The notes under the pieces are model-generated. The model was not told the DNA's origin, made no database searches, and worked only from the letters and a program-made list of their open reading frames with translations. From contig JAEOSG010000006.1 of NCBI GenBank assembly GCA_016840485.1, positions 1 through 38,511 of the forward strand: 38,511 bases of DNA, in the 5' to 3' direction. Made by a program: the position numbers and the translations under genes. Source of the DNA: Candidatus Baldrarchaeota archaeon (GTDB lineage Archaea > Asgardarchaeota > Baldrarchaeia > Baldrarchaeales > DXJG01). Numbering within the stretch: position 1 is the first letter of the stretch; the number at the start of each line of letters is the position of its first letter. This document shows, piece after piece, positions 1 to 38,511 of the stretch.

Positions 1-1
1 C

Positions 2-1603
2 ATGAAGTGGGAATTTGTGCCTAAACTTCCAATTGCGCGTCTACTCTGGAAATTTCATTGTAAAAAGTGGGTAAAGATAGATAACATAGCTGCTCAGGCT
101 ATTATTGATGGAAAAAATCTTTTAGCGCCCGGAATTCTGGATTGCGACGAGGAAATATTAGAGGGAGATCATGTAATAATTGTTAATGAACAAGACGAGG
201 TAGTGGCCGTAGGTACCGCTAAAATAAAAGGAAAAGATATGAAAAAAAGAGAAAAAGGACTAGCTGTTAAAGTAAGAGAAGCTGAGCCCCCGGTACAAGA
301 TGAAGTTTTGCCTGGAGGACAAACTTGGAGAGACGTGATAGATGCTAATATGAAATTTCTGGAAGACCAGGAAAGTAAAGCTTTAACATTCATTAAAAAT
401 GTTGTTAAAAGCGTCAATAAGCCAGTTACTGTTGCATTTAGTGGGGGAAAAGATAGTTTAGCAACACTGTTGTTAGTTCTTAAGGCATTGGGACCAAAAA
501 TAAAGATACTTTTCATAGATACTGGTATAGAATTTCCTGAAACTGTAAACTATACATTGAAATTTCTTCAGCAATTGGGTTTAGAAAATCGCTTACTTGT
601 AAAACGTGTCAGTAAGGATGTTTTTTGGCGAGTTGTTGAAAAGTTCGGACCACCCGGTAGGGATTACAGAATATGTTGTAAAACCAACAAATTAGGTCCA
701 ACAACACGATTAATCAGGGAAAATTTCCCAAACGGTTGCTTAACATTCATCGGACAACGAAAATATGAATCAGAAAGAAGATCCAAAGAACCAAAAATAT
801 GGCGAAACCCGTGGGTTCCAGGTCAAATCGGTGCAAGTCCTATTCACGACTGGACTGCACTTCAAACTTGGTTATACATTTTTAAAACACGTATACCATA
901 TAATCCGCTTTACGAAATTGGATTCTTCCGAATAGGCTGTTGGGTTTGCCCAGCTTTAAAACTTGCAGAAATAGAAAACATAAAGAAAACCCATCCTTCC
1001 CTCTGGGAGAAATGGGAAGAAGAATTAGAAAAGTGGAGAAAAACATACGGATTTCCGAGAGAATGGGTGACGTATGGATTTTGGAGATGGCGAAGGCTTT
1101 CAAAAAGTCAAAAAGAGTTGGTAAAAGCTTTAGGTTTAACTTGCGTTATCTCTGAAGCAAGAAGTGCACCGGAGAGATTAGAGTATACACTAATCTATGA
1201 AGGGGAGACATGTAGTGTAAACGCTACGGAAAGCATTATTAAAGCTGCATTGAATACTCGCATAGACTTAGAAAGGATATCAAATTTCCTATCGATATTG
1301 GGAGAGGCCAAAACTAGCAAGGAACTTGGTATTGTTAACTTAATGGGTAAAGACTTTACTTGCAGAATATTTCAAACAGGCCGTTTTGTGATCAGAGTAA
1401 AAGATGACAAGGAGATTCCTAGGAAAATCGTTGAAAAAGTATTTAAAACTATTGTTAGGGCGATTTACTGTGTAGGATGTGGGATATGTGTAAGTAAATG
1501 TCCAAATGGCGCAATAAGCATCATTAACGGTAAAGCCGTTATCGATAAGGCTCTTTGTACTCATTGTGAAAAATGTCTCGGAGAATGCCCAGTTCTCCTT
1601 TAA
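2..1603 (+). CDS. PUA domain / PAPS reductase-like / ferredoxin protein (5' partial)
   Basis: Archaeal phosphoadenosine-phosphosulfate reductase family protein, with a PP-loop ATPase fold that probably acts on an adenylylated or sulfur-carrying substrate. Residues about 20-105 look like a PUA domain (LLAPGI, GDHVIIVN). The PP-loop SGGKDS lies near residue 147, followed by the PAPS-reductase core with several cysteines (YRICCK, GCWVCPA). The C-terminus carries two 4Fe-4S motifs, CVGCGICVSKCP and CTHCEKCLGECP, so electrons are probably delivered by ferredoxin-type clusters. Homologues start with a zinc-ribbon segment of over 100 residues that is missing here. The Met at base 2 is therefore most likely internal, and the gene is cut by the window edge. 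The exact substrate is unknown; a role in sulfur assimilation or RNA thiolation is inference. Confidence 0.85.
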   Translation: MKWEFVPKLPIARLLWKFHCKKWVKIDNIAAQAIIDGKNLLAPGILDCDEEILEGDHVIIVNEQDEVVAVGTAKIKGKDMKKREKGLAVKVREAEPPVQDEVLPGGQTWRDVIDANMKFLEDQESKALTFIKNVVKSVNKPVTVAFSGGKDSLATLLLVLKALGPKIKILFIDTGIEFPETVNYTLKFLQQLGLENRLLVKRVSKDVFWRVVEKFGPPGRDYRICCKTNKLGPTTRLIRENFPNGCLTFIGQRKYESERRSKEPKIWRNPWVPGQIGASPIHDWTALQTWLYIFKTRIPYNPLYEIGFFRIGCWVCPALKLAEIENIKKTHPSLWEKWEEELEKWRKTYGFPREWVTYGFWRWRRLSKSQKELVKALGLTCVISEARSAPERLEYTLIYEGETCSVNATESIIKAALNTRIDLERISNFLSILGEAKTSKELGIVNLMGKDFTCRIFQTGRFVIRVKDDKEIPRKIVEKVFKTIVRAIYCVGCGICVSKCPNGAISIINGKAVIDKALCTHCEKCLGECPVLL

Positions 1604-1631
1604 ACAATTTTACCGTTAAATCTTAGCATCT

Positions 1632-1970
1632 CTACTTACTTCCTAAATATGTCTTTATTTCCTCCCAGACTTCTTTCCTCAAGCGTACAACATCATGTAT
1701 CTCTATTTCCTCAGCTTCCTTAATTACATTTTTAAGCTGAATAACTGTACCAACTGCAGAAATATTGGACACATCAACCGGGAACTCTATCTCAAGCCCC
1801 TTAATAACTAATTCAACTTTCAAATCCGGCAATCTTATACGAACACTTCTAACTATACCAATCCTACGAGCACTACCATCTAAAACTTCTTTACCGATGA
1901 GACGCCCAGGCATGGTGAGTTCATAGAGTTCCGCTTCCGTAAATGAGGGGAAAAAATCCCCCTTACTCAA
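1632..1970 (-). CDS. Small PRC-barrel-like archaeal protein
   Basis: A protein of about 112 residues rich in beta strands. The segment MPGRLIGKEVLDGSARRIG resembles the start of PRC-barrel domains, small barrels found in archaeal proteins linked to RNA metabolism or cell division. The ORF track starts at an ATG at 1985, but the bases just after that ATG (GGAGGTG) form a strong ribosome binding site placed correctly for a TTG at 1970, which I take as the start. The C-terminal third is charged and helical. The gene is convergent with the PAPS reductase-like gene and divergent from hef. The family assignment is tentative and the function unknown. Confidence 0.6.
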   Translation of the reverse strand: MSKGDFFPSFTEAELYELTMPGRLIGKEVLDGSARRIGIVRSVRIRLPDLKVELVIKGLEIEFPVDVSNISAVGTVIQLKNVIKEAEEIEIHDVVRLRKEVWEEIKTYLGSK

Positions 1971-2060
1971 TAAGCACACCTCCACAATCTATAAGAAATG
2001 TAACAAATTGAATTTAGGTAAAAAATATAGTCAAATTTGATAATTTAATATTTAACCTAA

Positions 2061-4367
2061 GTGAGGCAATCCTATAAAAGTGTGGCGCCAAGAATGATAA
2101 GGAAACCACAGCAAAATTTTGTTGTACAACCGCTGATTAAAACAAATGCAGTAGAATATCGAAAATATCAAGCAGAAATAGTAGAGAAATGTCTAGAAAG
2201 GAATACTCTAGTGATACTTCCCACAGGCCTAGGTAAAACCATAATAGCCGCAATAGTTGCTGCCCACCGCCTATTAAAGTATCCAGATTCAAAATGTATC
2301 ATGTTAGCTCCCACCAAACCTTTAGTAAACCAACACTGTGAAATTTTCAGAGCTGTTTTAAACCTTCCCTCTCATGAAATTAATGCCATAACTGGAACCG
2401 TAAGGCCTCAGAGTCGAGTTAATGTTTTAAAGTCTTCAAAAGTAATATTAATGACTCCTCAAACATTAGAAAACGATTTAATTACTAGTCGATGTGATTT
2501 AAAGCCAGTTTCATTATTAATTTTTGATGAAGCTCATCGAGCTGTCGGCAATTACCCATATGTGTATATAGCGAAAGAATACATAAAACAAGCAGAACAT
2601 CCATTAATACTTGGTTTAACCGCGTCACCGGGATCAGAAAAAGAGAAAATAGAAGAAGTCTGTAGAAATCTTTATATTTCACAAATAGAAACACGAACAG
2701 AATATAGTCCTGACGTGAGACAATATATCCATCCAATTTACATGGAATGGAAAACTGTAAAATTGCCATCCGATTTTTTGAAAATAAAAACACTTTTAGA
2801 AACTCTTTTTAAAGAAAGATTAAAGATTTTAAAAGAATACGGTTATTTAGAGAGTTCAGACATTAAAAAAATTAGCAGAAAGAATTTACTTGAACTCAGA
2901 GCGAAAATTCAGAGCGAAATTGCAGAATATCTTCGACCACCCTCGAGTCTTTTCTCTGTTTCCTTGGCAATCGCTGAAGCATTAAAGTTGTCCCACATGC
3001 TGGAACTCCTAGAAACACAGGGAATAACCCCAGTTGCAGAATATCTTACAAAGATGAAAAAAGAAGCCGAGCGGCCTGGGCATCAAAAAGCTACAGAAAC
3101 CCTATTGAACGATGACAAACTCTTGGAAGTAGAGAAATTAATACAAAAATTAATAAAGGAAAATTACGAGCACCCAAAAATAAAGGAAACCATTAAAATA
3201 ATCTCAAGACATCTGCAATCAAATGAGAAAGCAAGAATTATAGTGTTTACAAAGTTCAGAAACACAGCAAAAAAGTTAGTTGAAGAATTAAGACAAATCG
3301 ATGGAATTAGGCCTGCGCGATTTGTTGGCCAAGCTTCAAAAGATGTGGATATGGGGCTCACACAAAAAGAACAGTTAAGGATTTTGGGAGAATTTAAAGA
3401 AGGCATATATAATGTGCTAGTGGCTACAAGTGTAGCGGAGGAAGGGTTAGACATAGCTGAATGTGACCTAGTTATTTGTTACGATGCTGTTCCAAGTGCA
3501 ATACGTCAAATTCAAAGAAGAGGTCGAACAGGGAGAAGGCGGCCTGGAAGAATGGTAGTACTCATAGCTGAAAAAACTAGAGATGAAGCTTATTTTTGGT
3601 CAGCAAAGCGCAAAGAAAAGGTTATGAAACAGACTATAAAAGAAATTTCAACCAAACTTCACGTGACAAGTATTAACACAACAAGTAAATCCTTAGATAC
3701 TTTCATAAAATCACAAGAAGAATTAAAAGTATATGTAGATAATAGAGAACTTAGATCACAAACCGCAAAGTATCTTGCGGAACTTGGAGTTAAACTTATA
3801 CCAGAACAACTTCCCATAGCAGATTACATAGTTTCCGATAGAGTTGCTATAGAGCGAAAAACTACTGAAGACTTTTTACAGTCAATTATCGACAAAAGAC
3901 TATTTCAACAACTTACAGACCTCAAAAGAAACTACACAGTACCCATATTAATAATAGAGGGCGAAAATGTCTACAAAGGAAAAGCAATATCTCCAGATGC
4001 TGTCAGAGGTGCATTAGCTAGCATAATTCTCGACTTTAACGTACCCATCCTATGGGCAAAAACCCCCAGCGAAACAGCACACCTAATATACGCTATAACA
4101 AGGCGAGAGCAAAAGAAAGAAAAACGATATCCCTCGATAAAAAGGGAAAAAATGCCGTTAAGCGATAGAGAACTTCAAGAATACATTGTTTCAGGACTTC
4201 CCGGGATAGATCTTACCCTTGCAAGAAGGCTGCTGAAAGAGTTAAAAACCGTAGAAAACATATTTACCGCATCAGAGAACACACTCAAAAAGGTTAAGGG
4301 AATAGGCGAGAAAACGGCTAGAAAAATTAGAGAAATATTAACTCTACCATACAATGAAACCGAATAG
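2061..4367 (+). CDS. hef: Hef: fused SF2 helicase / XPF-type nuclease
   Basis: Archaeal Hef, related to FANCM and XPF, which remodels and cuts stalled or branched replication forks. Helicase motifs are in order: LPTGLGKT (Walker A, near residue 55), DEAH, LTASPG, and the motif VI region QIQRRGRTGRR. After a linker comes the XPF nuclease domain with VDNRE and the catalytic IERKTTEDF motif. Two helix-hairpin-helix elements follow (GLPGIDLTLARRLL and VKGIGEKTARKI), giving the complete family architecture at 768 residues. The start is GTG at 2061; an ATG twelve codons in is an alternative. The gene is monocistronic, between two genes on the opposite strand. Confidence 0.95.
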   Translation: MRQSYKSVAPRMIRKPQQNFVVQPLIKTNAVEYRKYQAEIVEKCLERNTLVILPTGLGKTIIAAIVAAHRLLKYPDSKCIMLAPTKPLVNQHCEIFRAVLNLPSHEINAITGTVRPQSRVNVLKSSKVILMTPQTLENDLITSRCDLKPVSLLIFDEAHRAVGNYPYVYIAKEYIKQAEHPLILGLTASPGSEKEKIEEVCRNLYISQIETRTEYSPDVRQYIHPIYMEWKTVKLPSDFLKIKTLLETLFKERLKILKEYGYLESSDIKKISRKNLLELRAKIQSEIAEYLRPPSSLFSVSLAIAEALKLSHMLELLETQGITPVAEYLTKMKKEAERPGHQKATETLLNDDKLLEVEKLIQKLIKENYEHPKIKETIKIISRHLQSNEKARIIVFTKFRNTAKKLVEELRQIDGIRPARFVGQASKDVDMGLTQKEQLRILGEFKEGIYNVLVATSVAEEGLDIAECDLVICYDAVPSAIRQIQRRGRTGRRRPGRMVVLIAEKTRDEAYFWSAKRKEKVMKQTIKEISTKLHVTSINTTSKSLDTFIKSQEELKVYVDNRELRSQTAKYLAELGVKLIPEQLPIADYIVSDRVAIERKTTEDFLQSIIDKRLFQQLTDLKRNYTVPILIIEGENVYKGKAISPDAVRGALASIILDFNVPILWAKTPSETAHLIYAITRREQKKEKRYPSIKREKMPLSDRELQEYIVSGLPGIDLTLARRLLKELKTVENIFTASENTLKKVKGIGEKTARKIREILTLPYNETE

Positions 4368-4375
4368 ATACAATT

Positions 4376-4735
4376 TTACGCTCCTATCCTTTTAATTCGC
4401 TCTAACGCTTCTAAAAATGCAACCAATATTCTTAAAAGCTCATACAATTTGTCTGGATCTTTTTCCTTGGCAATTTCCTTTTCCAAAGCCTGAACTTTAA
4501 CAACCAAAGTGCCCTTTAAGGTCGAAAGAACAGACTCCTCAAGAACTTTTGAGGCTTCCTCATCCCTTTGAACAATTACTACCCTCTTTTGACATTTAGG
4601 ACATATAATTTCATCTCGAACTTTGAAGAGTGGAGAGTGACATACTGGGCAAGCTTCACGTAACATTACAGCACCTGATCGTAGTAAGTCAACCATCCGA
4701 CTTATGTTCTCGCTATTTTCATTTTTCTTAGACAC
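4376..4735 (-). CDS. Sjogren/scleroderma autoantigen p27-like zinc protein (UPF0148 type)
   Basis: A 119-residue protein with one zinc ribbon (CPVC...CPKC, residues about 29-50). A variable acidic stretch and a C-terminal helix (LYELLRILVAFLEALERI) follow. The order N-terminal helix, four-cysteine ribbon, C-terminal helix is that of the archaeal UPF0148 / autoantigen p27 family, whose biochemical role is not established. The start is GTG at 4735, preceded by GGAGGCG at good spacing. The gene is convergent with hef, with stops only about 10 bases apart, so the two share a termination region. Confidence 0.75.
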   Translation of the reverse strand: MSKKNENSENISRMVDLLRSGAVMLREACPVCHSPLFKVRDEIICPKCQKRVVIVQRDEEASKVLEESVLSTLKGTLVVKVQALEKEIAKEKDPDKLYELLRILVAFLEALERIKRIGA

Positions 4736-4989
4736 ATTAACGCCTCCATGTTCAACATAATTACATGAATTTTATAAACCTTCGACGCTCTTCGGAAACA
4801 ACTAATAAACAGCTTAATGAAAACCCATCATGCTCTTGTTAACCGTAATTAAGATTTAAAGTTTAACGCATGATTTAACTTTTTCCAACAACAATTTTAA
4901 ATTTAAATTGAAGAAAGAAATTTTAATTCATTTTTCATAATTAATAAAACAACACTCATAAGAAACCATCTTATAAGGGGGAAACGTCG

Positions 4990-5253
4990 ATGAGTACGGA
5001 AACAAAGGAAAAAATAGAACAAGCAACACAAATTCTTAAGCAAATCGCAGAAGATACCTCCGTACCAAGAAATATAAGAAGGGCGGCAAATGAAGCTATA
5101 GAAATACTACATGAAGGCGAAGGAACCCCTGCTGTAAGAGCAGCAAATGCTATATCAATACTAGATGAGGCCTCGCAAGATCCTAACTGCCCATTGCATG
5201 CAAGAACAAAAATATGGAATGCCGTTAGTATATTAGAAACTATACAAGACTAG
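4990..5253 (+). CDS. UPF0147 family protein
   Basis: An 87-residue all-helical protein. Its sequence ([20 protein letters not shown], then a second similar helical repeat ending [11 protein letters not shown]) is characteristic of archaeal UPF0147, a conserved family of unknown function. The ATG follows AAGGGGG by 8 bases, which supports the start. The gene is 60 bases upstream of the FAU-1 gene on the same strand and probably co-transcribed with it. The pairing hints at an RNA-related role, but that is only context. Confidence 0.85.
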
Positions 5254-5313
5254 TCCAAATCTATCTCTCTATATTTTGCTCTAGTACATCAACCAGTCAG
5301 GAGAGTTTAAAAT

Positions 5314-6717
5314 GTGAAAGCTAGAATCAGAGGGATTTATTCCACAGCTTTAACAAAACTACTCTTAGACCACGGGTTTCAAATAACTCAGAGCACACAG
5401 GTGATCAGAAACAGATTAAACATAGAGCCTGATGTAGATACACCGGACATAGATATAAGAGACACATCAGACAAGCAAGGGCTGGTGGTGGAGGCAAAAG
5501 ACGCTATTTTAAACATGTTCCTAAATGTAATTACCGAAGAATTACCAAACCCTCTTATTTATCTATCAAAAGTTACAACAAATGCAATTTACAAGGGCGT
5601 CGTGGAACAACAAACCCCTCATGGAACAATTATAAATCTAGGAGAGTATAAGGGAGTATTGTTAGGTGAAAAGCTAGAAGAAGGAAAAGAGTTACTTGTT
5701 AGAGTAATTGACCCCGGATTAGGAAGAGACATCACATTAACCACAAATATAACTATACCAGGTAGATACGCAATTCTTATCCCCGAAAATTCAATAAAAA
5801 TAAGCAAAAAAATAAGAAGCCCAGAAGCAAGACAAACGTTATTTGTTTTAGGAAAAGCCATAAAGCCTAAAAACTGGGGTATACTTTGGAGAACTGCCGC
5901 AGCGACCAGAGAAACAAAAGAATTAATAGAAGAAGTTAAAAGACTCGAGGAAGAAGCAGAAAAAATATTTAAAAAGGGAGAGAAAGAAAGTGCCCCTGCA
6001 CTTCTCTATGAAGGAGAAAGAATAGCGCATATAAAGATACCGTATGAAGCAAAAAGAAGATTAGACGAAATCAGAGGCAAAGTAACCCCGACAATACCAA
6101 ACCACCACTTCTACAAGTCGCTAAATTCGGAATTTGCTTTAGTTGTAGATCTAGCTGAAAAAATAATATCAAAAAAACCTGAACTAAAAGAGGAAGTAAC
6201 GGAGCAGGTTAAAGAGACCATTCTTCAAAAATATCCTAAAATAGGAGAAATCATTGAAATAGAACATGTTAAACTTAACGGGAAAAGAATACACCTAACA
6301 CCAGGAAAAATTATCGAAAAAACAAACAACCCACTAACACTAAAACTTATGAGAAAGTTCAGAAGCGGAGGAGTATACGATGCTCTAAACATACCCATAG
6401 AAGAAGGGGACTACGGAATAACGGAAATTACTCAAGGATCCTGGTACATGAAAACCAGTTATTACAATAAAGAAAAAGAACTTAAAGGAGAATATTACAA
6501 TATCTCTACCGGAATAGAAATCCACCCACAAAAGGTAACCTACATAGACCTTGCAATAGACATTGTAAAATGGCCAAATAATGACGTAAAGGTAGTGGAT
6601 AAAGAGGAACTAGAAGAAGCTTGCAAAAAGGGAATAATAACCGAAAAATATTATCAAGAAATATTAAAAAATGTGGAAATTTTAAAAGAGAAAATAAAAT
6701 CAAACATTGAAAAATAG
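5314..6717 (+). CDS. fau1: FAU-1-like RNA-binding ribonuclease
   Basis: A 467-residue protein matching FAU-1 of Thermococcales and other archaea, an AU-rich-RNA-binding protein related to the N-terminal part of RNase E/G. Residues about 85-150 form an S1-like barrel (NAIYKGVV, GTIINLGEYKGVLLGEK). The C-terminal part (about 335-440) matches a DUF402-type domain (GKIIEKTNNPLTLKLMRKF, GITEITQGSWYMKTSYYN, THIDLAIDIVKWP-like end). The central segment is a charged coiled helix (about 205-225). The start is GTG at 5314; the overlapping ATG at 5312 is immediately followed by a stop in its own frame. The predicted role is RNA turnover or rRNA processing in the cytoplasm. Confidence 0.85.
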   Translation: MKARIRGIYSTALTKLLLDHGFQITQSTQVIRNRLNIEPDVDTPDIDIRDTSDKQGLVVEAKDAILNMFLNVITEELPNPLIYLSKVTTNAIYKGVVEQQTPHGTIINLGEYKGVLLGEKLEEGKELLVRVIDPGLGRDITLTTNITIPGRYAILIPENSIKISKKIRSPEARQTLFVLGKAIKPKNWGILWRTAAATRETKELIEEVKRLEEEAEKIFKKGEKESAPALLYEGERIAHIKIPYEAKRRLDEIRGKVTPTIPNHHFYKSLNSEFALVVDLAEKIISKKPELKEEVTEQVKETILQKYPKIGEIIEIEHVKLNGKRIHLTPGKIIEKTNNPLTLKLMRKFRSGGVYDALNIPIEEGDYGITEITQGSWYMKTSYYNKEKELKGEYYNISTGIEIHPQKVTYIDLAIDIVKWPNNDVKVVDKEELEEACKKGIITEKYYQEILKNVEILKEKIKSNIEK

Positions 6718-6724
6718 ATTAAAG

Positions 6725-6828
6725 AAGAAGACGTAGTATTTTATAAAAATAAATCACATATAGTCGATTTAATTCTCTTATTTAATTGAGATAATTAAGA
6801 CTATTTAAGACTAAAACTACGTCTTCTT
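6725..6828. repeat. 13-bp perfect inverted repeat with nested stem
   Basis: AAGAAGACGTAGT at 6725-6737 is repeated inverted at 6816-6828. Between the arms lie further nested complements (TAGTC/GACTA, TTAATT/AATTAA, CTC/GAG), so the RNA could fold into one long interrupted stem. The left arm is 8 bases after the FAU-1 stop and the right arm lies inside the 3' part of a small opposing gene. A bidirectional terminator or antisense-type structure is possible, as is a remnant of a small mobile element. Confidence 0.5.
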
Positions 6829-6961
6829 GCCATTTCTTAAACTGTCTTCTGAAAAATTGTATAAAATACCAAGTGGTAACAACTAGCGTAGAAATACAAA
6901 CTAATGTCGCTGAAATGATAAAATACCAATCAGCCTTCACTGTCCTAAACATTATAATCAT
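6782..6961 (-). CDS. Small single-pass membrane protein (59 aa)
   Basis: This ORF is too short for the supplied track. It starts with ATG at 6961 behind a strong AAGGAG ribosome binding site and ends with TAA at 6782. The product has one hydrophobic segment (about residues 12-37, beginning WYFIISATLVCISTLVV) followed by a basic stretch (FFRRQFKKW), which predicts an N-out, C-in single-span protein. It lies just downstream of the methyltransferase-like membrane gene on the same strand and may share its transcript. I do not recognise a family. Confidence 0.6.
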   Translation of the reverse strand: MIIMFRTVKADWYFIISATLVCISTLVVTTWYFIQFFRRQFKKWQEDVVLVLNSLNYLN

Positions 6962-7005
6962 AAATCTCCTTGATATTACATTATAATCTCAAGTCCCCTT
7001 CCAAT

Positions 7006-7455
7006 CTATTTAGCTGTATTTTCTTTGCTCTTCGGTATCCCAATGTATCTTGGAGTCCTTAATTTATACACTATGTAGTCCTCACCGAATATGCGTTCAA
7101 GGTATGGTTCTTCCATTTTTACAATGTAGTAGTGGCAGTATATGATAGCTATTGCTGTGAGGAGGAGCGTAAATCCTGAGCGGCCGAGAAGCGATATACC
7201 TAGTAGTGAGAAATATAACCCTAGAAACTGCGGATTCCTACTCCAACGGTAAATACCCGTGGTTATAAGTTTTGAAACTTCCATCCCCGATACTTTACGT
7301 AGCGAATGAAACTCGAAAATGCCAGCCAACGTTAAGGTAATCTCAGTCACAAATAAAGTTAGACCACATACAAATGCGACCATTTTTCCGATCGGTAATG
7401 GCCAAAGATTATATAGTGACGATAAAACTACTAAAATAGTCCAAGCTGTATCCAA
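7006..7455 (-). CDS. Isoprenylcysteine/phospholipid methyltransferase-like membrane protein
   Basis: A 149-residue integral membrane protein with about four hydrophobic helices. It has the C-terminal signature of the ICMT/PEMT methyltransferase superfamily: GIYRWSRNPQFLGLY in the middle and a conserved acidic motif EEPYLERIFGEDYIVYK near the end, which form the S-adenosylmethionine and substrate site in the family. The only start codon in the open stretch is TTG at 7455; the frame is closed upstream by a TGA. The substrate (lipid or prenylated protein) cannot be told. It is preceded by a 34-residue membrane ORF and followed by a 59-residue one, all on the same strand. Confidence 0.75.
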   Translation of the reverse strand: MDTAWTILVVLSSLYNLWPLPIGKMVAFVCGLTLFVTEITLTLAGIFEFHSLRKVSGMEVSKLITTGIYRWSRNPQFLGLYFSLLGISLLGRSGFTLLLTAIAIIYCHYYIVKMEEPYLERIFGEDYIVYKLRTPRYIGIPKSKENTAK

Positions 7456-7478
7456 TACCCACCAACCAAGCGAAACCC

Positions 7479-7583
7479 CTATTGGTAGTGTTTCCCCTTG
7501 TCATAAGCTAGTTTAGTCCTAAATAGGATATATAATCCAAATCCTACAAAAATTCCTGTACCTACATAAATTACGTAAAGCAA
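7479..7583 (-). CDS. Very small membrane ORF (34 aa)
   Basis: A TTG-started ORF preceded by GGTGGTGA. It encodes one hydrophobic helix (YVIYVGTGIFVGFGLYILF) followed by a positively charged tail (RTKLAYDKGKHYQ). It ends 23 bases upstream of the methyltransferase-like gene. The hydrophobic-then-basic layout and the ribosome binding site make it plausible, but it is short and has no recognised family. Confidence 0.4.
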   Translation of the reverse strand: MLYVIYVGTGIFVGFGLYILFRTKLAYDKGKHYQ

Positions 7584-7717
7584 AATTCACCACCCTTTGT
7601 TAATTCTATACATGAAATAAGAATGCATTTAACAAAAGATATTAAATTAATGCTGAAAATTAAAAAATATCAATGGGATATTATAAATGCCTGTAATACT
7701 AATATTGCTGATAAATC

Positions 7718-8776
7718 TTATTCGTAGTCGGTTAATCCAGTTCTCCAAACTCTCGCTATTTTATCCAAGGGAGTCCCTACAACTTGGATCCGATTATAGT
7801 CTGATTCCCCTATACCCCTTTCTGCCGCACGCCTGAGATATGATACATCAAATAGGTTAAGTCCACCTATCTTTAGGGCAATGCAATCAAGTGCCAAGGG
7901 ATCCCTGCCAGCAAGAATCGTGTTAAGTTCCAAAGTCTTAGGATCTGGACTACTTATGCTCGGATTTTTACACACTGTTATACCGTCTATCACAGTTAAA
8001 GATGGCTTTATCACCATATTCAGATCCACTATGCCGTCGTCAAGAGCCGTGTGAATCCTCTTCTTCTCGCCTTAGGAGCCCATCTTTGGACACGCTACGT
8101 AAATGGTGGAGATGCTACGTACGTAAATGGTGTATTACAACGTTGGACACGCTACGTAAATGGTGTATTACAAAACTATGGTAGAGAAGGATCTGTGGGA
8201 TATGATATTTGGGAGCGGATATATGTTAGGGTTAGTAAATACCAGTATACTTATGGAAACTACGAGTTTAAGGTACCAGCAGGAATATACTTCAGATGTT
8301 ATTAATCTCTATCTAACCCTATTTTTATTTAGAAAATATTATATTTGGAATATTGTAGCAACTAACATAATTATAATTATATTATTATTTTTATTTTTTT
8401 AATTTTATTTTGAAATTATAATATTGTTTTAGTTCTAGCAGTTGAGGGTTTCTTTTGCGGTGTTTTCATTATGGTGTTTGTTACATATACTTTTTACTTC
8501 AATTTCTTCTATTCTAGGTTTTAAATTCCCTATCAACATCGTCAATAATAAGCACGTCGAAGAAAGTTTCTGTGCTCATTATTCGATAACCTAAATCACT
8601 CGTGGATCAGTTGTCAGCCCTGTATTAGAAAGCAGAGTAAAAAACTAAGTCAGTTTAATTATCACTTTATCATGGGGGTGCACAAAACTCTTAATCCTGC
8701 CAATCAGATCAATTACCCCTTTAACTGCGGACTCGACATCTACATTCTGTACAACAGACATAACTTCTTGCATCAT
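7718..8776 (-). pseudogene. Decayed DUF362 (iron-sulfur-associated) gene
   Basis: Two ends of one DUF362 protein survive on the minus strand. The N-terminal piece (8776 to about 8655) reads VDVESAVKGVIDLIGRIKSF then PHDKVIIK, typical of the family start. A short piece NTGLTTDPRVI follows, interrupted by stops. The C-terminal piece (about 8070 to 7718) contains GEKKRIHTALDDGIVDLN and the family motif GRDPLALDCIALKIGG. The middle is lost or scrambled, several in-frame stops are present, and the C-terminal frame is closed by a TAA at its upstream end. Short direct repeats sit exactly at the edge of the surviving C-terminal part. DUF362 proteins often accompany ferredoxins; this copy is not expected to be functional. 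Confidence 0.8.
8086..8175. repeat. Short direct repeats at the break of the DUF362 pseudogene
   Basis: Imperfect direct copies of a unit TTGGACACGCTACGTAAATG followed by GTG and, in two copies, TATTACAA. Copies begin at about 8086 and 8143, with a partial copy from about 8119. The repeats mark the junction between recognisable DUF362 sequence and unrelated AT-rich DNA. Slippage or a collapsed repeat in the assembly are both possible. The plus-strand ORFs called here are products of the repeats. Confidence 0.65.
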
Positions 8777-9080
8777 TAATGCATCATAATATATACCAAT
8801 TCCTTTACATCAATATATCCCTTATTATGAGTTCTTGGTCTATAAGTACCAACCTGTTTTCTTATCTCTCTAATTATTCTTTTGGGACCAATATTATTAA
8901 AGTAGCTGCAACAGGGATGATCTAGGATTAATAAGTAAAGATTGCCAACTGTTGTTTTAAAATCAGAAATATAAAAAATAAACAAATTATTCATAGTATG
9001 GATAGCATATCGGCCGAAATTTTGTGCAAGCTTGGTGCGGGGGGTGGGATTTGAACCCACGCAGGCCTACGCCAACGGGT

Positions 9081-9096
9081 TTCTCCGCATTGGGCT
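9081..9096 (-). other. Anticodon-loop intron of tRNA-Leu (16 nt, position 37/38)
   Basis: The exons join as CCCAGG | A between the stem strands ACGGG and CCCGT, the canonical 37/38 position. The 3' bulge is AA^A directly next to the anticodon stem. The central helix is weak as written (CCCA with GGAG); it would improve if base 33 were U. The exact cut is inferred from position and the bulge rule. Confidence 0.65.
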
Positions 9097-9112
9097 CCTG
9101 GGCCCGTCGCCT

Positions 9113-9135
9113 CTTGTCGCCGAACACACGTGGCT
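9113..9135 (-). other. D-arm intron of tRNA-Leu (23 nt)
   Basis: The exon junction is ...GGTCAA | AGGCG.... The fold is GGTC, bulge AA^A, stem GCC/GGC, then GACA, bulge AG^A. GTC/GAC forms three pairs of the central helix, with one G-A mismatch. Removal restores the GCC/GGC D stem, which the unspliced gene lacks. Confidence 0.8.
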
Positions 9136-9219
9136 TTGACCTGGCTCGGCCACCCCCGCAGGCTATGAATTTCCTTAAAATAACCGAGTTTTCTTTGACC
9201 TAGTATTTAGTGTAATCAA

Positions 9220-10299
9220 CTATATTCTTTTTAATATTTTTATTAGTGCTTTTGGTGTTTCTTGTACTCTTTTTATTTGTGCAAATTTCCCGTGGCCTAG
9301 TTTCGCTATTTGCTTGCATATTTTTATACCTATGGGTTGTTTGGTTGGTAAAGCAATTACGTGGAGTTTGGGGAAACGAGATGCTAATTTTCTTGGATCT
9401 TTGCCCCTGTTGTAAAGACCGTCAGTTAATAGTATGGCCCATTTCTCCTTTATTTTACTTTTCTTAAGTTCTTTTAATGCTTTTTTCATTGCGTCCTCTA
9501 TGTTTGTGAACCCTGCAGCTTCTGTTTCAAGTATCTTCTCTATGACCACCGTGGTGGATTTTCTTTCGTTCATTTTCTTGATGACAGTTGCTCTTGTATT
9601 AAAAACAATTATTGAATATTCTATATTTCTCATATGATATGCTATTGTTGCTGTGGCTAAGGCAGCTGCAACTATTTTTTCTCCGTGCATTGACCCACTA
9701 GTATCAAGTATTAAGACCCCTGCTTTCCTTCTTTCTTCGCGTTCAATTCCTACAACATCGCTGTAACTCAGATATCTTTGTTCTAAAAACTTCTCTAAAG
9801 TTTCATCAAGGTCAAATTCATCTAAATAGGGTTGATATTCTACCTTTCTTCTAAAAGGCCCAGATGTGAAGTTAACTTGTCTTCCTAATGCGCTTCTAAG
9901 TATAGAAATTTTGAGGAATTTAATGAATAAGCGACGGTATTTTTCTGGTATGTTTCTTCTAATTAAAAAGAAAAACGTATATCCGGTTTCAGGGTTTTTG
10001 GCAATTTTTCTCGCTATAACCTCTAAGTTATCCGAAGCGGTTAAAGCATCAACAACTGCGTAAAGGTTGGACTTCGCAAGACCTAGAAGTGCTGAAATAT
10101 TATATTTTTTGATGGCGACTTCAGCCAGTCTTCTTATTGAAACATAGTCGAGATCTTTAGCTAAATGACGGTAATATTCGGGTAGTTTTCCTCCAATTTC
10201 TATTTCTTTCTCTAAAATCTTTTCTTCACTTATTTTATCGGCAATTATGAGTGGTTTTTGGTCATCGGGAATTCGTTCTCGAATTCCCTCGGTTACTGA
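9220..10299 (-). CDS. VWA domain protein, probably made as the C-terminal half of a MoxR-VWA frameshift fusion
   Basis: The ORF track shows only 9220-9690, but the same frame is open up to 10341. The upstream part is clearly protein: a helical region including LDYVSIRRLAEVAIKKYN and VEYQPYLDEFDLDETLEKFL, then the MIDAS metal site DTSGSM at the track's first Met. The end is the rest of a VWA domain (KWAILLTDGLYNRG, FPKLHVIALPT). Between 10341 and 9690 there is no ATG, GTG or TTG in this frame, so independent initiation is unlikely without a rare start codon. The frame is -1 relative to moxR and is entered at a slippery site at the moxR end. Such VWA proteins work with MoxR ATPases as metal- or cofactor-insertion or complex-remodelling chaperones. 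I end the feature at the first codon after the slip. Confidence 0.75.
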   Translation of the reverse strand, partial: SVTEGIRERIPDDQKPLIIADKISEEKILEKEIEIGGKLPEYYRHLAKDLDYVSIRRLAEVAIKKYNISALLGLAKSNLYAVVDALTASDNLEVIARKIAKNPETGYTFFFLIRRNIPEKYRRLFIKFLKISILRSALGRQVNFTSGPFRRKVEYQPYLDEFDLDETLEKFLEQRYLSYSDVVGIEREERRKAGVLILDTSGSMHGEKIVAAALATATIAYHMRNIEYSIIVFNTRATVIKKMNERKSTTVVIEKILETEAAGFTNIEDAMKKALKELKKSKIKEKWAILLTDGLYNRGKDPRKLASRFPKLHVIALPTKQPIGIKICKQIAKLGHGKFAQIKRVQETPKALIKILKRI

Positions 10300-10305
10300 A
10301 AATTT
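10267..10305 (-). promoter_or_regulatory. Candidate -1 programmed ribosomal frameshift signal
   Basis: Read on the minus strand, the zero frame is CAA AAT TTT CAG TAA. The heptamer A AAT TTT (10305-10299) has the X XXY YYZ form. It is followed by a 10-nt spacer containing the moxR stop and then a perfect 9-bp hairpin, GGGAATTCG-AGAA-CGAATTCCC (10288-10267). Slipping back one base after TTT enters the VWA frame at TCA GTA ACC GAG. Confidence 0.65.
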
Positions 10306-11153
10306 TGAAAAACTGAGACTACTATTTCTCGAATTATTTTCTCAATCGGCTTACCAGCATCATCTTCTAACACTATTTTTGTCCCAAGAGCCATTATTGC
10401 TGCATCAACCCACTCATCTACACTATGAGAATTAAGTTTAGAAACCAAACTTGCAAGGTCTATTGCCCCTCTTACTGATGCCCCTCGTTTAATTTCAGGA
10501 TGTTCTCTCGTTGCCCTACAGATTTTAACAGCTAAATCAACTATCTTCGGATCATTACAACCCGATCTCAGCAAAGTAATTTCTTTTTCTTCTTCTTCAG
10601 TTTGATAATCCAATTTAATCCATACAAAACGGTCACGTAGTGCTTCACTTAAGGAAGTCACACCAACATGCTCTTCAGGATTTTGAGTAGCAATAATGTA
10701 AAATCCAGGTTTAGCTTTGACAGCACCAAGCTTAGGAATAATAATTTGCCCCTCATCCATGGCAGGAAGCAGAACATTCTGAGTAGATTCAGGCAATCTA
10801 TTCAATTCATTAATAAATAGGATCCCTCCCTCTAACATAGCTCTAACTAAGGGTCCTGGTACAAAACTTTTCTCAGCATCATAACCAAACTCTATAACCA
10901 GAGGAGGTTCCCAATGACCCACAAGTTTCGTTTCGGTAAATCTTTCATCGCCATCAATTCTATAAAATGGCTGATTAAAAAACTTGGCTAAGGCTAAAGC
11001 TATAGTAGTCTTCCCAACTCCAACTTCACCTTCAAGAAGCAAGTGTTTTCCAGCCAGCTTCGCAGCTAACGCTTTACGTAACTCACGTTCCCTACCCACA
11101 ATTCCAAACTTACTACGAATTTCCTGAACCATCCGATTTAGATTCTCTTCCAT
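10293..11153 (-). CDS. MoxR-type AAA+ ATPase
   Basis: A 286-residue AAA+ protein of the MoxR group. Walker A is GEVGVGKTTIALAL (near residue 38), Walker B is ILFINELNR, sensor 1 is the region IATQNPEEH, and the arginine region is SEALRDRFVWIKL. A helical lid domain follows and ends at the stop. MoxR proteins assemble as hexamers and act with VWA partners in chaperone-like maturation of enzyme complexes. The start is ATG at 11153. The stop lies inside a frameshift cassette that leads into the VWA partner frame, so both a MoxR-only product and a longer AAA-VWA fusion (about 640 residues) are predicted. Confidence 0.9.
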   Translation of the reverse strand: MEENLNRMVQEIRSKFGIVGRERELRKALAAKLAGKHLLLEGEVGVGKTTIALALAKFFNQPFYRIDGDERFTETKLVGHWEPPLVIEFGYDAEKSFVPGPLVRAMLEGGILFINELNRLPESTQNVLLPAMDEGQIIIPKLGAVKAKPGFYIIATQNPEEHVGVTSLSEALRDRFVWIKLDYQTEEEEKEITLLRSGCNDPKIVDLAVKICRATREHPEIKRGASVRGAIDLASLVSKLNSHSVDEWVDAAIMALGTKIVLEDDAGKPIEKIIREIVVSVFQNFQ

Positions 11154-11243
11154 CTCCGGCTCAACACCACAGCAATTAGTTAATCAACATTGTGGCGCCG
11201 GGGGTGGGATTTGAACCCACGCGGCCCGTAAGGGCCAGCGGCT

Positions 11244-11273
11244 GTCTCTTAACCCAGCCCCGATAAAGTAGAT
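11244..11273 (-). other. tRNA-Ser intron 3, canonical 37/38 (30 nt)
   Basis: The exons join as CTCGAG | A in the anticodon loop. Central helix CTCG/AGAG has three good pairs plus a G-A mismatch, with 5' bulge AG^A and 3' bulge AC^A. The inner part folds weakly. The location fits the usual archaeal intron site. Confidence 0.78.
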
Positions 11274-11282
11274 CTCGAGGCC

Positions 11283-11301
11283 CTAGCGGGCATCTATACC
11301 T
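11283..11301 (-). other. tRNA-Ser intron 2, anticodon stem position 28/29 (19 nt)
   Basis: The exons join as GGC G GC | GGC, rebuilding the anticodon stem GCGGC. The fold has central helix GGCG/CGCT, 5' bulge GC^A, inner stem GGTA/TGCC with loop TAGA, and 3' bulge AG^G. The position is non-canonical. Confidence 0.8.
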
Positions 11302-11307
11302 GCCGCC

Positions 11308-11330
11308 TTAACCGGCTTAAATAAAAGCCA
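11308..11330 (-). other. tRNA-Ser intron 1, D arm (23 nt)
   Basis: The exons join as GGCCAA | GGCG. The BHB fold has central helix GGCC/GGTT (two G-U pairs), 5' bulge AA^T, inner stem GGCTT/AAGCC with loop TTATTT, and 3' bulge AA^G. It lies in the 3' part of the D arm, as does the tRNA-Leu intron of the same length. Confidence 0.85.
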
Positions 11331-11631
11331 TTGGCCTGGCTAGGCTACCCCGGCACCGAATTTTCATTAACTTACTATGTTAATGTCTAAATAAAGATAA
11401 CTAATAAAAATTGGCTTGAACGTTATCCGTTAATCTTAGGGTTGAGCCTCTAAGTAGAATATAGCTAATTATATTAAACGGTTAACGGTTATATAGGAAA
11501 AATATGTTCAAACTATATTTTCTACTTTTACTTAGTTTTCGATTTTTATTAATCTAATATGGGTTAATTAATATTTTGAACATCTTTCTTTATCATTAGT
11601 TCTACGTAAACTTTTGTAAGAACTTACATCA

Positions 11632-12600
11632 TTAAAATGCTAGGTCGGCTATATCCGCTGCATAGGTTACTATTTTGTTAAGCGCATCCGCTATGGCACT
11701 TAGATGTACTGCGATATTTAATTGTTGTTTTAGTATCTTTGCATTTAGTTCCTCTACGATCTTTATAGCTTCTTGCTTACAATTTAAAGCTTCCACAGCT
11801 AGTTGAGTATTTTTCTTTAATAATGCAGATAAAGCGAGTTTATGGATTTTTTGAGCTATTTTACTTAACTTCTGCATTTGTTCTAGGATATTTTGCGGTA
11901 CCTTTTTCCCGTTCAAAAGAAGAACTTTTTCAGCAATTGTTACAGCGCAATCTGCTATTGCCTCTATATTTTTTGCAGCAATTCTATAATCCAGGCACTC
12001 AAGTTGGGTTGTTTCCAGTTTTCTTGCAACATATGGGTTTTGAAGAGCCGCCCTTATTTGTCTAACTACGAGAAAATATAATCTATCTACTTCTTCATCT
12101 CTATGTATTATTGTTTCGGCCAGCTCTGTATCGTTTTCAGCTAAAGCTATCATAGAATCTTCATGCATTTTAGAAGTAATTAAATACATTCTTTTAAGAG
12201 ATTTATCCATAGGCAGGGAAGTGGGAGAAATAAGACATTGAAGAACTATTCTTCTAGAATTTTCCTCGATTATCTCCACACCAATAAGTCTTTGAATGAT
12301 ATTTTTAATCGTTTTTCGGTCTTCACGGGAAATTCTATTCTTACTTTTAATTTCGATTACATCATAGCCGTAGAGATACTTTGCAATAATTTCTCGAGAG
12401 AAATCTTGTTCAATATCGATAACTGCTGTCTTTGGCTGTTCATGTTCGCCATATCTGGGATCTAAAATTAATCTACCGTCTTTAACAATGTAGATAGCTA
12501 TTGGATCCCCCTGTTTTAGTCCCATATTTTTTATCCACTGCTTTGGAAGCGAGATGAAAAATGTGCTTCCACCTGTTTTCTGAAGTCTTCTTACTTCCAT
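11632..12600 (-). CDS. AbrB-PhoU phosphate regulator-like protein
   Basis: The N-terminal 50 residues are a SpoVT/AbrB swapped-hairpin DNA-binding domain (VRRLQKTGGSTFFISLPKQWI, then GDPIAIYIVKDGRLIL). The rest (about 100-320) consists of two PhoU-like three-helix bundles with conserved acidic, metal-binding runs (ALAENDTELAETIIHRDEEVDRL and NIEAIADCAVTIAE). This fusion is common in archaea and is usually linked to phosphate uptake control. The track begins at a TTG at 12615, but ATG at 12600 sits behind a GGGGGAAGG purine run and is the better start. No Pst transporter genes are in the window. A gene-free stretch of about 275 AT-rich bases separates its end from tRNA-Ser. Confidence 0.85.
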   Translation of the reverse strand: MEVRRLQKTGGSTFFISLPKQWIKNMGLKQGDPIAIYIVKDGRLILDPRYGEHEQPKTAVIDIEQDFSREIIAKYLYGYDVIEIKSKNRISREDRKTIKNIIQRLIGVEIIEENSRRIVLQCLISPTSLPMDKSLKRMYLITSKMHEDSMIALAENDTELAETIIHRDEEVDRLYFLVVRQIRAALQNPYVARKLETTQLECLDYRIAAKNIEAIADCAVTIAEKVLLLNGKKVPQNILEQMQKLSKIAQKIHKLALSALLKKNTQLAVEALNCKQEAIKIVEELNAKILKQQLNIAVHLSAIADALNKIVTYAADIADLAF

Positions 12601-12687
12601 CGCCTTCCCCCACAAATATTTGGAGCAAGCAACTTGCTACTATCGATTTGTGCCATTGAATTCCAAATATATTATCGTCAAATTCGA

Positions 12688-12696
12688 TTTATTAAG
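12688..12696 (+). promoter_or_regulatory. TATA-like element for a leaderless start
   Basis: TTTATTAAG centred about 28 bases before the ATG at 12721, with no ribosome binding site between. This spacing predicts transcription starting at or next to the start codon of the DUF429 gene, which leads the operon containing DP1. Confidence 0.45.
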
Positions 12697-12720
12697 TTAT
12701 GTTGGAACTTTTAATAGGAA

Positions 12721-13344
12721 ATGGTTGACATAGTAATGAGGGAAAGAAAAGTGAGCAAGAACAGGGACAAGGAGTATAAGGTTGTAGGTATTGATTTAGC
12801 TGGAGCAGAAAATAGGGAAACTGGCTGGGCTCTACTTCAAGGCTATAACGTTAAGGTTCTAACACTTTACTCTAATGAAGAAATTTTAAGAAAGACGTTG
12901 GAAGTACGCCCACTAATTGTGGCAATAGACGCTCCGCTAACATTGCCAAAGAAAGGAAAAATGAGACTAGCAGATAAAGAAATGAAGAAACTAGGTTGCG
13001 CTGTGTTACCGCCACTATTTCCTGGAATGAAAATGCTTACTTTAAGGGGGATATATTTAGCTTCAAAAATGCAGGAAAGCGGTATAAAAGTTGTTGAAGT
13101 TCATCCAACATCAAGCAGAAAAATCTTGGGGTTACCTGTTGCAAAAGATGTAGAAAAAATTAGGCACAGCCTTCTTAAACTTGGATTAAAAGGCGATATA
13201 GAAGAAAGGAGACTGACTATACATGAGCTTGATGCTATAGTAGCTGCTTTCACCGCTAAACTACATATATGCGGACAAACTGTTAAAATAGGTGATGAAG
13301 AAGAGGGTTACATTATTATACCTAGTTTAAGCGTAAAAGGGTAG
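12721..13344 (+). CDS. DUF429 family protein (predicted RNase H-fold nuclease)
   Basis: A 207-residue protein of the DUF429 family. It shows the RNase H-like first strand GIDLAGAENRETGWALL, the second acidic strand VAIDAPLTLP and the C-terminal motif HELDAIVAAFTA. These acids suggest a metal-dependent nuclease, but activity is not established for the family. The ATG at 12721 follows a TATA-like box directly, so the message may be leaderless; an ATG five codons later is an alternative. The stop is 6 bases before the DP1 start, which implies co-transcription with the replicative polymerase subunit. Confidence 0.8.
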   Translation: MVDIVMRERKVSKNRDKEYKVVGIDLAGAENRETGWALLQGYNVKVLTLYSNEEILRKTLEVRPLIVAIDAPLTLPKKGKMRLADKEMKKLGCAVLPPLFPGMKMLTLRGIYLASKMQESGIKVVEVHPTSSRKILGLPVAKDVEKIRHSLLKLGLKGDIEERRLTIHELDAIVAAFTAKLHICGQTVKIGDEEEGYIIIPSLSVKG

Positions 13345-13350
13345 AGTGAA

Positions 13351-14715
13351 ATGCAAGAGAAATTTAAAAAAATTGTTCAGCAAATTGTTGAAGAAGGATA
13401 TCAGATATCTCCCGAAGCTTTAGAATATTTATCGTCTTTAAATGACGTGCAACTTAATGTATGTTTGGATAGAATTCTTTCAGCTGCAAAAAGAGAAGGC
13501 GTGTTTGTTATTACACTTCCATTTGTAAAAGAGGTCTTGAAAGTAGAGGAAAAGAAGAAAATTGATGTAGAAAAAATTCCAGCTAGATTAGAGATTGTAA
13601 GTTCTCCTTCAACTCAAATAGAGTTAAGAATTACAAGTGATATCTTAGTAAGTTATTTTCGTGAAAAATATAGAAAATTGAAGAGGATTTTGGAAGTTAG
13701 ACACACATATCAAAATATAAAGGAAGTTATCGAAAGAGGACGTATTGGAGAAGATGTAAAGATTATTGGAATGATTTTGGAGAAAAGAGAAAACGACGAT
13801 ATAAAATTTGTCGTTGAAGATGAGACAGGAATACTAAACATTAGAATTCCAAGACAAAATTCTCATCTTTTTGAAGAAGCAAAACGATATTTACCAGACC
13901 AAGTAATTTACATAGAAGGAAAACTGGTAGAAAAGCAGCTAATAGAAGTAAAGAGTCTAGATCTTCCAGATATTTTACCTGCACATAAACCAAAAGGAAC
14001 GAAAACGGACATATGTGTCGCATTTATGTCTGATCTGCATATAGGACATCCTAATTTTCAAGCAGAAAGTTTTGAAGGTTTTTTAGATTGGCTTAAGAAC
14101 GATGGTAGGAAGAAAATAAAGTATCTTTTAATTGCTGGTGACTTAATTAATAATCCTAAAGAAGAGGAGAATTACGATGTACTTTATAATTATCTTAAGA
14201 AAGTTCCTACAAGCATCGAAGTCGTTATAATCCCTGGAGATGCTGATGCAACCCTTCCAATACTTCCACAACCACCGATAACAAGAAACATTGAAAAAAT
14301 TACCAAAATGGATAACGTTAAAGTTTTAGGTAACCCCGCCTTAGTAAAAATTCATAACATATCGGTTCTTTTGTTTCACGGATTAGGTACGGAAAAACTA
14401 ATGGAAAAAATTAACTTAAAGACGCCCATTGACCTTGCAAAGTTTTTATTAAAATCACGGCATTTGTGTCCAGGTTATGGAACAATTCCTTTAATACCCC
14501 ACTCCGGAGACCTACTTACAATAAGCAATATTCCTGATATTTTCCATTTAGGACATTTTCATCTTGTTTTTCATGATCAATATAATGGTGTGCATATAAT
14601 TTCTTCAGGAGCATGGATCCCTTCAAATGAGAAAAATTCGAATAAATTACCTTGTCAAGTGCCCATAATGAATTTAAAAAATTTTGAAGTGAAAATTTTG
14701 ACATTTGTTAAGTAA
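13351..14715 (+). CDS. polB: DNA polymerase D small subunit (DP1)
   Basis: Small subunit of the archaeal replicative polymerase PolD. The N-terminal domain is helical, an OB fold lies near 130-210 (IGEDVKIIGMILEKREND, VIYIEGKLVEKQL), and a calcineurin-type phosphodiesterase domain occupies 225-450. Motifs seen are SDLHIG, AGDLIN, LLFHG and LGHFH. The motif normally written GNHD reads PGDADA here: the Asn and the catalytic-type His are replaced, so the 3'-5' exonuclease may be weakened or lost. At 454 residues it is slightly shorter than euryarchaeal DP1 proteins. The gene lies 8 bases over the end of the convergent orc1/cdc6 gene. The large subunit DP2 is not in the window. Confidence 0.92.
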   Translation: MQEKFKKIVQQIVEEGYQISPEALEYLSSLNDVQLNVCLDRILSAAKREGVFVITLPFVKEVLKVEEKKKIDVEKIPARLEIVSSPSTQIELRITSDILVSYFREKYRKLKRILEVRHTYQNIKEVIERGRIGEDVKIIGMILEKRENDDIKFVVEDETGILNIRIPRQNSHLFEEAKRYLPDQVIYIEGKLVEKQLIEVKSLDLPDILPAHKPKGTKTDICVAFMSDLHIGHPNFQAESFEGFLDWLKNDGRKKIKYLLIAGDLINNPKEEENYDVLYNYLKKVPTSIEVVIIPGDADATLPILPQPPITRNIEKITKMDNVKVLGNPALVKIHNISVLLFHGLGTEKLMEKINLKTPIDLAKFLLKSRHLCPGYGTIPLIPHSGDLLTISNIPDIFHLGHFHLVFHDQYNGVHIISSGAWIPSNEKNSNKLPCQVPIMNLKNFEVKILTFVK

Positions 14716-15946
14716 TACGCGGTACGTAGTCAGCTACTCCTTTGATCCGTGGATCTTTTTCCAATATGTCGCCGATGAGGTTTAGAGGGACCCCTATTTT
14801 AATTCTTTTAGTTCTTCCATATCTTCCTCTACTAATAACTCTAGCGTAAACAAGACCCAACATATCTAGTTCGTTTATTATGTCGCTAACCCTTCGCTGG
14901 GTAAGGCTGTCCATCCTGAGGTATCTACATAAATTTTGATAAACTGCGTAGACATCACCTGTATTTATTTCTGATGCTCTGTGCTTCTCCAGTAAGTAAA
15001 TGCTGAAAAGAACTAGTTTAGATTGAATTGGTAGTGTTTCAAGAACTTCACTTACAGTATCCTTTTCAATCTCTTTTTGAGCTAGTCTAACATGTTTCTC
15101 AGTAACTTTATTTGACCCCTCTCTTTCAGCTATTTCGCCAGCAACACGAAGAAGGTCAAGAGCTCTTCTAGCATCACCATGTTCTCTAGCAGCCAGAGCA
15201 GCACATAAATTAATGACTCCGTATTCTAACACTCCCTCGTTAAACCCTATTTTTGCCCTTTGAATAAGGATGTCTTTAAGTTCGTCCGCGGTATACGGTG
15301 GAAAAACTACCTCCTCCTCACTCAAACTACTAATAACCCTAGGATCCAAGTGATCTTTGAATTTTAAGTCGTTGGAAATTCCGATAATGCTTACTTTAGA
15401 GTTCTCTAAGCTTGAATTAATTCTAGTTAAGTCGTATAGTACGTCGTTAGCACTTTCACGATTTTTTCGAACAAGTTGATCTATTTCATCTAAAACAATT
15501 ATCATAAGTTGCCCCTTTTCGTCTAGACTTTTTCTAAATTTGTCGTAAACAGTATCAGTTGGTAAACCTGTGATAGGAACGCTAACACCAACATCACTAC
15601 ATAAGTGGGCTAAAACACGATAACTAGTATCAACAATACGACAATTAATGTAAGAGGTGATAGGTACAGGAACATTAAACTCCATGCACTTCTCTTTTAA
15701 ATGTTTCAAAACATACTGCGCTACAACAGTTTTACCAGTACCAGTTTTTCCATAAAGGAAAATGTTAGAAGGAGTCCCTCCCCTCAAAGCAGATGCAAGA
15801 ATCATGCCAACCTTGGTTATCTGTTTTTCCCTATGAGGAAGTTCATCTGGAACATAGGTCGGTCTAAGAACGTCTCTATTCTTAAAAATCTTTGGTGCTG
15901 CCAAAAACTGCTCGAATATCCTGTCTAATGGTTTTTCAGTTGGCAC
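14708..15946 (-). CDS. cdc6: Origin initiator Orc1/Cdc6
   Basis: A 412-residue archaeal Orc1/Cdc6 AAA+ initiator. Walker A is LYGKTGTGKTVVAQYV (near residue 64), Walker B is IIVLDEIDQLV, sensor 1 is IIGISNDLKF, and the ISM/sensor 2 region includes HGDARRALDLLR. A C-terminal winged helix (about 320-400, QRRVSDIINELDMLGLV) binds origin DNA. The start is ATG at 15946. The upstream intergenic region contains ORB-like sites, so the protein probably acts at an origin right next to its own gene and may repress itself. It is convergent with DP1 and overlaps it by 8 bases. Confidence 0.95.
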   Translation of the reverse strand: MPTEKPLDRIFEQFLAAPKIFKNRDVLRPTYVPDELPHREKQITKVGMILASALRGGTPSNIFLYGKTGTGKTVVAQYVLKHLKEKCMEFNVPVPITSYINCRIVDTSYRVLAHLCSDVGVSVPITGLPTDTVYDKFRKSLDEKGQLMIIVLDEIDQLVRKNRESANDVLYDLTRINSSLENSKVSIIGISNDLKFKDHLDPRVISSLSEEEVVFPPYTADELKDILIQRAKIGFNEGVLEYGVINLCAALAAREHGDARRALDLLRVAGEIAEREGSNKVTEKHVRLAQKEIEKDTVSEVLETLPIQSKLVLFSIYLLEKHRASEINTGDVYAVYQNLCRYLRMDSLTQRRVSDIINELDMLGLVYARVISRGRYGRTKRIKIGVPLNLIGDILEKDPRIKGVADYVPRIT

Positions 15947-16253
15947 TCCTAAACCCCCAACCTAATACTCCACACGAAATAAAGGTTATAACTCTATCGG
16001 AATAAAATGTAAAATAATTTAAATGTAAAAAGATGTGAAAGACACGCCACTTTTATAAAAAATAGAGACTATATATGTTAATTTTCAGAAAAGATGTTCA
16101 GCGGCCTGCCACCTCATCACAACTTCAGAGATTAAAGATTCATCACTTCATTATTTGTATCGATTTCACTGATTTTAACCTTTTCACTTCACAGTTTGTG
16201 ATTTTGATAACTTTTTGTCATATGGCGCTATGTGACTGTGAAATACATAAATC

Positions 16254-16266
16254 AACAAAGGGGTCA
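16254..16266 (+). promoter_or_regulatory. ORB-like element 1 (partial)
   Basis: AACAAAGGGGTCA, identical to the right half (G-string side) of the full ORB at 16324-16348. The dyad half is degenerate here. Confidence 0.65.
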
Positions 16267-16323
16267 AAAACAAATACTATTCATGTTCAGCTTAAGTTAC
16301 CTTGATTATAGATGTATAATTAT

Positions 16324-16348
16324 TGACCCCTTTGTTTCCACTGGAAAA
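16324..16348 (-). promoter_or_regulatory. ORB element 2 (full)
   Basis: On the minus strand it has the TTTCCAGTGGAAA dyad followed by CAAAGGGGTCA, the classic origin recognition box layout of dyad plus G-string, bound by Orc1/Cdc6. Confidence 0.82.
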
Positions 16349-16638
16349 CATACATTAACAATCTTAAACCTGCATTGGAGAAGAAATTGCATGTGAAAAT
16401 GTGAAAGAGAAGAAACAAATGGAAAATTTCCTTATAACAGCTATAACTTTGATAAAAAACTTATTTTCCAAGAATATTAATAAGTGAAGTTGAATGATGT
16501 AGAAACCGCACACTATAGTTCATTTTAAATATCCGGCTACGTATGGAAAAGGTAATATAAAAACTTTTAACTTTCACTAACCAACAAATATACATGTGAA
16601 GTGTTATCACAAATCTCTTTTGTGAAGAGTGAAACCTG

Positions 16639-17076
16639 GTGAAAAACGTGGAAGATAGTGCTGAAGTCGAAGTAAAGTTTAAGATACCGGGAAAAGGTGA
16701 AATAAAATTAATCATTAAAGGAAAAGAAGCATTAGACAAAGAAAAGGTACAAGGATATATAGATGCCATACTCTCGAAAACAAAACAAGAGAGGAAGGAA
16801 CTACGTTCGGATGAAGTTATTTACTTTGATTTAAATTCCCTATCAATAAAAGAAAAACTTCTGTGGGTAATAAAAAATAATTTCAAATATGGATGGTTCA
16901 GATCAACAGACGTAAAAGAAGAATACCAAAGACAATTCGGGGAAACAATAAATCCAAGCACAGTTTCAACATACTTAGCAAGACTGTACAACAAGGGATT
17001 TCTTGATAGACGAGGAGACAGAGCAAATAGGGAATATAGAGTTATTGAAAAAGCTCTAGAAAGCGAAATACCCTAA
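16639..17076 (+). CDS. Winged-helix DNA-binding protein near the origin
   Basis: A 145-residue protein. The first 50 residues form a small beta-rich domain (EVEVKFKIPGKGEIKLIIKG). After a charged linker, residues about 75-140 fold as a winged helix (INPSTVSTYLARLYNKGFLDRRG, then REYRV in the wing). It starts with GTG at 16639. It is divergent from orc1/cdc6 across the candidate origin and is followed by a second small winged-helix gene. It could be a local regulator or an origin-associated factor; the target is unknown. Confidence 0.7.
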   Translation: MKNVEDSAEVEVKFKIPGKGEIKLIIKGKEALDKEKVQGYIDAILSKTKQERKELRSDEVIYFDLNSLSIKEKLLWVIKNNFKYGWFRSTDVKEEYQRQFGETINPSTVSTYLARLYNKGFLDRRGDRANREYRVIEKALESEIP

Positions 17077-17179
17077 CTTTTTATCAAGAAGTCTAAAAAT
17101 ATATAGTTTATTCTTTAACTTAATTAGGTGAGAAAAAGTTATAAAGATGGTATATTTCTACTTTTGAGAGGCGATAGAA

Positions 17180-17410
17180 ATGGCCAAAGCCGCAAATATA
17201 AAAAAGGGAATACAAGAGGAAGAGCTACTTCAAATACTTAAAGAAAAGGGACCTCTAACAAGGACGGAGCTAATGGAAATAACCGGGGTACCCCGAACAA
17301 CCTTATACGACAAGCTTGTCAAACTTATACTAAAAGGCAAAGTAAGAAAAGTTCCAGTGAAAGGCAATGGAAGAGGAAGGCCAAAAGTATATTATGAAGC
17401 AATCTCATAG
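17180..17410 (+). CDS. Small winged-helix transcription regulator
   Basis: A 76-residue single-domain protein with the MarR/ArsR-like helix-turn-helix ELMEITGVPRTTLYDKLVKLI and a basic wing (GNGRGRPKVYYEA). The ATG is preceded by GAGGCGAT at good spacing. It lies about 100 bases after the preceding winged-helix gene, with a TATA-like AT-rich segment between, so it may be transcribed separately. No effector domain is present. The target is unknown. Confidence 0.75.
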   Translation: MAKAANIKKGIQEEELLQILKEKGPLTRTELMEITGVPRTTLYDKLVKLILKGKVRKVPVKGNGRGRPKVYYEAIS

Positions 17411-17464
17411 CACCGCCAGAAAACAATGACATAAATTGATTGCAAATTGACTAAAATTTTACCT

Positions 17465-17884
17465 TTATTTTCTAATTTTAATAATTTCTCTAAAAGACTT
17501 CTCAAGCGCTTCTAAGCTATTTTTTGAAATAGAAGAAGAAATCATATCATTTCTAATCTCTTTTTCATCAAAAACCCCTAAGAAAAACTTATATTCTACT
17601 TCAGGAAATTCCTCGAAAAAACTAATAACCTTACGAAAATCTTCGGGCCTGACGGCAAAAACACTCCTGTCAAGTCTTAAACAAGGAATTGTATCTGTTA
17701 ACCCCCGCACATGATAAACAGCCTCCAAAAAAGAACCGTCAACTCTACGCTTAACATTTTTTATATCTGCACCATACAGTTTCCTATAAAAAACGGTCTT
17801 TCGTCTAGCCCATTTACGAAAATCATCCATTTTTTCAGGCTTTTTACTAAAATCGAAACAGAATACAACGAGCGGAACAACCAT
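17465..17884 (-). CDS. Conserved-looking protein of unknown function
   Basis: I do not recognise this 139-residue protein. It has a hydrophobic N-terminal strand (VVPLVVFCFDF) and a basic region (WARRKTVFYRKLYG). Acidic motifs in the C-terminal half include FEEFPEVEYKFFLGVFDEKE, and it ends in a basic helix. The start is well supported by GAGGTGGAG before the ATG. Its upstream region carries several inverted repeats with TTGTTA/TAACAA halves, suggesting controlled expression. It is convergent with the preceding winged-helix gene. Confidence 0.65.
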   Translation of the reverse strand: MVVPLVVFCFDFSKKPEKMDDFRKWARRKTVFYRKLYGADIKNVKRRVDGSFLEAVYHVRGLTDTIPCLRLDRSVFAVRPEDFRKVISFFEEFPEVEYKFFLGVFDEKEIRNDMISSSISKNSLEALEKSFREIIKIRK

Positions 17885-17941
17885 TTACTCCACCTCTACC
17901 ACCACGATACTACATACAAATATGTACGTTTCAAATATTAA

Positions 17942-17969
17942 TTTTCTTGTTACAAAAGAAACAAGAAAA
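17942..17969. promoter_or_regulatory. Inverted repeat, TTTTCTTGTT/AACAAGAAAA
   Basis: Two perfect 10-bp arms with an 8-base centre, about 60 bases upstream of the unknown gene at 17884. It is the strongest of a set of CTTGTTAC-type dyads in this region and a candidate operator. Confidence 0.6.
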
Positions 17970-17991
17970 ATTATTCTATGTAAAAACTTAT

Positions 17992-18009
17992 TTGTTAACT
18001 TAGTAACAA
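17992..18009. promoter_or_regulatory. Inverted repeat, TTGTTA-ACTTAG-TAACAA
   Basis: Six-base arms with a 6-base centre, the same half-site as the neighbouring dyads. The intergenic region 17885-18262 contains nothing else that I recognise. Confidence 0.5.
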
Positions 18010-18065
18010 GAAATCTCACACCCTCTAATTTCCCTTGGAAAAAATAGAAATAAGAAGAGGAAAGT

Positions 18066-18083
18066 CTTGTTACTAACGTAACA
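18066..18083. promoter_or_regulatory. Inverted repeat, TGTTAC-TAAC-GTAACA
   Basis: Six-base arms with a 4-base centre. The string TTACTAACGTAACAG inside it recurs, inverted, at about 37557-37571. Confidence 0.5.
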
Positions 18084-18241
18084 GTTCATCAATTCTGTCC
18101 GATAATCAAGTCAAATTATTTTCATAACAAAATTAAATTATGGAAGAAATCTACTATACTGGGAGATTGCTAGTTTTACATATATAAAGTATTTCCTAGA
18201 ATTACTATAATTTCCACAGGAAATGAAAGGGTGAAGGAGTG

Positions 18242-18259
18242 TTGTTACAAAAGAACAAG
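18242..18259. promoter_or_regulatory. TTGTTACAAAAGAACAAG repeat copy
   Basis: A near copy of the site at 17946 with one A fewer, placed just after the stop of the HTH-CBS gene. It keeps the TTGTT/AACAA arms. Operator or terminator-associated role unknown. Confidence 0.4.
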
Positions 18260-18262
18260 AAG

Positions 18263-18841
18263 TTATTTTACTACCGCTTTTGTTATTAAGTCAATTTTTG
18301 TTATTATTCCGACTATTTTTCCTTTCTCCATTACTAAGACTGCAGGATATTTCTTTAGAATTAGTTGTTGTATATCTTTTATATTTGTTGAAGGAGTAAT
18401 TGTTGGAAAACTTTCTTCCATAATTTCTTCAACTTTTAATTTTAGTATTTTTTCAGGTTCTCCTGAAAGTAACTTTTTAAGAACTGTTGACTCCGTTATA
18501 CTTCCAACTGGCACACCATTATCATTTACAACAGGCAACTGGGATATAGCATATTTTTCCATAAGTTCAATGGCTTTCTTTACTTTTTCACTTGATTTTA
18601 TCGTTATTACTGGACTATACATTACGTCTTTTGCGGACTTCGCTTTCTTTGCTCTCATTTCAACAAGTTTTATTGCTTCAATTATTCTTCTAAGGGTTGA
18701 AAGCCTTGGATCCACAGTTCCTTTCTCTATTCGTGCAATAAGTGATTGACTTACCCCTGCAAGTTTGGCTAGTTCTGTTTGTGTAAGCCCAACCTTTTTT
18801 CTTAATTTTTTAATGTCCTCGGGGGTTGGTAGTGAGACCAA
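18263..18841 (-). CDS. HTH (Xre-type) plus paired CBS domain regulator
   Basis: A 192-residue protein. The N-terminal Cro/Xre helix-turn-helix (LRKKVGLTQTELAKLAGVSQSLIARIEKG, residues 13-41) is followed by two CBS motifs (about 73-130 and 137-190, with the repeated pattern LPVVNDNGVPVGSIT and VLVMEKGKIVGIIT). CBS pairs usually sense adenosyl nucleotides such as ATP, AMP or SAM, so this is a nucleotide-responsive transcription factor common in archaea. The start is a TTG at the 3' end of a purine-rich stretch. Dyads with TTGTTAC halves flank the gene on both sides, and autoregulation is a reasonable guess. Confidence 0.85.
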   Translation of the reverse strand: MVSLPTPEDIKKLRKKVGLTQTELAKLAGVSQSLIARIEKGTVDPRLSTLRRIIEAIKLVEMRAKKAKSAKDVMYSPVITIKSSEKVKKAIELMEKYAISQLPVVNDNGVPVGSITESTVLKKLLSGEPEKILKLKVEEIMEESFPTITPSTNIKDIQQLILKKYPAVLVMEKGKIVGIITKIDLITKAVVK

Positions 18842-19102
18842 AAGCCATCCTCCCAGACAAATCTATTACTAAACCTAAACCTATAGCACCATAATATTAT
18901 GGTTCCTTCCGAAATTAAGTTTTATATCTTACATTATTTATTTCTAACATACGTAATATCCTTATCACCATGTACATATAAGATGTTGAATATGCTCTTT
19001 TTTATCGATTTATCTTGAGTTAAGCGTAATTATTAAATTTATCACTCTTCTTATCTTCTTGCTATGTGCTTAAAATTAAGTTAAGGTTCGTTGGTGAGGC
19101 AA

Positions 19103-21425
19103 ATGAAAATTAGAGCAGAGATTCTTGTGACTGGTATTGTTCAAGGAGTTGGTTTCCGTCCCTTTTGTCTATAGAATAGCAGTTAAAAGAGCTCTCACAG
19201 GATACGTTTTAAATCAAGGAGATGGTAGTGTCAAAATTGTTGTCGAAGGCGAGAAAAAGAATATAGATGACTTTTTGGAGGTTTTGAAGAACGATAAACC
19301 GCCAATTTCAAAATATACGAGTATAAATGTTAAATTTATGAACTATAGGGGAGAATTCAGTACATTTAAAATTAAAAAAAGTAAAAAGAAAACTAAAAAA
19401 TCCGGTATATCATATATTCCTCCCGATATAGCTATTTGTAAAGAGTGTTTACATGAGCTTTTTGACCCAAATGACAGAAGATATCTCTATCCCTTTATTG
19501 CCTGTTCTATTTGTGGTCCACGTTTTACTATTATTTTTGATCTCCCATATGATCGTGATAAAACTACAATGGTAGATTTTCCTCTTTGCCCTGAATGTGC
19601 ACGGGAATATGAGGATCCTTTAGATAGGCGCTTTCATGCTCAAGTTATTGCTTGTCCTGTCTGCGGGCCTAAAATGGTACTATGCGACAAGAATGGAGAG
19701 GTCATTGACGATGAAGAGCCGTTGAAAACTGCTGGTAAACTTATCGATGAAGGCTATATTCTCGCCATTAGAGGTATTGGAGGAACTCATATCGCTACGA
19801 AAACAACTGAGGATGATCCTGTACTTACGCTTCGTGAGAGGCGGAGGAGACCTTGGCAGCCGTTTGCCATAATGGCTCCAGATATAAATGTGGTTAGAAG
19901 TTTTGCTGAGGTTTCCAAAGTTGAAGAAGAACTTTTAACTTCTTTTAGGCGTCCTATTGTCGCTTTGAAGAAGTCTGATGAATATTATCTTAGTGAATGG
20001 ATTTCCCCAGGGCTTCATACCATAGGAGTTATGTTACCTTATAGTGGTTTTCATTACATGCTTTTTAGATACACCAAAGAACCTGCTGTTATTATGACTA
20101 GTGGGAATCTTCCAAGGGAACCTATGGCTATTACTAATGAAGATGCTTTAAAGAGGCTTAGAAATATTGCTGACTACTTTCTTTTGCATAATAGGCGTAT
20201 TTATCAGAGATGTGATGATAGTGTCATAAGAGTTGTCGATGGTTTACCTAAATTTTTGAGAAGGTCTCGCGGCTATGTTCCAGAACCAATAATTCTACCG
20301 TTTAAATCTAGTGTTGTAGTTTTAGGTACAGGTCCTGAGCTAAGAGTTACTGGAGCAGTTCTTTTAGAAGATAGATGTTTTTTGACCCAACATATTGGTG
20401 ACGTTGAAATTTTAGAAACCCTTGAATTTCTTAAGGAAAGCCTCTTCCATATGATGAAGCTTACAAGAGTTAAAAAACCAGATATTATAGCTTGCGATTT
20501 ACATCCACTATTTTTAACAACTAGACTTGCGAAGGAACTGGCTGAACAATGGAATATTGACGTTGTTAAGGTTCAACATCATTTTGCGCACATGGTTAAA
20601 CTACTTGTTGAACATAAAATACCTCTCGACGAAAATATTGTTTGTATCGTTGCTGATGGAGTGGGATACGGCTTAGATGGAAAGCCGTGGGGAGGAGAAA
20701 TATTTGTAGGATCCTACAATTGGTTTGAAAGAAGAGGACATCTAGAACCGCAACCCATGCCTGGAGGAGACTTAGCTGCAAAATACCCAGCCAGAATGGT
20801 CGCTGGCATTTTAAGTAAGGTGCTGTCGATGGAGGAATTAAGAGAAATTCTCTTAGATAAGTGTATTAAAGGATTTAAGAAAGGAGAAATAGAGCTAAAT
20901 ATAGTACTTTCACAGATTTCTAAAAAAATAAATTTAACTGAGACTACCAGTGCAGGGAGAGTATTAGATGCCATATCTGCTCTTCTAGGCATATGCTTTG
21001 AAAGAACTTATGAGGGCGAGCCCGCCATGAGATTAGAGTCTATTGCAACACTTGGAGATCCTTCAAAAGCAAAGGTAACAGTTTCCATTGAACAAGATGG
21101 CGGCACATATGTGATCAATACTACTAATATTCTCCTCGATGTACTTGAAGAGTCTAAAAAAGCCAGAAGGGAACATGTAGCGGCAGCGGCTCAAGAGGCT
21201 TTGGCAAAAGGATTAGTTAGCGCCGCAATTAATATAGCGATGGAAGAGGGAATAAAGATAATCGGTTTTTCAGGTGGGGTTGCTTATAATGAGGTAATTA
21301 CAAAAACCATTAGAAAAGAAGTTGAAAAATATAAATTAAAGTTTATTTCGCATAGGTTGCTTCCCCCCGGTGATGGAGGAATTTCGGCAGGACAAACTGT
21401 TGCTACTGCAATGGGGTATAGATAG
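19103..21425 (+). CDS. hypF: HypF carbamoyltransferase for NiFe hydrogenase maturation (frame broken near N-terminus)
   Basis: HypF makes the carbamoyl group that becomes the cyanide ligand of NiFe hydrogenases. Domains in order: acylphosphatase (VQGVGFRPF), two zinc fingers (CKECLHELF...CSICGP and CPECARE...CPVCGP), a YrdC-like domain (RGIGGTHIATKTTEDD) and a Kae1-like carbamoyltransferase domain (VQHHFAHM, GVGYGLDGKPWGGE, FSGGVAYNE). The true start is ATG 19103 behind GGTGAGGC. One extra T in CCCTTTTGTC (19163-19166) shifts the frame inside the acylphosphatase motif, and a stop follows at 19172. The track therefore starts at an artificial TTG at 19137. This may be a sequencing error, a +1 shift or an early pseudogene; the remaining 750 residues look intact. 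No hydrogenase genes are in view. Confidence 0.88.
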
Positions 21426-21444
21426 TCTTGTACCTTGGTAACAA
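21426..21444. promoter_or_regulatory. CTTGTACC-TTG-GTAACAAG imperfect dyad
   Basis: Directly after the hypF stop. The halves match the CTTGTTAC dyads upstream of the region, with one base missing on the left arm. It may belong to the same operator or terminator family. Confidence 0.35.
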
Positions 21445-21535
21445 GAATACCGTATAGTTACACTTGAACCATTTTGTATTTTTAACTGCTGTTACAAAAT
21501 AATAAAATAATAAAAAGGGGAGTTAAGTAAAAGAG

Positions 21536-22888
21536 TTATTTCTTTAAGTATTCTTTCTCTACTTCAGCAATGGACTTTTCTATAATTTCTAGTGCAATAT
21601 CTACTAGTTCCTCTGTTATTATTAGGGGTGGTGCGATTCTAATAGTTGAGATACCTGCAGTTATTAATGCGATTCCTCGTTTCCAAGACCTTAACATGAC
21701 TTCTTGAGCCTCTTTCTTGGCTGGTTCTTTTGTTTTCCTATCCTTTACAAGTTCTACACCAATCATTAATCCTTTTCCTCTAATATCACCAATCATTTCA
21801 TATTTCTCTTGCATCTCTTTAAAACGGTCTATTATATAGTTTCCTAAAGTCTCAGCATTTTCAAGTAGGTTTTCCTCTTTAATGATGTCGATTACCGCAA
21901 GTCCAGCTGCACATGAAACCGGATTGCCTCCGAAGGTCGATGCATGCGACCCTCCTTCCCAATCCATTACCTCAGCCTTTGCCACCGTTGCTCCAAGCGG
22001 TAACCCTGATGCAATTCCTTTAGCAATGCATATTACATCGGGTTCAATGTTCCAGTGTTCTATTGCAAACCATCTTCCAGTTCTTCCCATACCGGCTTGA
22101 ACCTCATCATCAACATAGAGAATACCATATTTTTCTGCTAGTTTCTTTAATTTTTGATGGTATTCTGGCGGAGGTACGATGTATCCGCCTTCACCCTGTA
22201 TAGGTTCAATTATAATCGCTCCTACTTCTTCCGGCGGAATATATTTGTGGAAGACCCATTCATCTATGAAATCAATACACCAATAATCGCAATCTGGGAA
22301 CTCTAGTTTGAATGGACATCTATAGCAATAGGGGTATGGTACATGTGTTACTCCTGGTACCAATGGGAAGAAATATTTTCTTTGTACGGGCTTGCTCGAT
22401 GTTAAACTCATGGCGCCATAAGTTCGCCCATGGAATGCCCCTATAAAAGCTAATATTCTCGGTCTTCTTGTATGCCATCTAACCATCTTAATTGCAGCTT
22501 CTATACTTTCTGCTCCGCTATTACCAAAGTACACTTTCTTTTCAAAGGTTCCCGGAGTGATTTCTGTAAGTCTTTCAGCTAAATCGATGACAGGTCGATA
22601 GTAGAAGTCAGTGTTGCTATAATGTAATAATTTTTCTGACTGATTTCTAATAGCTTCTAAAACTTTTGGATGACAATGACCTACGTTCATAACGGCTAAT
22701 CCACTATTGAAATCGATGTACTCATTTCCATCCACATCCCTTACTATGCAACCCTTCCCCTCTTCGACTACAAGTGGATACCATCGAACATAGGAGGGCG
22801 ATATATATCTTTCATCTCTCGCCAATAACTCCTTTGCTTTTGGACCTGGTGGTGTAACTACTATTTTAGGAACTTTATTTTCGGACAT
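21536..22888 (-). CDS. Class III PLP-dependent aminotransferase (4-aminobutyrate/ornithine or racemase type)
   Basis: An enzyme of about 450 residues from the acetylornithine/GABA aminotransferase family. The cofactor phosphate site is GNSGAESIEAAIK, the PLP-contacting acid lies in YVDDEVQAGMGRTG, and the PLP lysine is in ICIAKGIASGLPLG. In Thermococcales, close relatives include amino acid racemases as well as aminotransferases, so substrate and reaction are uncertain. The ORF track starts at 23065, but ATG 22888 follows GGGTGAG at correct spacing and begins the conserved part (MSENKVPKIVV). The extra 59 codons upstream have no conserved look and include the promoter region. A pair of cysteine-rich turns (YPYCYRCPF and DCDYWC) is typical of the archaeal subgroup. 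Confidence 0.88.
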   Translation of the reverse strand: MSENKVPKIVVTPPGPKAKELLARDERYISPSYVRWYPLVVEEGKGCIVRDVDGNEYIDFNSGLAVMNVGHCHPKVLEAIRNQSEKLLHYSNTDFYYRPVIDLAERLTEITPGTFEKKVYFGNSGAESIEAAIKMVRWHTRRPRILAFIGAFHGRTYGAMSLTSSKPVQRKYFFPLVPGVTHVPYPYCYRCPFKLEFPDCDYWCIDFIDEWVFHKYIPPEEVGAIIIEPIQGEGGYIVPPPEYHQKLKKLAEKYGILYVDDEVQAGMGRTGRWFAIEHWNIEPDVICIAKGIASGLPLGATVAKAEVMDWEGGSHASTFGGNPVSCAAGLAVIDIIKEENLLENAETLGNYIIDRFKEMQEKYEMIGDIRGKGLMIGVELVKDRKTKEPAKKEAQEVMLRSWKRGIALITAGISTIRIAPPLIITEELVDIALEIIEKSIAEVEKEYLKK

Positions 22889-23186
22889 TTTCTCACCCTT
22901 CAAAGAATTTAGAACAAAATTATTTTTTATGTTTTTCTTATCAAACTTTCGAAAAGTCATATGATTTGATTGTTTACTTATATGTACAAAATATTTATGT
23001 TTTTTAACAAGTTTGAAGGAAAACGACGCCAAATATACACAGGACCTATATATAAACCGTAACATTCAGTTTACCGCTTTTAATCATACTTCATTATTTT
23101 AAACTTCGAATATAGGAATGTGAGAGTTAAAAAAAGGTTAAATTACTTTTAGAGTTATAATGCTAATAAAAGAAAAGAGAAAATGT

Positions 23187-23465
23187 TTATTTCTTTTTCG
23201 TTAGTACTATTTCTATTGCTGATACGTTTGCTGTATTTCCTTCAGATGTTTCGATTGTTTCGGTACCTATTTTTATGTTTTTTACCTCTAGTCCAGTCAT
23301 GAATCTGTTTCTTAAGATTTCTGCCACGTCAACCGCTCTACTGATTGCTCTTCCTCTAGCTTTAAGAACAACTTCATCTGCTCCGCTATTTAATTGAGTT
23401 ACGGCAGCAAGTACGTAGTTCATTACAGGTTTGTTTCCTATAAACACGACGTTTTCTTCAGACAC
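23187..23465 (-). CDS. albA: Chromatin/RNA-binding protein Alba
   Basis: A protein of about 92 residues with the complete Alba fold: [17 protein letters not shown] at the start, then [24 protein letters not shown] and a C-terminal beta hairpin ([24 protein letters not shown]). The Lys at the family acetylation position is in GNKPVMNY. The track start (TTG 23483) overlaps a good ribosome binding site (AGAGGTG). GTG 23465, just after it, gives the normal family length and is chosen. Alba dimers coat DNA and RNA. A GC-rich inverted repeat lies just upstream of the gene. Confidence 0.92.
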
Positions 23466-23496
23466 ACAGAACACCTCTTTCAATGTTCTCTGGAAT

Positions 23497-23512
23497 CCGG
23501 TCGACCGACCGG
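23497..23512. promoter_or_regulatory. 16-bp inverted repeat CCGGTCG-AC-CGACCGG upstream of alba
   Basis: Perfect 7-bp arms, 32 bases upstream of the alba start codon, in otherwise AT-rich DNA. Judged from the AT-rich promoter region at about 23540-23560, it would lie in the 5' leader or at the transcription start. Either an operator or a leader hairpin is possible. The rest of the roughly 270-base gap up to porD holds nothing else that I recognise. Confidence 0.55.
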
Positions 23513-23783
23513 TAACTTAAAAGGTTAATTACATTATTACTTAAAAAATTTATGATAAAGTACGTTAATGTTGAATTGAGAAATAAAATCGAGCATGCAA
23601 ATATTGCAGCAATCTTAGCATGGTCCTAAAATTTTAGCTGCTTTTCTTACCTCTAAATTATGCCCATTCTTTAGGAAAGGCATCCAAGAAGTTACGTTCC
23701 AAAGAGAGAAATAGTAAGGTTTTAAAGATAAATCGGTATTGTGTCAATTGAAAAGTCACCTATACCTTTTGGAAGTGGAGTAA

Positions 23784-24065
23784 ATGCAATCCGGTTCAAG
23801 CCTTCTGGAAAAGTTGCCGCCTACCCCATTATCAAAGCCAGCAAAGAGTGCAATGGGTAAAACAGGGTCTTGGAGAACATTAAAACCAGTAATTGACCTT
23901 AATAAATGTACGAAATGTGGGCTCTGCTGGTTATACTGTCCAGAGGCGACCATAATATTTACAAAGGAGGAAGGACCGAAGATAGACTATGTTTACTGCA
24001 AGGGATGCGGCATTTGCGCCGAAGAGTGTCCTGCAAAGGCCATAGAGATGGTTAGAGAATTTTAA
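23784..24065 (+). CDS. porD: Pyruvate:ferredoxin oxidoreductase delta subunit
   Basis: A 93-residue 2x[4Fe-4S] ferredoxin-like subunit with CTKCGLCWLYCPE and CKGCGICAEECPAKAI, which carries electrons from the TPP-bound intermediate to external ferredoxin. The N-terminal extension (WRTLKPVIDLNKC) is typical of PorD. It is 16 bases upstream of porA and forms an operon porD-porA-porB. The usual upstream partner, porG, is not adjacent but lies about 3 kb away on the other strand. Confidence 0.9.
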   Translation: MQSGSSLLEKLPPTPLSKPAKSAMGKTGSWRTLKPVIDLNKCTKCGLCWLYCPEATIIFTKEEGPKIDYVYCKGCGICAEECPAKAIEMVREF

Positions 24066-24081
24066 CAAGAGAGGTGAGGAT

Positions 24082-25284
24082 ATGGGTAAAGTAATAATTA
24101 CAACTGGTAATTATTCAGCAGCCTACGCGGCAAAGGCAGCGAAAGTCGATGTTGTGGCAGCATATCCTATAACGCCCCAAACATCAATAATAGAAAAAAT
24201 TTCTGAGTTCATTGAAAAGGGAGAAATGAAAGCTGAGTATATTCGAGTTGAAAGTGAGCACAGCGCGATGGCTGCTTGTATAGGAGCATCTGTTGCTGGG
24301 GCGCGAACCTTCACTGCCACTTCAGCTCACGGATTGGCTCTAATGCACGAAATGCTTCATTGGGCGGCGGCAACTAGAGCACCTGTGGTTATGGCCGTGG
24401 TAAATAGAGCGATGGGTCCACCGTGGAACATATGGTCTGATCACGTTGATAGCTTATCACAGCGTGACACGGGGTGGATGCAATTTTACGTAGAAAGCAA
24501 CCAGGAGATATTTGACACAATTATTCAAGCTTATAGAGTTGCTGAGGATCCTGAGGTAAAAATGCCAGCAATGATTTGTAGTGATGCCTTCATCTTGAGT
24601 CATACATCTCAGCCGTTGGAAATTTTGAGTGAAGAAGAGGTAGAAGACTTTTTACCACCATATGAACCACCCTTTGACATTACGGACGTTGGCCATCCAG
24701 TTACGCATGGAAACATTGTATGGCCGGAGCCAAGAGGGGAGTCTCCCGTGGGGTACATGGAGTTCCGCTATCTAATGCATCAAGGTCTTCTTAATGCGAA
24801 AAGAAAGATTAAAGAGATTGCCAAAGAATTTGAAAAGAAGTTCGGCAGGAATCACGGAGATTTAATTGAGAAATATAAAGTTGATGATGCTGACGTGGCG
24901 ATAGTCTCTATGGGTGCGCTAGCAGCTCAGGCCAAGTATGTTGTTGATTTAATGCGTGAAGAAGGATACCGTGTAGGCGCTATAAAACTAAGAGTGTTTA
25001 GACCATTCCCAGACGATGAAATTAGAGAAATTGCAAAAGGACTGAAGGCATTAGTAGTTGCGGATAGAAACATCAGCTATGGTCATAAGGGAATAAGTGC
25101 AACAGAAATAGAATCAGCACTATATTCACTTGAAAAGAGACCATTAGTGTTAAATTTCATAATGGGCATTGGAGGACGTGATGTAAAGCCAGAAGATCAA
25201 AGAAAGATGATAGAGACCGTATTCAACATCATAGAAACTGGACAATTGACGAAAGAAGCTGAATGGTATGGATTATTGAGGTGA
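24082..25284 (+). CDS. porA: Pyruvate:ferredoxin oxidoreductase alpha subunit
   Basis: A 400-residue alpha subunit, containing the pyrimidine-binding part of the enzyme that oxidises pyruvate to acetyl-CoA and CO2 with ferredoxin as acceptor. Recognisable segments are AAYPITPQT near residue 30, VESEHSAMAACIGASVAGAR and FTATSAHGLALMHEML. The C-terminal transketolase-like part includes GAIKLRVFRPFPDDEIRE and YGHKGISATE. Sequence and length match pyruvate-type PorA better than 2-oxoisovalerate or 2-oxoglutarate types, but substrate choice cannot be proven. ATG follows GAGGTGAGG. The stop overlaps the porB start region, which indicates translational coupling. Confidence 0.9.
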   Translation: MGKVIITTGNYSAAYAAKAAKVDVVAAYPITPQTSIIEKISEFIEKGEMKAEYIRVESEHSAMAACIGASVAGARTFTATSAHGLALMHEMLHWAAATRAPVVMAVVNRAMGPPWNIWSDHVDSLSQRDTGWMQFYVESNQEIFDTIIQAYRVAEDPEVKMPAMICSDAFILSHTSQPLEILSEEEVEDFLPPYEPPFDITDVGHPVTHGNIVWPEPRGESPVGYMEFRYLMHQGLLNAKRKIKEIAKEFEKKFGRNHGDLIEKYKVDDADVAIVSMGALAAQAKYVVDLMREEGYRVGAIKLRVFRPFPDDEIREIAKGLKALVVADRNISYGHKGISATEIESALYSLEKRPLVLNFIMGIGGRDVKPEDQRKMIETVFNIIETGQLTKEAEWYGLLR

Positions 25285-25289
25285 TGAAT

Positions 25290-26192
25290 ATGACCATATT
25301 AGGTTTACCTGAAGAAGAATACATAATGTCGGGAAATGCTTCATGTCCAGGATGTGGTGCAACACTAGCATTAAGACACGTTCTAAAAGCCCTAGGGAAA
25401 AGAACGGTACTAGTAATACCAGCGTGTTGTACCGCGGTAATTCAAGGATTGTACCCGAGATCGGGCATAGGTGTACCAGTGTTGAACATGGCTTTTGAAG
25501 CAACAGGTGCAGCAGCTTCAGGTGTAGTAGCAGCGCTAAAAGCAAGGGGGAAAGATGACATTACTGTTGTAGGATGGGCCGGAGATGGAGGAACAGCGGA
25601 CATAGGAATACAAGCTCTCTCAGGAGCAGCAGAAAGAAGAACGGATTTCATATACATATGCTATGATAATGAAGCGTATATGAATACTGGAATTCAACGA
25701 AGTGGAGCAACACCCTATGGAGCATTAACAACAACGACTCCAGTACTAGGCAAAAAGGAGCACAAAAAGGATATGCCAATGATCATGGCAGCCCATAAAA
25801 TACCTTACGTGGCGACAGCTACCTCAGGATATCCTAAAGACTTGTATGAAAAAGTGAAAAGAGCTAAAGAACTAAAGGGAGAAGGAACAAGATACTTACA
25901 TATTCTGTCACCATGCCCACCTGGTTGGCGATATGATTCAAAACTAACAGTAAAAATATCTAAGCTTGCAGTGGAGACAGGTCTATGGATATTATATGAA
26001 ATTGATCATGGAAAATTTAAACTCTCGGGTCCAAGCAAAAGACTATTAGATCCAAGCAAAAGGAAGCCCGTTGAAGAATATTTGAAACTTCAAGGAAGAT
26101 TTAGAGGTCTATCAGACGAAGATATCAGAGAAATACAAAGATGGGTAGATGAAAACTGGAAAAACATAGAGAAGATGATGGAGACGGAGTAG
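25290..26192 (+). CDS. porB: Pyruvate:ferredoxin oxidoreductase beta subunit
   Basis: A subunit of about 300 residues that binds thiamine diphosphate. It has the N-terminal cluster ligands CPGCGA, the TPP/Mg motif GWAGDGGTADIG followed by YDNEAYMNTGIQRSGATP, and a further cysteine in ILSPCPPGW. The track starts at an earlier in-frame TTG inside porA. The ATG at 25290 (or 25284) follows GAGGTG and fits the family start (MTILGLPEEEYIMSGNASC). The gene ends 7 bases before the stop of the convergent glycosyltransferase. Confidence 0.9.
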   Translation: MTILGLPEEEYIMSGNASCPGCGATLALRHVLKALGKRTVLVIPACCTAVIQGLYPRSGIGVPVLNMAFEATGAAASGVVAALKARGKDDITVVGWAGDGGTADIGIQALSGAAERRTDFIYICYDNEAYMNTGIQRSGATPYGALTTTTPVLGKKEHKKDMPMIMAAHKIPYVATATSGYPKDLYEKVKRAKELKGEGTRYLHILSPCPPGWRYDSKLTVKISKLAVETGLWILYEIDHGKFKLSGPSKRLLDPSKRKPVEEYLKLQGRFRGLSDEDIREIQRWVDENWKNIEKMMETE

Positions 26193-26199
26193 ATCTATA

Positions 26200-26865
26200 C
26201 TATCCAAAACATTTTTTAATAATTAACCAAATCCAACTAAAAGTTTCCCTTATAGGACGTATTTTAGATTTTTGTCCTTCGTATTTCACCGAAATAGGGA
26301 CCTCCACGATGTTGAACCCCTTTCGTTTAGCTTCTATGAGAATCTCCGTCTCTGCACCATACCTGTTATCCTTAAAGGTAACTTCTTCTAACACTTTTCT
26401 TTTAAAGGCTCTAAAACCGCTTTGAGAATCTGTTACAGGAACTTTGAAAACCTTATTCAAGATTTTAGTAGTGATAAAATTGCTTAACCTTCTCTGTATA
26501 GGCATACCTTTCACCTTCTCTAGGAAACGAGAACCTACGACAATATCTGCGCCCTCTTCCCTAATCTTTTCAAGAAATTTAGGAATCTCCAGAGGGTCAT
26601 GTTGCATGTCTCCATCCAGAGTCACAACGACGTCAGCACCATGTTCTAACGCATATTTAAATCCGGTTCTTAAGGCAGCTCCCTTACCCATGTTTTCCTC
26701 GTGTCTAAGCACAACTGCGCCACTATCTATAGCCCTACTGAAAGTTTTATCTGTACTGCCATCATCCACAACAACGACGACATCTACAAATTCCTTAGCC
26801 ATCTTAGCAACATCATAAATGTATTTTTCCTCATTAAAGGCAGGAATAACACAAAATACTCTCAA
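26200..26865 (-). CDS. Family 2 glycosyltransferase, dolichol-phosphate sugar transferase-like
   Basis: A 221-residue GT-A enzyme. Nucleotide-sugar motifs are FNEEKYI, VVVDDGSTDKT and the metal motif TLDGDMQHDP. SGFRAFKR and the C-terminal end (FSWIWLIIKKCFG) are typical of polyprenyl-phosphate mannosyl- or glucosyltransferases without a membrane extension. It probably charges dolichyl phosphate for protein N-glycosylation or surface polymers. It starts with TTG behind GGTGATT and lies between porB and porG, transcribed with porG, whose stop is 45 bases from its start. Confidence 0.88.
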   Translation of the reverse strand: MRVFCVIPAFNEEKYIYDVAKMAKEFVDVVVVVDDGSTDKTFSRAIDSGAVVLRHEENMGKGAALRTGFKYALEHGADVVVTLDGDMQHDPLEIPKFLEKIREEGADIVVGSRFLEKVKGMPIQRRLSNFITTKILNKVFKVPVTDSQSGFRAFKRKVLEEVTFKDNRYGAETEILIEAKRKGFNIVEVPISVKYEGQKSKIRPIRETFSWIWLIIKKCFG

Positions 26866-26909
26866 GTAATAATCACCTTGATTTCTATAACAAAATAAAG
26901 AAGAGATGA

Positions 26910-27518
26910 CTAGTCTTTTATCAGCGTTCGCTCGTACGCTATTTCAGCTGCTTTTGCGTTTAATTCAGCTATTTCTCCTGTCCATTCATCTAAAATCGCT
27001 TTTCTAACAGATTCTAATGATATTAAGTTTGTTGCTTTAGCAAAAGCCCCTAACATTGGCGTATTAACTACAGCAAAGCCAGCAACTTTTAAATCTAGTT
27101 CCAACGCAATACCCGTTGCATCAACAGTAGCGATTTTAAAACTCCCCAGAGAGCTTAGCTCTTCGGGTTTTTTGGTGGTGTTCGCAATTAACCAGCCACC
27201 ATTTTTTAGTCCGTCCGTTACGTTTACCAGTTCTAAAAGAGCTGGATCCAGAACGACGACAACATCAGGAGAGTATATTTGGCTCCTCAACAAAATTTCC
27301 TTATTGCTAATTCGTGTAAATGCCATTAAAGGGGCTCCACGTCTATGCAGAGGCGACCCTTGCTAGAGAGTCGCCTTTTCTGCGCCAAAAAACGGAAACG
27401 ATTGAGCCATGTATCCATCCAAATAAGCAGCTTTTGCGACCAATTCTGAGAAAATTACTGCGCCCTGCCCACCCCGGCCATGGACCCGTATTTCTATTAT
27501 CTTTTCTTTTTCCACCAT
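26910..27518 (-). CDS. porG: Pyruvate:ferredoxin oxidoreductase gamma subunit, with one micro-intron
   Basis: A 191-residue gamma subunit after removal of a 33-nt intron. Exon 1 (27518-27378) gives the family start [20 protein letters not shown] and [10 protein letters not shown]. Exon 2 (27344-26910) continues [17 protein letters not shown], rebuilding the hallmark FFGAERRGAP exactly. Without splicing, translation stops at a TAG inside the insertion and the track shows only the C-terminal part. ATG 27518 follows AGAGGG. The gene belongs functionally with porDAB but sits on the opposite strand beyond the glycosyltransferase. All other conserved segments look intact, which argues against a dead gene. 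Confidence 0.9.
27345..27377 (-). other. Micro-intron in porG (33 nt)
   Basis: The BHB fold on the minus strand has central helix GCAG/CTGC (4 perfect pairs), 5' bulge AA^A, inner stem AGGCGAC/GTCGCCT (7 perfect pairs, 12-base loop) and 3' bulge AT^A. The exons join as GCAGAA | AGACGT, restoring GGC GCA GAA AGA CGT. An in-frame TAG is in the loop. Confidence 0.88.
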
Positions 27519-27888
27519 TTCTTTTCCCTCTTTAAAACATTATAGCTGCACAAGTTTTTCCTCTATGTGTAGTGTGTAAAGTTTCTATTTATATCTGTTT
27601 ATATTTATTATGTGTTTATGCAAAAGGACATAAAACAGCAACTGTTCATTTTTCTGCGTTTTTACTCATGTTTTTAAGAGACATTGATAAAATAATTCTT
27701 AATTCTTCAAATTTAGATCTTCAAATTTTGTTACCATTTTCAAAAATAAGTTTTACAAATATATAGAATAAGGCCTCGTTTATTGTATTTTAGGTTATCA
27801 AAATTGAATTTAAATGTAAACAATCGGCTATGAAAGGTTTATATTTCTCTCACGGTTTTTCTTGGTTGTCAAATTTGGAGGGAACTAC
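27519..27888. promoter_or_regulatory. Divergent promoter region between porG and the acyl-CoA synthetase gene
   Basis: About 370 AT-rich bases with no credible ORF. TTTATATTT at 27838-27846 is a good TATA box for the plus-strand gene, predicting transcription from about 27868 and a leader of about 20 bases. I see no other clear element. Confidence 0.55.
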
Positions 27889-29343
27889 GTGGCCGACATA
27901 CCATCCGCCAAAAGTGAGCAAGAACTGAAAACCCTGAGGTACGGAGAAATACCACTACGTGATGAACTCAAATACTTTTTTGAGCCAAAATCTGTTGCAG
28001 TAATTGGTGCTTCTGCAACACCAGGCAAGCTTGGCTACAACGTTCTGGTAAACCTTATTGGAGGCAAGTTTCAGGGTAAAATTTATCCCATTAATCCGAA
28101 GGTAGATAAAATACTTGGACTCAGATGCTATAAATCTATCTTAGATGTTCCAGATGAGGTTGATCTTGCCGTACTCATTGTTCCGGCAAAAATTATTCCT
28201 GAAGTTTTGATGGATTGTGTTAGTAAGGGCGTTAAGGCTGTCATTATCGAGGCTGGTGGTTTTGCTGAGATTGGCGGAGAGGGATCGATACTTCAAGAGA
28301 AAATACGTACTATTGCTAAAAAAGAACGTATCAGAATTGTTGGTCCAAACTGTGCAGGAATAGTTAACACTCATAAAAATCTTATAACAACTTTTGCTAA
28401 GGTGAAAAATCTTAGAAAGGGAGGTATAAGTTTCATAACACAGGCTGGTATCTTTGCAGCTGGTATGTTTGAAATATACGGTCCCAGATGGGGAATCAGT
28501 AAGGTTATCACTATTGGAAATAAGGCTGATGTAGATGAGGCAGATATGTTAGAATATCTTGCAGAAGACCCAGAGACAAAAGTTGTGGGTATGTATCTTG
28601 AGGGTGTAAGTGATGGCAGAAAGTTTTTGGCAGCGCTTAAAAAAACTGTTTTGAAGAAACCTGTTGTAATATTAAAGGGTGGGAGAACCGAGGAAGGCAA
28701 AAAAGCTGTTAGTTCTCATACCGCAAGTCTAGCTGGAAATGCAGAGATTTATGATGCTGCCTTTAAACAATGTGGGGCGGTAAAGGCTGAAAACCTTGAG
28801 CAATTATTCGATTTTGTTAGATTTTTTGCCTTGCAACCCTTAATGAAAGGAAATAAAATTGCCGTTGTAACCTATGCCGGATCTATGGGAGTATTATCTG
28901 TTGACAGAGCTGTTTCACTTGGATTGGAAATAGCTGAACTTTCAAGCACTGTGCTGAAGAAGCTCAAAGGAATAGCTTTTCCATGGACAAGCAGCTTTAA
29001 TCCACTTGATTTAAGTTTTCTAGTTACAACAGAACAGTACGTTGAAAGCACTAGAATCTTTATGAAAACGGAAGAAATCAATGGGATTTCTCTCATTGTG
29101 CCAGCACTTAAAGTAGTTGAAGTAGGTAAAGCAGTTGCCGAAGTGTTGCAAGATCAGAATACTAAGCCCTTAGTTTTTTGTGTCCCATTGGGAGAATATG
29201 TAATGGGCAATATACAAAAAGTTGAGGAACTAGGAATACCTTGCTATCCAACGCCTGAAAGAGCAGTTGATGCGCTTTACGCTTCCTACAAATACTACCT
29301 CTATTTGAGAAGTCGTGAAAAACATGAATATCTAATGCTTTAA
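27889..29343 (+). CDS. acdA: ADP-forming acyl-CoA synthetase alpha subunit
   Basis: A protein of about 484 residues. It comprises the CoA-binding Rossmann domain (FFEPKSVAVIGASATPGKLGYNVLVNL), the NAD-like second domain (VGPNCAGIVNT) and the ligase domain with the phosphorylated-type His in KAVSSHTASLAG. These enzymes convert acetyl- or other acyl-CoA plus ADP and phosphate to acid, CoA and ATP; the beta (ATP-grasp) subunit is encoded elsewhere. The track starts at TTG 27862, but GTG 27889 follows GGAGGG at ideal spacing and is preferred. Located next to the por genes, it would draw ATP from the acetyl-CoA they make. Confidence 0.85.
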   Translation: MADIPSAKSEQELKTLRYGEIPLRDELKYFFEPKSVAVIGASATPGKLGYNVLVNLIGGKFQGKIYPINPKVDKILGLRCYKSILDVPDEVDLAVLIVPAKIIPEVLMDCVSKGVKAVIIEAGGFAEIGGEGSILQEKIRTIAKKERIRIVGPNCAGIVNTHKNLITTFAKVKNLRKGGISFITQAGIFAAGMFEIYGPRWGISKVITIGNKADVDEADMLEYLAEDPETKVVGMYLEGVSDGRKFLAALKKTVLKKPVVILKGGRTEEGKKAVSSHTASLAGNAEIYDAAFKQCGAVKAENLEQLFDFVRFFALQPLMKGNKIAVVTYAGSMGVLSVDRAVSLGLEIAELSSTVLKKLKGIAFPWTSSFNPLDLSFLVTTEQYVESTRIFMKTEEINGISLIVPALKVVEVGKAVAEVLQDQNTKPLVFCVPLGEYVMGNIQKVEELGIPCYPTPERAVDALYASYKYYLYLRSREKHEYLML

Positions 29344-31211
29344 ATAAAAAGCAGTAAAAATAGTATAGAAGCAACGAGCGTTGGGATAAATGTGGCAATT
29401 GCGGCATTTTTTGCAATCGAATACCCAATCGGAATAGCGGATGTTAATATAGATACTTGTTGTTCTCCCATAACTTTTAATTTAGGTATCTCTACTATTT
29501 TAGATCCCACTTTTACTGGTTCCATGTTTTTTTCTGCTTGTTTAGTTAGATCAACCACATATGAAATTAATTCCTCACGATTAATTTCTCTTCCAAGGGG
29601 AACATATCCGCCTTTACTCGGAGACACCGCATTTACTTCATGAGTATCCGTAGTCATGACCTCAGCATCTTTTATTCCAAGTTCTTTCCTCAGTCGATCA
29701 ATTATTTGCTCTCTAAGGCCAAAATCCAAATTATTACTATCAAAAACAACATATGCATAGTATTCGCTGCCAATTTCCATAAGCAAAACGGAAACACCGT
29801 CACTTCCCAAGCCCTTCTCCAACGGGATATTAATATCTCTACCTTTGGCAACTCCTATTTTAAGCGGCCTTATGGGCATATTCAACAATTGTTTAAAACT
29901 TTTTTGCGCTGCCAAAATAAGTTCCTTAGCAGTTTCAGAACCTATTAATACATCTTCAAATGTTTCACCCATACAATTGTGGGCATCAACAAAGAATGCC
30001 TTCTTGCTTCCTTCCTTTTCAATTATTTTGGTGGTCAAGAGTCCCACACCAAGAGAGATGTCATCCATCGGTAAAGGTGAGCGGGTTGCAATAATCAATG
30101 TAAGATCGCCGAGAGTCTGAGTTTTTACCGTCATGGCACCCTCTTTAGCGTAAGTTATTGAGGTAGCTCCATCAACATAGCTGATATCGTTTATGTTTTT
30201 GATAATTTCATTTAGTACGTATTGGAGTTGATTCTTTGATGTTAAATTAAGAGAGTGGTCACATGGTCCATGGAGGACTATAACCTCCGCCCCTGTTTTC
30301 TGCTTTAGCTCTTTAGCTAGAAAATGAGGTAACAAACTGCTCCCAATGGTTTTAAAGGGACCTGGATGGATAGTTGGGATTAACAAAATAGCTTTTATAC
30401 GTTCCTTTATATTTTTGAAGCATATAACTGCCACGGGCAAAGTTCTCTCCTCACCAATTCTAGTTAAAAGCATCTCTAGGGGCGCGTCTTCCTGCTCTGT
30501 CCATTCAGCAATAAAGGCTTTAAAAAGCTCCAAGCCACCAACGCCAAGAGACGACTTTACACTGCTATTCACGGTTTTAAGATATATCGACGTAGAAAAT
30601 AGAAAAATTAGCAAAATCAAAATTAAAGGAATAATATACTGTTTCACCGAGGGTACTGGAAGTTCCCGAGGAAAAAGAAAGTTTAATAATACTTCTCTCA
30701 AAAGCATTAGGAGAAAAGGCTGAATTGTAGATATGGTAATTACCTCTAGCACAGATACTTGCGAAATAGAATAACAAGCGATAATTCTGAACGACGTCAT
30801 TATAGCTATACCAATTATAAGTGAAAACACGGCAACTTCATAATCACCAATCGATACCAAGGTTGGCAAACCATATACTGCGTACAGAAGAACAACAGAA
30901 AAAGTATTCAGTGCTATAAGTCTTCTGAAATTTAGAACTTTAGTTTTCCCCTTAATTATCATTAAACTCATAATGGCTGAAACAATTAGAGAACCCCAGA
31001 TTCCAACAACACTTTCGCAAATAATATAGGGAAATATTATTAAATCTAAAGTTCTAAGGTAGAACGAAATGTTAGATAAAAACGCCATAAAAAGGCTTAA
31101 CAGCAAACTAACAATCAGAAGTATCCTCGCACTTGGCAGGGCGAAAAGTTTACTGTAAACCCTCACAGCTCTCTCTATCCTACTCAAAACTGCCAGCCTC
31201 CAAGTGCTCAA
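29340..31211 (-). CDS. DUF2070 family membrane protein
   Basis: A 623-residue archaeal DUF2070 protein. The N-terminal third (about residues 25-215) holds around six or seven transmembrane helices. A large soluble domain follows (about 235-590, with IHPGPFKTIGSSLLPHFLAKEL, LHGPCDHSLNLTSKN and DAHNCMGETF), rich in His, Asp and Cys that could bind metal. The C-terminus returns to the membrane (IPTLVASILFLLLFI). The conserved H/D/C residues suggest an enzyme, but no function is established. It starts with ATG at 31211 and its stop overlaps that of the acyl-CoA synthetase gene by a few bases. Confidence 0.85.
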   Translation of the reverse strand: MSTWRLAVLSRIERAVRVYSKLFALPSARILLIVSLLLSLFMAFLSNISFYLRTLDLIIFPYIICESVVGIWGSLIVSAIMSLMIIKGKTKVLNFRRLIALNTFSVVLLYAVYGLPTLVSIGDYEVAVFSLIIGIAIMTSFRIIACYSISQVSVLEVITISTIQPFLLMLLREVLLNFLFPRELPVPSVKQYIIPLILILLIFLFSTSIYLKTVNSSVKSSLGVGGLELFKAFIAEWTEQEDAPLEMLLTRIGEERTLPVAVICFKNIKERIKAILLIPTIHPGPFKTIGSSLLPHFLAKELKQKTGAEVIVLHGPCDHSLNLTSKNQLQYVLNEIIKNINDISYVDGATSITYAKEGAMTVKTQTLGDLTLIIATRSPLPMDDISLGVGLLTTKIIEKEGSKKAFFVDAHNCMGETFEDVLIGSETAKELILAAQKSFKQLLNMPIRPLKIGVAKGRDINIPLEKGLGSDGVSVLLMEIGSEYYAYVVFDSNNLDFGLREQIIDRLRKELGIKDAEVMTTDTHEVNAVSPSKGGYVPLGREINREELISYVVDLTKQAEKNMEPVKVGSKIVEIPKLKVMGEQQVSILTSAIPIGYSIAKNAAIATFIPTLVASILFLLLFI

Positions 31212-31249
31212 TAGAAATTAGAATTTGAATAGGTGGGTGTGTAAAGTAG

Positions 31250-31855
31250 ATGAAGAAAAACACACTTAAAGTTACTGTTTCTAAATGCCCAATCTGCGGC
31301 AATGAAACGTTAATGGAAAAAATGACAACAGTTGTTATTCCCCACTTCGGAGAAGTTTTACTATTAACTCTCCAATGTGAAAAATGCGGATTCAAACACA
31401 GTGATATAATTTGCACAGCAGAAAGGATCCCCTCGAGATATTCTCTTAAAGTGGAAACATCTCAAGACCTCTATGCAAAGGTGATTAGGTCTTCAACAGC
31501 AACCATAAGGATACCTGAGTTGGGCATTAAAGTGGAGCCAGGACCAAGTTCAACGGCATTTATAACAAATGTCGAAGGAATACTAGAAAGAGTGAAAGAC
31601 GTCGTTGAAATAGCTAAACGATGGACAAAAAACAAGAAAAAACAAAAAAGATGCGATAAAATTCTAAGTACAATTGAAGAAGTAAAAAGCGGAAAAGAAA
31701 AAATCACAATTATAATTGAAGATCCACTTGGGAACAGTGCAATAATTCATTCAAAAAAAGACAAAGTAATAATGGAAAAACTTTCACAAGAAGAAATTAA
31801 GAAATTGAAAACTGGTTTTATTAATAATACCTTCCGTTTCGCTAAAACGCAATAA
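31250..31855 (+). CDS. ZPR1-type zinc finger protein
   Basis: A 201-residue archaeal protein with one ZPR1 module: a four-cysteine ribbon (CPICGNETLMEKMTT...CEKCGFKHSD), then the beta domain with TSQDLYAKVIRSSTATIRIPELGIKVEPGPSSTAFITNVEG. The eukaryotic protein has two such modules and binds elongation factor 1A; archaeal versions have one. The C-terminal segment (FIIEDPLGNSAI-like IIEDPLGNSAIIHSKK) completes the module. It starts with ATG at 31250 and is divergent from DUF2070, separated by only 38 bases. Confidence 0.88.
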   Translation: MKKNTLKVTVSKCPICGNETLMEKMTTVVIPHFGEVLLLTLQCEKCGFKHSDIICTAERIPSRYSLKVETSQDLYAKVIRSSTATIRIPELGIKVEPGPSSTAFITNVEGILERVKDVVEIAKRWTKNKKKQKRCDKILSTIEEVKSGKEKITIIIEDPLGNSAIIHSKKDKVIMEKLSQEEIKKLKTGFINNTFRFAKTQ

Positions 31856-31867
31856 TGACAATGATAC

Positions 31868-32062
31868 CTATGGGAATGGTATCAATCCATAGGATCTCAG
31901 CCAAGCAATCCCCACTAGAATAATCAGGAAAAGCGAGAGTAAAATGACAGCCACTGGTCCAACTTTTATCCCTCTAGTCTCGTCCTGAAAGAATCTAATT
32001 AATCCAGCACCAGTTACAGGCATTGGTCCTTCCTTTTTCTTCTTTTTAGATTTACGAGGCAA
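31868..32062 (-). CDS. secG: Preprotein translocase Sec61-beta subunit
   Basis: A 64-residue tail-anchored protein with a basic N-terminus (PRKSKKKKKEGPMPVTGAGLIRFF), the archaeal Sec61-beta signature DETRGIKVGP, and one transmembrane helix (VAVILLSLFLIILVGIAWL) near the end. It is the small non-essential subunit of the SecYEG/Sec61 channel. It is convergent with the ZPR1 gene. Confidence 0.92.
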   Translation of the reverse strand: MPRKSKKKKKEGPMPVTGAGLIRFFQDETRGIKVGPVAVILLSLFLIILVGIAWLRSYGLIPFP

Positions 32063-32429
32063 GTAACACCCTCCGAATTATCTAAACAACTAGATTAAAG
32101 AACAAAATATTAACTTTTCCCTATCAAATGCGACAATTTCCATAGGCGTAAAATAAGTATTCACAAATGATAAATAATACGGTATAACCATTTTTAAACA
32201 ATGAAACCCTAATCGAACTTCATTTTGTTAAGACCTTCACATCTAAGAATTTTAACAGTTGACGTGCATCTCCGAGTTTGCAATTATCTCTTCACAAAAT
32301 TGTACTTGACCTCAAAAAAGAGTTAGAATTACTGGGCAGAATTATTAAAGTAGCCATAAATAGCTAATAGACATATTGATAAGTCCGAGAGATAAATTTA
32401 ATATACCTAAAATAGGAGGGATAGGAATC
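32063..32429. other. Intergenic region upstream of glyA
   Basis: About 370 AT-rich bases. The only coding-like trace is a short start-less plus-strand frame around 32266-32367 (containing KIVLDLKKELELLGRIIKVA), which I cannot assign and which may be a gene remnant or chance. The glyA promoter presumably lies in the last 60 bases (GATAAATTTAATATACC). Confidence 0.4.
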
Positions 32430-33863
32430 GTGAAAGAAACAGAAGCAAAAGAATACTACGATAAAATATTTATGTTGTTAAAGAAGCATCATGAGTGGTT
32501 TCGTAGCGCAATTCCGTTAATTGCTTCCGAAAACCCAGCATAAACTGCTGGGTCGGAAAAACATCCCAAGCCCAGCAGTCAGGGAATGCCTATGCAGTGA
32601 TTTCGGAAATAGATACGCCGAAAGTCCCTGACTTATAGGGGACCGGTAAGGTTGGCCAGGTGAACGTGTATACGCAGGTTGTGTCTATATAGATCAAGTA
32701 GAAGAAATTGCTATCCAATTGGCTAAAAAACTATTTAATGCAGAGTTCGCCGATGTTCGCGCCATTAGCGGTGTAATTGCAAACTTAATAGTATATACGG
32801 CTTTTACCGAACCTGGAGATCACATCATGAGCATATCTATCCCATCGGGTGGTCACATAAGTTACGCAAAGAAAAAGCTTTGGGGCACAGCTGGGAAAGT
32901 TAGAGGATTGAAAGTGCATTATTTTGATTTTGACGAAAAAGAGATGAACATCGACGTTGATGGAACAGCTAAAAAGGTTAAAAGACTTGAAAAGCAAGGA
33001 AAACAAATAAAACTTTTCATAATGGGCGCCAGCGTATTTCTCTTCCCAGAACCAGTAAAGGAAATCAGAGAAATTGCAGACGAGATTGGTGCATACATAC
33101 ACTTTGACGGCGCACATGTCGCAGGGCTAATTGCTGGCGGAAAATTCCAGGATCCCTTAAGAGAAGGTGCAGATGTATTTACAATCAGCACTCATAAAAC
33201 ATTACCGGGGCCACAAGGAGGAGCAGTTTTCTCACATAACAAGTATGCGGAGGTTCTAAAAATGGCCGCTTTCCCATCTACGATGAGCAATCATCACTTG
33301 CATCTGGTCGCTGGGAATAGCAGCAGCTAAGGCTGCTGCTACCAAGAGCAGTGGCTTTTGCAGAGATGCTTGCTTTCGGTAGAGAATACGCGGAGCAAAT
33401 TATTAAAAACGCGAAGGCACTAGGTCAGGCCTTATATGAGAGGGGATTCAAGGTTCTTGCTGAACATAAGGGATTCACTGAGTCGCACACAATTCTGGTA
33501 GATATTAGTGAAACGCCATTAAAGGATGGCATGACAGTTGAGAAAAAATTAGAGGAAGCTAACATCATCGTTAATCGAAATTTGCTTCCATGGGACAAAA
33601 GAGTCGGAAGAGATTATAGAAGACCTGGAGGTATACGTTTAGGCGTCAGCGAAATAACTAGACTAGGGATGAAAGAATCTGATATGGTAGAGATAGCTGA
33701 ATTAATTAAAAGAGTTGTTTTGGACCAAGAAGACCCAAAAAAAGTTGCTAAAGATGTCGCTGAATTCAGAAAAGACTTCCAAAAAGTTCATTATTGCTTC
33801 GACAACTTGACCGATGCATATGAGTACATTAACATTAGAGAGTACTTTAACCTTAAAAAATAA
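32430..33863 (+). CDS. glyA: Serine hydroxymethyltransferase interrupted by three micro-introns
   Basis: A PLP enzyme interconverting serine and glycine with a C1-carrier pterin. The spliced CDS (32430-32531, 32560-32622, 32650-33317, 33347-33863) is 1350 nt, 449 residues, the normal archaeal length. The junctions restore IPLIASEN-IPSPAVRE, FGNRYAE-GWPGERVYAGC and HLHLVAG(K)AVAFAEML, all strongly conserved. The PLP lysine is in ISTHKTLPGPQGG. GTG 32430 follows TAGGAGG. The plain reading frame is broken by a TAA, a TGA and a TAA, one inside each insertion, so the ORF track shows only two fragments. All other sequence is clean, with no further stops or drift, which argues for a live gene whose mRNA is spliced. 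Confidence 0.92.
32532..32559 (+). other. glyA micro-intron 1 (28 nt)
   Basis: The BHB fold has central helix TCCG/CGGA, 5' bulge AA^A, inner stem ACCCAGCA/TGCTGGGT (8 perfect pairs, loop TAAAC) and 3' bulge AA^A. The exons join TCC GAA | AAC ATC, phase 0. The loop contains an in-frame TAA. Confidence 0.9.
32623..32649 (+). other. glyA micro-intron 2 (27 nt)
   Basis: The BHB fold has central helix GCCG/CGGT (one G-U), 5' bulge AA^A, inner stem GTCCC/GGGAC with a 10-base loop, and 3' bulge AA^G. The exons join GCC GAA | GGT TGG, phase 0. The length is a multiple of three, but an in-frame TGA opens the loop. Confidence 0.9.
33318..33346 (+). other. glyA micro-intron 3 (29 nt)
   Basis: The hairpin AGCAGCAGC/GCTGCTGCT (9 perfect pairs) has loop TAAG. 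Central helix TGGG/ACCA has three pairs and a G-A mismatch, with 5' bulge AA^T and 3' bulge AG^A, joining GGG AA|A GCA. Cuts one or two bases to the left are also compatible with the frame and would give Arg instead of Lys. The in-frame TAA lies in the loop. Confidence 0.85.
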
Positions 33864-33979
33864 CCCAAAAATTTCCTACAATATTTTTTATGATAAGTAT
33901 CAAATATTATAATGTAGGTTTGTTAGTAGCAACACTGAGATATCTAATAAAAATGAATAAAATATCTGGAGGACACTTG

Positions 33980-34270
33980 GTGCACATTAGGGAATTTCAA
34001 AAGCTAATGAAAGAATTATACTATCATAGAGATTCTAAACGTGGAATATTTAAAACCTTTACTTGGTTAGTTCAAGAAATAGGAGAATTAGGTAGGGCGC
34101 TGTTAGATAACGACAGAGAAGGGTTAAAGGAGGAAGTCGGGGATGTTTTTGCTTGGCTTGCCAGCTTATGCAATATTTTGGACATAGACTTAGAAGAATC
34201 TGCGGTAAGCAAATATCATGGAGTTTGCCCCAAATGCGGAGAAAAGCCATGTCACTGTTCAACTGAGTAA
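33980..34270 (+). CDS. MazG-type nucleotide pyrophosphohydrolase
   Basis: An all-alpha NTP pyrophosphatase of about 96 residues. The metal-binding EXXE...EXXD pattern is visible as QEIGELGRALLDND followed by LKEEVGDVFAWLASL. A C-terminal zinc-knuckle-like tail CPKCGEKPCHC is added, as in some archaeal members. The track starts at 33890, but GGAGGA lies 6 bases before GTG 33980, which begins the conserved part (HIREFQKLMKELY); I take that start. It probably cleans non-canonical or excess nucleotides. The gene is 116 bases after glyA. Confidence 0.82.
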   Translation: MHIREFQKLMKELYYHRDSKRGIFKTFTWLVQEIGELGRALLDNDREGLKEEVGDVFAWLASLCNILDIDLEESAVSKYHGVCPKCGEKPCHCSTE

Positions 34271-34464
34271 CAACTTGTGAATTTAGTGGAAATTAGCTTT
34301 TTTGAACTCATTGATTGCATGATGTCAAGAGACTTGCTGCATACAATATGTTTGTCAAGAGTTAAAGTTTTATAAGTGTTGGTTCACTTATTTTTGTGGA
34401 GTTTTAATGAGAGTTTTACACATCATAATTGGTGGTCTTAAACACCGTTTGAGGAGGCGGAGCT

Positions 34465-35304
34465 ATGAAAGTCAGTAATATCATGACTAGAAACGTAGTG
34501 TATGTTGAGGTTCCAGGGAACAGGGAACATCTATTGGAATTAATGAATAAACACGGAGTAATGGGATTACCCGTGGTGAGGAAAGGAACAAAGGAAGTTG
34601 TTGGAATAGTTACTCGTACTGATTTAATGCAAAAACCTGATGAAGAGCAAATAGCTATGCTTATGACACGAGACCCTATAGTAACTACTCCAGATGCAGA
34701 TATTAAAGATGCTGCGAAGATACTACTCGATAAAAATATTCGTAGGTTGCCTGTTGTTGAAGATGGTGAACTTGTCGGTATTATAACAGTTGCAGACATT
34801 GTTTGGAAGGCCATTTCTCGTATGAATATTGATAAATCAATTAAACCGTATGTGCAGAAGAAAATAACTGCCGTGTGGGAAGGTACTCCTTTACCTGTTG
34901 CATATATAGTTATGCGGCTTGCTGATGTTCAAGCACTACCAGTTCTAGGTAATGAAGGACAACTCGTAGGAATAATTACTGATACCGATTTCATTTCCCT
35001 TAGCGAGGTTGTTGATGAAAGTAAAGTTTCTGAAGTATCTGCAGCTAGTGAGGGAACTAAATGGTCATGGGACGCATCTACGTATATCTATATAGCAAAA
35101 AAGAAGCTAAAATTGCCAAAAAAACCAGTTAGCGAGGTTATGGTAACTAACGTTATTAAAGTAGCTGAACAAATATCGGTGAGTGAATGTGCAAAAATGA
35201 TGAGGAAATACGACATCGACCAATTCCCGGTGGTCAATGCTAAGGGAGATCTGGTTGGAATGATTACGGATGTAAATCTCCTCAAGGCGCTGCTGGAAAC
35301 CTAA
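34465..35304 (+). CDS. Four-CBS-domain protein
   Basis: A 279-residue protein made of four CBS motifs (about 1-58, 66-120, 125-180 and 220-279). Each ends in the typical pattern such as LPVVRKGTKEVVGIVTRTDL, LPVVEDGELVGIIT, LPVLGNEGQLVGIITDTDF and FPVVNAKGDLVGMITDVNL. There is no catalytic or DNA-binding domain. Such proteins form discs that bind adenine nucleotides or SAM and regulate partners. ATG is preceded by GGAGG. Its 3' end overlaps the end of a convergent winged-helix gene by 23 bases. Confidence 0.88.
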   Translation: MKVSNIMTRNVVYVEVPGNREHLLELMNKHGVMGLPVVRKGTKEVVGIVTRTDLMQKPDEEQIAMLMTRDPIVTTPDADIKDAAKILLDKNIRRLPVVEDGELVGIITVADIVWKAISRMNIDKSIKPYVQKKITAVWEGTPLPVAYIVMRLADVQALPVLGNEGQLVGIITDTDFISLSEVVDESKVSEVSAASEGTKWSWDASTYIYIAKKKLKLPKKPVSEVMVTNVIKVAEQISVSECAKMMRKYDIDQFPVVNAKGDLVGMITDVNLLKALLET

Positions 35305-35593
35305 CTTCTAGGTATTTATCTATTAGTCGTTGGCCAAGACCTGTCAATAACCATTTGTAAGGTTTCTTCCCCTTTCTTGACACGATCTTTTCTTGCTCCA
35401 ACTTTCTTAGGTGATGTAAAATAACCCCGTAGCTAAGATTAGTCTTATCACTTATTTCTTTTATAGTTCTTCCAGAACCTTCTGCCTCTCTAAGACACTT
35501 TAAGATAACAGTTCGCACAATTAAGCCACGCTTCATGTTCCTGATTTTTGATAATCGTGCAAGGGGATCTATGTAGTCTACCTTTTCCAGCAT
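35282..35593 (-). CDS. ArsR-like winged-helix regulator
   Basis: A 103-residue winged-helix protein: IKEISDKTNLSYGVILHHLRKLEQEKIVSRKGKKPYKWLLT is the recognition helix plus wing. The N-terminal 20 residues (DPLARLSKIRNMKRGLIVRTVILKCL) begin the fold. An internal Met at residue 19-20 is an alternative start. No metal-binding cysteine motif is present, so the signal is unknown. It is convergent with and overlaps the four-CBS gene. Confidence 0.75.
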   Translation of the reverse strand: MLEKVDYIDPLARLSKIRNMKRGLIVRTVILKCLREAEGSGRTIKEISDKTNLSYGVILHHLRKLEQEKIVSRKGKKPYKWLLTGLGQRLIDKYLEVRFPAAP

Positions 35594-35874
35594 TGAAAAT
35601 CCCAGCCGACATAATATATAATCTTCTTCATTAAAAGGAATAATCTAAAAACATAAATGCTTATCGAAACTGTTTTAAATTCTGAATAAAGATAAAATAA
35701 ACTAATACCACGAACGTCAAATAAGTGTAAAAAAGTTCGGGAATACGGGCCCGCAAGAATGGTTTCATGAACAGTAACGATGGGCTCTAAAACGAAGTCA
35801 ATACATTAAAGTAAGCTTTATCCAAGATCAAGCTAAAATAAAATCATAAAGAACAAAATCTAGCGGTGAGGGAT

Positions 35875-36882
35875 ATGCGCCGTGCTTATGTTATTCTAAT
35901 AACTTTAGTACTTCTAACAGTAGTATTTGCATCTGTGCCCAAAGGTGCAGCAATACTTGAAGAAGAAGTTATAGTTCTTTTTGACGAATCCCATGGCCAA
36001 AACTTGACGTATACTCTTGGAAATTTCACAAAAGCTATTGATGCTCTCAATGGATCCGTATTAGAATATAAACCGGGTAGATATGCAAAATATTTTGTAC
36101 GTATACTACCTCCCAATACCACTCTTAATTACTCAACGCTTGAGGAAGTTGACATAGTAATTATTGGTAACCCTGGTCAAAATGCATCTTTTAGTGAAGA
36201 TGAGCTTTCTTCATTGGCAAACTTTACAAAACGCGGTGGAAGCTTGTTTCTAATGTGCGATCCTCAACTTAACGAATCCGTATATGGTGAGATGGGTAAT
36301 CCAGTGGAATTGAATAAAATACTATCAGCATTGAATATTTCTTCGGTTTGGTTTTCTTGTAACGATTCTCTTGGTGATGCTATATTTAATGAGAATCATA
36401 GTGTAGTTCAACACCCATATTTTGTATACGTAAACAGAACCGAGTTTAGTAACGAAACAAGCATATCTGACAACATTAAGAGGGTTTTAACATTTTCTTC
36501 CAGTTTAGTTATCAAGGATAACAAGTGTATTGTCGCAACAGGGGATAACATGTCCTATGCAATAATGCCAAATGGAAACTACACATTTCAAAACGGCACA
36601 AAACCTCCGTGGCTAGCTATATACACCGATGGCAAATTTAAAGTAGCTCTTTGCGGATCTACCGTAATGTTCAGTGATCTAAATGTAAAGGGCCTCGAAA
36701 CACCGTGGATAGATGTGGAAGATAATAAAGCGTTGTGGCTTAATATAATTAAATGGCTAACTCCCCTTCCTAGTCCAATTGACGTGTCAAACTACTTTAC
36801 CATAACAGGAAGTGTAATGCTAATTCTTGGTATAGCATCTTTTCTGGCCTATAAGATATGGAGATCAAAGAAAACCAGCTAA
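35875..36882 (+). CDS. Secreted, C-terminally anchored protein with a GATase-like (GldG/DUF4350-type) domain
   Basis: A protein of about 335 residues with an N-terminal signal sequence (AYVILITLVLLTVVFASVPKGAA) and a C-terminal transmembrane helix (GSVMLILGIASFLAYKIW) followed by a basic tail. The body thus faces the outside, anchored at the C-terminus. The domain resembles the class I glutamine amidotransferase-like fold of GldG/DUF4350 proteins (VIIGNPGQNASFSEDELSSL, GGSLFLMCDPQ). More than ten NXS/T sequons suggest heavy N-glycosylation. ATG 35875 after GGTGAGGG is preferred over GTG 35866. The function is unknown; surface complex or transport accessory roles are possible. Confidence 0.7.
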   Translation: MRRAYVILITLVLLTVVFASVPKGAAILEEEVIVLFDESHGQNLTYTLGNFTKAIDALNGSVLEYKPGRYAKYFVRILPPNTTLNYSTLEEVDIVIIGNPGQNASFSEDELSSLANFTKRGGSLFLMCDPQLNESVYGEMGNPVELNKILSALNISSVWFSCNDSLGDAIFNENHSVVQHPYFVYVNRTEFSNETSISDNIKRVLTFSSSLVIKDNKCIVATGDNMSYAIMPNGNYTFQNGTKPPWLAIYTDGKFKVALCGSTVMFSDLNVKGLETPWIDVEDNKALWLNIIKWLTPLPSPIDVSNYFTITGSVMLILGIASFLAYKIWRSKKTS

Positions 36883-37220
36883 TCTCTTATTTTATTGTGA
36901 AAGCGAAGGTACTCATTTTTCGTCAATTGCCGAATAATTATGGTCAACTTCATAGTAATATTTTTCTTTTACTTCTAGACGTCGCCTAAAACGATTTTTC
37001 CTATTTTACTGACTTCTCGTTACACTGTTTCTTCTATGCAGCTAATTTATGCTTCTTTCGTGTGGTTTGACTTCGATTATATGCGACGCTGTATAACATG
37101 TTATTTTCTCGACATATTTAGTTATCTCTTGTTTTCTGTTTCCCGTACTCCGTACTGCTTTTTTGCATAAATCTGCTTAAGCAAAACTTAAATCCGAGTC
37201 ATACATTACTTTGTTTCGAG
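36883..37220. other. Gene-free T-rich region
   Basis: About 340 bases with no credible ORF. AAACTTAAATCC near 37185-37196 may be the promoter of the small gene at 37221. I see no repeats or RNA genes. Confidence 0.4.
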
Positions 37221-37412
37221 GTGTGGTACGAGATGGAGACTAAAGATAGCGTAGAGTTTGCTTTAGGCGTTATAACCGCAACGATGACGCTGCTTAAGAA
37301 GCTAAAGGATAAAGAGATGTGTCAAGACGCCCAAAAATTGCTACTCGATGCCTGTGAAATTATTGCCGAGAACATGAGTCAAAACCTACCTCGAGCACAA
37401 CACACTTCGTAA
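37221..37412 (+). CDS. Small helical protein of unknown function
   Basis: A 63-residue, mostly helical acidic protein (SVEFALGVITATMTLLKKLKD, then LLLDACEIIAEN). The start is GTG 37221 or ATG 37233; GAGGTG precedes the ATG. I do not recognise a family. It stands alone with gene-poor DNA on both sides and, with the next gene, forms a segment whose composition differs from the rest of the window. Confidence 0.5.
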   Translation: MWYEMETKDSVEFALGVITATMTLLKKLKDKEMCQDAQKLLLDACEIIAENMSQNLPRAQHTS

Positions 37413-37987
37413 AACTTTCAACACTACACTCTTTTTTCTGAAATTTTTACATAGGAACTATATGTGAGATGTTTCTCGACAAAAAGATTAAACACCAACA
37501 CACCCCACTCAAGCAGCCCGGTCACGAAAAACGACGGACGTCGAAACTAACGTTTGCTGTTACGTTAGTAAAGCAAACTATTCGTCTTCGTGCCTCTGTT
37601 TACGGTTTTCTCTATGCTTATTACTGCCGGGTATTTTACATTTCCCCGTTCTCTGCGTTTTCGTCGGCTTATAGGGGTTAAAACAAGTACACTAGGCTGT
37701 TGACTGTAAATTTTTCAAGTGTGGAATGTCTCATGTTATATAACGAAAATTAGACCAACCGTTCCCCAATGGGTCGCCAGTTGTTGTTTGTAATTGTATG
37801 GTTGTCGTGTTTTTTATCGGTTGTTTACTCTGTTATGTTTCATGCTATTAGACATTTTAATGTGTTGTGGTGCGTAGCGTTCTGCCGGCTAAAAATCGTT
37901 TCACATAAATGTTTCATTTTATGAGACATTACAGTCGTGAAGTTTATAAACCGTTGGTTTAGTCGGGTTAGTACGAGGTGATGTTGT
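37413..37987. other. Gene-free region with inverted repeats (about 575 bp)
   Basis: No credible gene. It holds a strong hairpin at 37552-37578 and a 10-bp inverted repeat pair AATGTCTCAT (37725-37734) / ATGAGACATT (37921-37930). The second arm sits just upstream of a TATA-like GTTTATAAA (about 37939-37947) serving the last gene, which suggests operator sites. Confidence 0.5.
37552..37578. promoter_or_regulatory. Hairpin GTTTGCT-G-TTAC-GTTA-GTAA-AGCAAAC
   Basis: Eleven paired bases with one bulged G and a 4-base loop. Its core GTTACGTTAGTAA is the exact complement of the core of the dyad at 18068-18083. It could be a shared operator or a structured RNA. Confidence 0.5.
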
Positions 37988-38401
37988 GTGATTGATTTCG
38001 ATGTCGTGAAGTTAAGGAGCGACTTTAATCTCTTCGAGGTTATCTTCGACACTTCGTTTGAGCGAAAGATTGCAGAAGAAATCATTGAATTGATTGCTGA
38101 GACTGGAGAACCCTTAACAATTCACGATATGCGGCGTTACATCGAGGATAACGATTACTCTGAACGTACTGTTTACTACGTTCTTGAGAGGCTTAAAAAA
38201 CTCGGTTTAATCGAGTCACGAGCCGGTAAATACAGACTTTCTAACAGATTTTCAAAAGCACTTCGAAAGATTGCCGACAAGTGGGACGAATTCCTCGAAG
38301 AAGGCATTATCGAGCGATATGAGATAAGACCTTATACATTATTTGAAAAGTGGCAACTTGAACGCGACAGAGAGGGCTGTAATCTTTTACGTCGACGTTA
38401 A
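37988..38401 (+). CDS. Winged-helix (phage/plasmid-style) regulator
   Basis: A 137-residue protein. Residues about 35-95 form a winged helix (LTIHDMRRYIEDNDYSERTVYYVLERLKKLGLIESRAGKYRLS), followed by a helical C-terminal tail rich in charged residues. GTG 37988 follows GAGGTGATG and a TATA-like box. Codon use (many CGA/CGT, TCG-rich DNA) differs from the core genes, so it may belong to an acquired element that continues beyond the contig. Target unknown. Confidence 0.65.
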   Translation: MIDFDVVKLRSDFNLFEVIFDTSFERKIAEEIIELIAETGEPLTIHDMRRYIEDNDYSERTVYYVLERLKKLGLIESRAGKYRLSNRFSKALRKIADKWDEFLEEGIIERYEIRPYTLFEKWQLERDREGCNLLRRR

Positions 38402-38492
38402 TAATTTTTTCATATTATGTGCAAAAAAGTCAATGCACGACACGTCTTTTGACGTTTGCAAACCGTGTTTAGATGGATATCTTATACTTTTA

Positions 38493-38511
38493 CTGTCTCT
38501 TATACACATCT
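38493..38511 (+). other. Nextera transposon adapter at the contig end (artefact)
   Basis: The last 19 bases are CTGTCTCTTATACACATCT, the standard Tn5/Nextera mosaic-end adapter read. They are not genomic, and the true sequence ends at or before 38492. Confidence 0.95.

Follow-up and report, generated by a model that had tools for sequence, protein, structure and literature searches.

To our knowledge, three introns in a single tRNA gene is the known archaeal maximum. Within the Thermoproteales, individual tRNA genes carry up to three introns (PMC4033280), which are of the bulge-helix-bulge (BHB) type, lie at canonical as well as noncanonical positions, and are served by an (αβ)2 splicing endonuclease (PMC4033280, PMC8450103). 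In the (αβ)2 endonuclease of A. pernix, Lys44-Pro45-Arg46 has been reported to be important for cleavage (PMC12397907). Among Asgard archaea, a 2024 study described introns in 92-95% of the tRNA genes of Atabeyarchaeia and Freyarchaeia, with over half carrying several, often at noncanonical positions (PMC11291895). No publication on tRNA introns in Baldrarchaeia was found in the literature searched.

We investigated a tRNA gene in a 38,511-nt stretch of DNA (hereafter, the window; contig JAEOSG010000006.1, assembly GCA_016840485.1) from an Asgard archaeon of the class Baldrarchaeia. A previous, sequence-only reading had proposed a tRNA-Ser(CGA) gene with three introns, two of them at noncanonical positions, regarded triple-intron tRNAs as known mainly from Thermoproteales and a few deep lineages, and took the finding of one beside PolD and Hef genes as a help in placing the organism. 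The tRNA identity, the anticodon, and the number, lengths, and positions of the introns are all borne out by the sequence, by two parsers, and by orthologues, and Pfam confirms the PolD (DP1) and Hef genes. The comparison with the Thermoproteales does not hold for the host: it lies outside that group, its nearest named relatives being Candidatus Baldrarchaeota archaeon MAG_95, from the same genus, and Candidatus Baldrarchaeum yapensis, from another family of the same order. PolD and Hef are insufficient by themselves to place the organism, which is placed by the identity of its orthologues to those of named genomes. For comparison, we used the 193,042-base DP1 contig of MAG_95, which corresponds to DXJG01000001.1, and a 24,680-base contig of B. 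yapensis, which corresponds to JAEOSH010000030.1. The features of the window considered below are the following.

2061 to 4367, plus strand: Hef-like DEAD helicase/ERCC4 nuclease (Pfam).
9033 to 9159, minus strand: neighbouring tRNA-Leu(CAG) with two introns (9113 to 9135 in the D arm; 9081 to 9096 at 37/38); Rfam match of 37.5 bits; synteny marker.
11193 to 11354, minus strand: tRNA-Ser(CGA) gene with encoded CCA, three introns, and a mature length of 90 nt; from the sequence, the parsers, and the syntenic MAG_95 orthologue.
11244 to 11273, minus strand: intron 3, 30 nt, at the canonical position 37/38; present in MAG_95 (38 nt) and B. yapensis (28 nt).
11275 to 11277, minus strand: anticodon CGA (reads UCG), from the parser output.
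11283 to 11301, minus strand: intron 2, 19 nt, at 28/29 in the anticodon stem; present in MAG_95 (19 nt), not in the B. yapensis orthologue.
11308 to 11330, minus strand: intron 1, 23 nt, at 22/23 in the D arm; relaxed BHB without an outer helix; at the same place in MAG_95 (22 nt) and B. yapensis (16 nt).
13351 to 14715, plus strand: small subunit (DP1) of DNA polymerase D (PF04042), 64% identical to that of MAG_95; synteny and taxonomic marker.

The tRNA-Ser(CGA) gene is 162 nt long and runs from 11354 to 11193, with introns at gene positions 25-47, 54-72, and 82-111. On the minus strand, with the introns bracketed, it reads GCCGGGGTAGCCTAGCCAGGCCAA [TGGCTTTTATTTAAGCCGGTTAA] GGCGGC [AGGTATAGATGCCCGCTAG] GGCCTCGAG [ATCTACTTTATCGGGGCTGGGTTAAGAGAC] AGCCGCTGGCCCTTACGGGCCGCGTGGGTTCAAATCCCACCCCCGGCGCCA. 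Removal of the 23 nt at 22/23, the 19 nt at 28/29, and the 30 nt at 37/38 restores in the parsers a perfect 90-nt class-II cloverleaf, in which the acceptor (7 bp), D (4 bp), anticodon (5 bp; GCGGC/GCCGC), variable (5 bp), and T (5 bp) stems are all fully paired. The spliced product is a normal class-II tRNA-Ser, with the anticodon loop CTCGAGA, U33, a discriminator G, and an encoded CCA.

Every junction lies in a BHB-like motif of relaxed form, with 4/4, 4/4, and 3/4 central pairs at the first, second, and third introns, respectively, each accompanied by an inner or an outer helix. Intron 1 forms four central pairs (two GC and two GU) and an inner helix of 5 bp; intron 2 likewise forms four central pairs and a 5-bp inner helix; and intron 3 uses the anticodon stem as its outer helix, with 3/4 central pairs here, 4/4 in MAG_95, and 3/4 in B. 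yapensis, the mismatch in the present gene being a single G-A. The 37/38 BHB is absent from the minimum-energy folds of the Ser(CGA) precursor. A small ambiguity attaches to intron 3, as cuts at 37/38 and at 38/39 yield an identical mature RNA.

DP1, tRNA-Ser(CGA), and tRNA-Leu(CAG) keep their order and relative orientation between the window and MAG_95, and the MAG_95 tRNA-Ser(CGA) gene contains introns of 22, 19, and 38 nt placed as in the window gene. The two mature tRNAs are identical at 89 of 90 positions; identity between the DP1 proteins is just 64%. The introns differ more, with four changes in the 19-nt intron, and three substitutions and eight gap positions between the 30-nt and 38-nt introns. 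MAG_95 nevertheless shares, without a single change, an 18-nt core of the 37/38 intron (TTTATCGGGGCTGGGTTA). The B. yapensis gene contains 16 nt at 22/23 and 28 nt at 37/38, and its anticodon stem is uninterrupted at 28/29, a natural empty site. Hence, all three junctions recur in MAG_95 and two of the three in B. yapensis, where the third is empty; the 28/29 intron was either gained in the genus of the window genome or lost in B. yapensis. No further Ser(CGA) gene was found in 20 additional Asgard stretches.

Three introns bring many degrees of freedom, and the gene contains 83 BHB-like candidates, so that the three-intron reading could in principle be a chance parse. Our exhaustive parser allowed up to three introns per gene and took as BHB-like any intron with a minimum of three of four central pairs and with either an inner or an outer helix of 3 bp or longer; it found any parse in just 1 of 200 interior-shuffled sequences. 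In the gene itself it accepted three solutions that differ solely in the D-arm intron, the 28/29 and 37/38 junctions being unique. Moreover, a second, scored parser that allowed four introns ranked the same solution top (margin 1.0). The decisive evidence that the gene is real beyond chance comes from the syntenic MAG_95 orthologue, with its same junctions, and from the empty 28/29 site in another family, and we regard the probability of a chance parse as negligible. One of the accepted solutions leaves the gene real but moves its D-arm intron from 22/23 (23 nt) to 17/18 (24 nt), which would alter the D loop slightly. In both this genome and MAG_95, the 17/18 cut has an outer helix of 4 bp and forms 3/4 central pairs, whereas in B. 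yapensis it retains only 1/4, and the 22/23 register has 4/4 in the window gene, MAG_95, and B. yapensis alike. The 17/18 register, which arises when this gene alone is considered, is therefore decidedly unlikely.

The gene might also be a decayed remnant of a tRNA-Ser gene, with UCG read instead by tRNA-Ser(TGA), a gene for which is present in the same genome and whose product could do so by wobble; in keeping with this, ARAGORN found no tRNA at the locus. Against such decay, every stem is perfect, the exons match at 89 of 90 positions those of a relative whose DP1 has diverged to 64% identity, the gene is maintained in synteny, and the CGA isoacceptor is retained in another family of the order, all of which makes a pseudogene very improbable. 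Our census of the genome revealed no second Ser(CGA) gene among the 42 tRNA genes found, the other serine tRNAs being GGA, TGA, and GCT. We are highly confident that the locus is a functional, single-copy tRNA-Ser(CGA) gene with introns at 22/23, 28/29, and 37/38, predicted to be spliced by the organism's own enzymes.

This census covered a 3.2-Mb draft genome of 333 contigs (91% complete, 8% contamination) and combined 12-base T-arm matches with Rfam matches to give the 42 readable tRNA genes, some hand-corrected; misparses spotted by inspection (a tandem Ala-Val, Leu-CAG, Tyr, and several in MAG_95) were excluded or hand-corrected. Introns occur in at least 32 of the 42 genes (∼76%), and 20 have two or more: ten genes have none, 12 have one, 14 have two, and six have three (Ser-CGA, Ser-GCT, Leu-CAA, Lys-TTT, Asn-GTT, and Tyr-GTA). 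Some of the intronless genes may come from contaminating contigs. The rarity ascribed to triple-intron tRNAs is not sustained, and the Ser(CGA) gene is unexceptional, given at least five other three-intron tRNA genes in the same genome and the 2024 description of dense multi-intron tRNAs from other Asgard archaea (PMC11291895). None of the tRNA genes parsed contains more than three introns. An apparent four-intron tRNA-Tyr in MAG_95, with exons of 2 nt and 4 nt, proved to be an artefact; a single ∼56-nt intron at 37/38 reduces it to three introns with full pairing. The tRNA-Tyr(GTA) gene, of 190-191 nt, has introns at 30/31, at 37/38 (∼56 nt), and at the boundary between the anticodon stem and the variable region, and this arrangement is kept in three congeneric genomes. 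In another Asgard family, tRNA-Ser(TGA) genes of 184 nt apparently contain three introns, the first near 8/9.

By sequence inspection, the neighbouring tRNA-Leu(CAG) gene has no intron in B. yapensis, two in this genome, and three in the syntenic MAG_95 copy, which points to a fast turnover of tRNA introns. The Ser(CGA) gene exemplifies how abundant tRNA introns are throughout this genome, and close relatives continue to gain and lose them. Position 33 of tRNA-Leu(CAG) (window position 9101) is C instead of the near-universal U, as it also is in MAG_95; the B. yapensis orthologue, which has no intron, has U33. The C might be edited to U, or the change might be tolerated.

The hexamer GGGGCT, chosen after the fact, occurs in 4 of 52 introns of this genome, against 0.2 expected by shuffling. 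The introns concerned belong to Ser-CGA (11244-11273), Ser-GCT, Leu-TAA, and Leu-CAA, all of them class-II tRNAs. In B. yapensis, GGGGCT again falls within introns of these four tRNAs, two of which carry it in an intron at another position. That selection rather than chance put the hexamer there, either as a recognition or folding element or as the signature of a single mobile intron family restricted to class-II tRNAs, seems unlikely.

The genome contains two PF01974 genes, which encode separate catalytic and structural subunits, as well as one gene for the RtcB ligase; two PF01974 genes were found in most of the 59 genomes searched. The 184-residue catalytic subunit matches that of A. pernix (3p1z_B; E 2e-45), aligns with it end to end, and retains the catalytic Tyr, His, and Lys, with the motifs DFAVY, GIDHAPF, and VRKKF. 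Its loop GIRKPKAPSF aligns with DVEKPRGADF of A. pernix and thereby places Lys-Pro-Lys where the latter has K44-P45-R46 (PMC12397907). As in A. pernix (PMC12397907), the structural subunit is without the loop. In the subunit encoded here, a Val replaces the catalytic His. The RKPK signature was also found in catalytic subunits of the other Asgard families examined (three families in all), and hence the 'Crenarchaea-specific' loop is not restricted to Crenarchaea. This enzyme set fits a predicted pathway in which an (αβ)2 enzyme would cleave relaxed BHB motifs and RtcB would then act as the ligase. In the mechanism that we propose, the Ser(CGA) transcript would fold into three BHB-type sites, and the organism's own (αβ)2-type endonuclease would cut them before RtcB joined the exons; the Lys-Pro-Lys loop in the catalytic subunit of this endonuclease is of a kind that has been linked to relaxed substrates.

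The expectation that standard tRNA finders would miss or mistype the gene is borne out for two programs: ARAGORN called no tRNA anywhere in the window, and Rfam at default settings missed the Ser(CGA) gene, matching it (31.6 bits) only with a 251-base stretch and permissive filters. tRNAscan-SE 2.0 was designed to accommodate tRNA genes that contain two or three introns (PMC8450103). Asgard tRNA censuses made with finders that disallow several introns would be incomplete.

The locus resembles the tRNA genes of the Thermoproteales (PMC4033280, PMC8450103) in having no more than three BHB introns per gene, at canonical and noncanonical positions, and a predicted (αβ)2 endonuclease, but it belongs to another phylum. 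With Atabeyarchaeia and Freyarchaeia (PMC11291895) it shares a majority of interrupted tRNA genes, often noncanonically so, and many multi-intron genes; the class is different, and ∼76% of the tRNA genes found here are interrupted, versus 92-95% there. Our analysis adds a further Asgard class to those with heavily interrupted tRNA genes, and the three-genome series of Ser(CGA) genes with three, three, and two introns, together with the empty site, suits the study of tRNA intron gain and loss. The presence of a 'Crenarchaea-specific' type of loop in an Asgard endonuclease bears on the coevolution of intron load and enzyme specificity.
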